From assembly GCA_019694755.1 (NCBI GenBank), contig JAIBBI010000018.1, positions 1-56,562 on the forward strand: a stretch of DNA of 56,562 nucleotides, written 5' to 3'. Shown here piece by piece: positions 1-56,562 of this stretch. The notes under the pieces were generated by a model. The model was not told the origin of the DNA. It saw only the letters and a list, made by a program, of their open reading frames with translations, and did no database searches. Numbering within the stretch: position 1 is the first letter of the stretch; each line of letters opens with the position of its first letter. This stretch comes from Gemmataceae bacterium. Lineage in GTDB: Bacteria > Planctomycetota > Planctomycetia > Gemmatales > Gemmataceae. Both the position numbers and the translations under genes were made by a program.

Positions 1-1783
1 TGAACGTGTCGGTGCCGCCGCCGCCCGCGAAGTCGAAGTTCTTGGTGAACGCCCCGCCGGTCCAGTCGAGGGTAAAGTTGTCGTTGCCCGCCCCGCCGTT
101 GACGACCACCTTGCCGGTGATCCCGGCGAGGGGCACGGTCAGCGTGCGCCCGTTGTTGGACAGCGTCCCGGCCGACGTGGCCGCGAAGCCGAACGCGGCG
201 TCGGTGAACACCAGATCGGTCCCGACGACCTTGGCCGACAGGTTGTTGGCGTTCGTCCCCGAATCGTCCAAAGTCAACGTGCCATTACTCAAGATCGCAG
301 ATGTGGTGCCTTGAACAGCGACGTCGGCCCACGCATTGCCGAACCGGATTTCGTCGACGCCGAACGCCGGGGTGGCCGCGCCGAAGTTGGCGGCCGTGAG
401 TTGCGCCATGCTGGTGATGTTGAAGCCGGTCAGCGACTGGCCGCCGGTCGGCTCCGCGCCGGTGCCGGTCGGGTTCCGCCACACGGTCACCTTGTCGGCA
501 TTGTTCGTCGTGCTGAAGTCAAACTTGATGACGAACAGTTCCGTCGTGCCGGGGCTGACGGCCCCGAGATCAACGCGGAAACCGTTGTCGTTAAACAGTC
601 GCAAGCCCCAGTTGTTGTTCCCGAAGTCTGTGCTGCTCTGGCCGAGTTGGAAGATCCGGTTGATGTCGCTGCCGATACCGGTCGAGTTGTAAAACTCGAC
701 GGCCCGGTACTGGGTGGCGTCGTTGGTCGGAAGGTTGACGAGGACTCGGGCGTAGAAGGAGGTGTTCGACGTGTTGTCGTAGGTCGCGCCCAGCACCCGA
801 CCGACGCGGCTGGTCTGATTGACATCAAGCCGACCGCCGGACGTGGCTAGGCCGGAGTAAGTCAGGCCGGTCGCGTTCACGGTCGAGTTGTTGTTGCTGT
901 TGAACCAGTTGCCCGTGAAGCCGGGAAGAGTCGGCGATGAGCCCGTTACGAGGTTGCCGGCAACGTATTCACCGTTAGCTGCTGTCGCGCCCGTATTAAA
1001 CGGGTCATTGGCAAAGGTCGTACCGACCGCGAAATCCGCCGTGCCGGGGATTGTCGGTGGCGTGGTATCGTTCGTTGTCCAGTTTGCAGAGTTATAGACA
1101 GTGGACCTGATCGATGCAGGGGATCCAACTACCGATGCAAAGTTCTTGAATACGGCGTTATCGATCTCTGGATTGAATCCGGCAAACGAATTCACTCCGT
1201 CCGTAAATGCTGTCGGTCGCGCAGACGTATTTGCGTCAAACGCATTAGCGTCCCAAACACCAATCCCGTTCATCTGGAAGCCGGTGATCCAGCTTGTGGA
1301 GCTACCTGTTGTAGGTCGGTTTCCAAATCCACCGTTGTAGATCAAAATCGAGTCGCCGCCAACCGACAGTTCAGGCCGATCCGATCCGCCAGCCACCGCA
1401 GATATTCCGTTGGAATATGTGCCGGCAGTGAAGTCCAACGAAATCTGTGTGCCGGCAGGGATAAACGAGTTAATCTGAAACGTCGTCTCGCCTTCGCCGG
1501 TCCCGCGAAACCCTGTCTGCGCAGCGAGCCAGCCCTCATCTGTAACTGTGAATTGGGTTCCTGAATCAACGTCGCGCAACAACAAGATCGAAACCTTGTC
1601 CGGGTCGTCGGATGTATACCCGGTGACGACCATGTCACCCAGGCCGAGATTCACGGTGGGGGTGACGCGGTCTTCCAGAGGACTCATGCTCTGGGCGAGC
1701 ATGTGCTGCCGAAACTTCCAGGTGGTGCCGAACTTGTTTTCCGTGACTTTGCGGAACCAGCGGGTGAGAGTCGACAGACACAT
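1..1783 (-). CDS. Large secreted surface protein, 3' end beyond the window
   Basis: The reading frame is open from an ATG at 1783 leftward off the edge, so the C-terminus is missing. The N-terminus has a basic/aromatic stretch (MCLSTLTRWFRKVTE) and then SPLEDRVTPT around residue 33, a form of the LExRxxPA motif that opens many Gemmata-group exported proteins. Residues about 42-300 look like a lamin-tail or similar beta domain (GYTSDDPDKVSILLLRDVD). A concanavalin/LamG-like stretch follows, then Gly/Asp/Asn-rich sequence (GGAGNDNFTLDWTGG) typical of repetitive extracellular beta-helices. In-frame ATGs at 1702 and 1687 would cut into the N-terminal motif, so I prefer 1783. The function is unknown; cell-surface or matrix location is inferred. 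Confidence 0.8.
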   Translation of the reverse strand, partial: MCLSTLTRWFRKVTENKFGTTWKFRQHMLAQSMSPLEDRVTPTVNLGLGDMVVTGYTSDDPDKVSILLLRDVDSGTQFTVTDEGWLAAQTGFRGTGEGETTFQINSFIPAGTQISLDFTAGTYSNGISAVAGGSDRPELSVGGDSILIYNGGFGNRPTTGSSTSWITGFQMNGIGVWDANAFDANTSARPTAFTDGVNSFAGFNPEIDNAVFKNFASVVGSPASIRSTVYNSANWTTNDTTPPTIPGTADFAVGTTFANDPFNTGATAANGEYVAGNLVTGSSPTLPGFTGNWFNSNNNSTVNATGLTYSGLATSGGRLDVNQTSRVGRVLGATYDNTSNTSFYARVLVNLPTNDATQYRAVEFYNSTGIGSDINRIFQLGQSSTDFGNNNWGLRLFNDNGFRVDLGAVSPGTTELFVIKFDFSTTNNADKVTVWRNPTGTGAEPTGGQSLTGFNITSMAQLTAANFGAATPAFGVDEIRFGNAWADVAVQGTTSAILSNGTLTLDDSGTNANNLSAKVVGTDLVFTDAAFGFAATSAGTLSNNGRTLTVPLAGITGKVVVNGGAGNDNFTLDWTGGAFTKNFDFAGGGGTDTF

Positions 1784-2359
1784 AGACGGATCTCGGTATG
1801 CGACGGCGCGGCGAATGACGGCCTTTCGATGCACGCCATCGAAACGCCGAATAAACGGGGCAATGCCGTCTCGAACAGGTTGTGGGCAATCCGCCGGTGG
1901 TGGACCGGCTTGGGGGCTCTCTTCTTCGAGTTACTGCGGGTCGGGATGTACTCTCCGCGCAGAATCCGCGCGGGGAGGACAAGTGGCGGTTATTGTGTAC
2001 TACCGATCCTGAGAATGCAACCGCCCGCCCAGAAAAATCCCGAAAAAGTACTTGTGGGTCTTTCTCGACCGTGGCAAAGGCAAAACAGATTCACACCGTC
2101 TCCCGACCTGCATTTCTTGACACAGTTGATTCGACCACAGCTACCTCGCCTCTACTGGCCTCCCCCGGCCCTGACCATTACCCACAAGTCCGCGATTTAC
2201 CCATTCGGCACCTCGGGGAGGCGCTGATCGGCGCGACGTGTGTCTCGCTGGATGGGTCAATACTTCGATGGGATCGGGTGCGATTGGTGCGTGCCGTGAG
2301 GCCCACGACGTATCGGGGGCAGGAAACGGAATTGCCAGCGATAGCGGATTCCTGATTGG
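1784..2359. other. Gene-poor intergenic stretch
   Basis: This stretch separates the 5' end of the surface-protein gene from the 3' end of the second kinase gene, both on the minus strand. I see no convincing gene on either strand. An imperfect GC-rich inverted repeat (CTCCGCGC ... GCGCGGGGAG) lies near 1951-1978. It must hold the promoter of the gene starting at 1783, but I cannot pick a clear -35/-10 pair. Confidence 0.5.
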
Positions 2360-5300
2360 CTATTGGCCCGATTTGCGGCCAGCGGCGCGCATCAACTCCA
2401 GTTCCTTGCGCCATTTCGCGGCCTCTTCTTTCCGGTCCGTGGCGTCATAGAGCTGTGCGATTCGTTCCACGGCCTCCGGCAGCCGCTCCTTCCCTTGCGG
2501 CGGAATCGTCGCTTCGCGTTTTTTCATTCCCTCGTACCCGGCCAGAAGCAGTGGCTCCGCCTCGGCATACTTCTTCTGGCCGAGCAGGATGGCCCCCGCC
2601 ATCGCCTTCGTGTTGAATGTCGTCCAGGCATCGGGCTGGAACTTCTCCCGAATCGTCAGGCTCTCCCGGCAGATGGGATCCGCTTCGTCCCACGCCTTCA
2701 TCTGGATCAGCGCCATCGCGATCTGTGCGAGCGCGCCTGCACGCTGGGGGCTTTCGTCGGGCAATGCCTGGTCGACACCGTTCAGCATGTTTTGGATGAG
2801 CGAGCGGGCCTTGGCCTTCTTGCCTGCGCGGACACATGTCTCGAGCAATTCCAGGTTGGCGTACTGGAGCCTCGGGTATCTCGCGCTGGCCTCGGCCCCC
2901 TCTTCCAACAATCTGATTGCGTCGTCGAATCGCCCGGCGTCGCGGTAGTTCACGCCAAGGTTGACTACAGTTGTTTGCGTCGCCATCGCATCCCGGCCCA
3001 ACCGTTTCTCCTGGAGCTTCAGCGTCTCCTCAAAGAGCGGGATGGACTTGTCCAGCCGTTTGATCGACCAGTACCCGGAGGCCAGATTGTTCATGCCGTC
3101 CAGGGTTTCCGGATGTTCGGCTCCGAGAGTTTCCTTTCGCACCCGGAGAATCTCTTCAAACAGTGGAAGGGCGCGATCCATCTTGCGGAGATCGCGGCAG
3201 GCGATCGCGTAGTCGGTGAGATACTTCAGCGTCGTGGCGTGGGTCGCGCCCAGCTTTGCCTGGCTTTGCTTCACGACTTCATCCAGGATCGGCAGCGCAC
3301 GGTCCATTTTCTCGAGCCGCCGGCATACGCTCATCAGGCTGTCGATCTGACTCCTCGTCAGCGGGTTGCCCGGTCCGACCGTGGCCAGTCGTCGCAGGGC
3401 GGCCTCTTCGAGGAGCGGGAGCGCCTTTTCGGGGTGCCCCATCTTATGATGAGCCCCGGCGAGATTGGTCAGAAGGTTGATCGTCAGCGGGTGATCCGGG
3501 CCGAGCTTGGCCTTCTGCAGGCGATACGCGTCCTCCTGGGTCGCCAGGGCCTCGGGCAGCCGGTCCAACTTGCGGTAGATGCCGCCGAGGTTGTTCAGAG
3601 TCGTCAGGGTTACCGGGTGATCGTGACCGAGTTTGAGCCGAAGCAGCTTCAGGGACTCCTCGGTCAGACTCAATGCACGATCCAGCTTGTTCTGGCTCAG
3701 GTACACGCCGCCGAGGTTGTTCATGACCAGCGCGGTATCCGTGTTCTCCGTACCCAGACGGGACTTGGCCAACTGGAGTGCGGATTCGTAAAGCTCCGCC
3801 GCCTCCTTCAGCTTCTCGGCATCGTGGTAGCAGCTTGCGAGGTTGTTCATGGCGGTCAGCATGTCGGACGGCGTCGTATCGGGTTGGGTCCGCATCACGC
3901 GGAGGACTTCCTCGAACAGCGGCATGGCATCGGCAGTCCGGCGAAGGTCCTTGTAACACACGCCGAGGTTGCCGATGGTTCGAACCGTGAGCGGATCCTC
4001 TTTTCCGAGCGTCACCTTCATGCGTGGGACGGTTTCCTCGAAGAGCGCAACTGCATCGTTGAGTTTGCCCACGGCCGACAGGCCGTGGGCCAGGTTGCTC
4101 TGGCAGCGCAGCGTTTCACGGTGGTCGGGGCCCTTGTCCTTCAGCCAGGCGTCGCGGGATTTCTCGATCAACGGGAGCGCCTTGTCAGCAGCGCCGAGGC
4201 CGATCAGCGACAGGCCGAGCGTCTGCTGCGTGTTGGCCACGAGGAGCGGATCACCGATCGCGTCGCCCTGAATCTGGGTGATCGCGCTATCGAGTTTGTC
4301 GAGAAGAATGACGCGGAGCGGCCGCTCCTCTTTCACGACTTCGTTCGGGTCGAGCGTGCGGAAGATGGACCCGAGCACGTCGTTGGCTTTCTCGATCTGG
4401 ACGAGGCGGCGCTGTGCCTGTTCGTTGGCGAGGCGTTCGCCCTCGGCCCGCCGACTCTCGGCCTCACGTGCGTTCATGGCCTGGACCATGCCGATACTTG
4501 TCCCCACAACACCGGCCACAAGCGCGGTCAGGACGAGTCCGGCGGCGACAACCTGCCCTTTGTTCCTCCGGACGAACTTCCGGAACCGGTACGCCGAACT
4601 GGGCGGCCGGGCTTCGACCGGTTCATCCGCGAGGAATCGCTGAATGTCCCGGGCCAGGCCGTTGGCGGTCTCGTAGCGGCGGTCGCGCTGCTTCTCGAGG
4701 CACTTCATGACGACCCAGTCGAGTTCGCCGCGCAGGATCGACATGAGTTGCCGGGGCTCGGTCTGTCGGAGTGCGGCGAGCGACGGCGCGGCGTCACTGG
4801 TCGAGAGCCGGGTCGACGGCTTGGACGGCTCGACCTCCTGGATCATCCGGATCATCTCGACGAGTGCCGCCTTCTTCAGGCGGTTGGCATCGATGGGGCG
4901 CAATCCCGTCAGCAACTCGTACAGCACCACCCCCAGCGAGTAGATGTCGGACCGCGTGTCGACATCGTCGCCGGAGTGCCCCGCCTGTTCGGGCGACATG
5001 TACTCAAGCGTTCCGACGACGGCGCCGAAGGCGGTGGACATCGATTCGTCGGTGAGCTTGCCGGCCGTCGCCTTGGCGACGCCGAAGTCGATCACTTTCG
5101 GCGTCGGCCGACCGTCGATCATGGTGACGAGGATGTTCGACGGCTTCAAATCGCGGTGGACGATGCCTTTCTGATGGGCATGCTGTACGGCCTGGCAGAT
5201 GGGAACGAACAACTCCAGCCGTTGCCGGGCCGTCAGTTTCGCCTCGTCGCAGAATTTCGTGAGCGGCAAACCGTTCACCATTTCCATGACGAAGTACGGC

Positions 5301-5698
5301 CGACGGTCGTCGGTCATGCCGCCGTCGAGCACTCGGGCGATATTCGGGTGATCCATCAGGGCCAGCGCCTGCCGTTCGGCTTCGAACCGCTGCAGAACCG
5401 CCTTGCTGTCCATGCCGGCCTTGATGAGCTTCAGCGCGACACGCCGCCTCACCGGCTCCGATTGTTGGGCCACCCAGACCTCGCCCATGCCGCCTTCGCC
5501 GATCTGTTCCAGGAGCGCGTATCGGCCGTCGATGACCATCCCGGAGACGCCGGCCACCTGAAAATCCGAGGTGGCGCCGCGTCCGTCGTCGTTCGGGTCG
5601 GGCGTGAATTCCCCCGTGGCCGCGGACGGCTCGGCGGCGGCCGCTCGATCGGCCGGCGATTCAGACTGGGCGGTCTGTAGACGGGACTCGTCGGTCAT
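2360..5698 (-). CDS. Membrane Ser/Thr protein kinase with long TPR tail (1112 aa)
   Basis: A Hanks-type kinase domain occupies residues about 60-350. It shows the glycine loop IGEGGMGEVW, the VALK lysine, catalytic HRDLKPSNIL, DFGVAKA and MSPEQAG. One transmembrane segment follows near 385-405 (VAAGLVLTALVAGVVGTSIG). The rest, about 490-1090, is a run of kinesin-light-chain-like TPR repeats (for example NNLGGVYLSQNKLDRALSL). The kinase would be cytoplasmic and the TPR part on the other side of the membrane. The start overlaps the stop of the upstream kinase gene by 4 nt (ATGA), indicating translational coupling, and an ECF sigma gene leads the operon. Such sets are common in Gemmata-group genomes. 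The ligand and target are unknown. Confidence 0.93.
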   Translation of the reverse strand: MTDESRLQTAQSESPADRAAAAEPSAATGEFTPDPNDDGRGATSDFQVAGVSGMVIDGRYALLEQIGEGGMGEVWVAQQSEPVRRRVALKLIKAGMDSKAVLQRFEAERQALALMDHPNIARVLDGGMTDDRRPYFVMEMVNGLPLTKFCDEAKLTARQRLELFVPICQAVQHAHQKGIVHRDLKPSNILVTMIDGRPTPKVIDFGVAKATAGKLTDESMSTAFGAVVGTLEYMSPEQAGHSGDDVDTRSDIYSLGVVLYELLTGLRPIDANRLKKAALVEMIRMIQEVEPSKPSTRLSTSDAAPSLAALRQTEPRQLMSILRGELDWVVMKCLEKQRDRRYETANGLARDIQRFLADEPVEARPPSSAYRFRKFVRRNKGQVVAAGLVLTALVAGVVGTSIGMVQAMNAREAESRRAEGERLANEQAQRRLVQIEKANDVLGSIFRTLDPNEVVKEERPLRVILLDKLDSAITQIQGDAIGDPLLVANTQQTLGLSLIGLGAADKALPLIEKSRDAWLKDKGPDHRETLRCQSNLAHGLSAVGKLNDAVALFEETVPRMKVTLGKEDPLTVRTIGNLGVCYKDLRRTADAMPLFEEVLRVMRTQPDTTPSDMLTAMNNLASCYHDAEKLKEAAELYESALQLAKSRLGTENTDTALVMNNLGGVYLSQNKLDRALSLTEESLKLLRLKLGHDHPVTLTTLNNLGGIYRKLDRLPEALATQEDAYRLQKAKLGPDHPLTINLLTNLAGAHHKMGHPEKALPLLEEAALRRLATVGPGNPLTRSQIDSLMSVCRRLEKMDRALPILDEVVKQSQAKLGATHATTLKYLTDYAIACRDLRKMDRALPLFEEILRVRKETLGAEHPETLDGMNNLASGYWSIKRLDKSIPLFEETLKLQEKRLGRDAMATQTTVVNLGVNYRDAGRFDDAIRLLEEGAEASARYPRLQYANLELLETCVRAGKKAKARSLIQNMLNGVDQALPDESPQRAGALAQIAMALIQMKAWDEADPICRESLTIREKFQPDAWTTFNTKAMAGAILLGQKKYAEAEPLLLAGYEGMKKREATIPPQGKERLPEAVERIAQLYDATDRKEEAAKWRKELELMRAAGRKSGQ

Positions 5699-8600
5699 GG
5701 CTTGGATTCCGCGCGCGGCTTCGTCCGAAGGTCGTCGACGAGTTTCTTGAAATCGTCGCGGGTGCGGAGCCGCTCAAAGTCGGGGTTGGAGAGGAGATTG
5801 CCGATCTTGCTGTATCCGGCGTCTACGGCCTGACGCAGGGCGGTGAGCGACCGATCGGCTTCATTCGGGTCGTTGACGACTTCGGCCAGTAGCGCATGGC
5901 AGCAGGCCAGATCGTAGCGGGCGTCTAGATTCAACGCGGTAATCGCCCGGCGGATGTTGATCGCCTGCCGGAGTGGCTCGACAGCCTCGGCCGGGCGACC
6001 GGCACGTTGGAGCGCGCGACCGAGTCCCGTCAGCGCGAACGCCAGTCCGCCTTTGTAGTCGGTGACTTGCGGATGCTCGCGGACCAGCCGTTCATGAATC
6101 TCCGCGCTTTCGCGGTAACGGGTGATCGCCGCCTCGAATCGGCCGGCGTTGGTGTCCATGCTTCCGAGGTTGGAGAGACTCAGGGCGACGCCGCGCCGCC
6201 AGCCCGGGTTTCCCGGCTCCGCGCCGGCCAGCGCGCGGCGGAGTGAAAGCGCCGCGTCGTGCTGGGTCGCCGCCTCGGCCGACCGGTTCAGGAGCATCAG
6301 GAGGTTGGCGAAGTTGTTGTGCGTGCTTGCCAGATCGCTGCGGTAGTCGGTCACGGAAGGATTCTCATCAACGAGCACCCGGCGAACGGCCAGGGCCGCG
6401 CGGTGCGCCGCCTCCGACGCCTCGTACTTTCCAGCCGCCGAATAGAAACTGCCAAGATTGTGATGCGATTGGCCCAGTCGGCTGCGGAATTCCGTGACGG
6501 CCGGATTCTCCCGGGTCAGCTTCTCGTAAATCGCCATCGCCGCACGATACTCCGCTTCCGCCTCGGCCGGCCGACCCGTACGCGACAGGAGAAGTCCGAG
6601 GCTGTTGCGGGTGAATGCCAGACTGTTCCGGTAAGCAATCGAGGTCGGGTTTTCTTCGACGAGTTTTTGTTGGATGACCAGCGCAGCCCGGTACTCGGCT
6701 TCCGCCTCCGATACCTTCCCGGTTTGGAAGTGAAGGAGGCCCATTCGAACGAGCGCGTCGGCCTCGTCGCGCCGGGCCTGATTCGGTGGTCCCGGAACGG
6801 TCGCTGCGACATTCTGATCGGCTTGCGCCAGTTTGAGTACGGCGAGGGCGTCGGTGCTCTTGCCCAGCTTGGTCAGTAGCCAGCCCAGTCTCAGTCGGCA
6901 GTTACCCAGGGCGGCGCGGACCGTCGGGTCGCCAGCGTCCAACGACGCGAGCAAGGTCTCCGATTGGCGAAACGTTGCCAGTGCCTCGTCGGTCTTCCCG
7001 GCCAGTTCCAGAACGGACGCCAGCGCCGTCAAACTTCGGCCGACGTCCGCCCGGATCGTGGCATCCGCCTCCGGTTCGGCCGCGAGCGCCTGACGTGCCG
7101 CCAGGACGCCCCGATGCGTGGCCAGGGCGTCCTCGATCCGGCCGACCTTGACTGTCAACTCGGCTAGTTCGAAGTTGGATTGGGCCAGTGCACGCCGCGA
7201 TGCGACATCCGATTCCGTGCCCAGCATGGCGGAAAGCCGACCGTAAAAGTCGCTCGCCCCGCGCAGGAGGCGGTCGCGAAGGTCCTTGAAGGCTTCCTGT
7301 TTGAGCAGGAAATCCTCGCTGACGCCGGTGTGAAACGTCTTGATGGCGTCGACGGCCAAAGCGTATCGCTGGTCGACGCGCGCGTTGGCGCGAACCAGCT
7401 CGGCATTGGCCTGCCGGGCACGGTACAGACCCCAGGAAGTCCCCGTGATACCGCCCAGTAACGCGGCCAGCACCAGCCCCGTGGCGAACGCCTGGCCCTT
7501 GTGCCGGCGAATGAACTTCCGGAAGCGATAGGTCGCGCTGGGCGGGCGAGCCTCCACCGGTTCATCGGCCAGATAGCGTTGAATGTCGCGGGCCAATCCG
7601 TTGGCCGTCTCATACCGGCGGTCGCGCTGCTTTTCCAGGCACTTCATGACCACCCAGTCGAGCTCGCCGCGCAGGATCGCCATCAGCCGCCGCGGCTCGG
7701 TCTGTCGCAATGCCGCCATCGATGGCAGCGACGCGTCGCTCGACAGCCGCGTACTCGGCTTTGACGGCTCCTCTTCCTGAATGATGCGCACCATTTCCGT
7801 CATCGCGGCTTTGCGGAGCCGCACGGTGTCGATGGGGCGGAGCCCCGTCAGCAGTTCGTAGAGCAATACCCCCAGCGAATAGATGTCTGCACGCGTGTCG
7901 ATGTCGTCTCCGGAATAGCCCGCCTGCTCGGGGGCCATGTATTCAAAGGTCCCGACGACGGAGCCGAAGCCGGTGACCAGGGATTCATCGATCATGTGGC
8001 CGCCGACGGCCTTGGCTACGCCGAAGTCGATGACTTTCGGCGTGGGCTTGCCGTCGACAACAGTGACGAGGATGTTCGAGGGTTTCAGGTCACGGTGTAC
8101 GATCCCCTTCTGATGGGCGTGCTGCACTGCCTGGCAGATGGGGACGAACAGTTCCAGCCGTTGCCGGGGCGTCAGTTTCGCCTCGTCGCAGAACTTCGTG
8201 AGCGGCAGACCGTTCACCAGTTCCATGACGAAGTACGGCCGGCGGTCGCCGGTCATACCGCCGTCGAACACCCGGGCGATGTTCGGGTGATCCATGAGTG
8301 CAAGCGCCAACCGCTCGACGTCGAAGCGCTTCAGCACGGCACGGGTGTCCATGCCGGCTTTGATGAGCTTGAGTGCGACTTTGCGTTTGACGGGTTCGGA
8401 CTGTCGGGCGATCCACACCTCGCCCATGCCGCCTTCGCCGATCCTCTCGATGAGGGTGTATCGGCCGTCGATGACCGTGCCGGCCTCCGTGGCAATCCGG
8501 CCATCAGTAATTGAAGCCGGTTCTCCATTCCCGCCGGGCTCCGGTGTGAACTCGCCCGTCGCGCCCGGCGGGGCTGCCACCGGCGGAAGGTCCTCCGAGT

Positions 8601-8748
8601 CGTCGTGAGCGCGGAGCAGCGCCTCGGCCCGGCGGCGCAATTCGGTGTCGCCGGCACACAGCCGGTCAAGGACCCCGGACCGCTCGGCCGGCGCCAACGA
8701 CGCGGCCTCGGCGAATATTGCCTGCAGCTTTTGTTCATCAATCGCCAT
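5695..8748 (-). CDS. Membrane Ser/Thr protein kinase with TPR tail (1017 aa)
   Basis: Same architecture as the next gene: a short N-terminal helical segment (residues 1-50, MAIDEQKLQAIFAEA), a kinase domain about 102-370 with IGEGGMGEVW, VALKLIKAG, HRDLKPSNIL, DFGVAKA and MAPEQAG, one transmembrane helix about 418-436, and a C-terminal TPR array. The kinase halves of the two proteins are nearly alike but the tails differ, so they look like tandem duplicates with different sensing or scaffold parts. I chose the ATG at 8748 because CCGGAAG lies just upstream. An in-frame ATG at 8781 would add 11 residues with no good ribosome site. The gene begins 76 nt after the sigma factor stop. Confidence 0.92.
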   Translation of the reverse strand: MAIDEQKLQAIFAEAASLAPAERSGVLDRLCAGDTELRRRAEALLRAHDDSEDLPPVAAPPGATGEFTPEPGGNGEPASITDGRIATEAGTVIDGRYTLIERIGEGGMGEVWIARQSEPVKRKVALKLIKAGMDTRAVLKRFDVERLALALMDHPNIARVFDGGMTGDRRPYFVMELVNGLPLTKFCDEAKLTPRQRLELFVPICQAVQHAHQKGIVHRDLKPSNILVTVVDGKPTPKVIDFGVAKAVGGHMIDESLVTGFGSVVGTFEYMAPEQAGYSGDDIDTRADIYSLGVLLYELLTGLRPIDTVRLRKAAMTEMVRIIQEEEPSKPSTRLSSDASLPSMAALRQTEPRRLMAILRGELDWVVMKCLEKQRDRRYETANGLARDIQRYLADEPVEARPPSATYRFRKFIRRHKGQAFATGLVLAALLGGITGTSWGLYRARQANAELVRANARVDQRYALAVDAIKTFHTGVSEDFLLKQEAFKDLRDRLLRGASDFYGRLSAMLGTESDVASRRALAQSNFELAELTVKVGRIEDALATHRGVLAARQALAAEPEADATIRADVGRSLTALASVLELAGKTDEALATFRQSETLLASLDAGDPTVRAALGNCRLRLGWLLTKLGKSTDALAVLKLAQADQNVAATVPGPPNQARRDEADALVRMGLLHFQTGKVSEAEAEYRAALVIQQKLVEENPTSIAYRNSLAFTRNSLGLLLSRTGRPAEAEAEYRAAMAIYEKLTRENPAVTEFRSRLGQSHHNLGSFYSAAGKYEASEAAHRAALAVRRVLVDENPSVTDYRSDLASTHNNFANLLMLLNRSAEAATQHDAALSLRRALAGAEPGNPGWRRGVALSLSNLGSMDTNAGRFEAAITRYRESAEIHERLVREHPQVTDYKGGLAFALTGLGRALQRAGRPAEAVEPLRQAINIRRAITALNLDARYDLACCHALLAEVVNDPNEADRSLTALRQAVDAGYSKIGNLLSNPDFERLRTRDDFKKLVDDLRTKPRAESKP

Positions 8749-8824
8749 GGTGACTTCCGGGGCGTAGGCCCACCCAATCATGCGTAAAAGCAGAGGCGAC
8801 CTGTCGAAGAAAGCGGGAGAAAAA

Positions 8825-9367
8825 TCAGAAATCCCGCAAGGCGGCCTTGAGCCACGCCCGGGCGAAAGTCCATTTCAGCCGCACCTCGTAGACGGTCGTA
8901 TCGAGCACGGCCGCAACCTGGTTCTGCGGCAGGCCGGCGAAATGATGCAATTCGACGACCCGGGCTGCCAACGGGTCATTGGCCGCGAGTTGCGTTAGCG
9001 CCTCGTCCAATGCGACGACGGCCTCGTCGGCATCGGGGGCCGCCACGTCGGTTTGCGGTACGCGCTGAGCTGAGCCGCCCCGCTTCGCACTGAGCTTTCT
9101 TCGGGCGTTGTCGACAAGCACCCGCCGCATCGCCTCGCCGGCGGCGGCGAAAAAGTGCCCTCGGCCTTCAAATTGCTGGTCACCCACCAGCCGCAGATAG
9201 GCCTCGTGGACCAGGGCCGTGGCATCCAGAGTGTGCCCGGGCGTTTCGGCAGCCATCTTCGCGGCAGCGAGTCGCCGCAGTTCGTCGTAGACCAGCGGAA
9301 ACAACTCCGCAGCCGCCTTGCGATCCCCCGTCTGTGCCGCTCGAATGAGTTGGGTCGCGTCCGACAT
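8825..9367 (-). CDS. ECF RNA polymerase sigma factor, planctomycete type (about 180 aa)
   Basis: This is a sigma-70 family ECF factor of the type found with planctomycete kinase operons. Region 2 reads ELFPLVYDELRRLAA and LVHEAYLRLVG; region 4 is visible as LAARVVELHHFAGLPQNQVA with a helix-turn-helix. I place the start at the ATG at 9367 (MSDATQLIRAAQTGD) because family members begin just before this segment. The frame stays open to 9472, but those extra 35 residues do not resemble the family. It leads the operon with the two kinases and may be activated by them, as proposed for similar pairs. The gene diverges from the surface-protein gene at 9629. Confidence 0.9.
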   Translation of the reverse strand: MSDATQLIRAAQTGDRKAAAELFPLVYDELRRLAAAKMAAETPGHTLDATALVHEAYLRLVGDQQFEGRGHFFAAAGEAMRRVLVDNARRKLSAKRGGSAQRVPQTDVAAPDADEAVVALDEALTQLAANDPLAARVVELHHFAGLPQNQVAAVLDTTVYEVRLKWTFARAWLKAALRDF

Positions 9368-9628
9368 TCTGCTGTCATACTCGCCGGCCGTCGGCATGCC
9401 ATCACAATTGCCCGGCCCGATACCTGCAATCTCCGGTCGGGCGTTGCCGGGGACGGGGAATCCACCACCCACTTCCTATCCCCACATTGAGATGGGCCGC
9501 CGTCGCCGGGACGCTACACTCCGCAAGTGGAATCCCGGGTCGAACCCGGATCTTGGCGGACCTTGAGTCGGCATTCGACTCCTCTCGATGTGGACGAGAT
9601 GAAGGGACCGTGAAGGAGGCCGACTGCC

Positions 9629-10519
9629 ATGACTCGGAGCCGCACACGATTGACGGTTAACGCTTTGGAAGCACGCGATGTGCCATCGAGCACCAACTAT
9701 TTCGACTCCTCGTGGTATCTCTCGAGAAACCCGGATGTGGCGGCAGCCGTGCAGTCAGGCCAGATGACCGCCGAGACGCACTTTCGTAAGTGGGGCGATG
9801 CCGAGCGACGCTCGGGAAACCGCCTGTTCGACGCCAACTCCTACCTCGACGACAACCCGGACGTGAAGTCGGCCGTGCAGGCCGGCCGGATCACTGCTCA
9901 GCGGCACTTCGAGCTTTACGGTCAGTTCGAGAACCGCGCGGCCAATCGCACCTTCGCCCCGCACGACTATCTCGATGACAATCCGGACGTCCGCCAGGCG
10001 ACGCAATCCGGGCAAATGACAGCTTTCGAGCATTTTCTCCGCCACGGACAGTTCGAGGATCGGCTGCCGTCGCATGGCTTCGACCGGACCACCTACCTCG
10101 ACGACAATCCGGACGTCCGCAACGCTGTCAATGCCGGGCTCATTTCGGCGGTGGCCCACTACGAGCTTTACGGTCGGCATGAGGGCCGGCGACTCGCCAC
10201 GGCGACACCCGTTTCCACGCCTGTCGGTCAGACGACGACCTTCACCGGTGTCTCACAGAATCACGACGACAAGAAGTACTTCAGCTTTACTCCCCCGGCC
10301 AACGGAACGTTGACTGTCGTGGTGACCTCGTCGAATGGCGTCTTTGCCGCGGTCGAAGTGGAAAACGCACAGAACAGCGTGGATGTCCTCGAAACCAATC
10401 CCAACAACGGCGTCAACACTGCGTCTGGCGCCGTAATCAAAGGCGTGCCCTACCTTCTCCGCGTTCGCGCTCCGCAGAATTCGCCTGCCAACTTCACGGT
10501 TCAGGTCACTTTGACCTGA
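9629..10519 (+). CDS. Secreted protein with four NPDV repeats and a PPC-like domain (296 aa)
   Basis: The N-terminus (MTRSRTRLTVNALEARDVPS) carries the LExRxxP motif of lineage surface proteins. Residues about 24-192 hold four tandem repeats of about 42 residues with the core YLDDNPDVRxAVxxG, then AxxHFxxYGxxExR. Similar NPDV repeats occur in secreted proteins of other bacteria, but their role is not established as far as I know. Residues about 200-296 resemble a bacterial pre-peptidase C-terminal (PPC) beta-sandwich (KYFSFTPPANGTLTVVV). No protease or other enzyme domain is present. The start has a strong AAGGAGG site. It is divergent from the sigma factor gene, so shared control is possible but not shown. 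Confidence 0.85.
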   Translation: MTRSRTRLTVNALEARDVPSSTNYFDSSWYLSRNPDVAAAVQSGQMTAETHFRKWGDAERRSGNRLFDANSYLDDNPDVKSAVQAGRITAQRHFELYGQFENRAANRTFAPHDYLDDNPDVRQATQSGQMTAFEHFLRHGQFEDRLPSHGFDRTTYLDDNPDVRNAVNAGLISAVAHYELYGRHEGRRLATATPVSTPVGQTTTFTGVSQNHDDKKYFSFTPPANGTLTVVVTSSNGVFAAVEVENAQNSVDVLETNPNNGVNTASGAVIKGVPYLLRVRAPQNSPANFTVQVTLT

Positions 10520-10572
10520 ACCGAACCAGAGCACCATCAGGCCCGCCGCCGATCCGAAACTTGGCGGCGGGA
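10501..10572 (+). terminator. Tandem hairpins at the end of the NPDV-repeat gene
   Basis: A perfect 9-bp stem (TTCAGGTCA / TGACCTGAA, loop CTT, 10501-10521) spans the stop codon. A second perfect 9-bp stem (CCCGCCGCC / GGCGGCGGG, 10543-10551 with 10564-10572) follows. Neither has a T-run, so factor-independent termination is uncertain; a 3' stability role is equally possible. Confidence 0.55.
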
Positions 10573-10670
10573 GATGTAGAACCTGGCACACGTGTTCGTC
10601 AAATTCTCGCCGACGGCGCATCTTCGATGCGCCGCAGATCGGCCGTGCACCCGAACAGGCGACGATTCCC

Positions 10671-11909
10671 ATGTCTGCAACCAAAATCCGCCGGCCAAGG
10701 ATTGCCCTGTATTCCCACGACACGATGGGAATCGGCCACATGCGGCGCAACATGCTGATCGCACAGGAGCTGGCAGCCACGCCTGTGGCTGCCAACGTCC
10801 TTTTGATCGCGGGGGCCAGCGAGGCCAGCGCGTTTACACGTACCGATCGAGTCGATTTGCTCTCGCTGCCGTCGCTGCGGAAGACCGCGGCCGGGAAGTA
10901 TGAAGCCCGGGCCATCGATCTCGAACTATCGGAACTCATCGAAGTACGCCGGCAGACCATCGCCTCGGCGATCGGGGCGTTCTCGCCGGACATCTTGATC
11001 GTGGACAAGGAACCGCTCGGAGCGTGCCGGGAACTCGACCTGACGCTCCACCAGGTCCGCGATCGCGGCAGAACCCGGTGCGTGCTCGGACTCCGCGACG
11101 TGCTGGACGATCCTGCGGTCGTCCGGCGGGAGTGGGAGACGGCCGGATCGGAGAACGTCATCCGCGACTGCTTCGACGAGGTCTGGATTTACGGCGATCC
11201 GGCCGTGTACGACCTGGCAGAAGAGTGTGCTTTTTCCGAGTCGATCCGTCAAAAAGTCACATTCACCGGCTACCTCGACGGCTGCGCCCGCCGAAGTTGC
11301 CGGCCGGCCGGTGACACCGTTCAGGATCCAGCGATTCAGACCCCTACTGAACCGTTCGTACTGTGCACGGTCGGTGGCGGTCAGGATGGAGTCCCGCTGG
11401 CCGAAGCATTTCTGGAGTCGGACATCCCGGCCGGCCGCCGAGGCGTGATTATCACCGGCCCCTGCATGCCTCGGGACGCCAGCCGACGCATCCGACAGCG
11501 CACGGCCGGGAGCGACCGCTGGCAGTTCTTTGAGTTCCATCTTGACCCGTGCGGGCTCATTCGCCGGGCCGAAAAGGTCGTCGCCATGGGTGGATACAAC
11601 ACCGTCTCCGAGCTACTCGGGGCCGGCCGACCGGCCCTGATTGCGCCACGAACCAATCCGCGGCGCGAGCAGTGGATCCGCGCCGAGCGCATGGCCGCCT
11701 TGGGCCTGCTCGATTTCATTCCCATCGACGCGATCACCGGCAACTCGATCAGCGACTGGCTGTCGCGGCCCGCCCGCCCGCACGCGGATTGCCGGGATCG
11801 CGTGAACCTGAACGGACTCCGCATGCTGCCGGAACTCGTGTGCCGGGCGCTGCACATCGACCGCAAAGGGGTCCGCGAGAATCGGGAGGTGCGCCATGTT
11901 GCCGTGTGA
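10671..11909 (+). CDS. GT28/GtfB-fold glycosyltransferase (412 aa)
   Basis: It resembles predicted glycosyltransferases of the MurG/UDP-glucuronosyltransferase fold (COG4671-like). The N-terminal domain begins RIALYSHDTMGIGHMRRNM, with a GxGHxxR nucleotide-sugar-fold signature, and ILIVDKEP follows. The C-terminal domain has FVLCTVGGGQDG and the family's acceptor/donor loop VAMGGYNTVSELLGAGRPAL, near residues 305-325. No membrane segment is present, so it probably acts in the cytoplasm. This is the first gene of a close-packed operon: its stop lies 14 nt inside the next glycosyltransferase gene. The substrate is unknown. Confidence 0.85.
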   Translation: MSATKIRRPRIALYSHDTMGIGHMRRNMLIAQELAATPVAANVLLIAGASEASAFTRTDRVDLLSLPSLRKTAAGKYEARAIDLELSELIEVRRQTIASAIGAFSPDILIVDKEPLGACRELDLTLHQVRDRGRTRCVLGLRDVLDDPAVVRREWETAGSENVIRDCFDEVWIYGDPAVYDLAEECAFSESIRQKVTFTGYLDGCARRSCRPAGDTVQDPAIQTPTEPFVLCTVGGGQDGVPLAEAFLESDIPAGRRGVIITGPCMPRDASRRIRQRTAGSDRWQFFEFHLDPCGLIRRAEKVVAMGGYNTVSELLGAGRPALIAPRTNPRREQWIRAERMAALGLLDFIPIDAITGNSISDWLSRPARPHADCRDRVNLNGLRMLPELVCRALHIDRKGVRENREVRHVAV

Positions 11910-13119
11910 GCAGCCGCGCGTCGGTTACGTCCTGAAGCGATACCCGCGTTACTCGGAAACATTCATCATCAACGAGATCCTGGCCCACGAGGCCGCCGGC
12001 TGGGAGATTGACGTCTTTTCGCTCCGCGCGCCGACCGACATCAGCTTCCCGGAGCAGACCGCGCGAGTGCGTGCGCGCGTGCATCAGTTGCCCTGCGAAG
12101 GGCGGGCGAGCGAGTTCTGGACGGCCCTCGCCACTGCCACCGATGTCTTTCCGCAGTTCCGGTCGTTTATCGCAGAAGCCCGGCACGAGTCGGCGATGGC
12201 CGGCTGTCAGGCCATGGTCCTTGCCGACTGGGCCCGGCAGAACAATATCAGCCACCTGCACGCCCACTTCGCCTCCGGCGCGGCCACAGTCGCCAGGCTG
12301 GCCGCACAGCTGGCAGGGCTGACATACTCCCTGACCGCCCACGCCAAAGACATTTTCCACGAATCTGTCGATGCCGACGATCTGGCCCGGAAGTTCCGCG
12401 ACGCGTCGGCCGTCATCACGGTCAGCGAGTATAATCGGGAGTTTCTATCGGAGAGGTTTCCCGAATCGGCCGGTCACATTCACCGGATTTACAACGGGCT
12501 CGACCTCGGCGAGTTCACGTTTTCCGAGCCGGTGCGACGCGATCGCCGGGTGCTGGCGGTCGGTCGGCTTGTCGAAAAAAAGGGCTTTGCCGACCTCATC
12601 AATGCGTGTGCCCTCGCTCGGAATGCCGGGGATCCCATTGCATGCGACATCGTCGGCAGCGGCGAAGAGGCTGACGCGCTGGCGGCGCAGATCGAGCGAC
12701 TCGGCCTCCAACACGACGTGCGATTGCTCGGGGCGCTGCCTCAGTCGGAGGTTGTCCGCAAGATTCGCGAGGCGGCCGTGGTGGCAGCTCCCTGTGTGGT
12801 CGGCGCGGACGGCAATCGCGACGGTTTGCCGACGGTATTGCTCGAAGCCATGGCGCTGGGCACGCCGGTTGTGAGTACTGATGTCACCGGCATTCCGGAG
12901 TTGGTCCGCGACGGCGAGACCGGGATCATTGTGCCGCAACGACAGCCGGCCGTACTCCGGCAGGCACTGCAATTGTTGCTGAATCGGCCCGACTTGCAGG
13001 TCCGCCTTGCTACAGCCGGACGCAAGGCAATCGAGCGTGATTTCGACATTCGCCGCAATACCGAGATGATGCGCGGCGTTATTCGCTCGGCATCTCGTGC
13101 GCTCTCGGAGGTGGCGTAA
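11896..13119 (+). CDS. Family-4 glycosyltransferase, exopolysaccharide type (407 aa)
   Basis: This is a GT-B fold retaining glycosyltransferase (Glyco_transf_4 plus Glycos_transf_1). Its N-terminus, VGYVLKRYPRYSETFIINEI, is typical of colanic-acid-type WcaL/AmsK enzymes. The sugar-nucleotide binding half contains AVGRLVEKKGFADLI near residue 215 and the motif DGLPTVLLEAMALGTPVVST near 310, with the EX7E glutamates. A GGAGGTGCGCC ribosome site precedes the ATG. The start overlaps the upstream gene by 14 nt and the stop overlaps the next start by 1 nt (TAATG). Role in a cell-surface or secreted glycan is inferred from the neighbours. Confidence 0.9.
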   Translation: MLPCEQPRVGYVLKRYPRYSETFIINEILAHEAAGWEIDVFSLRAPTDISFPEQTARVRARVHQLPCEGRASEFWTALATATDVFPQFRSFIAEARHESAMAGCQAMVLADWARQNNISHLHAHFASGAATVARLAAQLAGLTYSLTAHAKDIFHESVDADDLARKFRDASAVITVSEYNREFLSERFPESAGHIHRIYNGLDLGEFTFSEPVRRDRRVLAVGRLVEKKGFADLINACALARNAGDPIACDIVGSGEEADALAAQIERLGLQHDVRLLGALPQSEVVRKIREAAVVAAPCVVGADGNRDGLPTVLLEAMALGTPVVSTDVTGIPELVRDGETGIIVPQRQPAVLRQALQLLLNRPDLQVRLATAGRKAIERDFDIRRNTEMMRGVIRSASRALSEVA

Positions 13120-14234
13120 TGCGTATCGCCTACCTCTGCGCGGATGCCGGCGTGCCCGTTTTCGGGACCAAAGGTTGCTCCGCCCACGTGCGGGAAGTCA
13201 TCCGCGTGATGCGGCGGGCCGGTCACGCCGTCGAGGTGTTCTCGCCTCGGGTCGGCGGCCAGCGACCAGGAGACCTCACTGACCTGCCGTGCCATGCCAT
13301 TGAGGCGGGCAATCCCGAGACCGTCAACCGAACGCTGACCGACGCGATCCGAAGCCAAGGCCGCTTCGACGCGGTGTACGAGCGGTATTCGCTCTGGTCA
13401 CACGCCGGGCTTGAACTGGCCCGCGAGGCCGGAATCCCGGCGGCCCTGGAGGTGAACTCGCCACTGATCGATGAACAGATCCAGCACCGCGGCCCGGTGG
13501 ACACAGGACTGGCCGCCCGGATGACGCGACGAGCGATGACTGCGGCCAGCACCGTGTTCGCCGTCTCGGACGAAGTGGCGAAGTATGTCTCGCGGTATCG
13601 GGAAGACACTGGTTCCGTCGAGGTCCTTCCGAACGGAGTGGACGTGACGCGGTTCAGCCCGCCGGCCGCTTCGCAGAAGGGTTCGTTCGTGACGGTCGGC
13701 TTCGTCGGCACGTTGAAACCGTGGCACGGCGTGGCTCACCTGGTCGCGGCATTCGATCAGCTTTGTCGCAATCGGCCGGTCCGTCTGCTCGTTGTCGGCG
13801 ATGGCCCGCAACGCGCCGCGATTGCTGCCGAGATCGAGCGTCGCGGGATTGCGTCATTCGTCGAGATGCCCGGCGCGGTTGACCACGAGCAGGTCCCGGA
13901 CTTCATCCGCAGAATGGACATCGCCGTCGCACCTTACCCGGTGACCGATTTCTATTTCTCGCCCCTCAAGCTGTACGAGTACATGGCCGCGGGGCGGGCC
14001 GTCGTGGCCAGTCGGGTCGGCCAGATAGCACAGACGGTGCGGCACGGTGAGACGGGCCTGCTCTGCGAGGCCGGCGACGAGTCCGCGCTGGCCGAGGCAA
14101 TCGGCCGACTGGTCGACGACGCGGAACTGCGGGCGCGACTCGGCTCGGCCGCCCGTGCCATGGCCGTCGACTCGCACTCCTGGAAGTCCGTCGGAGATCG
14201 CATCCTTGCCAGGTTGGGCGGGAGGGCTGCATGA
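13119..14234 (+). CDS. Family-4 glycosyltransferase (371 aa)
   Basis: A second GT4 enzyme. The N-terminal domain has the glycine-rich acceptor loop GVPVFGTKGCSAHVREVIR; mid-protein EVLPNGVDVTRFSPP and GFVGTLKPWHG mark the start of the donor-binding half. SPLKLYEYMAAGRAVVASRV near residue 280 is the conserved E-rich donor site. The start shares one base with the preceding stop and the stop overlaps the ABC transporter start by 4 nt (ATGA), so the genes are almost certainly co-translated. It is shorter than its neighbour and not a close duplicate of it. Confidence 0.9.
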   Translation: MRIAYLCADAGVPVFGTKGCSAHVREVIRVMRRAGHAVEVFSPRVGGQRPGDLTDLPCHAIEAGNPETVNRTLTDAIRSQGRFDAVYERYSLWSHAGLELAREAGIPAALEVNSPLIDEQIQHRGPVDTGLAARMTRRAMTAASTVFAVSDEVAKYVSRYREDTGSVEVLPNGVDVTRFSPPAASQKGSFVTVGFVGTLKPWHGVAHLVAAFDQLCRNRPVRLLVVGDGPQRAAIAAEIERRGIASFVEMPGAVDHEQVPDFIRRMDIAVAPYPVTDFYFSPLKLYEYMAAGRAVVASRVGQIAQTVRHGETGLLCEAGDESALAEAIGRLVDDAELRARLGSAARAMAVDSHSWKSVGDRILARLGGRAA

Positions 14235-16045
14235 AGCGTCCTGCCGTTACCGACTCGTTGCCCGGCCTCGGCAAGATTTTGCATGAGTTCCTGCCGTATG
14301 TCCTGCGTTACCGCGGCCTCGCTGCCGCCTCCATGCTGGCGATGCTGGCCGGGGTCGGACTGAAGCTGCTCGAACCGTGGCCGTTGAAATGGGTCTTCGA
14401 CCTCGTGATCGCCCCACGTCGGCCGGCGACCGGCTACGACCCGACCCTGACGCTGGGACTGTGTGCCGCCGCGCTTGTCCTGTTCGCAGTGTTGCGGGCG
14501 ACGGCCGAATACCTGGCGGCGGTCGGCACGGCGATCATCGGCACGCGGGTACTGACCGCCGTCCGGCAGGAGTTGTTTCAGCACCTGCAGGCGTTGCCAC
14601 TCTCGTTTCACCATCGCCAGAAGACCGGCGAGTTGACGATCCGCCTCTTCGGCGACGTCAACATGCTTCGCGACGTATCATCCACAGCGCTGTTGCCACT
14701 TCTGACCAACTCTCTGGTTCTCGTGGGCATGGTCGCCCTGATGCTCTGGATGAACTGGCTGCTGACGTTGGCCGCCCTGGCCGTGACACCGCTCTTCTTC
14801 ATCTCGACACTCGGCATCACCCGGAAGATTCGCGAATCGTCGCGTCGACAACGGAGTCGCGAAGGAGAACTGGCGGCGTCGGCCGTCGAATCCCTGACCG
14901 CCATCCGCGACGTAAAATCGCTTTCCCTGGAAGGCCTGTTTGCCGACCGGTTCCGGCGGCGCGGCGAGTCATGCCTGCGTGACGGCGTTCAGACCGCCCG
15001 ACTTTCCGCCCGCCTCGAACGGCGCGTCGATGTGTACTCCGCGCTGGCAACGGCAATCGTCCTCGTCATCGGAGCGGGAGGCGTGTTGCAGGGCACGATG
15101 TCTCCGGGAGAATTGATCGTCTTTCTCGCGTATTTGAAGCGGACCTTTCACCCGGTCCAGGACTTTGCCAAGTACTCGTCGCGCATCGCGAAGGCGGTGG
15201 CCGCCGGCGAGCGCGTGCTGGCCATCCGCCACGTAGTGCCGGAAATTGCCGACGAACCGGAGGCCGTCGCGCTGCGGGCCGACCGCGGTGAATTGCGATT
15301 CGAGGACGTGTCGTTCGGGTACGACGCGGACCGACCGGTACTCAAGTCCGTGGACCTGACGATTCCTGCGGGGACGCGGGTTGCGGTCGTCGGATCATCG
15401 GGGATCGGCAAGACGACGCTACTCGGCCTCGTACTACGTCTGTACGATCCGACCCGCGGCCGGATTCTGATCGACGGCCAGGACATCCGGCAAGTGACGC
15501 AGAAGTCGCTCCGCGAATCTGTCAGCGTCGTTTTGCAGGACAGCCTTCTGTTCTCCGCCAGTGTCCACGACAACATCGCCTGTTCTGCGAGTGCGACTGA
15601 CCCCGATCGGGTGCGCGAAGCGGCGCGGCTGGCTCGGGCGGACGAGTTCATCAATCGGATGAACGGCGGGTACGACGCGATCCTCGGTGAGCGCGGTTGC
15701 ACTCTATCGCTGGGTCAGCGGCAGCGGATCGCCATTGCCCGGGCTGCCGTTCGCTCGACGCCGATCATTCTGCTCGACGAGCCGACCAACGGCCTCGACG
15801 AGGAGAGCCAGCGGGCCGTGATCGAATCGCTGGACCAGCTATCCCGCGGGCGCACCACGCTGCTCGTCACGCACGACCTCCAGTTGGCCGCGCGGGCCGA
15901 CACGATCGTTTTCATCGAGGAGGGCGCGATTGAAGAGTGCGGCAGCCATGCCGAGCTTCTGGCCCGTGGCGGTCGTTATGCCCGGCTGCATCAACTTCAG
16001 TTGACGGCCCTGCCCCAGGAGGTGCGCCATGCTGTCGCGTGCTGA
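14231..16045 (+). CDS. ABC exporter, fused membrane and ATPase domains (604 aa)
   Basis: This is an MsbA/lipid- or peptide-exporter-type half transporter. Six hydrophobic segments lie in residues about 20-310 and the nucleotide-binding domain in about 345-590. Visible motifs are Walker A GSSGIGKTTL (about 387-396), the Q-loop in VVLQDS, the signature LSLGQRQR (about 492, where LSGGQ is usual), Walker B IILLDEPTNGLD (about 512) and the H-loop LLVTHDL. It should act as a homodimer in the inner membrane and export the product of the flanking glycosyltransferases and kinases, which is inference. It overlaps its neighbours by 4 and 17 nt. Confidence 0.93.
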   Translation: MKRPAVTDSLPGLGKILHEFLPYVLRYRGLAAASMLAMLAGVGLKLLEPWPLKWVFDLVIAPRRPATGYDPTLTLGLCAAALVLFAVLRATAEYLAAVGTAIIGTRVLTAVRQELFQHLQALPLSFHHRQKTGELTIRLFGDVNMLRDVSSTALLPLLTNSLVLVGMVALMLWMNWLLTLAALAVTPLFFISTLGITRKIRESSRRQRSREGELAASAVESLTAIRDVKSLSLEGLFADRFRRRGESCLRDGVQTARLSARLERRVDVYSALATAIVLVIGAGGVLQGTMSPGELIVFLAYLKRTFHPVQDFAKYSSRIAKAVAAGERVLAIRHVVPEIADEPEAVALRADRGELRFEDVSFGYDADRPVLKSVDLTIPAGTRVAVVGSSGIGKTTLLGLVLRLYDPTRGRILIDGQDIRQVTQKSLRESVSVVLQDSLLFSASVHDNIACSASATDPDRVREAARLARADEFINRMNGGYDAILGERGCTLSLGQRQRIAIARAAVRSTPIILLDEPTNGLDEESQRAVIESLDQLSRGRTTLLVTHDLQLAARADTIVFIEEGAIEECGSHAELLARGGRYARLHQLQLTALPQEVRHAVAC

Positions 16046-17315
16046 CCTGGCACTCATCGAGCGAGAGCGGCCATCGCTTCCCGGGCTGGAATATGTGCTG
16101 AACCCGAATCGATTCGTCGAGTTGCTGGCAACCGACCGCCCGGACCTGGCCGGAAGTCATGCGACTATTCAGTACGTGCGATACAAGCCGCAAATGAGCT
16201 GTCTGGTCGGCTACGAGTTGCGACACGCCGACCGGCGGATGCTCGTCTCCGCGAAGGCGATCCGACCCGCGGACTCCGGCAAGGCGGACAAGGCACAAAG
16301 CAAAGCCGACAATTCCGGGCGATCGTGGCTCGGCGACCTGTCTGTGTCGATTCAACACGCGCCCTCCGATGACGTGTTGACGGTATTGCCACGACTCTGG
16401 AATGCGGAGACCCGCCCCGCACTACTGCGGCGGTGTGCCGCGGGTAGCGCGGTACTGTGGACTGCGCACCTCGATCACATCCGATGGAAGCCTGAGCGGA
16501 GGTATGTGGGCCGGCTGAGCGTGGCCGGCGACTCGCAGGCGGTCATCAAGGTTCACTCGGCCCTCGGCTTCGCGAATGCCAGCGTCGCATCTCGGGCGTT
16601 CTCGACCACCGAAAGCGTGCGTTGCCCCCGTCGCGTTGGTCGGTCGCGCCGGCATGCAATCACCATCTCCGAATGGTTGAACGGCTCGTTGTTACACGAT
16701 CTGATTGCGGACGGCAAATGCGATTCCGACACGCTGCGACGGACCGGAGCCGCCCTGCGCGACATGCAGGTCCGAGGGAACCCTGTCGGTCTACGAGTTC
16801 GCACGTGTCGCGATGAAGCGCACACCGTTGCCCGTGCCGCGGACTGGGTCGGATGGGTGATTCCCGGGTTGGCCGCGGAAGCCCGTCGCCTGGCGACGCG
16901 ACTGGCCGGCGCTCTCGCCGACCGCGACGGACCGATCGAGCCGACACACGGCGATTTCTACACCAAACAGGTGGTCGTCGATGTGACGAGCATCGGCATC
17001 ATTGATTTTGACGAGGCCGGCCTCGGCGACCCGGCCGGCGACGCGGGCACTTTTGTCGCACACCTGGAGCGCGACGCCCTGCGTGATTCCCGAATTGATG
17101 CCGAAGCGGCGTGGCAGGAATTCCTGGCAGGCTACGCCGGCGACCATCACGCGATCATGCTGCACGCGGCGGCCGCGCTCGTGCGGCTCGCGCCCCACCC
17201 ATTCCGTAGCCGCGAATCGGATTGGCCCGAGCGGACGGCCGCGCTTCTCTCTCGCGCAGGCGAGTTTTTCCATCAATACGAGCGATTGCGACCTCGGACG
17301 GCGGTGGCATCATGA
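16029..17315 (+). CDS. APH-like small-molecule kinase (428 aa)
   Basis: The C-terminal half has the aminoglycoside/choline kinase fold: catalytic loop THGDFYTKQVVVD near residue 305 and metal-binding IDFDEAGLGDPAGD near 325. The usual HxDxxxxN loop is here HGDFYxxQ, a variant also present in the next gene. The N-terminal half (QYVRYKPQMSCLVGYEL) is the expected beta-rich lobe. It probably phosphorylates a small molecule or sugar rather than a drug, given its place in a glycosyltransferase/exporter operon; the substrate is unknown. GGAGGTGCGCC precedes the start, identical to the site before the gene at 11896, and the start lies 17 nt inside the ABC gene. Confidence 0.8.
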   Translation: MLSRADLALIERERPSLPGLEYVLNPNRFVELLATDRPDLAGSHATIQYVRYKPQMSCLVGYELRHADRRMLVSAKAIRPADSGKADKAQSKADNSGRSWLGDLSVSIQHAPSDDVLTVLPRLWNAETRPALLRRCAAGSAVLWTAHLDHIRWKPERRYVGRLSVAGDSQAVIKVHSALGFANASVASRAFSTTESVRCPRRVGRSRRHAITISEWLNGSLLHDLIADGKCDSDTLRRTGAALRDMQVRGNPVGLRVRTCRDEAHTVARAADWVGWVIPGLAAEARRLATRLAGALADRDGPIEPTHGDFYTKQVVVDVTSIGIIDFDEAGLGDPAGDAGTFVAHLERDALRDSRIDAEAAWQEFLAGYAGDHHAIMLHAAAALVRLAPHPFRSRESDWPERTAALLSRAGEFFHQYERLRPRTAVAS

Positions 17316-18307
17316 TCCACTCCGATCGGGCGTTTCATTTCGCCACCCCCGCGCTGAATGCCGCGACGATGAGCCGCGTAATGTCGCGATGCGGCCCGGA
17401 GTTCGCCGGTGCATTGGTGCGGCAGATCGACGTCCTCCGGCACAAGGCCGGGCGCCGCTGCCTGATCCGCTACGAGGTGCAGGCCGCGGACGGGTCCGTC
17501 AGTCAGATTCTCGGCAAGGTTCGCGTCAAAGGGGCGGATGTCGCCACATTCCGAAATTCGCGCGAACTCCGCCGATGTGGATTCGCTGATTCGGTCCGCG
17601 TGCCCGAACCCCTCGGCGTCGTCCCCGAATTCCGGATGTGGCTACAGCGGAGGGAACCGGGCCGGTGCGGGGCGGAGTCGCTCCGCGGGCATGACGTGTT
17701 CGCGGCCGCCCGTCGTATCGCGCACGGCCTGCGCCGTCTGCACGCGTCGTCGTACGTCTGCGGGCCGATCCACACGGTTGACCGGGAGATCGATATTCTG
17801 GATCGCCGACTGACGGCCGTCGAGGCGGCCCGCCCGGAGTGGGGCAGGCGCCTCGGTCGCATCCGATCACTTTGCCGTCAATTGGCCGATCGGCTGCGCC
17901 GGCCGGCACAGTCACTGATTCATCGGGACTTTTATCCGGAGCAGGTTCTGGTCGCGCCGGACGCCGTCGTACTGCTCGACCTCGATCTCCTGTCGCGGGG
18001 CGATCCGGCTCTCGATGTCGGAAACTTCATCGCCCATTTGCTCGAATCGGCCATTCGCATGCCGGGGTCGGCCGCACGACTTCGGTGCAGTGCTGCCGAG
18101 TTTCGGACCGAATACCTCGGCGATGGTTGCGCCGTCTCTCCGGAGGCCATCGATGCGTACACGACGCTGTCGCTGGCACGCCTGTTTGCCATCGCCTTCG
18201 AGTTTCCTGACCGCCTGCCCTTCGCTGCCGCCACGCTGAACCTGGTCGAAAGCCGGTTGGCGTGCGTGGAATCGGACTGCGAAAAGTCACTGGAGTGCGG
18301 AGCATGA
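17312..18307 (+). CDS. Second APH-like kinase (331 aa)
   Basis: This is a divergent paralog of the preceding gene. The catalytic loop is [13 protein letters not shown] and the metal loop [20 protein letters not shown], so the HxDFYxxQ form is shared but the second motif is LDLD instead of IDFD. The N-lobe is recognisable from [22 protein letters not shown] chose the ATG at 17312, which overlaps the previous stop by 4 nt (ATGA); the frame is open farther upstream, inside the neighbour. Two adjacent kinases with the same variant loop suggest either two phosphorylation steps or a heterodimer; neither can be decided here. Confidence 0.8.
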
Positions 18308-19158
18308 ATGCCAGGTCCTCCCGCCGCGGGTTCACGCTGATCGAATTGCTCGTGGTCATCGGGATCATCAGTGTCCTGATCGGTTTGCTGCTCCCCGCTG
18401 TGCAGAAGGTCCGCGAATCGGCCAATCGCACCCGCTGTGCCAATCACTTGAAGCAGATCGGACTGGCGTACATCCATCACCACGACACACACGGCGTGTT
18501 TCCGTCCGGCGGGTGGGGATGGAACCTGTCGCCCACGTACATCGCCGGAGTTCCCGCAACGGGCGCGTTGCAGCGAGCCGGGTGGGGCTTCCAGATATTG
18601 CCATTCGTCGAAGGGGAAGCGGCATGGAAGGCCGGCCCGGCAGTAGCCATCGGCGCGACTCTGCCGGTCTTTTTCTGCCCTTCCCGCCGATCGCCGCAGA
18701 CGATCACCCGGCCCGACAACTATCTGCCGGCCATCACCGGCGGGAACATCGTTCATGGCCTATGCGACTACGCGGCCAGCAACCGCGAAGGCACCGGCAT
18801 CACCCGGCGGTTTATCCCCGTACGCATGGTCGAAGTGACCGACGGGCTTTCGAACACCCTGATGGTTGCCGAAAAGCGATTGAACCGGCGGTTCCTGGGA
18901 CAACCGCAAAACGACGACAACGAAGGCTTCACCGCCGGCTGGAACCACGACACCGTCCGACGGGCGAACCGCTCGCCGGCCCCCGACCATTCCGCGCTCA
19001 CGGGTGACGGCGAAGGGACGTTTGGTTCGTCGCACCCCGCCCGGATGAATTCCGTTTTCGGCGACGGGTCGGTCCGGACGGTCCGGTACGGGCTCAAGCG
19101 ATCGACCTTTCAAACGATCTGCGGCAAGAGCGACGGCGGCACCGAGACCATCGACTAG
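18304..19158 (+). CDS. DUF1559 prepilin-like protein (284 aa)
   Basis: Residues about 6-30 form a type IV pilin-like cleavage and membrane signal ([20 protein letters not shown]), with Gly before FTLIE and Glu at +5. After it come [20 protein letters not shown]-type sequence and the DUF1559 body with the C-terminal [17 protein letters not shown] motif. Planctomycetes encode many such proteins; they are thought to form pseudopili or matrix parts, but the roles are mostly unproven. The start overlaps the kinase stop by 4 nt (ATGA), which ties it firmly to the glycosyltransferase/exporter operon. An upstream in-frame ATG at 18262 lies inside the kinase gene and would spoil the prepilin N-terminus. 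Confidence 0.92.
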
Positions 19159-19176
19159 GTCCACGAGGAATCTGTC

Positions 19177-19770
19177 ATGAGTAGCAAATCCCTGCAATAC
19201 GGAGCGGCCGCCCTGTCCGGCGTACTCGTTGTCGGAATCGGCTTGTTCTTCTGGTCCCGCGGCGGAGCCAAGTCGGTGGCCGATCTGGGCCGGGACCTCA
19301 CCGGCCCCAACGCTCACCTGAGGCACGACGCATCAAGGCAACTGGCGAAGCTCGGCCCGGCGGCGCGGGATGCCGCCCCTGCGCTCGGCGCGGCTCTGGC
19401 CGACCCGGACAAGCGCGTGCGGGTCCATGCCGCCAAGTGCCTCGCGGAACTCGGAACGGACGCCAAGCCGGCCCTCGATTCCATCATCGCCGCGCTCGGT
19501 GAGACCGACCCCGACGGCCGGTACTATCTCGTGAAAGCGCTTTCCAAGATCGAACTCGACAGCCGGCAAGTGAATGCCGTGCCCGCCCTGACACGCCTCA
19601 TGTCCGACGAGAATCCCAAGGTCCGCTACTACGCCGTGAAGTGCGTCAAGGCGATCGGGCCGGCCGCGAACTCGGCCATCCCGTCGCTGGCGCGGCTCGC
19701 TTCCGATCCGGATAAGGACGTCCGAGACCTTGCCCGTTCCGCCACCACCCGATTGCAGAAGCAGAAATAA
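19177..19770 (+). CDS. Membrane-anchored HEAT-repeat protein (197 aa)
   Basis: One N-terminal transmembrane segment (residues about 9-27, AALSGVLVVGIGLFFWS) is followed by four or five HEAT/PBS-lyase-like helical repeats (LRHDASRQLAKLGPAARDAA; VRVHAAKCLAELGTDAKPAL; VRYYAVKCVKAIGPAANSA). No catalytic residues are visible, so it is likely a scaffold on the outer face of the membrane. GAGGAATCTGTC precedes the ATG as a ribosome site. It sits 18 nt behind the DUF1559 gene in the same orientation. Confidence 0.85.
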   Translation: MSSKSLQYGAAALSGVLVVGIGLFFWSRGGAKSVADLGRDLTGPNAHLRHDASRQLAKLGPAARDAAPALGAALADPDKRVRVHAAKCLAELGTDAKPALDSIIAALGETDPDGRYYLVKALSKIELDSRQVNAVPALTRLMSDENPKVRYYAVKCVKAIGPAANSAIPSLARLASDPDKDVRDLARSATTRLQKQK

Positions 19771-19798
19771 CTCGCACGACTGAATGGGAGATAAGCAC

Positions 19799-21076
19799 AT
19801 GACCCGCACGCTGAACACCCGGCCCGGGCTTGCCGGCAACCGCCTCGAATGCCGGACCGTGCCCGCCTTCCTCATCAACGAGCTCTACGTCAACCCGCCG
19901 GGCATCGACGACAATCGGGAATTCGTGGAGATCCTCAGCACTACTGGCGGCGCGGAAACCTCTTTGGCCGGGATCGCCCTCGTCGAGGTCGGCGGGAACC
20001 CGCTCGTCGCCGGAAAGATCCTGAGCGACGTTCATTTGTCGGGCGTGGTTACGGGACAGAATGGCCTGCTGTTGCTCGGCGAAAACTACGCAAGTCTGGG
20101 CACGCCCTGGGGCGCGCAGGTCTCGGGCCTGACAAGCCTCGGCGACCTGACCAGCAAGTTTAACAACGATAACTTCACGCTGTTGCTCGTCGAAGGGTAC
20201 ACCGGCGCAGTCGGGCAGGATCTTGACGTGAACGACGACGGCGTTCTGGATTCCACACCTTGGACGGGCGTCCTCGATAGCATCGGCTGGTACGACCCGT
20301 CGGTGCCCGGCGGTCACGTTTATACGTCGGCCGTGGTCGCGCCCCCGGCCCTGACTCCCGATGCCGCCGTCCGGTTCAACAACGACGGTACGAAGTCCTC
20401 CAAGGTTCCGTGGTTCGCCGGCGAGATGGTGACCACGGGCGGCGTCCCGGACATGACACAGACATTCAACCTGCTCCAGACAACGTCGAACGCCCCTGCC
20501 GGCGCGGCCATTACCCCTGGTGCGGCTAACCCTGCTAACCCTGCCGGAGTCCTCCAGGTGGCCGGCGTCACCGTCAATCAGGGTGATGCCCAGCGGAGTC
20601 GCGTGACGTCAATCACCGTCACATTCAATCAAACAGTTACGTTGCCCGCCGACCCGGCCAGCGGATTCCGCATGACCCGACAATCGGACGGTGCAGTGGT
20701 CGCACTCGCAGCCACTCACAACACGAACACCGTCACGCTGACTTTTATCGGCGGCCCGGTCGAGTCGGGCAGCCTTGCCGACGGGCGATACACGCTGACA
20801 GTCCGCGCCGGGCTGGTGTCCGGGTCGGTAACGTCGCTCGACGGCAATGCCAACGGCACGGCCGGCGACGACTACACACTCGTCGGCGACACGACCAACA
20901 AGCTCTTCCGCCTTTTCGGTGACTCCGACGGAGACGGAACTGTCAATTCAACGGACTTCCTCGCGTTCCGCCTCGCGTTCCTGACCCCCAGCGCGGCGTT
21001 TGACCACAACGGCACCGGCTCGGTAGACAGCAGTGACTTCCTGCAATTCCGCCTCCGGTTCCTGATGTCAGTGTGA
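19799..21076 (+). CDS. Lamin-tail surface protein with dockerin-like C-terminus (425 aa)
   Basis: The N-terminus includes NRLECRTVPA, the lineage export motif, directly followed by a lamin-tail (LTD) domain (FLINELYVNPPGIDDNREF, residues about 20-220). Residues about 250-365 form an immunoglobulin-like beta domain. The last 55 residues hold two EF-hand-like dockerin loops (GDSDGDGTVNSTDFLAFRL and DHNGTGSVDSSDFLQFRL). I prefer the ATG at 19799 because GGGAG sits 9 nt before it; an in-frame ATG at 19784 would add five residues and cover that site. The last 170 residues are clearly homologous to the end of the protein encoded at 54255-56562. Confidence 0.87.
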   Translation: MTRTLNTRPGLAGNRLECRTVPAFLINELYVNPPGIDDNREFVEILSTTGGAETSLAGIALVEVGGNPLVAGKILSDVHLSGVVTGQNGLLLLGENYASLGTPWGAQVSGLTSLGDLTSKFNNDNFTLLLVEGYTGAVGQDLDVNDDGVLDSTPWTGVLDSIGWYDPSVPGGHVYTSAVVAPPALTPDAAVRFNNDGTKSSKVPWFAGEMVTTGGVPDMTQTFNLLQTTSNAPAGAAITPGAANPANPAGVLQVAGVTVNQGDAQRSRVTSITVTFNQTVTLPADPASGFRMTRQSDGAVVALAATHNTNTVTLTFIGGPVESGSLADGRYTLTVRAGLVSGSVTSLDGNANGTAGDDYTLVGDTTNKLFRLFGDSDGDGTVNSTDFLAFRLAFLTPSAAFDHNGTGSVDSSDFLQFRLRFLMSV

Positions 21077-21100
21077 ATCGCAGCGTTGAATTAGAGGGAG

Positions 21101-21123
21101 ATGCCCCCGTCTTTCGGGGGTGC
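21101..21123 (+). terminator. Hairpin after the dockerin-protein gene
   Basis: A six-pair GC stem (CCCCCG / CGGGGG, loop TCTTT, with two G-T pairs below) lies 27 nt after the stop codon at 21076. There is no T-run. The rest of the gap up to 21364 (about 240 nt) holds no gene I can support. Confidence 0.5.
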
Positions 21124-21364
21124 GCGAGTTCTTCCTGTGCGGAAAAGTCTTCGCTGCGGGGCCGACCCAGTGACTCGGAAGAACTTTTCGAAGAAGGGGC
21201 AGTTGCGGCCGTTAGGAGAACTGGCCGGATTGGCGAACAGCGCGATCGCACACGGCCAACGCCCCAATCAGTCTGGTTTTCAACCGACATCCGACGGCTC
21301 TTCACCGTCGATCTAAAAAAACTCCGCGAACGTGTGAAAACAGCTCTTGGTGCGAACGGGAATA

Positions 21365-21387
21365 GTGGCACTCCACCAGCGTGCCAC
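21365..21387 (-). terminator. Hairpin after the nickel permease gene
   Basis: A perfect 7-bp stem (GTGGCAC / GTGCCAC, 9-nt loop) starts 2 nt beyond the permease stop codon on the minus strand. With the hairpin at 21101 it separates the two converging operons. No strong T-run follows. Confidence 0.5.
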
Positions 21388-21388
21388 G

Positions 21389-22444
21389 CTACCCAGCGCG
21401 TTCGGTTGCGTTGGGCGTCAGGATACGGCTGGACGAGGCCCGCAACGCCAGATAAGAGCCGGCCCAGAGCAGGATCAGGAGGGTGATGATCGTATAGCCG
21501 ACCGCCCCGGAATACTCGCCGAAGAGGTTGACCAGCGACCAGAATCCGCCTTCGAGGTCGAGCCGCGAAGACAGGATGCTCAGCGCTTCGATCGTGCCGA
21601 CACCCAAGGCGATCAGCAACGAGACGAGCGTGATGGCGATGTTGTAGATGAGCTTGCGCTTCGGCTCGACGTACGCCCAGCCGTAGGTTCCCAGCACCAG
21701 GATCCCGTCGGTCGCGTCGACCAGCGTCATGCCGGCCATGAAGAGCAGAGGAAAGACCATGATCGACATCACAGGTACCTGCTGGGCGGCCTGCGTGGCG
21801 GCGATACCCAGGAGTGCAATCTCCGACGCGGTGTCGAACCCCAGGCCGAATAGAAACCCGACGGGGAACATCTGCCAGCTCTGATTCACCAATCGGAAGA
21901 ACGGCCGGGTGATCCGGGCGAGAAGCCCCCTGCCCTGATTCACGTTCTTCAGGGCGTCTTCGTGCAGTTCTTCGCCGGCCTGGACCTTGCGATAGGATCG
22001 GACCAGCCCGATCAGGATCGTCAAATTAGTAATCGCAATGATGATCAGAAAAATCGCCGAGACAGTCAGGCCGACGAGGGCCCCGATCTCCTTGATCTGC
22101 GGAAAGTGGACGCCAAGAAAGTCGGTACTCAGTGCGACCGTAAGAGCGAGCAACGCGACGACCGTGGAATGCCCGAGCGCGAAGAACAGGCCAACGCCGA
22201 CGGGACGCTGGCCGGCTTCCATCAATTTGCGGGTCACGTTGTCGATGGCCGCGATGTGGTCGGCGTCGACCGCGTGTCGCAGGCCGCAGGCGTAAGCGGG
22301 CAGGCACAACGCGAGGCTGGCCGGGAAATCCCAGAACAGCGCGAACGCGAGGCCCCACGCGGCCACGGTCAGAAGAAACACGAACCCGTAGGTGGCGAGA
22401 ATCCGCGTACGGATCGGCGTGATGCTGGTGTCGTTGGGAGCCAT
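21389..22444 (-). CDS. NiCoT-family nickel/cobalt permease (351 aa)
   Basis: It belongs to the HoxN/HupN/NixA family of inner-membrane Ni2+/Co2+ transporters. All family signatures are visible: the metal-binding HAVDADHIAAIDN in transmembrane helix 2, FFALGHSTVV, GLGFDTASE and GMTLVDATDG, with eight predicted membrane segments. The ATG at 22444 (MAPNDTSITPIRTRI) is the start; the frame is open upstream to 22774 but that part is Arg-rich and overlaps the lipoprotein gene. It is the last gene of a minus-strand operon with a DUF1559 protein and a lipoprotein. nikR and the urease genes nearby indicate nickel as the cargo. Confidence 0.93.
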   Translation of the reverse strand: MAPNDTSITPIRTRILATYGFVFLLTVAAWGLAFALFWDFPASLALCLPAYACGLRHAVDADHIAAIDNVTRKLMEAGQRPVGVGLFFALGHSTVVALLALTVALSTDFLGVHFPQIKEIGALVGLTVSAIFLIIIAITNLTILIGLVRSYRKVQAGEELHEDALKNVNQGRGLLARITRPFFRLVNQSWQMFPVGFLFGLGFDTASEIALLGIAATQAAQQVPVMSIMVFPLLFMAGMTLVDATDGILVLGTYGWAYVEPKRKLIYNIAITLVSLLIALGVGTIEALSILSSRLDLEGGFWSLVNLFGEYSGAVGYTIITLLILLWAGSYLALRASSSRILTPNATERAG

Positions 22445-22485
22445 GTTTGGCGGTCGTCCCTCAGTCGGATTCGCGATCGCGTCGA

Positions 22486-22926
22486 TCACTGTGAGCCGCG
22501 GCGTCCGAAGCTTCGCGGCAATTCGACTTTCCAGTCCCTGCCGTCCTTGCGCAGCGTGACGGTGTCCTTGAATCGGCGGAAGCCGTGCCCACCACGCCCG
22601 GTGATGGCTACATGCACGGTCGCCGTCAATTCGCTTTCCTGAGCCGCCCCGGCTGTCGCTTCCGACGGATTGAGCTTTAAGCCGGTCAGATAAACCTCGG
22701 CCCGGCGAGCGAATTCGGCCTGCGAAACGCGTGCCTTCGAGGCGGCATCCAGCCCGTCGTACGCGGCCGACCAATCGCGGCGGATCAGAGCCCGGAAGTA
22801 CCGCTCGGCCGATTGCTTCGCACCCGTGTCCGGCGAGGCCGGCACACGCCCGCCACAGCCGGCGGTCCCCAAAGCGATCGACAGCAGCATCACCGTATGT
22901 CGCACCGGGCTCGGGCTAATCGACAT
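22486..22926 (-). CDS. Small lipoprotein, NTF2-like (146 aa)
   Basis: A short signal ([17 protein letters not shown]) ends in a plausible lipobox with the acylated cysteine at residue 24. The body ([21 protein letters not shown] near the start and [16 protein letters not shown] near the end) has the helix-then-sheet pattern of NTF2/SnoaL-like folds. The start at 22926 overlaps the DUF1559 stop by 11 nt; a start at 22890 is the alternative. It lies between the DUF1559 gene and the nickel permease, 41 nt before the latter. A helper role in metal uptake would be guesswork. Confidence 0.75.
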
Positions 22927-23698
22927 AGCTGCCGTCGTCGACAAGGACGATCCGGTCGGGGAACAGGAACGGCACAGCTTCCGACCACGATTGCGACACA
23001 ACGTGTCCGTCGAGGTAGAGGTAGTTGGCCACTCCCATGTGCCGGTCCCAAGCCATCCAGGGCTTGAGAATGTTGGTGCCCAGCCAGATGTCGAAGTCGT
23101 CCTGCCGCGGGTCTTCTCCGGCCGCGAGTGTGAACGCCGCCGCGTTCCGCTCCGTGAAGCATGCAAAGTTCGACGTGCCGACTTCGTTGACAAATCGCGC
23201 CAGGTTCCAGGACCCGTACCGGCGGGACTTGTGGCTGAGCAGCGAATTCATCAGATAGCTGGTGCGGTGTTCGATCCCGGCAATCTGATTCGCATCGGGG
23301 TCCAGGAACGGCTTGCGTTCGGACAGGTCGGCCGGGCATCGGAAGATCTTCTCGCTTGGGGGGATGTTGCCCGCATGGGTCAGGGCCTCGTTGGCCTCCT
23401 GAGCGCCCCCGATATACGGCATCAGCTTGTCTTCCCAGAAGATTTCGGCAAACGAGTTGCTGTGATTGCTGTTGGCAGCGACATCGGAATCGTAGGGGTG
23501 GTGCAGGAAGAAGTTCCCGCCGTGATTGTCGAAGTACTGATGCACGGCCAGCCCGATCTGCCGGAGGTGCGACTGGCATTCGGCCCGATGAGCGGCCGCC
23601 CGGGCCTTCTGCACGGCCGGGAGTATCAGCCCGACCAAGAGGCCGATGATGCCGATGACGACCAACAACTCAATGAGGGTGAACCCGCGACGACGCAT
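22916..23698 (-). CDS. DUF1559 prepilin-like protein (260 aa)
   Basis: The N-terminus [20 protein letters not shown] is a type IV prepilin-like signal with Gly before FTLIE. Next comes [20 protein letters not shown], the normal DUF1559 transition. Near the C-terminus the motif [14 protein letters not shown] matches the usual family end. It is the first gene of the operon leading to the lipoprotein and the nickel permease, and a sigma-70-like promoter lies just upstream. Why a pseudopilin-like protein is co-transcribed with nickel uptake is unclear. Confidence 0.9.
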
Positions 23699-23724
23699 GA
23701 AAAGCTCCCGTGATCGACCGACCC

Positions 23725-23773
23725 GGTAATACGAATTCCAAATAGATCATACCGGCAGCGATACGGGTTGCAA
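23725..23773 (-). promoter_or_regulatory. Sigma-70-like promoter overlapping a possible NikR operator
   Basis: On the minus strand TTGCAA (23768-23773) and TATGAT (23746-23751) are 16 nt apart, upstream of the DUF1559-lipoprotein-permease operon. The -10 box lies in an imperfect inverted repeat GGTATGA...TATTACC (23725-23753). One arm, GTATGA, equals the half-site of the well-known enterobacterial NikR operator; the other arm (TATTAC) matches 4 of 6 and spacing is 15 rather than 16. Repressor binding here would block the promoter. The assignment to NikR is inference. Confidence 0.45.
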
Positions 23774-23814
23774 GTCTCTTCGCGCAACATTCTCTTTGGT
23801 GGTGACGGGGCAGG

Positions 23815-24267
23815 TCAATGTTTGTGGTGCCGGTGGGAGTGTCTGGTCGGCTTCTGTTCCGCGCCGATGCCGACGATGACGAGTTTCGCCTGATGGATGC
23901 CTTTCAGCCCGCTCAATTCGGCCGCAAGGTGTTCCAGGTCGTGGGCGCTGCCGCGAAGCGCGATCAGTTCCATGCAAAGTTCGTGTGTCAGGTGGACATG
24001 CATCGAGGAGACAACGCAGTTGCCGTGCGAATGCTGGATCTCGATCATCTGATCGGTGAGCCGGGACCGGTGATGGTCGTACACCAGCGTCAGACTGGCC
24101 ACCACGTTTTCCGCGCCGGATTCCCAGGCGTTCGATGTCAGCTTTTCGCGGATGATCTGGCGGACGGCTTCGCTCCGGGTGGCGAACTTTCCGGACGTGC
24201 AGAACCTGTCAAAGTCCTCGAGGAGGTCCGTCTCGATCGACACAGTAAATCGGGCAATCTGCGACAC
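23815..24267 (-). CDS. nikR: Nickel-responsive transcriptional regulator NikR (150 aa)
   Basis: An N-terminal ribbon-helix-helix (RFTVSIETDLLEDFDRFC, then SEAVRQIIREKL) is joined to a C-terminal ACT-like nickel-binding domain. The high-affinity Ni ligands of the E. coli protein are conserved as H79 (IQHSHGN), H90 and H92 (MHVHLTHE) and C98 (ELCME). A His-rich tail (HSHRHHKH) ends the protein. The start is GTG at 24267, with a strong GGGAGGGGAGGG upstream. It should repress nickel uptake genes when nickel is plentiful; the permease operon downstream and the porin diverging from it are natural targets. Confidence 0.95.
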   Translation of the reverse strand: MSQIARFTVSIETDLLEDFDRFCTSGKFATRSEAVRQIIREKLTSNAWESGAENVVASLTLVYDHHRSRLTDQMIEIQHSHGNCVVSSMHVHLTHELCMELIALRGSAHDLEHLAAELSGLKGIHQAKLVIVGIGAEQKPTRHSHRHHKH

Positions 24268-24439
24268 GATGACGCCCTCCCCTCCCGAAAGATCCAGCGG
24301 TGGTGATGTTCTATCTCGGCACTCAAGTGCCGGACTACTTCGACCCGTTTTTCTTTGTCGAAGTCGCGAAAGCCGGCGAATTTACTTGACCGTGGACCGG
24401 CTTTATGCGATGGGGCCGATTCGCGATTGTGGAACGACT

Positions 24440-26149
24440 ATGCAGTTGAAGTCGGCGAGTGCCTGCTCCGCGCGGGGCCGTCTGCCGCTGCCGGGAAAAA
24501 GCCCGGCCGGCTCGCGGTTGTGCCGGCTAGCGTGCGCCGCGGCGGCTTTCTTCGCGGTACTCAGCGCCCCGGGGAGGCTCACGGCTCAAACGCCGGCAAG
24601 TCCGACGACGCCGGTTTCTTATTCCACGATGTCGCTCGACCAGATTGCCGAGCGGCTCCGAGCCATGGAGGAGCTGAACCGCAAGCTGGCCGGGCAACTC
24701 GAAGCCAACAGTCGGGAACACGCCGAGCAGCTGAGCCAACTCCGCGACCGTTACGCGGAACTGTCGCGACGTCTCGAGGGGCGGCCCGCGACCGCGGAAG
24801 CCAACGAGGCGACAGCGAATGTGGCACCAGGGGAGTCGGCATCGCCGGTGCCGGACTACACCGAGGGCAGCTTTACGCCATTTGCGCCAGCGCCCGGCTA
24901 CCCGGCCTCGAACATGTTCACCGGCAGCCGGTTTCCGCTGACGGCCTCGTTCGGCCCGGGCTTCCGCCTTCAGAGCGAAAAGGGCGACTTCAGCCTAAAC
25001 ATTCACTATGAATCGCAGGTCGAGTATCGCAACTGGTCGCAGGACCAGTTGCCGGCCAACGACGGATTCTTCCTGCCCCGGCAGCGGATCTTCTTCGACG
25101 GCAACCTCACGAAGACGATCGAATACGAGTTCGCGATCAATCGCGGATTGAACAACATCAACCTGCTGAACGCGTACTTGAACTTTCACTTCGACGACCG
25201 CCTGCAGCTTCGCATGGGCCGGTTCTTCACGCCCCTGCCCTACGAACAGTATGCCGTCTCGAACTACTGGCTGCTCACGCCCGAACGCTCGGTGTTTACG
25301 TCTAATCTCAGCTTGAACCGGCAAGTCGGGGCCATGGCCTGGGGCTACCTGTTCGACGAGCAACTCGACTACGCGGCCGGGGTGTTCAACGGCTCGCGAA
25401 ACTCGTTCGAGAGCTTGAACAACTCGGTGGATTTCGTGGGCTACCTGAACGCCCGACCGTTCCAGAAATCCGACACGTTTCAGTTCGCGAAGTTCTGGAA
25501 CGTCGGAACTTCCGTCGCCTACGGGCGGCAGGATCAGTCGCCCGTACCCGTAACGTTCCGCATTGCCGGCGGTTCACCGGACACGAACATCCCGGGCCCG
25601 GCTACGACGCCGTTTCTTGTACTCAACAACGACGTCACCGAGCGCGGCGAGCGCGTCGTCGGGTCGGTTCACTCAGCGTACTTCTACAAGTCGCTTTCGC
25701 TACTGGCCGAATGGCAGTACGGATTCGGCAACTACGCGTCGCCCGCGCAGCCGGATGCCGTCCGCGTCCCTTATTCGGGCTTCTATGTGGCAGGCGGCTA
25801 CTTTCTGACCGGGGAAGAGATCGAGCGGCGAACCCGCCTGAAGCCGCTCCGGCCACTGATCCCCGTGAAGTCGGACGAGCAGCGCGGCATCGGCGCGTGG
25901 GAATTCGCCGGTCGGGTCGCGCAGTTGAAACTCGGCGATGAAGTGTTTCAGGCGGGCTTTGCCGACGCCAACACCTGGTCCAACTCCGTCGTCACGACGG
26001 AACTCGGCGTGAACTGGTATTGGAACGAGTACATCAAGATGTACATGTTCTGGTTGCACGGTGATTTCGGCGACCCGGTCCAGTTTCGACCGGGACAGTT
26101 TCAGAAGTCGGCCGACATGCTTTGGCTCCGGTGTCAGCTCTACTTCTAA
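24440..26149 (+). CDS. OprP/OprO-type outer-membrane porin (569 aa)
   Basis: A signal peptide (CRLACAAAAFFAVLSAPGRL, cleavage near TAQTP) is followed by a coiled coil (residues about 60-110, with RAMEELNRKLAGQLEANSRE) and a phosphate-selective porin O/P family barrel (FFLPRQRIFFDGNLTKTIEY; LRMGRFFTPLPYEQYAVSN), ending in aromatic LRCQLYF as outer-membrane barrels do. The ATG at 24440 is preceded by GGAA; the frame is open to 24152 but that part overlaps nikR and is not porin-like. It diverges from nikR and is followed by the urease genes, so nickel or urea passage through the outer membrane is a fair guess. The family name does not prove phosphate transport. Confidence 0.87.
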   Translation: MQLKSASACSARGRLPLPGKSPAGSRLCRLACAAAAFFAVLSAPGRLTAQTPASPTTPVSYSTMSLDQIAERLRAMEELNRKLAGQLEANSREHAEQLSQLRDRYAELSRRLEGRPATAEANEATANVAPGESASPVPDYTEGSFTPFAPAPGYPASNMFTGSRFPLTASFGPGFRLQSEKGDFSLNIHYESQVEYRNWSQDQLPANDGFFLPRQRIFFDGNLTKTIEYEFAINRGLNNINLLNAYLNFHFDDRLQLRMGRFFTPLPYEQYAVSNYWLLTPERSVFTSNLSLNRQVGAMAWGYLFDEQLDYAAGVFNGSRNSFESLNNSVDFVGYLNARPFQKSDTFQFAKFWNVGTSVAYGRQDQSPVPVTFRIAGGSPDTNIPGPATTPFLVLNNDVTERGERVVGSVHSAYFYKSLSLLAEWQYGFGNYASPAQPDAVRVPYSGFYVAGGYFLTGEEIERRTRLKPLRPLIPVKSDEQRGIGAWEFAGRVAQLKLGDEVFQAGFADANTWSNSVVTTELGVNWYWNEYIKMYMFWLHGDFGDPVQFRPGQFQKSADMLWLRCQLYF

Positions 26150-26213
26150 CCTTCATCATTCCGTTTCCGGCTGACCGGAGAATCTGGACGGAATTTGTTC
26201 TCATGTAATTCTC

Positions 26214-26256
26214 GTCGATACTTGCTTTGCATCGACAAACGACTATCGTCTATTAT
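26214..26256 (+). promoter_or_regulatory. Palindrome and possible promoter upstream of the urease region
   Basis: A perfect inverted repeat GTCGAT-N11-ATCGAC (26214-26236) lies in the 232-nt gap between the porin and the exported NTF2-like protein. TTGCAT (26227-26232) and TATTAT (26251-26256), 18 nt apart, form a fair sigma-70 promoter overlapping its right arm. The repeat does not look like the NikR site, so a different regulator is likely if it is functional. Confidence 0.4.
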
Positions 26257-26381
26257 GACTAGCAGCGATGGTTTCAATTTGTCGGCAGTTCGTCGGCAGA
26301 AACCAGGGGCCGCCTCCCGTTCTTCCAGGTCGGCCCTGCAACTGCTTACGGTCGACAGTTCTTCCGGAGCCTACATCCATC

Positions 26382-26975
26382 ATGTCAATTCACAATCGTA
26401 CTTCGCGCCGCAACTTCCTCGCCATCGCGGGTTTCGCCGTTGCGGCTGCTATCATCGCAACGCTGGGCTCCCCGGCGCACGACGGGAAGAAGCCGATCAC
26501 CGAAGCCGAGGTCAATGCGGCCCAGCAGGCGTGGTGTGATGGTCTCGTCAAGATTGGCAAGGTGTACGCCGAGGGTGGCGACTACCGGGCGACAGCCGGC
26601 AAGATCATCGACGAAGCGTACGACTACGCCGATGGCAAAGTGTTCTTCAAGCCGACGCTCGCCTCAGGCAAGGACACCTTCCGCCCGACCCGCGCCGGTG
26701 CGTTGGCATACTTCGTCGGTGGCGACCCGAACTTCCCGAAAGACACCGGATTCGCGCTCAAGAAATGGGTCAAAGTCACTTACGACAACAACGCCTCCGA
26801 GAATGGCATTCAGATTCACGGCGATATCGCGATCACGATGGGCAACGTCTTCCTGACGAACTCAAAGGGTGACGAGGTCATGGTCGACAAGACCTTTGTG
26901 TTCCGCCGATGTGCCGACGGCAAACTGCGCTTGTGCGTTCACAAGTCTGCCCTGCCGTTCGATCCCTCCAAGTAG
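26382..26975 (+). CDS. Exported NTF2/SnoaL-like protein at the urease locus (197 aa)
   Basis: The N-terminus (MSIHNRTSRRNFLAIAGFAV) looks like a Tat signal: SRRNFL followed by a hydrophobic stretch ending in Ala. The mature part (EAEVNAAQQAWCDGLVKIGK, later FKPTLASGKDTFRPTRAGAL) has the long helix and beta sheet of an NTF2-like fold, with a paired Cys late in the protein (FRRCADGKLRLCVH). I do not recognise an activity. It lies 56 nt before the urea channel gene in the same direction, so it is probably co-transcribed and acts outside the inner membrane. Confidence 0.75.
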   Translation: MSIHNRTSRRNFLAIAGFAVAAAIIATLGSPAHDGKKPITEAEVNAAQQAWCDGLVKIGKVYAEGGDYRATAGKIIDEAYDYADGKVFFKPTLASGKDTFRPTRAGALAYFVGGDPNFPKDTGFALKKWVKVTYDNNASENGIQIHGDIAITMGNVFLTNSKGDEVMVDKTFVFRRCADGKLRLCVHKSALPFDPSK

Positions 26976-27031
26976 AAGATCGGCCCCGGCTCGGTTTCGG
27001 CAGGCCCTCGGTCCCAGGGAGGCAGTGCGCG

Positions 27032-27985
27032 ATGTCGAAGGTGGATGCCAGCGTCTCCAACCCAATCGGTCCAGATATCGTCACGGCGATATTCCGGGGG
27101 ATTGGTCAGGTCTTCTTCCAGGAAAACGCGATCACGGGCGGGCTATTCACGCTCGGCATCGCGCTGAGTTCGCCGGTCATGGCCCTCGGCCTCGTGATCG
27201 GATCGGCTCTCGGCACGGTCGTGGCCTGTTTTCTCGGGTTCGACCGCAAAGAGACGGCCGGAGGCATTTACGGATTCAACTCGGCCCTCGTCGGGATCGC
27301 GACATTCTTCTTCTTCCAGCCGGGCGTTGTCAGCATCTGCCTACTGATCGTGGGCAGTATCCTGGCGGCCCCGCTGACTCGACTGATGCGAAGTTCGGTC
27401 CCGTTCCCGACCTACACCTCACCGTTCATCCTGATCACCTGGTGCCTGTTTTTCCTCGGGCAGTCGTTGGGGGCGGCATCGACCGACCCGTCGGTCGGGC
27501 CGCTGGTCGCGAACGCCCCGACGGGGCACGTCTTCGAGTCGACCATGCATGGCGTCGGCCAGGTCATGTTTCAGGCCAGCATCTGGACCGGCATCCTGTT
27601 CCTCGTCGGCATCGGCATCAGCGATTGGCGGCACGCCGCGTGGGTCGCGGCCGGCGCGTACGTCGGAATGCTGGTGGCGGGATACCACCTCACCGGGGCG
27701 GCGAAGTCGCTCGACCCGGAACGCCTGATCGAGCGGAGCATGTTTACGAACATCTCGCTCGGGCTCTACGGCTATAACGCGACACTCGCGCCGGTCGCTT
27801 TGTTCCTCTGGCGGCGGAAACTGATACCGGCGATCCTCGGCATGCTGCTGACGGTTCCGCTGACGGAAATGGTGCCCTACCTGGGCCTCCCGGCCCTCAC
27901 TTTGCCGTTCGTGCTGGCCACCTGGCTGGTCCTCGCGTTCGGCTGGCTCGAGCAGAAGTACCTCGGCGACTCGCCCAGGTCTTGA
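27032..27985 (+). CDS. Urea channel/transporter, UT family (317 aa)
   Basis: This is an integral membrane protein of the UT (SLC14-like) urea channel family. The two halves of the internal repeat are visible as [19 protein letters not shown] with [13 protein letters not shown], and [17 protein letters not shown] with [15 protein letters not shown] strong AGGGAGG site precedes the ATG at 27032; the frame is open upstream to 26909 but that overlaps the previous gene. It should let urea cross the inner membrane to reach the cytoplasmic urease encoded directly downstream (31-nt gap to ureA). Confidence 0.92.
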
Positions 27986-28016
27986 ACGATTCCAACCCGG
28001 AAATGGAGCGACATCC

Positions 28017-28319
28017 ATGAACCTGTCTCCGCAGGAACGCGACAAACTGCTGATATTCACGGCCGCCCAGGTGGCGCGGGCCCGCAAGGATCGCGGCGTG
28101 AAGCTCAACGTGCCGGAAGCGACGGCACTGATCACAGCCGAGTTGATGGAAATGGCCCGCGACGGCAAAACCGTCGCCCACATCATGAGTGCGGGACGCG
28201 AGATCCTGAAGCGCAAGGACGTCATGGAAGGCGTGCCGGAGATGATCTCGATGATCCAGGTCGAGCCGACCTTCCCCGACGGCAGCAAGCTGGTCACCGT
28301 TCACGATCCGATCCAGTAA
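28017..28319 (+). CDS. ureA: Urease gamma subunit (100 aa)
   Basis: Full-length Ure[21 protein letters not shown] at the start, [20 protein letters not shown] in the middle and [19 protein letters not shown] near the end, at the standard length of 100 residues. It forms the cytoplasmic (UreABC)3 enzyme with the next two gene products, hydrolysing urea to ammonia and carbamate. A terminator-like hairpin follows immediately, before ureB. Confidence 0.97.
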
Positions 28320-28324
28320 CCCCG

Positions 28325-28347
28325 GGCGCCGCAACGCGGCGCCTTTT
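28325..28347 (+). terminator. Intrinsic-terminator-like hairpin between ureA and ureB
   Basis: A perfect 8-bp GC stem (GGCGCCGC / GCGGCGCC, loop AAC) is followed by TTTT, 5 nt after the ureA stop. It could reduce read-through or protect the upstream mRNA end. ureB follows 16 nt later with its own GGGAGG site. Confidence 0.6.
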
Positions 28348-28363
28348 CCAGGGAGGCGAGACA

Positions 28364-28741
28364 ATGATTCCGGGCGAGTACATTTTCGACGGTCAGGACA
28401 TTGAACTCAACGCCGGTCGCCCCGTGGTGACGATCAGCGTGAACAACACCGGCGACCGACCGGTGCAGATCGGAGCCCACTACCACTTTTTCGAAGTCAA
28501 CAAGGCGCTGGTCTTCGACCGTGTGAAGGCCTACGGCATGCGGCTCGACCTTCCGAGCGGCACGGCCGCCCGCTTCGAGCCGGGCGAGGTGAAAGAGGTG
28601 AACCTGATTCCGTACGGCGGCCAGCGGGTCGTCTTCGGATTCAACGGTCTGGTCATGGGTCGCCTCGACGACCCGTACACCCGCGACGCCAGCATCAAGC
28701 GTTGCATGGATCAGAAGTACGGCCACAAGCCGTCGAAGTAA
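28364..28741 (+). CDS. ureB: Urease beta subunit (125 aa)
   Basis: UreB is recognised from [19 protein letters not shown], the core [19 protein letters not shown], and [18 protein letters not shown]. The length is normal for a separate beta subunit with a short C-terminal extension. It is non-catalytic and packs against UreC. A good GGGAGG ribosome site lies upstream, and 44 nt separate it from ureC. Confidence 0.97.
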
Positions 28742-28785
28742 CCCTCACCGCCCCCACTACCCGGACACACGAAAGGCAGCCATCC

Positions 28786-30507
28786 ATGAGCGTGAAGATC
28801 GCGCGGAAAGCCTACGCGAAGAAATACGGGCCCACCAAAGGCGACCGCATCCGGCTCGCCGACACCGAACTCTTCATTGAGATCGAGCGGGACTACACCG
28901 AGTACGGCGAAGAGGCCATCTTCGGCGGCGGTAAGTCGATCCGCGACGGCCAGGCCCAGTGCCCGCTCCACGAGCCGATGAGCCCGGAGCACTGCGACCT
29001 CGTCATCACCAACGTGATCATCATCGATCACTGGGGCATCGTCAAAGGCGACATCGGCGTCCGCAAGGGCCGGATCGTCGCCGTCGGAAAGTCGGGCAAC
29101 CCGTTGACTCAGTGCGGCGTTGACCCCCGTCTCGTCATCGGGCCGAACACCGACGTGATCGCCGGCGAAAACCGCATCTGCGTCGCCGGCGGCATCGACA
29201 CCCACATTCACTTCATCTGCCCGCAGCAGATCGACGTGGCCATCGCCTCGGGAATCACCACCCTCATCGGCGGCGGCACCGGCTCCTCGACCGGCACCTG
29301 GGCCACAACCTGCTCGCCCGGCCCCTGGTACATCATGCGGATGCTCCAGGCCTTCGAGGCGCTGCCGATCAATGTCGGCATCATGGGCAAGGGTAACAGC
29401 AGCCTGCCGAAGCCCCTCCGCGACATGATTACGGCCGGCGCGTGCGCCCTGAAGCTCCACGAAGACTGGGGCACGACCCTCCAGTGCATTGACACCGCGC
29501 TGTCCGTCGCCGACGACATGGACATCCAGATCGCGATCCACACCGACACGCTGAACGAGTGCGGATTCATCGACGACACGATCGCCGCGATCGCCGGCCG
29601 GACCATTCACAGCTTCCACACCGAAGGCGCGGGCGGCGGCCATGCCCCGGACATCATGAAAATCGCGGGCCAGCCCAATGTGCTGCCCGCCAGTACCAAT
29701 CCGACCCGGCCGTTCACGGTCAACACCATCGATGAGCACCTCGACATGCTCATGGTGTGCCACCACCTCTCGCGGAACATCCCCGAAGACGTGGCCTTCG
29801 CCGAGAGCCGGATCCGGGCCGAGACCATTGGTGCGGAGGACGTGTTCCACGACCGCGGCATCATCAGCATCATGAGCTCCGACTCGCAGGCCATGGGCCG
29901 GATCGGCGAGGCCATCCTCCGGACCTGGCAGACCGCGCACAAGATGAAGGTGCAGTTCGGCCCGCTGGCGGGAGACAGCTCGCGGAACGACAACGAACGG
30001 GTCAAGCGGTACGTGGCCAAGTACACCATCAACCCGGCCATTGCCCACGGCATCGCCAATCACGTCGGCAGCATCGAGGGCGGCAAGCTGGCCGACCTCG
30101 TCCTCTACGACGCGAATCAGTTCGGCGTCAAGCCGTTCCTCATCGTCAAGGGCGGTATGATCGTGCAGGCCCAGATGGGTGATGCCAATGCCAGCATCGC
30201 GACCCCGCAGCCCGTTTACATGCGGCCGCAGTTCGCGTCCTACGGCGGGGCCCTCTCCGGTTCGTGCCTCTCCTTCGTGTCGAAGGCGGCCGTGCAGGCC
30301 GGCGTCGCGGCCGAGTACGGCCTGCAGCGCGAAGTCGTCGCGGTCGAAAACTGCCGGAAGATCGGCAAGAAGGACATGAAGCGAAACGAAGCCACCCCGG
30401 ACATCAAGATCAACGCAGACACCTACGAGGTCACGGTGGACGGGCAGAAGGTTCACAGCGAGCCGATGAAGGAACTGCCGATGACCCAGCGGTATTTCCT
30501 GTTCTAA
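28786..30507 (+). CDS. ureC: Urease alpha (catalytic) subunit (573 aa)
   Basis: A complete UreC. Nickel ligands by position are H140 and H142 (GGIDTHIHF), the carbamylated lysine K223 ([10 protein letters not shown]), H252 ([10 protein letters not shown]), H278 ([10 protein letters not shown]) and D366 ([10 protein letters not shown]). The active-site flap has the Cys-His pair C325/H326 (MVCHHLSRN). I start at the ATG at 28786 ([15 protein letters not shown]), preceded by GAAAGG; the frame is open to 28702 but that part lies in ureB. All catalytic residues are present, so the enzyme should be active once loaded with nickel by UreDFG. A strong terminator-like hairpin follows. Confidence 0.98.
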
Positions 30508-30517
30508 TCGTCACTCG

Positions 30518-30558
30518 TCGGATGGGAGGGCGGGCAGCCGTCCTCCCATCCGATTTTT
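30518..30558 (+). terminator. Strong intrinsic terminator between ureC and ureF
   Basis: A 12-bp perfect stem (TCGGATGGGAGG with CCTCCCATCCGA), extended by one G-T pair and an inner CGG/CCG, encloses a GCAG loop and is followed by five T residues (30554-30558). It begins 11 nt after the ureC stop. The ureF start is 12 nt beyond the T-run, with no clear ribosome site, so accessory gene expression probably depends on read-through or another promoter. Confidence 0.8.
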
Positions 30559-30569
30559 GTTTCGACACC

Positions 30570-31253
30570 ATGATGATCAACGTGCGACTTCTGCAGATCA
30601 CCGATTCGGCGCTCCCGATCGGCGGCTACATGCATTCGTGGGGTTTGGAGACGGCGATCGCCCGCCGGATCGTCCACGACCCAGAGACGCTCGAACGATT
30701 CACGGCCCGCTGGCTGACGACGTCGCTCGGACCGATGGAGGGCGTCTTCGCGGCATCCAGTTGTCGGGCCGCCCTAGCCGGTTCGATCGAAGACGTTCTG
30801 TCTATCAATGAGAAAGCGGAAGCGTCGATCGTCGCCTCAACCATCCGCGGCGCGAGCCGGGAGATGGGTGAGCAACTCGTCGCATTAGGATCGACCTGGG
30901 GCTGGAGCGCGGCCGGGCTCGCGCCCTATCTGTCAGGGCCGCAAGGGGAACACGGCTGGCACCACTGCGTCGCCTTCGGGTTGCTCGGGGCATTAGCGGG
31001 GGCCGACCCCCAGACCGTGGTCACTGCGTTTCTCCACCAGGCCGCCCTCGGCATGATCGGCGCGGGCGTCCGAGCCATCCCGGTCGGGCACACGCACGGG
31101 CAACAGGTGCTCGCCTACATTCACGACGAACTCCGCACGCTGGTCGACGGCATCAAGGACCGCGCCCCGGAATCGGCCGGCAGCGGCTGCCCCTTCTACG
31201 AGGTACTCTGCGATGAACAAACTCGCCTTTATGCTCGCATGTTCCGCTGCTGA
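30570..31253 (+). CDS. ureF: Urease accessory protein UreF (227 aa)
   Basis: UreF is recognised from [21 protein letters not shown] at the start (the conserved D-S-x-P-x-G-x-x-x-x-S-x-G-x-E) and [20 protein letters not shown] near the end. It forms the UreDFG chaperone complex that delivers nickel to UreC and gates GTP hydrolysis by UreG. The ATG at 30570 fits the family; a second ATG follows directly. The frame is open upstream through ureC and the terminator, which is not coding. Its last 41 nt overlap ureG in another frame. Confidence 0.93.
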
Positions 31254-32004
31254 AAGGCAGTATCACCATCTGGAGCGGAGCCCGGTCGCGGGCCGGGGAG
31301 CGTTGCTCGGGCCGGCGTTTCACAAAGACCACGATCATCCGTCCGGGTATGGCGGCCAGCCGGGCCCCGCGCGGTATGCCGGGCCGAAGCGCAAGGTGTT
31401 CACGCTCGGCGTGGCCGGCCCAGTCGGCTCCGGCAAGACCGCGATGGTCGAGATGCTCTGCAGGGAACTGTGGCCCGCGATCAACCTCGCCGTCATCACC
31501 AACGACATCTACACCCACGAAGATGCCGAGTTCCTCTCGCGCCGCGAGGTCATCCCGCTCGAGCGGATCGTCGGCGTGCAGACCGGTGGCTGCCCGCACA
31601 CGGCCATCCGGGACGACGCCAGCGCGAACCTGAGTGCAGTCGCCAACTTCCAGCGGCAGATTCCGGACCTCGAAATGGTCCTGGTCGAATCGGGCGGTGA
31701 CAACCTCACCGCGGTCTTCTCCCGCGAGTTGGCCGACCGTTTCATCTTCGTCATCGACGTGGCCGAGGGGGACAAGATTCCCCGCAAGGGAGGACCGGGG
31801 ATTTGCAACAGCGACCTGCTCGTCATCAACAAGACCGACCTCGCGCCGCACGTGGGGGCCGATCTGGAAGTCATGCGGCGGGACAGCCTGAAGATGCGGG
31901 GCGAGCGCCCGTTTCTGATGACCAGCCTCCGCCAGAAGGAGGGAATCGCGGAGGTGGTCCAGTGGGTCCGCGAGCAGTTGGCATCACACGCCAAGACCTC
32001 GTAA
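31213..32004 (+). CDS. ureG: Urease accessory GTPase UreG with His-containing N-terminal extension (263 aa)
   Basis: The GTPase core starts near residue 62: P-loop [13 protein letters not shown] (67-79), [14 protein letters not shown], the nickel-binding Cys-Pro-His in [11 protein letters not shown] (127-129), ESGGDNLTA and [13 protein letters not shown]. Compared with ordinary UreG (about 200-210 aa) there is an N-terminal extension of about 60 residues with HH at 18-19 and a cluster [13 protein letters not shown] at 36-48. GAGGT lies about 10 nt before the ATG, which supports this start although it overlaps ureF by 41 nt. The extension may act as a nickel store, as in HypB or UreE; that is inference. 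Confidence 0.93.
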
Positions 32005-32960
32005 CTCCTCCCGAATTCCAGTCGCTCCACCTGGCCGACCAGGTGGCCGGGCGGATCGGCGGTGCGGACATCGAACTCGTCCGCGTCGGCGAAGAAACCC
32101 GGCTCGGCGCGTGTTACCAGCAGATCCCCATGCGGATCATGCCGGCCTTTTCGTTCGATGACGAGCCGGCCGCGCTGCTCTACATGATCACGCTCACTAC
32201 CGGCCTGATGGACGGCGACGGCCATCGATTCCAGGTGAAGTCGCGGCCCGGCACCCGGGCCGTGCTCACGGGGCAATCAGCTTCGCGCGTCCACCCCGCG
32301 CCGGTCGCTTACTCTACCCAGCAGTGGGACGTGAACGTCGAGGACGACGCGATTCTCGTCGTGCTGCCGGGCCCGACCATTCCTTATGCCGGCAGCCGTT
32401 TCTACCAGCGGGCCCGCGTGCAACTCGCGCCGACCGGTCGCCTGATCTGGGGCGACATCTGGCACCCGGGCAGGTACGACCGTGGCGAACTCTCCGAACG
32501 GTTTCAGTTCAACCGGATCGTTCAGGACTTCGAAGCGCGGCGCGGCGACCGACTCGTCTATCGCGACCGCTTCTGCTGGAACGGGCCGTGGAACCCGAGC
32601 GACGTCGACTGGTATCTCGGCGGCCACCTGGCGACGGCGAGCCTGTTCGTGGCCGGCCCCCTGCCCGACGTGATGCCGGAACCGGTCGCCTCCGTGCGGC
32701 GGTCGGTGTTCCGTCTCGATACGGGCGAATCTTGTCTGCGCTGGTGCGGGTCGCCCCACGCCGTGACGGCCGACCTCGTGGCGGTCACTATGCGAGTCGC
32801 GGCCAGTTGGACGGGCGGGCCGGGCAGCCGGCCCTGGCTGATCAACTCTTCGGACCTGGCGCCGAATCACTGGTTTTCAATCCAGCCGGAAACGGACGAT
32901 GGCGGCACATCGAGTGCCGCCATCGCAAGTAAGATTCCGGCGATTCCACTTAAAACTTGA
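31962..32960 (+). CDS. ureD: Urease accessory protein UreD/UreH (332 aa)
   Basis: UreD features: [50 protein letters not shown], the conserved [19 protein letters not shown] and [18 protein letters not shown]. No ATG fits the family N-terminus. A GTG at 31962 is directly preceded by GGAGGTGG and gives [11 protein letters not shown]..., so I take it as the start, 43 nt inside ureG. UreD scaffolds UreF and UreG on the apo-urease. The last residues (about 305-332) are encoded across a perfect terminator-like hairpin, and the stop overlaps the end of the converging porin gene by 11 nt. Confidence 0.88.
32897..32925. terminator. Bidirectional terminator-like hairpin inside the ureD 3' end
   Basis: A perfect 12-bp inverted repeat (CGATGGCGGCAC / GTGCCGCCATCG, loop ATCGA) lies within the last 64 nt of ureD and just beyond the stop of the convergent porin gene. 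It could end transcription from both sides although neither side has a T-run. Confidence 0.6.
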
Positions 32961-34302
32961 GCAGAGCGCTGACGACGCCGGTGAGCTGACTGCGGTCGTT
33001 CGGGTTGCCACCCCCGCCGAACGCAGGCCGGTCGGCAAAGTCACCGCGGATTTCGGGCCGGACTTCGAGGAACTGGTTGGGGTGCCAGTTCAAACCGAAG
33101 GTCACTTCCGAATACTGGGCGTCGATACCGGTCCGCGTGCCGTCGGCGTCATTGAACCATTCCAGCCGCATCTGGGTGTCCCACGTCGGGTTCAGGTGAA
33201 GAATGCCGACGGTGTAGAGGCCGTACCACGCACCGGTGCCGACCGGTGTATTGGTATCCCAGCCCATGTTGGTCTGAATGATCTGGGTGAAGCACTCCGT
33301 CCAGTTCTGTTGCAACCGCAGTTCCACGATCGTAGCGAAGTCGCCGTTCATGCCGGGGGCGGCAAAGATCGCGTCCGGGCCACAGTGAAGTGACGCCGTC
33401 AGCCGGGTGCGCTTTTCGGCCGTCAGCCAGTAGTCAACCTGGCCGATGTAGCAGATCGAGTTGCTGCTCCGCTTCTCGAAAAACGTATTGGCCCCGAGCG
33501 TCATGCCGTTCCAGATGTCGAGCTGATCGGAGACGTGCAGGTTGGTCAGGAAGCCGGTGAACGCACCGTCCTGCGAGTAGAAGAACTGGTAATCGCTGGA
33601 ATAGAACGGGCGGTACGGGGCGAGGAAGCCGTTATAGCCGATGATGGTGTTCATCCGGCCGACCTTGATGTCCATACCCTTTTCGGTCAGGATCGGCAGG
33701 TGGGCCGAGATGTACAGGTCGCGGAAGTCCTGGCTGAACCGCGAATTGCCCGGAGGCGAATCGATGCCGCCGAGCGGTTGGCCAAGCGCGGCATCGGCAC
33801 CGGCGAAGTACCGGATGTTGAAGCCGATGTCGAATCGGTCCTGCTGGAGGGGCTTCTGAATCACGAGGCCGATCTGATTCAGCAGGAACTCGTTGCCGTA
33901 CCTGTTCTGACGTGGTTGGACCGACAGCAGGCCGCTACCCGACGACGAAGCAGTGTATCCACCTTCCAACCACCCGAAGGCCCGGATGCCGCTGTCGCCG
34001 AAGATGTACTTCAGGCCGAGGTTGTCCATGAGGAACCGAACCTGGTCGACCGGCGTCGCGCCAAATGTCGCGGGCGAAGCCGGGGAGGCGATATCTTCGG
34101 CCAACTCACCGGGCAGCGAGTGCGATTGCAGGCCCGACGCCGGTCCCATGGCGATGTCGTTGACGTTGGTCAGGTACAGCGGTTGTTCGGACCCGACAGG
34201 AGCCGGCGCCGGGGTCGGGAGGGCCCCGTTCTGGGCGAAGACGTTGATCGCACCGCCGAGTAACACCGCGAGGCTATTGCCAAACCGTTTGGACAGGAAC
34301 AT
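32950..34302 (-). CDS. BBP2/OmpL-like outer-membrane beta-barrel porin (450 aa)
   Basis: A signal peptide (NSLAVLLGGAINVFAQNG) precedes a barrel of the putative beta-barrel porin-2 family (GIRAFGWLEGGYTASSSGSG; LPILTEKGMDIKVGRMNTI; FYSSDYQFFYSQDGAFTGFL), and the protein ends in a phenylalanine ([11 protein letters not shown]) as outer-membrane barrels do. The ATG at 34302 has GAGGAG about 15 nt upstream; the frame is open to 34830 but that part is antisense to the bestrophin gene. Planctomycetes carry several such porins; the substrate is unknown. Its end overlaps ureD by 11 nt. Confidence 0.88.
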   Translation of the reverse strand: MFLSKRFGNSLAVLLGGAINVFAQNGALPTPAPAPVGSEQPLYLTNVNDIAMGPASGLQSHSLPGELAEDIASPASPATFGATPVDQVRFLMDNLGLKYIFGDSGIRAFGWLEGGYTASSSGSGLLSVQPRQNRYGNEFLLNQIGLVIQKPLQQDRFDIGFNIRYFAGADAALGQPLGGIDSPPGNSRFSQDFRDLYISAHLPILTEKGMDIKVGRMNTIIGYNGFLAPYRPFYSSDYQFFYSQDGAFTGFLTNLHVSDQLDIWNGMTLGANTFFEKRSSNSICYIGQVDYWLTAEKRTRLTASLHCGPDAIFAAPGMNGDFATIVELRLQQNWTECFTQIIQTNMGWDTNTPVGTGAWYGLYTVGILHLNPTWDTQMRLEWFNDADGTRTGIDAQYSEVTFGLNWHPNQFLEVRPEIRGDFADRPAFGGGGNPNDRSQLTGVVSALLKF

Positions 34303-34650
34303 ATTGGCCGAACTCCTCAACTGACGGGGGGGGCACCCGGAATCGGCGCATCCTTGCGCCGACGATGCGGTACCGGTGGGGTCGTGCTGACAGGATCGGC
34401 CGGACCGCCTGACGCGAATAAGCAGCGGGCACGGGAATGAACCGACCTGTCGATCGCCCGGTTCGAGTCGGATCACGTAGGTAATCTGGGTTGAGAATGC
34501 AGGCGCAACAATCGATGCCACTTGGAGCTTGAGTCGATTATTGAATTCTCTTGCAAGACGTCGTAGCCAATGATGGAGTATGCCGACCGCGTCGACTCTG
34601 CCAACAAGTGCAGGTCGAGCCCGAACCCGCAGGATACCGAGCAGCGGATC
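34303..34650. other. Divergent intergenic region with a 5'-UTR hairpin
   Basis: It separates the porin (minus) and bestrophin (plus) genes, so both promoters should lie here. A perfect 8-bp stem (TCGGCGCA / TGCGCCGA, loop TCCT, 34343-34362) lies about 40 nt upstream of the porin start, probably in its leader. I cannot point to a convincing promoter for either gene. In-frame ATGs at 34570 and 34573 are alternative, less likely starts for the bestrophin gene. Confidence 0.5.
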
Positions 34651-35583
34651 ATGAGTGTCCAGCCACGACTGGGATTCTGGCGCGAGTCGTTTGCCATTGA
34701 AGGGTCCGTGCTGCCGGTCGTTCTGACTCAGGTACTCATTTTCGGTTTGATCGCGCTGGCCATCTGCTTGCTGACCTGGTTCGTGGAATCCTGTTACTCG
34801 ACCCGACTGGGCCTCGAGGTCACGCCGCACGAGCTATCCGGAGCCGCGCTCGGCCTGCTGCTCGTGTTCCGCACCAACTCCGGGTACGACCGCTGGTGGG
34901 AAGCGCGGAAACTCTGGGGTGGATTCGTAGACCGGACTCGGAACTTCGTGATCGGCGCACTGGCGTACGGCCCACGCGATCCGGACTGGCAGAGGGAAGT
35001 CGTGCTCTGGACGGCCGCCTATCCTTACGTCGCCAAACACGCTCTGCGCCGCGAGAAGCTCGGCCCAAATGTCACGGCCCTGCTGGGCGTTCAGAATGCC
35101 CAACGAGTTGGCCAAGCCGAACACATGCCGGCATACGTCGCCCGTCATCTCGCTGACCTGCTCCGCGTCGCCTGCGAGCAGCACGGCATGGACAGGCGGG
35201 CCTTCCAGCAGGTCGACCGCGAAAGGGCACTCCTCATCGACAACTTCGGCGGTTGCGAGCGCATCCTGAACACGCCCCTGCCGCGCTCTTACTCAATCAA
35301 GATCCGGCAATTCATCATCCTGTTCCTGCTGACGCTGCCGCTCGCCCTGCTTCATCGGCTCAGCAACGACTGGCTCGTGCCGCTGATCACCATGTTCGTC
35401 GCTTATCCGCTGCTCGCCCTAGATCAACTCGGCGTCGAACTGGAGAACCCGTTCTCTACGGACAACCTCAGCCATTTGCCACTGGAAGGAATTGCCAACA
35501 CCATTGAAGGCAATGTCCTCGGCTTGCTGGCCTCCGAGTCTGCCCGTGCCAAATCAACGTCCCTTCCCAACACAACGGAATGA
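34651..35583 (+). CDS. Bestrophin-like (UPF0187) ion channel (310 aa)
   Basis: A bacterial bestrophin-family membrane protein. Conserved parts are GFWRESFAIEGSVLP (residues 7-21), LLVFRTNSGYDRWWEARKLW (about 70-89), LPRSYSIKIRQFIILFLL and the late VELENPFSTDNLSHLPLEGI. Bacterial members form pentameric ion channels in the inner membrane. Family members begin near this MSVQPRLGFW, so I chose 34651 although the frame extends 27 codons upstream. The VanZ-like gene follows 4 nt after the stop. Confidence 0.9.
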   Translation: MSVQPRLGFWRESFAIEGSVLPVVLTQVLIFGLIALAICLLTWFVESCYSTRLGLEVTPHELSGAALGLLLVFRTNSGYDRWWEARKLWGGFVDRTRNFVIGALAYGPRDPDWQREVVLWTAAYPYVAKHALRREKLGPNVTALLGVQNAQRVGQAEHMPAYVARHLADLLRVACEQHGMDRRAFQQVDRERALLIDNFGGCERILNTPLPRSYSIKIRQFIILFLLTLPLALLHRLSNDWLVPLITMFVAYPLLALDQLGVELENPFSTDNLSHLPLEGIANTIEGNVLGLLASESARAKSTSLPNTTE

Positions 35584-35587
35584 TCCT

Positions 35588-36022
35588 TTGAACGACGTTC
35601 ACCCCTGGGCCCCGAAGCCTCGCAGCAATTTGCGGACGATCCTGCCGTTTGCGGTGTTCCTGTTCTTCCTCGGCCTCTGGACGTGGGAATTACTGGCCGA
35701 GAAGCCCGTACCTGATTCCATCATGCGGCTCATCCCCGTCGCCTGGCGATTCTGGCTGGCCAAAGGGCTGCACGTCGGCGGCTATGCGTTCCTCACGGTG
35801 CTGGCCGCGTTTCTTCCCGTCAATCGGCTTTATTTCTGGCTTGTGATTGGCGGCCTCGTTGCGCACGGACTCGCTACCGAACTCGGCCAGACATTCGTCA
35901 ACGGCCGGACCGGCTCGTTCCGCGACGTACTGCTCGACTGGGCCGGCATCGGCCTGGGAGTCGCCGCCGTGCTGATTTTCGATCGGATTCGACAAGGCGG
36001 AAGCCGCAACCGTCGAATCTGA
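35588..36022 (+). CDS. VanZ-like membrane protein (144 aa)
   Basis: Four hydrophobic segments and the VanZ-family polar motifs (LAKGLHVGGYAFLTVL; HGLATELGQTFVNGRTGSFRDVLLDWAG) are present. No suitable ATG exists: the only ones in frame lie inside the bestrophin gene. A TTG at 35588 just after the bestrophin stop, with GGAA about 10 nt upstream, is the best start. VanZ proteins were named from glycopeptide resistance, but most homologs have unknown roles. Translation is probably coupled to the upstream channel gene. Confidence 0.75.
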   Translation: MNDVHPWAPKPRSNLRTILPFAVFLFFLGLWTWELLAEKPVPDSIMRLIPVAWRFWLAKGLHVGGYAFLTVLAAFLPVNRLYFWLVIGGLVAHGLATELGQTFVNGRTGSFRDVLLDWAGIGLGVAAVLIFDRIRQGGSRNRRI

Positions 36023-36231
36023 ATCGACCGTGCAACGTGGGGAACCGTTGCGGCCCCGAGTTTCCATTGGCCTCCGGCAATCATTGAGATCACCGCCTTG
36101 CCCCTTCACATTTGAAAGTAGTCGGGTTGTAGCGGCTGCGTAAGCGGGGAGTTATCACGCAGACAGTCACTTTCCACAGTCCGGCATGTACGATATTTGT
36201 GTTTTCCGGACTCCATTCGGGTAAGGCTCCC

Positions 36232-39200
36232 ATGAATTTTTCCAGCTGGTTTGTCGGGGTAATGCTGGCTTTTTCCCCGACACAGGACGCTTCGAGCAAG
36301 GCCGGATCCGACGCGGAAAGGAAGGGCCACCCCATGGCCGGGTTGCGACTGCGGTCGCTGGGGCCGGCCCTGATGTCGGGCCGGGTCGTCGGCTTTGCCG
36401 TTCACCCTGAGAACCGCAGCCGGTACTTCGCAGCTGTCGCCTCCGGCGGCGTATGGAAAACCGACAACGCCGGTGTCTCCTGGAAGCCTGTATTTGACGG
36501 CGAAGGCTCATACTCCATCGGCTGCATCACGATGGACCCGAAGAACCCCAACGTGCTCTGGGTCGGCACCGGCGAGAACAACAGCCAGCGCAGCGTCGGC
36601 TACGGCGACGGTGTTTACAAGTCCGTCGACGGCGGTCGAAGTTGGACCAACGTCGGCCTCAAGTCGTCCGAACACATCGCGAAGATCGTGATCGACCCGC
36701 GTGATTCGGACACTGTTTATGTCGCCGCGCAGGGCCCGCTCTGGGGGCCGGGCGGCGATCGTGGGCTCTTCAAGACCACGGACGGCGGGAAGACCTGGTC
36801 CCGCATATTGTTCATCAACGACGACACAGGCGTTACCAACATTGTGCAGGATCCCCGCGACCCGAACACGATGATCGCGGCATCGTATCAGCGGCGACGG
36901 CACGTATTCACGCTCGTTAACGGCGGGCCGGATTGCGGCATCCACCGAACAACCGATGGCGGCAAAACGTGGACGAAAGTCCGCGCGGGGCTGCCGACCG
37001 CGGACATGGGACGGATCGGGCTGGCGATGGCCCCGACGGACCCCGACACGATCTACGCCATCATCGAGGCGACCGACAAACAGGGCGGCATCTTCTGCTC
37101 CCGCGACCGTGGCGTGACGTGGGACAAACGGAACAGCTTCGATCAGCAGGCCCAGTACTATTCGCACATCGTCGTCGACCCCGAAAACAAGGACCGGTTC
37201 TATGTGATGAACGTCCTGATCCAGGTTTCCGACGACGGCGGCCGGACACTGAAGCCACTCGGCGGCCGCTGGGCCCATGTGGATTACCACGAGATCTGGG
37301 TCGATCCCACGAACCCGAACCATTACCGCGTCGGCTGCGACGGCGGAATCTACGAAAGTTTCGACCGGGCGGCGAACTGGCGGCACATCGCCAACCTGCC
37401 CGTCACGCAGTTTTACGACATTACCTGCGAGCAGACCGATACGCCGTTTTATAAGGTGTACGGCGGGACACAGGACAACAATACTCTCGGTGGCCCGGCC
37501 CGCACCCGCGACCAGGGGATCACGAACTCCGACTGGCAAGTAATCGTGGGCGGCGACGGGTTTCATTGCCGGGTCGATCCGCAGGACCCCGATACGGTCT
37601 ATGCCGAGTACCAGTACGCCGGGCTGATCCGGTACGACTGGAAGACCGGCACACGCGTTCCCATCCAGCCTCAGCCGGGCGCGGGTGAACCGCCCCTGCG
37701 CTGGAACTGGGACAGCCCGCTTATCATCAGCCCCCACTCCCATAAGAGGCTGTACTTCGCGGCGAACAAACTGTTCCGCAGCGACGATCGCGGCGACTCG
37801 TGGAAGGCCATTTCCGGCGACCTCACCCGGCAGCTCAACCGTGATCATCTGCCCGTCATGGGCAAAATCCAGCCGCCGGAAGCGGTTTCCAAGCACGTCT
37901 CCACCTCCTTCTTCGGCAACATCACCGCGCTTTCCGAATCGCCGAAAAAGGAGGGACTGATCTATGTCGGCACCGACGACGGACTGGTGCAGGTCACCGA
38001 AGACGGCGGCAAGAACTGGCGGCGCGTCGACCTGTTTCCGGGCGTCCCGGAAGGGACGTACGTGGCTCGCCTGCTGGCCTCGCAGCACGACGCGACAACG
38101 GTCTATGCCGCGTTCGACAATCACAAGAACGCCGATTTCGCGCCTTACCTGCTGAAGAGCACAGACGCGGGTCGGACTTGGACGAAACAGATGGGCGACC
38201 TGCCGGCCCGGGGCAGCGTGTACTCGATCGCCGAGGATCACGTGAACCCGAACCTTCTATTCGCGGGCACCGAGTTCGCACTCTATTTCACCACCGATGG
38301 GGGGCAGAAGTGGCATCGACTCCGCGGGCTGCCCACGATCAGTGTCCGAGACCTCGCCATCCAGAAGCCCATGAACGATCTGGTGATCGGCACCTTCGGC
38401 CGGGGCTTCTACGTACTCGACGACTATTCGCCGCTGCGGACGGCGACGCCCGAGACGCTGGCGAAATCGGCGGCCATCTTCCCGGTGCGCGACGGATTCC
38501 TGTACATGCCTACGACTCGCTTCGGCGGCGGCGGCAAGGCGTTTCTCGGCGAGGCGTTTTACGCGGCCGACAACCCGCCTTTCGGCGCGACGATCACTTA
38601 TCATCTGAAGGATTCCCTGCCGACGCTGAAGCAGAAGCGTAAGGACTCGCCGAAGAAGGATGCAGCCAGTTACCCGACCCAGGACCAGTTGCGGGCCGAG
38701 GCCGAGGAAGAAGAACCGGCCGTGCTGATGACCATCAGTGCGAGCGACGGCACGCCCCTGCGCGTGATCAACGTCCCGGGCACGGCGGGCATTCACCGCG
38801 TCTCGTGGGACCTTCGTCTTCCGGCGGCCAACCTGCCGCGAGTGCGAAACACGGAAGGCGACGACGACTTCTTCGGCTTCACGCCCGGCGGTCCGTACGT
38901 GGCTCCGGGAAAGTACCAGGTGACCCTATCAAAGCGAGTCCGCGGTGAAGTGACGCCTCTGGCGGGGCCGGTGGAGTTTCAGGTCAGGTATGTCGGGCCC
39001 GCACCGCTGCCCGCTGGCGACTGGAAACAACTCGCCGAGTTTCAGAAGCAGATTGTCAAGCTGCAGCGCGATTTGACGACGGCCCAGGGGACCGCTTCGG
39101 ATATCTCAAACCGCCTCGATGCGATCAAGGTCGCGTTGGACATCACGCCGACCGCGACGCCGGAAAGCCGGGTGCAGGTTCGCAAGCTGATCGAAGAGCA

Positions 39201-39492
39201 TCGCGCGACCTTGCGGAAACTCAACGGCGACGCGGTGCTGGCCGCCCGCAACGAACTGGTGCCCGAGTCGATCGCCCAGCGGGTCGGCACGGCATCTGCC
39301 GCAAACCAGACGATCGTCGCGCTGCCAACAGGCACGCAGCGTGAGCAGTACGCAATTGCCCGTAAGGAACTGGATGCCGAGTCGGTCGTGCTGAAAAACC
39401 GGATTGAACTGGATGTCAAAAAGCTGGAAGACATGCTCGACGAGATCGGCGCACCTTGGACGCCCGGCCGCCGGCCGGCCAAGGGCAAATAG
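36232..39492 (+). CDS. Secreted BNR/sortilin-like beta-propeller protein (1086 aa)
   Basis: Residues about 30-760 are filled by Asp-box/BNR repeats (VWKTDNAGVSWKPV; VYKSVDGGRSWTNV; LFKTTDGGKTWSR; LVQVTEDGGKNWRRV; LLKSTDAGRTWTKQ), forming one or two large propellers similar to the VPS10/sortilin and glycosidase-74 type. A beta domain follows (about 840-920, LRVINVPGTAGIHRVSWDLR), then an alpha-helical, probably coiled C-terminal end (about 930-1086). The N-terminus (MNFSSWFVGVMLAFSPTQ) is a plausible signal sequence. AAGG lies 8 nt before the ATG at 36232. No catalytic residues are evident, so binding is more likely than hydrolysis. Confidence 0.88.
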   Translation: MNFSSWFVGVMLAFSPTQDASSKAGSDAERKGHPMAGLRLRSLGPALMSGRVVGFAVHPENRSRYFAAVASGGVWKTDNAGVSWKPVFDGEGSYSIGCITMDPKNPNVLWVGTGENNSQRSVGYGDGVYKSVDGGRSWTNVGLKSSEHIAKIVIDPRDSDTVYVAAQGPLWGPGGDRGLFKTTDGGKTWSRILFINDDTGVTNIVQDPRDPNTMIAASYQRRRHVFTLVNGGPDCGIHRTTDGGKTWTKVRAGLPTADMGRIGLAMAPTDPDTIYAIIEATDKQGGIFCSRDRGVTWDKRNSFDQQAQYYSHIVVDPENKDRFYVMNVLIQVSDDGGRTLKPLGGRWAHVDYHEIWVDPTNPNHYRVGCDGGIYESFDRAANWRHIANLPVTQFYDITCEQTDTPFYKVYGGTQDNNTLGGPARTRDQGITNSDWQVIVGGDGFHCRVDPQDPDTVYAEYQYAGLIRYDWKTGTRVPIQPQPGAGEPPLRWNWDSPLIISPHSHKRLYFAANKLFRSDDRGDSWKAISGDLTRQLNRDHLPVMGKIQPPEAVSKHVSTSFFGNITALSESPKKEGLIYVGTDDGLVQVTEDGGKNWRRVDLFPGVPEGTYVARLLASQHDATTVYAAFDNHKNADFAPYLLKSTDAGRTWTKQMGDLPARGSVYSIAEDHVNPNLLFAGTEFALYFTTDGGQKWHRLRGLPTISVRDLAIQKPMNDLVIGTFGRGFYVLDDYSPLRTATPETLAKSAAIFPVRDGFLYMPTTRFGGGGKAFLGEAFYAADNPPFGATITYHLKDSLPTLKQKRKDSPKKDAASYPTQDQLRAEAEEEEPAVLMTISASDGTPLRVINVPGTAGIHRVSWDLRLPAANLPRVRNTEGDDDFFGFTPGGPYVAPGKYQVTLSKRVRGEVTPLAGPVEFQVRYVGPAPLPAGDWKQLAEFQKQIVKLQRDLTTAQGTASDISNRLDAIKVALDITPTATPESRVQVRKLIEEHRATLRKLNGDAVLAARNELVPESIAQRVGTASAANQTIVALPTGTQREQYAIARKELDAESVVLKNRIELDVKKLEDMLDEIGAPWTPGRRPAKGK

Positions 39493-39554
39493 CCGGTCGA
39501 GTCCCTGCGATTTTCCGGGCCCGCAACAAAACTGAAAAGCAGACGGGATTTTCC

Positions 39555-39583
39555 TTGACATGGCTCGTGATCGAGGATAAAAC
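39555..39583 (+). promoter_or_regulatory. Sigma-70-like promoter of the Rrf2 gene
   Basis: A perfect -35 box TTGACA (39555-39560) and a weak -10 TAAAAC (39578-39583) are 17 nt apart, 33 nt upstream of the Rrf2 start codon. Spacing and position fit well. Confidence 0.5.
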
Positions 39584-39616
39584 CAGACATCAGCATGTGA
39601 TTAGTGGCTCTGTATC

Positions 39617-40066
39617 ATGCTTACCAGGACGGGACTACACGCGATTCGGGCGATGGCGCTGCTGGGAAAACTGGCCGAGGGGGATTACGTCGGCACGCAG
39701 GTCATTGCGAAGGCCATCGGCGCTCCGCCGAATTACCTCGGGAAGTTGTTGCAGACGCTCGCCCGCTGTGGATTGGTGGTGTCACAGAAAGGCGCGGGCG
39801 GCGGATTTCGGTTGGCCTGTCCGGCTGCAGAAATCAGGCTCCTGGACATCGTCGAGCCGATTGAACACATCAGCCGATGGGCCAGCCGCGGTGCCGACTG
39901 GACGCAGTGCCCCGAGGCCGAGCCGCAATTCATGAGCGACCGGTGGACCAGAATCCGCGACGACTACGTCAGCATGCTCGAGCACACGACCGTCGCTGAC
40001 CTCACAGCCGGAGGAGAGCCGGCCAAATCTCCCCATCCGTCGCCCGCTCGAAAACGCAGGCCCTAA
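39617..40066 (+). CDS. Rrf2-family transcriptional regulator (149 aa)
   Basis: A winged helix-turn-helix protein of the Rrf2 family: MLTRTGLHAIRAMALLGKLA, then IAKAIGAPPNYLGKLLQTLA as recognition region and the wing GLVVSQKGAGGGFRLACPAA. The closely spaced Cys triad that binds Fe-S in IscR and NsrR is not present; cysteines occur at about 56, 75 and 96 only, so cluster binding is uncertain. The next gene is a broken ScdA_N-type gene and an AT-rich palindrome lies between them, which suggests this was a local regulator of a nitric-oxide or iron-sulfur stress gene. Confidence 0.88.
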   Translation: MLTRTGLHAIRAMALLGKLAEGDYVGTQVIAKAIGAPPNYLGKLLQTLARCGLVVSQKGAGGGFRLACPAAEIRLLDIVEPIEHISRWASRGADWTQCPEAEPQFMSDRWTRIRDDYVSMLEHTTVADLTAGGEPAKSPHPSPARKRRP

Positions 40067-40072
40067 TTTTGT

Positions 40073-40100
40073 ATATCAATATGCGAATATAGTCTGATAT
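40073..40100. promoter_or_regulatory. AT-rich inverted repeat, possible Rrf2 operator
   Basis: ATATCA-N16-TGATAT (40073-40100), with an overlapping CAATAT...ATATTG, stands out in GC-rich DNA between the Rrf2 gene and the start of the ScdA_N-like gene. Position and symmetry fit an operator for the adjacent regulator; no consensus for this subgroup is known to me. Confidence 0.35.
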
Positions 40101-40111
40101 TGGAGAATGGC

Positions 40112-40378
40112 ATGACGACCTACCCGGCCCCGCTCGACGCCAACTCCCTGATTCCCGATCTGCTCGCTTCCGCGCCGCAACTTCGGGCCGTCCTTGATCG
40201 TTACGGCCTGCGTGGTTGTGGCGGACGGCTTGGCCGGACGAGACGCTCGGGTTCTTTGCCCGGGCGCACGACGTACCCTTGCCCCGTCTTCTTGCCGATC
40301 TCCGGGCCGCTCTCGGCAAAGCGCCACCCGCCGCTCCCGCCCGGCCGACGCGATCTACCGCCGGTTCTTCCTGGCAGA
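40112..40378 (+). pseudogene. Frameshifted, truncated ScdA_N (DUF542)-type gene
   Basis: The first frame from the ATG at 40112 (GGAG upstream) gives LIPDLLASAPQLRAVLDRYG and then GCGG, the DUF542 pattern of Fe-S/NO-repair proteins. Similarity then jumps to the +2 frame near 40215 (PDETLGFFARAHDVPLPRLL, then DLRAALGKAPPAAPARP) and to a third frame near 40345 (ADAIYRRFFLA), the usual linker into a membrane part that is missing. So there are two frameshifts, and truncation at about 40378 where a transposase remnant begins. Sequencing error could explain the shifts but not the truncation. Confidence 0.6.
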
Positions 40379-40501
40379 ACGTGTCGAACTACGCGAGTTA
40401 CACTTCGCCGGTATTTGCTTGACAAAGACACGACACCGACTTGTATTTGCCCAGATCGATGGCCAGAATACGCTCGGCGGCTGTTACCTTGGTTGTGACC
40501 C
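40378..40501 (-). mobile_element. IS110-type transposase N-terminal remnant
   Basis: Reading the minus strand gives AERILAIDLGKYKSVSCL, then CQANTGEV, a stop, and LA-stop-FDTF. This matches the N-terminal DEDD region of IS110-family transposases, where the aspartate in AIDLGK is catalytic. Two stop codons and the lack of the rest of the gene show it is dead. It abuts the truncated ScdA_N-like gene and was probably the cause of that truncation. Confidence 0.6.
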
Positions 40502-40580
40502 TCCTCGAAGATTTCGTTGCGGGTGTCCGGGCGAGACGGTGTGGTAACTGTCAAATTACCCCACTCCCCCGGCGGCTCGG

Positions 40581-40988
40581 ATGGGTTCTTTCGACCACAA
40601 ACGGGTGTCGGATATGGATGACAAGTACTTTTCTCGAAATTCTTGCTGGTATAGGTTGGAAGACCGATTGGTTGTCCACGACAGTTTCAGTGCGAGCGCG
40701 CCTCGGATGATTACAATGGAGCCTTGGTACGAAGTGGTGTTCATGGCTGCCGACGGAGAACACACCGTCGGCGATTTCGTAAAGCACATGTCCGCCCAGT
40801 ACGAAGGCGGTGAACCAAAAGGTCTCCGACAACAGATACACGGGATTATTGGTACGTTGATTGATGAAGGTATCTTGCGTCTACATGGAGATTCTCAAAC
40901 ATTGCCTTCTTACTTCTCGGAAGAGTACTTCGAGAAGGATGCCGAATTCCGAAGACAGCAAATGCAGGCTGACGGCTTGATCGACTGA
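40581..40988 (+). CDS. PqqD/RRE-like small protein (135 aa)
   Basis: Residues about 30-105 follow the winged-helix pattern of PqqD-type RiPP recognition elements: YRLEDRLVVHDSFSASAPRM, a central EVVFMAADGEHTVGDFVKHM, then IHGIIGTLIDEGILRLHG. The acidic/aromatic C-terminal tail (SYFSEEYFEKDAEF) is extra. No radical-SAM enzyme or precursor-peptide gene is visible next to it, so it is an orphan. An alternative start is the ATG at 40614. Codon use is more AT-rich than in flanking core genes, in line with the decayed island around it. Function unknown. Confidence 0.6.
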   Translation: MGSFDHKRVSDMDDKYFSRNSCWYRLEDRLVVHDSFSASAPRMITMEPWYEVVFMAADGEHTVGDFVKHMSAQYEGGEPKGLRQQIHGIIGTLIDEGILRLHGDSQTLPSYFSEEYFEKDAEFRRQQMQADGLID

Positions 40989-41006
40989 TTCCGAGAACAA
41001 ATAGCT

Positions 41007-41162
41007 GCCGAACCGTCCTCATGGCCCACCGACTCAAGGGACGATGTGGCTCTGAAGACGGGTTCCTCATCCGCCAGACGGTGTTCCCGGCACCATCGAT
41101 CCCTGTTGACACTGTCGGTCGTCAATGCCTGGCCGCTTCGCGATGGTTCTTTCATCGGCTTC
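41007..41162. repeat. 156-bp dispersed repeat, copy A
   Basis: It aligns without gaps to 43240-43395 (constant offset 2233), about 76% identical by hand count, with a perfectly conserved 25-nt core CTCATGGCCCACCGACTCAA plus GGGAC. In both copies the minus strand has an open frame starting at the same aligned ATG (41112 and 43345), reading MSxxIxGAGxTxxRxxNPSx. Copy A starts 18 nt after the PqqD-like gene. Confidence 0.75.
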
Positions 41163-41567
41163 CGTCTCGGCGGTGACGTCTCTGCATCACCGCGTGGGAG
41201 CCTGGCCACACTGTGGTCGGGTTCAGTCCGAAGGACTGCGAGTACTCAGCCCGGAGCAACGATCCGGGTCTTGGCGGCAATCCGATGTCTGCCTGCAAGG
41301 CTGAGACATGCATGCTGCGAGCGACGGGTTCTCCCAGTCCGTTGGACTGGAGTGGTTTCGGGGCTTCGTGAACCCGGGGCGTTGCCCGCGGGCTGAGAAC
41401 TGTCCGCCCTTCAGGCGGAAGCGGGCCAGCGTCCTGGCATGCAAGTCGACACCGCAGTAGTATGAGCAATGCGTCTGGAACACGCACATGGTCCCGGCCT
41501 CCGCGGTGACGGGCCGGCCTGATCCCGGGTCGTGGGTAGTCGATAAAACGAGGTGCAGGTCAGATTC
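41163..41567. other. Decayed intergenic DNA with several hairpins
   Basis: No intact gene. It contains short perfect stems: CAGTCC-GAA-GGACTG (about 41223-41237) and CCAGTCCGTTGGACTGG (about 41335-41351). A REP-like inverted repeat CAGGTCAGAT/ATCTCACCTG follows at 41556-41580, overlapping the start of the next gene. A transposase remnant lies at 41427-41489. The stretch looks like mobile-element debris. Confidence 0.5.
41427..41489 (-). mobile_element. Second IS110-type transposase N-terminal scrap
   Basis: The minus strand reads CVFQTHCSYYCGVDLHARTL from an ATG at 41489, the start of a group of IS110-like transposases with the catalytic aspartate in GVDLHART. Similarity stops after about 21 residues, where the frame runs into unrelated sequence. 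It differs from the remnant at 40378, so two elements have decayed here. Confidence 0.5.
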
Positions 41568-42134
41568 ATGATCTCACCTGACCCCGTTTTCTTCGTGGAT
41601 GACACTTGTGGGGCGAGCGACGGATTGGTCAAGCGGTGCAACGGAAGCGATATCAGCAACTTCGACCTTGCCGCCGGCCCGCTATCGGTCGAAACTACTG
41701 TCATCTATGGTGAACGACCATCGCCGGCGTGTCATCTGGCGATTGCGATAATCAACTGTTCGCCGGAAATACAGATGACTCGTCCTTCGGATAACGAAAC
41801 GTGGCTAATTGAAACCGGCGACCTGGTCATCCGAAAGAAGGCCAAGTCCGGAGTCGAGAGCCTGTTGCCGTGGGAAGCGCTTGTTTACTGCCTGTGAGCC
41901 GCCGACTACGGAATGCGGAACGCCGGTGATCTCGATACCACGGCCGACGTTCACCCAGCGTTTCACCGGAAAGCTGCGAGTATTGCGAATCAACTGTCGT
42001 TACCGTTGACTCAAAATGCATTTTGTCTATCGAAGGACGATCTCGAGCTGCAGTATTTCGAGAGGTTCGAGCAAATTTGCGATGAGATCAAGGGAGCAAG
42101 GCCCGAGGACGCGGTCGAAGTGCGGACGCGGTGA
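41568..42134 (+). pseudogene. Unknown protein gene interrupted by one in-frame TGA
   Basis: A single frame runs from the ATG at 41568 to the stop at 42134 except for TGA at 41895-41897. Both sides look like one soluble protein of about 188 residues: ETTVIYGERPSPACHLAIAI and LIETGDLVIRKKAKSGVESL before, PWEALVYCL at the TGA, then AADYGMRNAGDL and DLELQYFERFEQICDEIKGA after. One TGG-to-TGA change (Trp) would create the break. I do not recognise the family. The start overlaps a REP-like palindrome, so the true start may be slightly downstream (for example GTG at 41595). Confidence 0.6.
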
Positions 42135-42238
42135 ACAAAACGTTCCACTTGACCGTGCCGACATTTCAGCTATTCGAGACGTCACGATTCTTGCGGTCGG
42201 CCCGGCAAGTGAACGTAACCATTAGCCGCAAAGACGAG

Positions 42239-42646
42239 ATGCACGAACTGACCGAAGCCGAGATGATCTGGAATCGCGCTTGTGGCGAAGATCCGCTACG
42301 AGTGTTGCCCGGTGATCGTGCTCTCACCGACTTGCTTCGTGCTCACGGTCTTGCCATGAATGGCGGCCTGCTGCACGCGGTGGAGTGCATGACTGCTGAG
42401 GAACTGTCCGACGCTTACGGCGGCTATCGATATTTTGGGATTGGTGACGTTGCTTCGTTGCTGGCTCGCGCTCGAGGAATCTTTGAAACCGCGGACGATC
42501 TTGAAAGCCATGAGCTGCAATTGGACATTGAGTATGCTCAATTGATCCCGTCCGACAGTTCGCTGGTTGAAAGATTCGAACAGCAACTGAAAACACGCCC
42601 GTCAGACTTTGCTCCGCTTCGGCCTATGGATGTGGGCAGCGGCTAA
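42239..42646 (+). CDS. DMP19/DUF4375-like small protein (135 aa)
   Basis: The protein begins MHELTEAEMIWNRACGEDPL; then GDRALTDLLRAHGLAMNGGL and HAVECMTAEELSDAYGGYRY, followed by a helical GIGDVASLLARARGIFE. This is the pattern of the DMP19/DUF4375 family, whose members include a DNA-mimic protein and many small acidic proteins next to toxin systems. No toxin gene is recognisable beside it. A GTG farther up (42131) would add 36 residues that do not fit the family. Function unknown; an immunity-type role is a guess. Confidence 0.65.
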   Translation: MHELTEAEMIWNRACGEDPLRVLPGDRALTDLLRAHGLAMNGGLLHAVECMTAEELSDAYGGYRYFGIGDVASLLARARGIFETADDLESHELQLDIEYAQLIPSDSSLVERFEQQLKTRPSDFAPLRPMDVGSG

Positions 42647-42714
42647 CGGGGCCGCATTACGGTTTTTCGGAGTTCATTGGTTTCTCGGCGGCCCCGGCTG
42701 CTGAGCTTTGTCGT

Positions 42715-43311
42715 TTGGCGGCGAAGGGCTTGGGTGTGGAGCATCGGTTGCCGTTCCCGGTGTTGGTTCGCCCGTGGGACGAACTCCCCGAGGACGAACG
42801 CGACTTCTTCTGCTTCGCCGACGACTACCTGCCGCTCCACCCAAACCACGCAGCCCAGATCGGCCTACTCGTCCCGGCGGACTCCGCCCGTCTGACCGAG
42901 TGGGTGTTCGCGACAATACCGCGTGGCTGGCCAGAGCGGGCGGAGCGGCGGTTCGAGCAGGAGAAGATGCTGACCGTCCGCGACTGCTGGAACGACCCGG
43001 CCCACCGCTCCGACGTTCGGCGGTGGCTGTATGAACGGGGCGTTCCGTTCCGCCGCACCGTGTACTTGGTCTACGAGCGGAACCGGGTGGTCCAGACGAC
43101 GTGGCGGATGGTGGTTCGGTACTGGGATGCGTTCGCTTGGTCGGTCGGGTACGCTATGGTGGCCGTCGATCATACGCTCCAGTGGGCCTGTTGCTTCCAC
43201 CACGAGGATGTGTTCGTCTTCGGCAGTCGCTGCAAGCACGCCGAAACGTTCTCATGGCCCACCGACTCAAGGGACAGTGACGGGCCAAGGACGGATTCTT
43301 CGTCCGCCTGA
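42715..43311 (+). CDS. Unknown protein, both ends uncertain (about 198 aa)
   Basis: Coding-like sequence with no family I know: FPVLVRPWDELPEDERDFFC, RDCWNDPAHRSDVRRWLYER, then VPFRRTVYLVYERNRVVQTT and FAWSVGYAMVAVDHTLQWAC. The frame is already open from 42571, and the upstream part also reads like protein (PHYGFSEFIGFSAAPAAELC), but no ATG or GTG exists there, so either TTG at 42715 is used or the 5' end has been lost. The last 24 codons lie inside repeat copy B (from 43240), suggesting that the natural C-terminus was replaced. Confidence 0.5.
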   Translation: MAAKGLGVEHRLPFPVLVRPWDELPEDERDFFCFADDYLPLHPNHAAQIGLLVPADSARLTEWVFATIPRGWPERAERRFEQEKMLTVRDCWNDPAHRSDVRRWLYERGVPFRRTVYLVYERNRVVQTTWRMVVRYWDAFAWSVGYAMVAVDHTLQWACCFHHEDVFVFGSRCKHAETFSWPTDSRDSDGPRTDSSSA

Positions 43312-43395
43312 TTGTGTATCCGGCGCCGCCGATCCTTTTTGACACTGGTGGTCGTAGCGACCTGGCTGCTGCGGGATGGTTCTATCGTCGACTTC
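43240..43395. repeat. 156-bp dispersed repeat, copy B
   Basis: Partner of the repeat at 41007-41162, in the same orientation and without gaps. It begins inside the end of the unknown gene at 42715 and carries the same minus-strand ATG frame (from 43345). A small stem GGACG/CGTCC (loop GATTCTT) is present in this copy only. Confidence 0.75.
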
Positions 43396-43729
43396 ACATC
43401 TCGTGGTTGTTGAACAACACCACGGCAGAGCCAAACAGCTCTACGGGGTCGGCCGGGATCGCCTTGCGGAGACTTCGGCTGTCGCCTCGCACGGCGACGC
43501 CCCAGAATCCTCTTCGTTCCGCCAGCGCGGCTATTCAAGACGGTGTAATGGACGGAGCGAGGTTCGATTTTCAGCGCAAGGGGAACGGTCCCATCCATGC
43601 AAGCCGATGCGACCCCGTTTCCGTTTTTGGGCCGCGACCGATTCAGGACCTCGAAAGATCTGTTTTTGCCTTGTTTTTCAGGCGTTCTCAGGTGCTGGCC
43701 ACGATGACGCGGAGTAGGATGACCAAGTC
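43396..43729. other. Intergenic stretch before the citrate-lyase-like operon
   Basis: I see no intact gene. A coding-like minus-strand snippet (LRKAIPADPVELFGSAVVLF, about 43410-43490) is interrupted soon after and may be another gene remnant. The operon promoter should lie between about 43600 and 43729, where T-rich sequence (TCTGTTTTTGCCTTGTTTTT) occurs, but I cannot define boxes. Confidence 0.4.
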
Positions 43730-45214
43730 ATGGCTCGCTTGCACGAACATCAGGGCAAAGCGATTCTGGCGCGGGCCGGGCTGAGTGTGCCGCGCGGCTT
43801 TGTCGTCGGTTCGGCGGATGAGGCGGCCTCCGCAGTGACTCGATTGAGTGGTCCGTGCGTCATCAAGATTCAGGCGTGGACGACGGGCCGAGCGGCCCTC
43901 GGGGGAATCGCTTTTGCTGAAACGCCGGCCCAGGCGGCCGAGCATGCCCGACGCATGCTGCAGATTCGCGTCGGGCAGTTTCCCGTTTCCGGGTTATTGG
44001 TTGAGGAAAAACTCGCGATTAGCCGCGAAGTGTTTGTCTCGCTCACGATCGACGACCGCCAGCGTCAACCAGTGATGCTAATTGGCGCGGTCGGCGGAAC
44101 GGGCATTGAAGGCCGCGGCTCGACCGTGCGCCGCGTGCCCTGCCCAATTCACACTGGCCCGGCCGACGACGCGATCAGGGCGGCACTTGGCCCGGATTCG
44201 AACCCCAGTCTCGTCGAGGCGATTCAGGCGATCTTCCAGGCGGCAAAGTCGGTCGAGGCGCGATCGCTGGAGGTCAATCCACTTGTGGTGACGGCCGACG
44301 GGCGAGTCGTCGCGGCCGACTGCCGGATCACCGTCGACGACTATGCTGTGTTCCGCCACCCTGAGCTGGGTATCGAAATCGCTCGGGAACTGGACCATCC
44401 GCCAACGGCCTTGGAAAGGACGGCCTACGCCGTCGATCAGGCTGACCCGAGGGGCACGTTTTACTTCGTGCAGATGGCGTCGGAAGCCGCAGCCGGTTCG
44501 AAGGGCCTGGTCGGCTTCCACGGTGCGGGGGGCGGCGGGTCGATGATGGCGATGGACGCCGTTCAGCACGAAGGCTTCACCGTCGCGAATTTCACGGACA
44601 CGTCGGGCAATCCCTCGGCCGGCAAGGTCTATCGCGCCGCTCGAATTATCCTTTCGCAACCGGGAATCGTCGGGTATTTCGGATCCGGGTCCGGCGTCGC
44701 TAGTCAGGAACAGTACTGGTCGGCCTACGGTCTGGCCAAGGCGTTCTGGGAACTGGAGATCGACATTCCCGTCGTGATTCGCCTGGGCGGAAACGCAGAA
44801 GATCGCGCGGTCGAGATCCTTCAATCGGTCGGCCGGGATGTACATGCAATCGTCGAGGGATACCGCAAGAGCGATCCTCCGGCGAAGATCGCCGCCCGAT
44901 TCGCAATGCTCGTCGTCGAAACCAAATCGAAAGCCTGGTCTCCGCGGAAGCCCCGTCGACCGGCGTTCGTGCGGCAATCGGACGCAATTTGCCTGCCGAT
45001 CCGCGGGGGCCGGGTCTGGATCGACGGCCGGGCCAACCCCGCCCCCATCGCGGCCCGTTCGCTCGGGCTGATGACCGTGACGGACGGCCGAATGTCACAC
45101 GTCGGCGACATCGCCACGAAGGACAGTGAGCTAATCGCCTGCGAGGTCGAGTGCCGGCGCGACAACATCCCCGGGTTTTTCGTGGAGCTTGATATCCCGG
45201 GCTGGGACGAATGA
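43730..45214 (+). CDS. ATP-citrate lyase beta-like / SucC-like ATP-grasp subunit (494 aa)
   Basis: The N-terminal ATP-grasp domain (HEHQGKAILARAGLSVPRGF; SLEVNPLVVTADGRVVAADC, residues 1-225) and a CoA-ligase/citrate-binding domain (about 245-400: VGFHGAGGGGSMMAMDAVQH; SGNPSAGKVYRAARIIL; FGSGSGVASQEQYWSAYGLA) match the beta-type subunit of two-subunit ATP-citrate lyase or citryl-CoA synthetase. An extra 85-90 residues at the end (from AFVRQSDAICLPIRGGRVW) are not part of ordinary SucC. It should form ATP-driven acyl-CoA synthetase complexes with the next gene product, whose start is 3 nt downstream. Citrate as substrate is likely but a homolog such as methylcitrate cannot be excluded. Confidence 0.8.
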   Translation: MARLHEHQGKAILARAGLSVPRGFVVGSADEAASAVTRLSGPCVIKIQAWTTGRAALGGIAFAETPAQAAEHARRMLQIRVGQFPVSGLLVEEKLAISREVFVSLTIDDRQRQPVMLIGAVGGTGIEGRGSTVRRVPCPIHTGPADDAIRAALGPDSNPSLVEAIQAIFQAAKSVEARSLEVNPLVVTADGRVVAADCRITVDDYAVFRHPELGIEIARELDHPPTALERTAYAVDQADPRGTFYFVQMASEAAAGSKGLVGFHGAGGGGSMMAMDAVQHEGFTVANFTDTSGNPSAGKVYRAARIILSQPGIVGYFGSGSGVASQEQYWSAYGLAKAFWELEIDIPVVIRLGGNAEDRAVEILQSVGRDVHAIVEGYRKSDPPAKIAARFAMLVVETKSKAWSPRKPRRPAFVRQSDAICLPIRGGRVWIDGRANPAPIAARSLGLMTVTDGRMSHVGDIATKDSELIACEVECRRDNIPGFFVELDIPGWDE

Positions 45215-45217
45215 CCC

Positions 45218-46930
45218 ATGGCGATACTCATCGACAAGTCGAAGCGGGTCATCGTCCAGGGGATCACCGGGCGCGAGGGGCAGGCCCGGACACGGCTCAT
45301 GCTCGACTACGGAACGCACGTGGTCGGCGGCGTGACGCCTGGCAAGGCTGGGATCAAAGTCCTCGGCGTGCCGGTATTCGACAATTGTCAGGCAGCGGTG
45401 GAGCAGCTCGGTGGGATCGACATCTCGGTCCTTTTCGTCCCGGCGTCGTTGGTCAAGGCGGCCGCGCTGGAGGCGATCGAGGCGGGCATACGACTAGTAG
45501 TGATTGTCGCCGACCGGGTCCCGCTCTGGGACGCGCTCGAAATCGCGGCGGCGGCCCAGACGCGGGGCGTTCATTTTGTCGGGCCGAACACCCTCGGCAT
45601 TGCAAGCCCCGGGCAGGGAGTCGTGGGCATGATTGGCGGGCGGGCGGAGTCGGCCCGCGAGTGGTTCAAACCGCCGCTGCCAGGCGGGACCGGAGTCGGC
45701 GTGATCTCCCGCTCGGGCGGCATGGCATCGAGCACGGCCTACTACCTCGGCCAGGCGGGAGTGCGGATATCCTCCATCGTTCATGTCGGCGGCGATGCCG
45801 TGCTCGGCCTGCGCGTGCCGGATGTCGCAAGTTTGTTCCAGTCCGACCCGGCCACTGACGCGATCGCCCTCTTTGGCGAGATCGGTGGCGCGCAAGAGGA
45901 AGACTTGGCCGCCCTGATGGCGGAAGGGACGATAACGAAGCCCGTGATCGCCTACATCGGCGGCAAGGCGGCCCGCTCCGGCACGCGGTTCAGCCATGCC
46001 GGCGCGATCATCGAAGGCAACACGGGGACGCACGCCGGTAAGGCGGCGGCATTGCGGCAAGCCGGAGCCGTGGTCGTGGATTCGTTCGGCTCGCTCCCCG
46101 ATGCGGTCGTCGAAGTCTTGCGATCGCGAAACAGCCGGAGTTTGATGACCGACACGGAGCGTAAGGCCGTCTGGACGAGCGCGATCACGCGGATCGAGCC
46201 GAATACCGTGGCAGTGCGCGGACATGACATCGCCGGGCTTATGGGACACGTGAGCTTCGGTGCGGCAGTGTACCTGATCCTCACCGGTTCCAAACCGGAT
46301 GATCGCGTCGGCCGGCTGATGGATGCGATTCTGGTTTCGAGCATCGACCACGGCTGCACGCCCCCGAGTTGCCTGGCGGCGCGCACCGTCGCGAGCACCG
46401 GCGCATCGCTTTCGGCATCGGTCGCTGCCGGAGTTATGGCGATCAACCGGCATCACGGCGGCGCGATCGAGGACTGCGCCAGGTATCTCGCGAACTTACT
46501 GAAGCGGGCGTTGGGGGAACAGAAATCCATCGACGAGATTGCAGCCGCGGAAGTGACGCGGATCAAGGGCGAGGGGGATCGGATCAGCGGGTTCGGCCAC
46601 CGCATTCATACCCGCGACCCGCGGACGGGTCGGCTGTTTGAACTGGCGGCCGAGGCCGGACTGTCAGGATCGCCCGAGACCCACGTCGGCGCGGCCCGCG
46701 CCGTCGAGCGTGCGTTCGCGGCGATCGGCAAGCCGCTCCCGATCAACGTCGATGGGGCAATCGGCGCGATTCTCGCCGATCTCGGACTCGACCCGCGGGT
46801 ATTCAACGGCATCTTTATGATCGCCCGGACTCCCGGCCTGATCGCCCACGTCACTGAAGAACAGACCCGCGAACGGCCGATGCGGCGCATTGACCCGGTC
46901 AACCACGCTTACGACGGGCCGGGCGGGTAA
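45218..46930 (+). CDS. ATP-citrate lyase alpha-like: SucD domain fused to citrate-synthase-type lyase (570 aa)
   Basis: Residues 1-305 are a SucD-like CoA-binding/ligase part: VIVQGITGREGQARTRLML, ISRSGGMASSTAYYLGQAG, and the phospho-histidine site FSHAGAIIEG with H260 (GHAGA in ordinary enzymes). Residues about 315-565 are a citrate-synthase/citryl-CoA-lyase domain: SSIDHGCTPPSCLAAR (H378), ISGFGHRIHTRDPRT (H461), INVDGAIGAILADLGL and a final basic TRERPMRRID. This is the layout of the large subunit of ATP-citrate lyase. The reaction would be citrate + ATP + CoA giving acetyl-CoA + oxaloacetate, or a variant on a related acid. Its length is close to the family norm (about 600). Confidence 0.85.
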   Translation: MAILIDKSKRVIVQGITGREGQARTRLMLDYGTHVVGGVTPGKAGIKVLGVPVFDNCQAAVEQLGGIDISVLFVPASLVKAAALEAIEAGIRLVVIVADRVPLWDALEIAAAAQTRGVHFVGPNTLGIASPGQGVVGMIGGRAESAREWFKPPLPGGTGVGVISRSGGMASSTAYYLGQAGVRISSIVHVGGDAVLGLRVPDVASLFQSDPATDAIALFGEIGGAQEEDLAALMAEGTITKPVIAYIGGKAARSGTRFSHAGAIIEGNTGTHAGKAAALRQAGAVVVDSFGSLPDAVVEVLRSRNSRSLMTDTERKAVWTSAITRIEPNTVAVRGHDIAGLMGHVSFGAAVYLILTGSKPDDRVGRLMDAILVSSIDHGCTPPSCLAARTVASTGASLSASVAAGVMAINRHHGGAIEDCARYLANLLKRALGEQKSIDEIAAAEVTRIKGEGDRISGFGHRIHTRDPRTGRLFELAAEAGLSGSPETHVGAARAVERAFAAIGKPLPINVDGAIGAILADLGLDPRVFNGIFMIARTPGLIAHVTEEQTRERPMRRIDPVNHAYDGPGG

Positions 46931-46953
46931 CTCGCCGGCCGTGGAGGATTCGC

Positions 46954-47529
46954 ATGTATTCGACGGCTCAGATCGCCGAGTTGTTTCCGGACCTGATGCG
47001 AATCGGCGACGCGACCCTCCGGGACCGCGTGGCGGCCGTGTGGGACGAATCGCTGACCACCGGTTGCGGCGGCCAGGGCTGGACGTTCGACGAGATCCGG
47101 AAGATCCCGTTCACCCTGCTCGCCGGCAAGATCGACCTCACGTTTGTCGAGCACCTGAACTCGTGTGTGAAGCAGTGCATCGCCATCGCGGACATCCTGG
47201 GCACAGTCTTCGGCGGGCGAATTCCCGTCCGGAAAGACGTCTTGATCGCCGGGGCCCTGCTGGCCGACGTGGGCAAGATGCTCGAATTCGACCGCGATGC
47301 CGGCGGAAAGGTGATCAAAGGCCGGTTCGGTGAGTTGCTCCGGCACCCGTTCAGCGGAGTCGCGCTGTGTTACAAACACGGCATCCCGGCCGAAGTAATG
47401 CACATCGTTGCCACGCACAGCCACGAGGGCGACAAGGTCGAGCGCACCATCGAGAGCATCATATTCCACCATGCCGACTTCATCGATTTCGACATCGCCA
47501 AGGTCCTCGGAAAGAAATCCGGAGTGTAA
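46954..47529 (+). CDS. HD-domain-like protein with altered metal motif (191 aa)
   Basis: The order of motifs follows HD phosphohydrolases: H67 (VEHLNSCVKQCIAIAD), then ALLADVGKMLE where the usual HD doublet is A104-D105, H131 (RHPFSGVAL), H155/H157 (VATHSHEGD) and D175 (FHHADFIDFD). With one metal ligand replaced, it may bind a single metal or have lost phosphohydrolase activity. It sits between the citrate-lyase-like genes (23 nt) and the aconitase-like gene (3 nt), so it belongs to the pathway, perhaps as regulator or as an unrecognised enzyme. Confidence 0.7.
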   Translation: MYSTAQIAELFPDLMRIGDATLRDRVAAVWDESLTTGCGGQGWTFDEIRKIPFTLLAGKIDLTFVEHLNSCVKQCIAIADILGTVFGGRIPVRKDVLIAGALLADVGKMLEFDRDAGGKVIKGRFGELLRHPFSGVALCYKHGIPAEVMHIVATHSHEGDKVERTIESIIFHHADFIDFDIAKVLGKKSGV

Positions 47530-47532
47530 GCC

Positions 47533-49506
47533 ATGGCGATCGCACTGACTGCCGTCGAGAAGATCGCGACCCGGCATGCCGTCGGCCTGCCGGCGGGGGG
47601 CATCGTGCGGTCGGGCGAAATCATCACGATCCGGCCCAGGCACGTGATGACTCACGACAACACAGGAGCAGTGATCCCCAAGTTCCGGCAGATGGGCGCG
47701 ACCACGATCCACGACCCCCGGCAACCGGTCTTCGCCATCGATCACGACATCCAAAACACGTCGGCGGAGAACCTCGGTAAGTATGCCAGGATCGCAGCGT
47801 TTGCCCGGGAACACGGGATCGACTTCTACCCCGAGGGCACCGGCATTGCTCATCAGATCATGGTCGAACAGGGGTACGTCGTCCCCGGCTCGATGGTCGT
47901 CGGCTCCGATTCGCACTCGAATCTCTACGGCGCGATCCATTGCCTCGGCACGCCCGTGGTCCGGACCGATGCCGCCAGCTTGTGGGCCACGGGCGTCACA
48001 TGGTGGCAGGTGCCGCCAGTCGCACGGGTTACACTGAGGGGCCGACTCCGCAACGGCGCAGCAGGCAAGGACGTGATCATCACTCTCTGCGGCCTGTTTC
48101 GGAACGACGAGGTCCTAAACCATGCCGTCGAGTTTTTCGGCGACGGCGTGGCGTCACTCTCCATCGAGGAGCGGATGACCATTGCGAACATGACGACGGA
48201 GTGGGGTGCGCTCGTCGGCCTGTTCCCTTTCGATGAGGTGACCCGTGCGTTCCTTCAGTCGCGGGCCGACTACTTTGCGGCCGGGCAGCGACCTGGATTG
48301 CGTTCACCCCGATCGCTCGGAAACTACACCCGCGACGACGTGGATTCATGGTGGGCCGGCCGACACGAACTCCTGGCCGACGACGAGGCAAGCTACGCCG
48401 CCGAACTGGAATTGGACCTGGATTCGGTGACACCGCACGTCTGCGGGCCCAATGATGTCAAGACGATGGTAAGTCTAGCGGACCTCGAACCGCGACGCGT
48501 CCGGGTTCAGAAGGCGTGGCTCATGTCGTGCGTCAACGCACGGGGCGAGGACCTCGCGGCCGCCGCTGCTATTGTCCGCGGGAAGAAGGTGGCCGAGGGC
48601 GTGGAGTTTTATCTGGCGGCCGTGAGCGCGGAAGTACAGGCCGCGGCCGAACGCGCGGGCCACTGGCAGGATCTTCTCGCGGCCGGCGCGATCGCCTTGC
48701 CGGCCGGGTGTGGCACCTGTATCGGTCTGGGTCGCGGGACGATCCGGGCGGGCGAAGTTGGCATCAGCGCGACCAATCGAAATTTCGAGGGCCGCATGGG
48801 CGACCGCAACGGCCAGGTATACCTCGGCTCGCCGGCCGTCGTCGCCGCCAGCGCGCTGATGGGTCACCTCTGTTCCCCGACACCCGGCGAGTCCACGAAA
48901 CCCCGCGGATCATATCACAGGACGGCTGTGGCAACTTCAACGGGCGGTGTGGCCCGGATGATCGACGGGTTTCCCGCATCACTGAAAGGTCGGCTTTGGT
49001 TCCTGGACCGCGACAATCTGAACACCGACGGGATCTTCGCAGGCAAACACACCTACAACGACTCGCTGACTCCGGAGCAAATGGCGGAAGTCATCTTCGA
49101 GAATTACGACCCGGCGTTCCGCACGCTGGCGCGGCCCGGCGACATCATTGTCAGTGGCTATAACTTCGGCACAGGTTCGTCGCGGGAGCAGGCGGCCACC
49201 GCGCTCAAGTACTTCGGCATCCCGTGCGCTATTGCGGCGTCCTTCAGCGAGACCTACAAGCGAAACGCGTTCAACAACGGCTTTGTAGTCTTCGAATGCC
49301 CGGCCCTGGTGGACGAGTTGCGCTCCATCGAACACAAGACCCCGTCCGCCATGGTCGGCGAGATCGAGATCGACCACGCCCGAGGCCGGGCCGCGTGGGC
49401 AGGCCGGCAGTTCCCGTTTACCGCACTGTCGCCAACCGCACAGGAACTCGTCGTGGCAGGCGGCGCGGAGACCGTCGTCCGAAATCGTCTTCAACAGTCG
49501 GCTTAG
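47533..49506 (+). CDS. Aconitase-superfamily hydratase, homoaconitase-like single chain (657 aa)
   Basis: The first two-thirds resemble LeuC/homoaconitase: MTHDNTGAVIPKFRQMG, FAIDHDIQNTSAENL, MVVGSDSHSNLYGAIHCLGT. [4Fe-4S] ligands are C333 (LMSCVNARGEDL), C393 and C396 (LPAGCGTCIGLGRG), with ISATNRNFEGRMG after. The last third is the LeuD-like swivel domain (IIVSGYNFGTGSSREQAATA, near 541-560). So it is a fused, complete enzyme that isomerises a hydroxy-tricarboxylate such as citrate, homocitrate or methylcitrate. It is shorter than AcnA or AcnB. The next gene starts 12 nt later and encodes a matching decarboxylating dehydrogenase. Confidence 0.87.
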   Translation: MAIALTAVEKIATRHAVGLPAGGIVRSGEIITIRPRHVMTHDNTGAVIPKFRQMGATTIHDPRQPVFAIDHDIQNTSAENLGKYARIAAFAREHGIDFYPEGTGIAHQIMVEQGYVVPGSMVVGSDSHSNLYGAIHCLGTPVVRTDAASLWATGVTWWQVPPVARVTLRGRLRNGAAGKDVIITLCGLFRNDEVLNHAVEFFGDGVASLSIEERMTIANMTTEWGALVGLFPFDEVTRAFLQSRADYFAAGQRPGLRSPRSLGNYTRDDVDSWWAGRHELLADDEASYAAELELDLDSVTPHVCGPNDVKTMVSLADLEPRRVRVQKAWLMSCVNARGEDLAAAAAIVRGKKVAEGVEFYLAAVSAEVQAAAERAGHWQDLLAAGAIALPAGCGTCIGLGRGTIRAGEVGISATNRNFEGRMGDRNGQVYLGSPAVVAASALMGHLCSPTPGESTKPRGSYHRTAVATSTGGVARMIDGFPASLKGRLWFLDRDNLNTDGIFAGKHTYNDSLTPEQMAEVIFENYDPAFRTLARPGDIIVSGYNFGTGSSREQAATALKYFGIPCAIAASFSETYKRNAFNNGFVVFECPALVDELRSIEHKTPSAMVGEIEIDHARGRAAWAGRQFPFTALSPTAQELVVAGGAETVVRNRLQQSA

Positions 49507-49518
49507 GGAGTCCTAAAC

Positions 49519-50670
49519 ATGGCCAGGTACTCGATCGCGTGGATGCCCGGAGACGGGATCGGCAACGACGTAATGGAGGCAGCCCGGATAGTCCTCGACG
49601 CGATGAAGTTTGACGCCGAGTACGTGCCGTGCGACATCGGCTGGGAATTCTGGTGCAAGGAAGGCAACGCCCTGCCCGAACGCACGGTGGCAGCACTTCA
49701 GAAGACCACGTGCGGCCTTTTCGGGGCGATCACGAGCAAGCCGCAGGACGACGCCGTCCGCGAATTGTCACCTGAATTGAAGGACAAAAAACTGACGTAC
49801 TTTTCGCCGATCGTCAAACTCCGGCAGATGTTCAACCTGCACACCAACCTTCGGCCGTGTAAAAGCTATCCCGGAAATCCCCTCAACTACCGTGGTACCG
49901 CGCAGACCAACCCGGACGGCCGGGACGTCTTGATCGATCAGGTGATCTTCCGCGAGAACACCGAGGGCAGCTACGGCGGAGTCGAATTCTTCCCGCTCCC
50001 CGAGGCCGTGTATACCGCACTATGTGCCAACCCGAAAATGAAGCCGTGGAAGGACAAGGGGCTGGAGAATGTCGCACTGTCGACGCGCATCGTCAGCAAA
50101 CAGGGCTGCTCCAACATCTGTCGACAGGCGTTCGAGTACGCGAAGAAGACAGGCCGGTCGCGCGTGACACTCGTCGAGAAGCCGAACGTCCTCCGCGAGA
50201 CCGGCGGCCTGATGACGCGCATCTTCCGCGCCATGTCCGAGGAATACCCGGGCATCCGAGCCGATGAAGCCAATATCGACGCGATTTGCATGTGGATGTT
50301 CAAAAATCCGCAGGACTACTCCGTTCTCGTCGCGGAGAACATGTTCGGCGATATCGTGAGCGACTTGTGTGCCGGCCTTGTCGGCGGGCTGGGATTCGCT
50401 CCCTCCGCGAATCTGGGCGACAAGTATGCTGTGTTCGAGCCGACGCACGGCTCGGCACCGAAGTATGCCGGCCAGTACAAGGTGAATCCGGTCGCCATGC
50501 TGCTGACCGTGAAGATGATGTTCGACTGGTTGAATGAGACCGAGAAGGCCATTCGCCTCGAAAGCGCTGTGGCACGAGTGATTAAGGAGGGCACGGTTCG
50601 GACATACGACATGGGCGGCTCGGCCGGCACGCTCGATGTTGCCCGCGAAGTCGCCCGACACGCTTCCTGA
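49519..50670 (+). CDS. Isocitrate/isopropylmalate dehydrogenase family enzyme, NADP-type (383 aa)
   Basis: A beta-decarboxylating dehydrogenase. Conserved parts: AWMPGDGIGNDVM, the substrate arginines in KLRQMFNLHTNLRP (R102, R112), FRENTEGSYGG with R145, K221, and the Mg-binding aspartates D254, D278 and D282 (NIDAICM; MFGDIVSDL). The cofactor loop reads THGSAPKYAGQYKVNP with K315-Y316, as in NADP-dependent isocitrate dehydrogenases; NAD enzymes usually have Asp-Ile there. The Ser of the substrate site is kept (FSPIVK) but the Asn two residues later in E. coli Icd is not, so the preferred side chain may differ from isocitrate. Confidence 0.85.
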   Translation: MARYSIAWMPGDGIGNDVMEAARIVLDAMKFDAEYVPCDIGWEFWCKEGNALPERTVAALQKTTCGLFGAITSKPQDDAVRELSPELKDKKLTYFSPIVKLRQMFNLHTNLRPCKSYPGNPLNYRGTAQTNPDGRDVLIDQVIFRENTEGSYGGVEFFPLPEAVYTALCANPKMKPWKDKGLENVALSTRIVSKQGCSNICRQAFEYAKKTGRSRVTLVEKPNVLRETGGLMTRIFRAMSEEYPGIRADEANIDAICMWMFKNPQDYSVLVAENMFGDIVSDLCAGLVGGLGFAPSANLGDKYAVFEPTHGSAPKYAGQYKVNPVAMLLTVKMMFDWLNETEKAIRLESAVARVIKEGTVRTYDMGGSAGTLDVAREVARHAS

Positions 50671-50704
50671 CGGGCGACCGGTTTCTACACGAGGAGAATC
50701 ACAC

Positions 50705-52147
50705 ATGGCCCATGCCGCCGAATCCCGTCGCTACCTTTCGCACGCGCTCGCCGAGTGGGCCTGCGGACTCCGGTACGAGCACCTCAGCGCGGCCGCCATC
50801 GAGAAGGCCCGGCTGTTCTGGTACGACTCGTTGGGTTGCGCGCTCGGCGGAAGCCGGCAGGACGACGCCCGGATCCTGCTCGATCATTACCGCGACATGG
50901 GAGGATCGGGGCCGTCCTCCTGTTTCGTCAGCGGTTACAAGACGAATCCGGTGGATGCCGCGTTCCTGAACGGGCACATGATCCGGGCGATGGATTACAA
51001 CGACATCTACTGGAAAGCCGACCCGTGCCACCCGTCCGACATCATCTCCGGCCCGCTGGCACTTTGTGAATGGCTGAACCTCCCGGGCCGGGACCTCGTT
51101 CTGGCGACAGTCATCGCATACGAGATCGAAATGCGGCTGTGCGAGTCCGGCGTGCCCGGCGTCCGCGAGTATGGCTGGCACCACGCCACGCTCACCGCGT
51201 TTGCCGCGCCCATTGCCGCCGGCCGCGTGCTGAATCTCACCGTCGATCAGATGGTCCAGGCCATTGGGATCAGCGCGGCCCGGACGTTTACCCCCGGCGC
51301 GGTCACGGCCGGAAAACTGACGCACATGAAGAACACCGTCGATCCGTGGGCGACCCGCATGGGCGTCGAGTCCGCCCTGCTCGCCCGCCGCGGTTTCACA
51401 GGACCGGAGCACATGATCGACGGCAAGGAGGGGCTTTACGCCGTCTTCAGCCACGTCGATTACAAAGGCGTCAAAGCTCGCTTTGATTCCGAGATACTGA
51501 TGGCCGCCCTGCCCCGGTCGGCGAGTGACCACTACCGAATCGTCGATTGCGGCATGAAGAGCTTCCCGATCGAGGCCCTCAGCCACGCGCCGCTGACGGC
51601 CATGATGAAGTGCGTCCGCGACAACAACATCCCGGCCGATCGCGTCGCGGAGATCCGCGTCGAGGTCATCGCTCGCGCGGCCGACATTCTCGGCGACCCG
51701 GCTAAGTACCGGCCGACAAGTCGTGAGACGGCTGACCACTCTCTTCCGTACAGCCTGGCCGTCGGTCTGATCGACGGCATGGTCACGCCGCTGCAATTCC
51801 GCGAAGAGCGGGTCCATGATCCCGCCTTGATCCCCGTCATGGACAAGGTCAAGGTCGTGGCCAATACCGAGTTCGAATTGCTGTTCCCGAAGTTTCAGCC
51901 GAGCCGGGTGACCATCACGACGACCGACGGACAATCGTTCGCCACCCGAGTCGACGTGCCCAAAGGCGATCCCCGCGACCCGATGACGGCCGAGGAAATC
52001 GGGATCAAGTTCCACGCGCTGGGCCGGAATGTGCTCGGCGAATCGGGCTGCCGTCGGCTGGCCGATACGGTCCTCCGCCTGGAGACTCTTGACACCGTCC
52101 GCGAATTGACCGAGGCCACGGTCGCGACTGCCAGGCCCAGTCAATAG
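50705..52147 (+). CDS. MmgE/PrpD-family dehydratase or decarboxylase (480 aa)
   Basis: An all-length member of the family of 2-methylcitrate dehydratase (PrpD) and cis-aconitate decarboxylase. Typical parts: RLFWYDSLGCALGGSRQDDA, the active-site region IRAMDYNDIYWKADPCHPSD, TAGKLTHMKNTVDPWATRMG, RRGFTGPEHMIDGKEG and MKSFPIEALSHAPL. A strong GAGGAG site precedes the ATG at 50705; the frame is open to 50636 but overlaps the dehydrogenase gene. In this operon it most likely dehydrates citrate or an alkylcitrate to the aconitate form used by the hydratase encoded two genes upstream. Decarboxylation to itaconate is the other option. Confidence 0.85.
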   Translation: MAHAAESRRYLSHALAEWACGLRYEHLSAAAIEKARLFWYDSLGCALGGSRQDDARILLDHYRDMGGSGPSSCFVSGYKTNPVDAAFLNGHMIRAMDYNDIYWKADPCHPSDIISGPLALCEWLNLPGRDLVLATVIAYEIEMRLCESGVPGVREYGWHHATLTAFAAPIAAGRVLNLTVDQMVQAIGISAARTFTPGAVTAGKLTHMKNTVDPWATRMGVESALLARRGFTGPEHMIDGKEGLYAVFSHVDYKGVKARFDSEILMAALPRSASDHYRIVDCGMKSFPIEALSHAPLTAMMKCVRDNNIPADRVAEIRVEVIARAADILGDPAKYRPTSRETADHSLPYSLAVGLIDGMVTPLQFREERVHDPALIPVMDKVKVVANTEFELLFPKFQPSRVTITTTDGQSFATRVDVPKGDPRDPMTAEEIGIKFHALGRNVLGESGCRRLADTVLRLETLDTVRELTEATVATARPSQ

Positions 52148-52165
52148 AGGACGCTTCTTCTTCGG

Positions 52166-52190
52166 GGGCCGCAGCGTGATCGTGCGGCCC
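52166..52190 (+). terminator. Hairpin between prpD-like and DUF485 genes
   Basis: A perfect 8-bp stem (GGGCCGCA / TGCGGCCC, 9-nt loop) begins 19 nt after the prpD-like stop. No T-run follows at once (CAGACTTCTTC), so it may only lower transcription of the symporter genes or protect the mRNA end. Confidence 0.45.
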
Positions 52191-52239
52191 AGACTTCTTC
52201 GGTGCGCCAATTCGCCAGCCGCCCCATATCTCATAGCTC

Positions 52240-52521
52240 ATGGCGCATTTCGATCACCACTCGCCGGCCGAGGTCGTCGACCCCGCGCTGGCCGCCCGCA
52301 ACGCCCGGCTGGGGCTTCTTCTTTTCGCCGCCTACTCCCTGCTCTACCTCGCGTTCATGCTGCTCAACGCGTTCGCTCCTGCCGCGATGGAGACGATCGT
52401 CGTCGCCGGGCTGAACCTTGCCGTGGTGTACGGCCTCGGCCTGATCGTCGCAGCCTTCTTACTCGCGATGCTCTACGCTTGGCGGTGCAGTTCCCCGATT
52501 CCCCACGGGCCGGCGTCGTGA
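52240..52521 (+). CDS. DUF485 membrane protein, YjcH-like (93 aa)
   Basis: Two hydrophobic helices (GLLLFAAYSLLYLAFMLLNA; VVYGLGLIVAAFLLAMLYAW) after a short polar start match DUF485 proteins such as E. coli YjcH, which are encoded directly before the acetate symporter ActP. Its stop overlaps the GTG start of the symporter gene by 4 nt (GTGA). Its molecular role is unknown even in E. coli. Confidence 0.88.
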   Translation: MAHFDHHSPAEVVDPALAARNARLGLLLFAAYSLLYLAFMLLNAFAPAAMETIVVAGLNLAVVYGLGLIVAAFLLAMLYAWRCSSPIPHGPAS

Positions 52522-54245
52522 TCTACGAACCGTCGCCGCTCGCCGTGATCGTGTTCTTCCTCTTTGTCGCTCTGACACTGGGGATCAGCTTCTACTTCGC
52601 CAGCCGGACGCGCTCGGCCCAGAGCTATTTCGCGGCCGGGGGCGGCATCCACTGGTTCGTCAACGGCGTCGCCTTCGCCGGCGATTACCTCTCCGCCGCG
52701 TCGTTTCTCGGCATCTGCGGCATGATCGCCTTCTACGGCTACGACGGCTTCCTCTACTCCATTGGCTACCTCGCCGGCTGGATCGTTGCCCTCTTCGTCA
52801 TCGCCGAGCCGCTCAAGCGACTGGGCAAATACACCTTCGCCGACGCCCTCGACAGCAGATTCAACTCGCGGGCCATCAAACTCGCCGCCGCCGTGAGCAC
52901 GCTGGCCGTCAGCATCTTCTACCTGATCCCGCAGATGGTCGGGGCCGGCGTGCTGATTCAGCCCCTGCTCGGCTTCCCCCATTGGCTCGGCGTCGTCCTC
53001 GTCGGAGCGATCGTGATCCTCATCGTCTTCACGGCCGGGATGGTCAGTACGACCTACGTCCAGTTCCTCAAGGGCGGCATGCTCGTCGTGTTCAGCACCC
53101 TGCTCACCATCCTGATCCTGCACCGCGGCCTGAAAGTCGGCCCGGATCAGCCCGCGCAGGTGGTTACGCGGTCGGCCGGTGGAAAAGTCCTGATCGACGG
53201 CCTGCCCCAGGGCCGCGGCCCCGGCGAAGTCGATCTCCGCCCCGTAGGCCACATCAGCCGACTGCCCGGCGGCATCACCGAGACTGGCCCCATCGGCCCG
53301 CTGGCGTTTCTCAGCATCCTCGAACAAAGCGAAGTCGTCCTCTGGCGATCGAAGTCCACACGCAACGACGACGGCTCGACCACCACAACGTATTCACCCA
53401 AGCCGACGCCCGGCCGGGAAGTCCTCCGGCCCGGCAACCTGCCCGCGTTTCAGGGCCTGCGCGGCAACTCCGTCCGCGACAAAATCAACTTCCTGTCGCT
53501 CATGCTCGCACTGTTCTGCGGCACCGCCTCGCTGCCCCACATCCTCATCCGCTACTACACCGTGAAGGACCAGGCCAGCGCACGCAAGAGCACTGTCGTC
53601 GGCATCGGCTCCATCGGCTTCTTCTACGTTCTCACGCTGTTCATGGGCCTGGGCGCGATGACCAGCGGCGCACTCGACGTGACCAACAGCAACATGGCCG
53701 CTCCGCTGCTGGCCCGGAGTTTTGGCGAGTTGCTATTCGCGGTCATCTCGGCTATTGCATTCACCACCGTGCTGGGCACGGTCGCGGGGTTAATTGTCGC
53801 TGCCAGCGGCGCGGTGGCCCACGACCTGCTCGCGGGCTTCTTCCGGATGGACCTCACGGGCCATCAGCAGGTCCGCATCGCCAAGATCACGGCCATCGGC
53901 GTCGGCCTGATCGCCATCGTCCTCGGCATCCTGTTTGCGAAAATGAACGTGAACTTCCTCGTGGGCTGGGCGTTCAGCGTGGCCGCGTCGGCCAACCTCC
54001 CGGCCCTCGTCATGCTGTTGTTCTGGCGCGGCACCACGCAGCAGGGCATCGCCGCCGGCATCACCGTCGGCATGGTTTCCTCGCTCGCCTGGATCCTGCT
54101 CAGCGGAGACACCTTCCGCGACGTCTACGGCCTCAATCCCGACACCGCCCTCGTCCCCTTCAGCCAACCCGCCATCGTCACGATCCCGCTCGGCTTCGCC
54201 ACCCTGATTGCCGTATCACTGCTCACGAAAAAGAACACGGAATAG
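52518..54245 (+). CDS. Sodium:solute symporter, ActP acetate-permease type (575 aa)
   Basis: An SSS-family transporter with about 13 membrane helices. ActP-like stretches include SYFAAGGGIHWFVNGVAFAG, DYLSAASFLGICGMIAFYGY, RLGKYTFADALDSRFNSR, and ALFCGTASLPHILIRYYTVK. The GTG at 52518 is the start, translationally coupled to the DUF485 gene. A hydrophilic insert of about 110 residues (about 205-315) interrupts the helices; E. coli ActP has only a short loop there. As the last gene of the operon it may import acetate or another short monocarboxylate linked to the acetyl-CoA made or used by the lyase. Confidence 0.88.
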   Translation: MIYEPSPLAVIVFFLFVALTLGISFYFASRTRSAQSYFAAGGGIHWFVNGVAFAGDYLSAASFLGICGMIAFYGYDGFLYSIGYLAGWIVALFVIAEPLKRLGKYTFADALDSRFNSRAIKLAAAVSTLAVSIFYLIPQMVGAGVLIQPLLGFPHWLGVVLVGAIVILIVFTAGMVSTTYVQFLKGGMLVVFSTLLTILILHRGLKVGPDQPAQVVTRSAGGKVLIDGLPQGRGPGEVDLRPVGHISRLPGGITETGPIGPLAFLSILEQSEVVLWRSKSTRNDDGSTTTTYSPKPTPGREVLRPGNLPAFQGLRGNSVRDKINFLSLMLALFCGTASLPHILIRYYTVKDQASARKSTVVGIGSIGFFYVLTLFMGLGAMTSGALDVTNSNMAAPLLARSFGELLFAVISAIAFTTVLGTVAGLIVAASGAVAHDLLAGFFRMDLTGHQQVRIAKITAIGVGLIAIVLGILFAKMNVNFLVGWAFSVAASANLPALVMLLFWRGTTQQGIAAGITVGMVSSLAWILLSGDTFRDVYGLNPDTALVPFSQPAIVTIPLGFATLIAVSLLTKKNTE

Positions 54246-54254
54246 GCGCGAGTC

Positions 54255-56562
54255 CTAAACCTCTTTCAAGAATCTCACCCGGAACTGCAAAAAGCCCGTC
54301 GGCCCCACCACTCCATCGCCATCGTAATCAAACGCCGGGTTGTTCATGCCCAACCCGAGCCGGAAGGCGAGGAAATCGACCGCGTCCACCCGGGCGTCGC
54401 CGTTGCTGTCGCCGAAGAGGCGATGGAAGTTGGCGACGTAGTCCCCGCCGGCCAGGCCGTCGGCATCGCCGTCGAGCGCCTCGATCCCGAGCACCTGACT
54501 GCTCAGCACCGTCAGCGAATACCGCCCGTCGAGGAGCGACCCGAACTGCGTCCCCGCCCCGGAGAACGTCAGAGTCACGGTCGTCGCGGTCCCGGTCGTC
54601 ACGGCGGCCGACAGCGCAACCGTCTCGCTCCCGCGCCGCACCACAAACGCCCCGGCCGGGTCCCCCGCAAACATCACCGGCTGATCGAACGTCACGGTCA
54701 ACGACCGCACCACCGACCGCTGCGCCAACCCGTCCGCCACCTTCATCGAAGTAATCGTCGGCGGCGGGGTGATGTACGCGAACACGTCGTCGAAGCCGTT
54801 GCTGTCGAGAAGGATCAAGTCGCTCGCGCTGGAGCGGAAGGCAATGACGGAGCCGTTGCCGTTGATGGCAGGAGTGTAGAAATAGGTGTTGGCATTGCCG
54901 AACCGGGTCGGATTGTTGATCGACCGTGTCAGCAACGTGACTGCGCCGGTGACGCGGTCGAATGAGTAGACCTGATCGTACGTGCCGCTGGTATCGTACG
55001 GCCCCGTCATGCCGGGCGCGAGGTTGGTGGCGGACGAGAACCAGGTAATGATTCGGCCGTCGCCACTTATGGTGGGGTTGAGCGCGGAGTGGCTGCCGCC
55101 GACGAGCGGCTGCCCCGCCGCGTGGCTGGCCAACACGAGGCTATCGGCCAGGCGGTCGTACACCACCACATCCGCCGTCGTGCTGGTCGCGCCCGGGATG
55201 AGCTTGAACGCAAAGGCGACGAAGCCGATGTACCGGACGTCGTCGCTGACGGTCGGCAGCACGCCGCCGACCGCCAGCAGCGGATCCGTGTACGACCGGC
55301 TGACGAGCGTGTTCTCGCCGGTGAGCTTGTCGTAGAGGAAGACGTCGCTGCCGCCGCCCGTATCGGTGACGCCAGCAACGAGGTCTGCCCCGGTGTGCGT
55401 ATGCACGACGTATCGGCCGTCGTAGCCCAATGTCGCGGCGGTCGATGACCCGTTCGCGGAGACGGTCGGCTGCCCGGCCGCATGGGAGATGAGGAACTTG
55501 GTTCCGGTCGCGACGTCGTAACCATATCGAAACGTACTCGCCGTGCCGGCATTGGCCGCGACGATATCGCGGGCCTTGGAACGAAACGCGATGGTCGCGC
55601 CGTCGCCGCTGATGATGGGGCGGAACGAATCGAGGTTGCCGCCCGTCACACTCGAATCGAATCGTGAAGAGACGAGTGAATTCAGCCCCGTCTCGCGATC
55701 GAACATGAAGACATCGTTGGCGTCGAGGCCGTTGATATCGACGCCATTGGCATCGATAAACCCGGGCACGAGGTTCGTCGCCTGGCTGCGGAACACGACG
55801 CGTCGACCCGTGAAATCGATGTCGAGGTCGTAGTCTTCGTATTCGGTCAGCGTTCCCGATACGCCGTCGCCGCCTTGAGTGGTCGTGCCCGCCGCCCGGC
55901 TGACGAGCGTTGTCGTGCCGGTGACGCGATCGTACAGGAAGACGTCGCTCCCTTTGTAATTGCTAGCCGGTCCGTTGCCGTCGATGAACCCCGGCACCAG
56001 CAGGTCGCTGCCGCTGGTGTACGCGACGTACCGGCCGTCGCCCGAGATCACGGGGTTCGCGCCGCCGACGGGCTGATTCGGGTCGCCGACCATGTGGCTG
56101 ACGAGCGTCACGACCCCCGTACGCATGTCTTTGAGGAACACGTCGCCGTACCGCGAGTACGCGGCCGGCGTCCGCAGGTTTACGGCATTGCTGGCGAACG
56201 CCATCCATCGGCCGTCGTGGCTGAGCGACGGAAACTGGCTGGTCCCGCCCGCCGTCACGGCCGGCTCACCCGCGTTCTTCGAGATCAGCACAATCTGGTC
56301 GGTCGCGCGCGTCCACAAGTAAACATCGGACGATTTGTTGAAGTCGCCCGGTACATATTGCATGGAGTCGAGGTCAATGAAATAGACGAGGCTCCCATCG
56401 GCGGCCGACTGGACGGCCTGAGGCCGGGCCAGATCGAAAAGCGGATTGCCCCCGACCCGACGGCTCACCATTCGGGTGACGCCGGTTTGGCGGTCGTGTT
56501 GATACACATTGCGATTGTTGTAAGTGTTGGAGACAAAGCCCGGAATGAGATTCGTGGCCACC
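54255..56562 (-). CDS. Secreted beta-propeller protein with dockerin-like C-terminus, 5' end beyond the window
   Basis: Repeats of about 50-60 residues containing ISGDGRYVAYTSG-, VFLYDRVTGTTTLVSRAAG- and SLSHDGRWMAFASNA-type cores form a TolB/PD40-like propeller over residues 1 to about 590 of the visible part. The end has the same immunoglobulin-like plus dockerin module as the protein at 19799: VRSLTVTFDQPVMFAGDPAG, then GDSNGDARVDAVDFLAFRLG and DYDGDGVVGPTGFLQFRVRF. The frame is open at the right edge, so the N-terminus is missing. The stop lies 9 nt from the converging symporter stop. Extracellular location is inferred. Confidence 0.85.
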   Translation of the reverse strand, partial: VATNLIPGFVSNTYNNRNVYQHDRQTGVTRMVSRRVGGNPLFDLARPQAVQSAADGSLVYFIDLDSMQYVPGDFNKSSDVYLWTRATDQIVLISKNAGEPAVTAGGTSQFPSLSHDGRWMAFASNAVNLRTPAAYSRYGDVFLKDMRTGVVTLVSHMVGDPNQPVGGANPVISGDGRYVAYTSGSDLLVPGFIDGNGPASNYKGSDVFLYDRVTGTTTLVSRAAGTTTQGGDGVSGTLTEYEDYDLDIDFTGRRVVFRSQATNLVPGFIDANGVDINGLDANDVFMFDRETGLNSLVSSRFDSSVTGGNLDSFRPIISGDGATIAFRSKARDIVAANAGTASTFRYGYDVATGTKFLISHAAGQPTVSANGSSTAATLGYDGRYVVHTHTGADLVAGVTDTGGGSDVFLYDKLTGENTLVSRSYTDPLLAVGGVLPTVSDDVRYIGFVAFAFKLIPGATSTTADVVVYDRLADSLVLASHAAGQPLVGGSHSALNPTISGDGRIITWFSSATNLAPGMTGPYDTSGTYDQVYSFDRVTGAVTLLTRSINNPTRFGNANTYFYTPAINGNGSVIAFRSSASDLILLDSNGFDDVFAYITPPPTITSMKVADGLAQRSVVRSLTVTFDQPVMFAGDPAGAFVVRRGSETVALSAAVTTGTATTVTLTFSGAGTQFGSLLDGRYSLTVLSSQVLGIEALDGDADGLAGGDYVANFHRLFGDSNGDARVDAVDFLAFRLGLGMNNPAFDYDGDGVVGPTGFLQFRVRFLKEV

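Follow-up and report, generated by a model that had tools for sequence, protein, structure and literature searches.

The 62-nt gap (30508-30569) between the urease genes ureC and ureF of a Gemmataceae bacterium carries a hairpin with the anatomy of a strong intrinsic terminator. We consider it probable (about 0.6) that this hairpin acts as a partial (leaky) terminator within the urease operon, ending most of the ureABC transcripts while a fraction continues into ureFGD. Terminators of this kind are known, and the hairpin is a good example, ordinary in kind; the part worth following is the recurrence of breaks at the ureC-ureF junction.

The stretch of DNA analyzed (56,562 nucleotides, hereafter the window) is an entire contig of a genome whose 335 contigs total 5,635,884 bases, with a GC content of 64% in the part of this genome that was sampled. 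The urea transporter gene, ureA, ureB, ureC, the hairpin, ureF, ureG and ureD follow each other in this order, all on the plus strand and with Pfam support for every gene. The gene starts used in the scripts come from a simple caller and not from an annotation. The features are:

27032-27985, plus strand: urea transporter gene, in an ORF spanning 26909-27985 (Pfam PF03253 UT, E 8e-57; start 27032 chosen by the script caller)
28017-28319, plus strand: ureA, gamma subunit (Pfam PF00547, E 6e-46)
28364-28741, plus strand: ureB, beta subunit (Pfam PF00699, E 1e-43)
28786-30507, plus strand: ureC, alpha subunit (Pfam PF00449 and PF01979; stop TAA at 30505-30507; start chosen by the script caller)
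30517-30533, plus strand: 5′ arm of the putative terminator stem (stem scan and folding)
30534-30537, plus strand: loop GCAG (sequence and folding)
30538-30554, plus strand: 3′ arm of the putative terminator stem (stem scan and folding; T30554 forms the outer G·U wobble with G30517)
30554-30562, plus strand: T tract TTTTTGTTT (eight of nine bases are T)
30570-31253, plus strand: ureF, first chaperone gene (Pfam PF01730, E 7e-32; start ATG at 30570, alternative 30573; no SD-like site upstream)
31213-32004, plus strand: ureG (Pfam PF02492 cobW/HypB/UreG, E 3e-36)
31962-32960, plus strand: ureD, within an ORF spanning 31803-32960 (Pfam PF01774, E 1e-37; start from the script caller)

The three genes ureFGD are required for active urease. 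The urease cluster is bordered on its two sides by predicted porins of the outer membrane (Porin_O_P and BBP2; 24629-26149 and 32950-34302); a role of these porins in taking up urea or nickel is no more than a guess.

The hairpin combines: (i) a GC-rich uninterrupted stem (17 pairs, 11 G-C and two G·U) closed by a loop of four bases, within the range of 3-8 of intrinsic terminators, (ii) a U-rich tract directly 3′ of the stem and (iii) a sense orientation 3′ of a stop codon. From the outside inwards, the stem consists of one G·U, 12 Watson-Crick, one G·U and three G-C pairs. The T tract runs over 30554-30558, then comes a G followed by TTT, so that seven of the nine bases 3′ of the 17-pair stem are T. 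The distance is 9 nt from the ureC stop codon to the hairpin and 15 nt from the hairpin to the ureF start. An initial annotation of this DNA had reported the 62-nt gap, 12 perfect pairs plus inner pairs, the GCAG loop and five T residues; all of these proved right, the gap lying exactly between the TAA and the ATG, the full stem being longer and the five T belonging to a longer T-rich tract. The element is strand-specific, since the T tract is found only on the ureC sense side: RNA from the other strand lacks a T tail, and its inner stem is broken by an A·C mismatch in place of the inner G·U pair. With the formula of d'Aubenton-Carafa, the terminator score d is +46 or +57 depending on the chosen stem end, which designates a strong intrinsic terminator. 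When 201 nt of context are folded, the hairpin is also preserved, in the predicted minimum-energy and centroid structures alike.

This hairpin is real and beyond chance. When the gap was shuffled 3,000 times at the mononucleotide level, the longest stem obtained had 15 pairs compared to the 17 observed, and none of 200 dinucleotide shuffles folds as stably (z = -5.44). A generic terminator scan of 24000-38000 found 12 sites compared to 11.2 in shuffles (sd 3.3), a class that is not above chance, within which the ureC-ureF site stands out with 17 pairs compared to nine for the runner-up. The part of the genome that was sampled (568,600 bases) contains 58 stems without mismatches (G·U allowed) that have at least 12 pairs (35 of them inside predicted genes), 16 with at least 14 and seven with at least 16, the present hairpin being one of these seven. 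A search of the whole genome on both strands with an 81-bp query (E < 1e-3) retrieved only the hairpin itself (next row, E 1.38), and a two-arm pattern with up to four mismatches found only the window's own copy in the 568,600 sampled bases. Since no second copy exists in the genome, a repeat or mobile palindrome is ruled out. A palindrome devoid of function, arisen by chance or by insertion, has precedents in the same gap of relatives, where the hairpin is an interspersed repeat in G245 and repeat-like in G191; with its single copy, its position far outside the shuffles and its sense-side T tract, the hairpin of the window is extremely improbable as such an element.

Strong hairpins cluster at the 3′ ends of genes in the sampled part of this genome. 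Among gaps of 40-260 nt, those scoring at least 12 are found in 7/14 convergent, 12/89 tandem and 1/25 divergent gaps, compared to none, one and none, respectively, in shuffled gaps; the sums over six sampled genomes are 19/67, 35/279 and 2/53, and these background counts, like those of the folds given below, include the ure gaps present in the sampled DNA. The 12 tandem 3′-end hairpins of the window's genome have on average 3.25 T in the next nine bases compared to 2.00 on the other side, and the mean is 1.55 for 168 hairpins within genes. Some of the other genomes sampled show less of this enrichment for their tandem hairpins, or none (G183: 1.43 on the sense side, 3.00 on the other). The window's tail, with seven T, ties for the best of the 12 with a hairpin of contig 137 of the same genome (L154, 9508-9542). 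The latter is a terminator-like hairpin in a tandem gap; its tail is TTTTTTT, and only 5 nt separate it from the predicted gene that follows. Given this habit and the anatomy of the hairpin, an intrinsic terminator is the reading that we retain. However, the genome also encodes Rho (two matches over the cut-off), so that other routes to 3′ ends exist, which we counted against the partial terminator.

The ureC-ureF (C-F) junction was compared with the ureA-ureB (A-B) and ureB-ureC (B-C) junctions in related genomes, after searches for ureC in 95 genomes from the window's own family (10 matches, E ≤ 1e-100), 45 genomes of a second family (18 matches, E ≤ 1e-240) and a class-wide draw of 397 genomes (48 matches, E ≤ 1e-50). 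The gap counts cover 28 of 31 loci: G260 and G396, which have no ureF beside ureC, and G057, whose ureC lies in two frames, were left out, G251 and G115 were counted for A-B and B-C but not C-F, and G191b contributed only to C-F. The ureC found at a contig end in G003 and a second urease type (about 54% identity) lie outside the sample. In G057 (L129, L014), ureC is split by an internal stop into two overlapping frames, and the genome also carries another ureC, with an identity of about 54%.

With a score defined as the number of pairs less two per mismatch, stems of at least 10 were found in 6/26 C-F gaps compared to 0/27 for both A-B and B-C (Fisher p = 0.0008, only a guide since the loci are related); in the window itself, the A-B gap holds a stem of nine pairs, under this cut-off. 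This count misses the bulged stems of G149, G112, G173 and G191b, which are visible only in fold counts. Among gaps of at least 40 nt, folds with z ≤ -3 were found in 7/15 C-F gaps compared to 0/19 A-B and 0/19 B-C gaps (p 4e-5), and in 5/13 compared to 0/38 once the two repeat-derived cases are removed (p 0.0005); neither G149 (z -1.6) nor G112 (z -0.5) has a significant fold. Background gaps reach this threshold in 43/279 tandem and 27/67 convergent cases (summed rows; for pairs of minus-strand genes, it is the plus strand of the gap that was folded). The comparison of 5/13 with the tandem background (p 0.045) weakly suggests that a long C-F gap resembles the end of an operon more than its interior.

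The terminator itself is not conserved: the C-F gap is at most 14 nt in 11 of the 26 relatives, which leaves no room for one. Of the six C-F stems scored, only that of the window has a positive d, the others having -29 (G019), -15 (G245), -8 (G135), -7 (G158) and -23 (G183). The sequences of these hairpins differ between genera, and even those of two sisters, G019 and the window's genome (G000), fail to align as a single element. In G158 and G183, which belong to the same genus, the hairpin is homologous, with identical 9-nt arms in gaps that are mostly different; the gap of G158 (247 nt) also holds a second stem of 15 pairs. No second copies were found for the hairpins of G000, G019, G183 (with its G158 homologue) and G135. 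The hairpin in the C-F gap of G245 (L227, 3694-3790), with a stem of 28 pairs, is a palindromic repeat interspersed in that genome (of 343 candidates, about 40 were scored, which gave 80 match rows on the two strands), and the hairpin of G191b is repeat-like (five further rows at four places). Therefore, not every C-F hairpin was selected for a terminator role. The proposal that all C-F hairpins of relatives are terminators is weakened by these two cases and by the five negative scores.

The tails of these stems bear on another explanation, namely that the whole operon is transcribed, that RNase clears the ureFGD mRNA faster and that the hairpin blocks 3′-5′ exonucleases, the T tract being incidental. 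Such protection has a precedent in E. coli (PMC5927463, in its available text) and agrees with the few T in the next nine bases of the stems of G019 (1), G245 (1), G158 (3) and G183 (2), as expected from it. We nevertheless judge it unlikely for the window, whose tail of seven T is strong and on the sense side only, in a genome where runs of at least five T are rare (about 0.21 per kb per strand in the sampled part); the tail of G135 is also fairly T-rich (6/9).

According to the UreC tree, four of the five earliest-branching rows have tight junctions and the fifth, G236, has a 50-nt gap without hairpin. Hairpin-state changes number at least three for non-repeat hairpins only, five with the two repeats and six with the doubtful G149, on a tree in which 7/27 inner branches are weak. 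In addition, ureC and ureF are separated by 1.6 kb in G251 and by 4.4 kb in G115. The intervening DNA of G115 (L236) includes a second gene for a urea transporter, encoded on the opposite strand. Taken together, these comparisons suggest that the ureC-ureF junction is a recurrent weak point that tolerates, and perhaps favours, breaks, the terminator itself being local. Various devices would be found at this junction: a putative terminator in the window's genome, and U-tract-less hairpins, repeat insertions and physical splits in relatives. That hairpins or inserted DNA were gained repeatedly because of a selection for an excess of urease over its chaperones, where the tight ureC-ureF linkage was lost, is a tentative and rather doubtful proposal.

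The best 80 of at least 589 ureC loci from wider phyla were surveyed for stems within 90 nt of a stop codon. Stems of at least 12 were found after 2/78 ureC, 1/73 ureA, 0/75 ureB, 1/53 ureF, 1/20 ureD and 0/8 ureG genes, and a cut-off of 10 gave nine, three, one, four, two and none, respectively. A ureF match beginning at most 150 nt from ureC was found in none of the 79 loci counted among these 80. These results suggest no strong general rule of hairpins after ureC outside the group.

If the hairpin is a partial terminator, polymerases that have transcribed ureA, ureB and ureC would meet a GC-rich hairpin formed just after the ureC stop codon, and the U tract 3′ of it would release most of them. 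A minority would read through and allow ureF, ureG and ureD to be made, so that the mRNA of the enzyme would exceed that of the nickel-insertion chaperones; the hairpin could also shield the 3′ end of the ureABC mRNA. From sequence features we infer that termination takes place and how efficient it is, that ureFGD mRNA arises by read-through and that the arrangement serves stoichiometry. The terminating ribosome could hinder the hairpin, which starts so close to the stop codon. Chaperones are presumably needed in smaller amounts than the urease enzyme, according to the established view.

Read-through is the proposed source of ureFGD mRNA because the hairpin lies only 15 nt from ureF and a scan for sigma-70 sites near ureF found none, although the promoters of this group may differ. 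A complete terminator would make ureABC and ureFGD separate units and would need a promoter hidden inside the end of ureC; read-through is a simpler source. Such a division would fit the physical separation seen in G251 and in G115, where the opposite-strand transporter gene intervenes, and the gap of G158 has room for a promoter; considering the missing sigma-70 site (with the same caution about promoters) and the short hairpin-start distance, we regard it as quite unlikely in the window. The initial annotation had also pointed out that ureF lacks a clear ribosome site. This is correct, and ordinary in this genome, in which 125 of 218 sampled ATG starts (those of the simple script caller) are likewise devoid of an SD-like motif. 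A role of the T tract as a start signal of ureF is disfavoured, since T is not enriched before start codons (0.15-0.18 at positions -20 to -1).

The same annotation proposed that the enzyme genes may be expressed in excess over the chaperone genes or that read-through may be regulated. The first part stands as an expectation: the terminator anatomy and its exact position at the boundary of the enzyme and chaperone genes suggest an excess of ureABC mRNA. The second part found no support in the window. An attenuator whose read-through would be altered by nickel, urea or nitrogen status, through an antiterminator or an RNA-binding protein, draws only on the position of the hairpin and on an analogy with the pH-dependent control of H. 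pylori urease genes (as outlined in a review, in its available part). No riboswitch or other known regulatory RNA from Rfam was found at or near the gap. The only match in the whole window lies antisense within ureC: RF02514 (5′ureB antisense sRNA, 71.1 bits, above the gathering score), at 28968-29239 on the minus strand. The 11 other ureC loci compared (11/11) also match RF02514, which makes this RNA uninformative as a rival regulator; its score may largely reflect the conserved coding sequence of ureC. Furthermore, no alternative structure was found in the minimum-energy and centroid structures of the 201-nt fold, in which the hairpin is intact, and the closest relative does not share the sequence of the hairpin. 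A regulated attenuator is thus very unlikely.

If the partial terminator works as read, the urease operon of the window would be a compact natural case of stoichiometry set through partial termination, and its relatives would provide natural variants: tight linkage, a hairpin without U tract, a repeat insertion and a physical split. This work also documents hairpins with T tails at the ends of genes in a GC-rich group where termination data seem scarce. A survey of terminators left out Planctomyces for want of good RNA-seq and describes terminators devoid of U as common in some bacteria, including M. tuberculosis (PMC8355165, available text). In a comparison of several species, whose median loop was four in every case, the terminator hairpins of Streptomyces were the longest and most stable (PMC12207403), and strong terminators are reported to raise the stability of upstream mRNA (PMC11696848). 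A search of the open-access literature, outside which most subscription papers lie, found no title or abstract on a ureC-ureF terminator or on the transcription of planctomycete urease operons.

Several known systems can be compared with this junction. Partial terminators within operons are exemplified by the rplL-rpoB attenuator. The putative terminator of the window shares with intrinsic terminators within operons a GC-rich stem, a short loop, a sense-side U tract and a place between genes of unequal expected need; it differs in separating urease enzyme genes from chaperone genes. The REP-like interspersed palindromes are likewise palindromic intergenic hairpins, and the hairpin of G245 at the same junction is of this sort; they have many copies in a genome, whereas the hairpin of the window is single-copy. 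In E. coli, differential decay reshapes at least 12% of operons, and 26 of 34 stabilized upstream parts end just past a stable hairpin without U tract (PMC5927463, available text, in which malEFG is an example and puf is named in the reference list). The protective intercistronic hairpins of malEFG and puf resemble that of the window as stable hairpins between genes that favour the upstream mRNA; unlike it, they carry no U tract. In H. pylori, ureAB is expressed apart from ureIEFGH, with three transcripts (review, part available). The window would share with this split the presence of urease enzyme and accessory genes as separable expression units. However, H. pylori relies on two transcription units and on mRNA decay, the latter being reportedly involved in the control of its urease genes (judging by the title of Akada 2000), whereas an intrinsic terminator is the likely device in the window.
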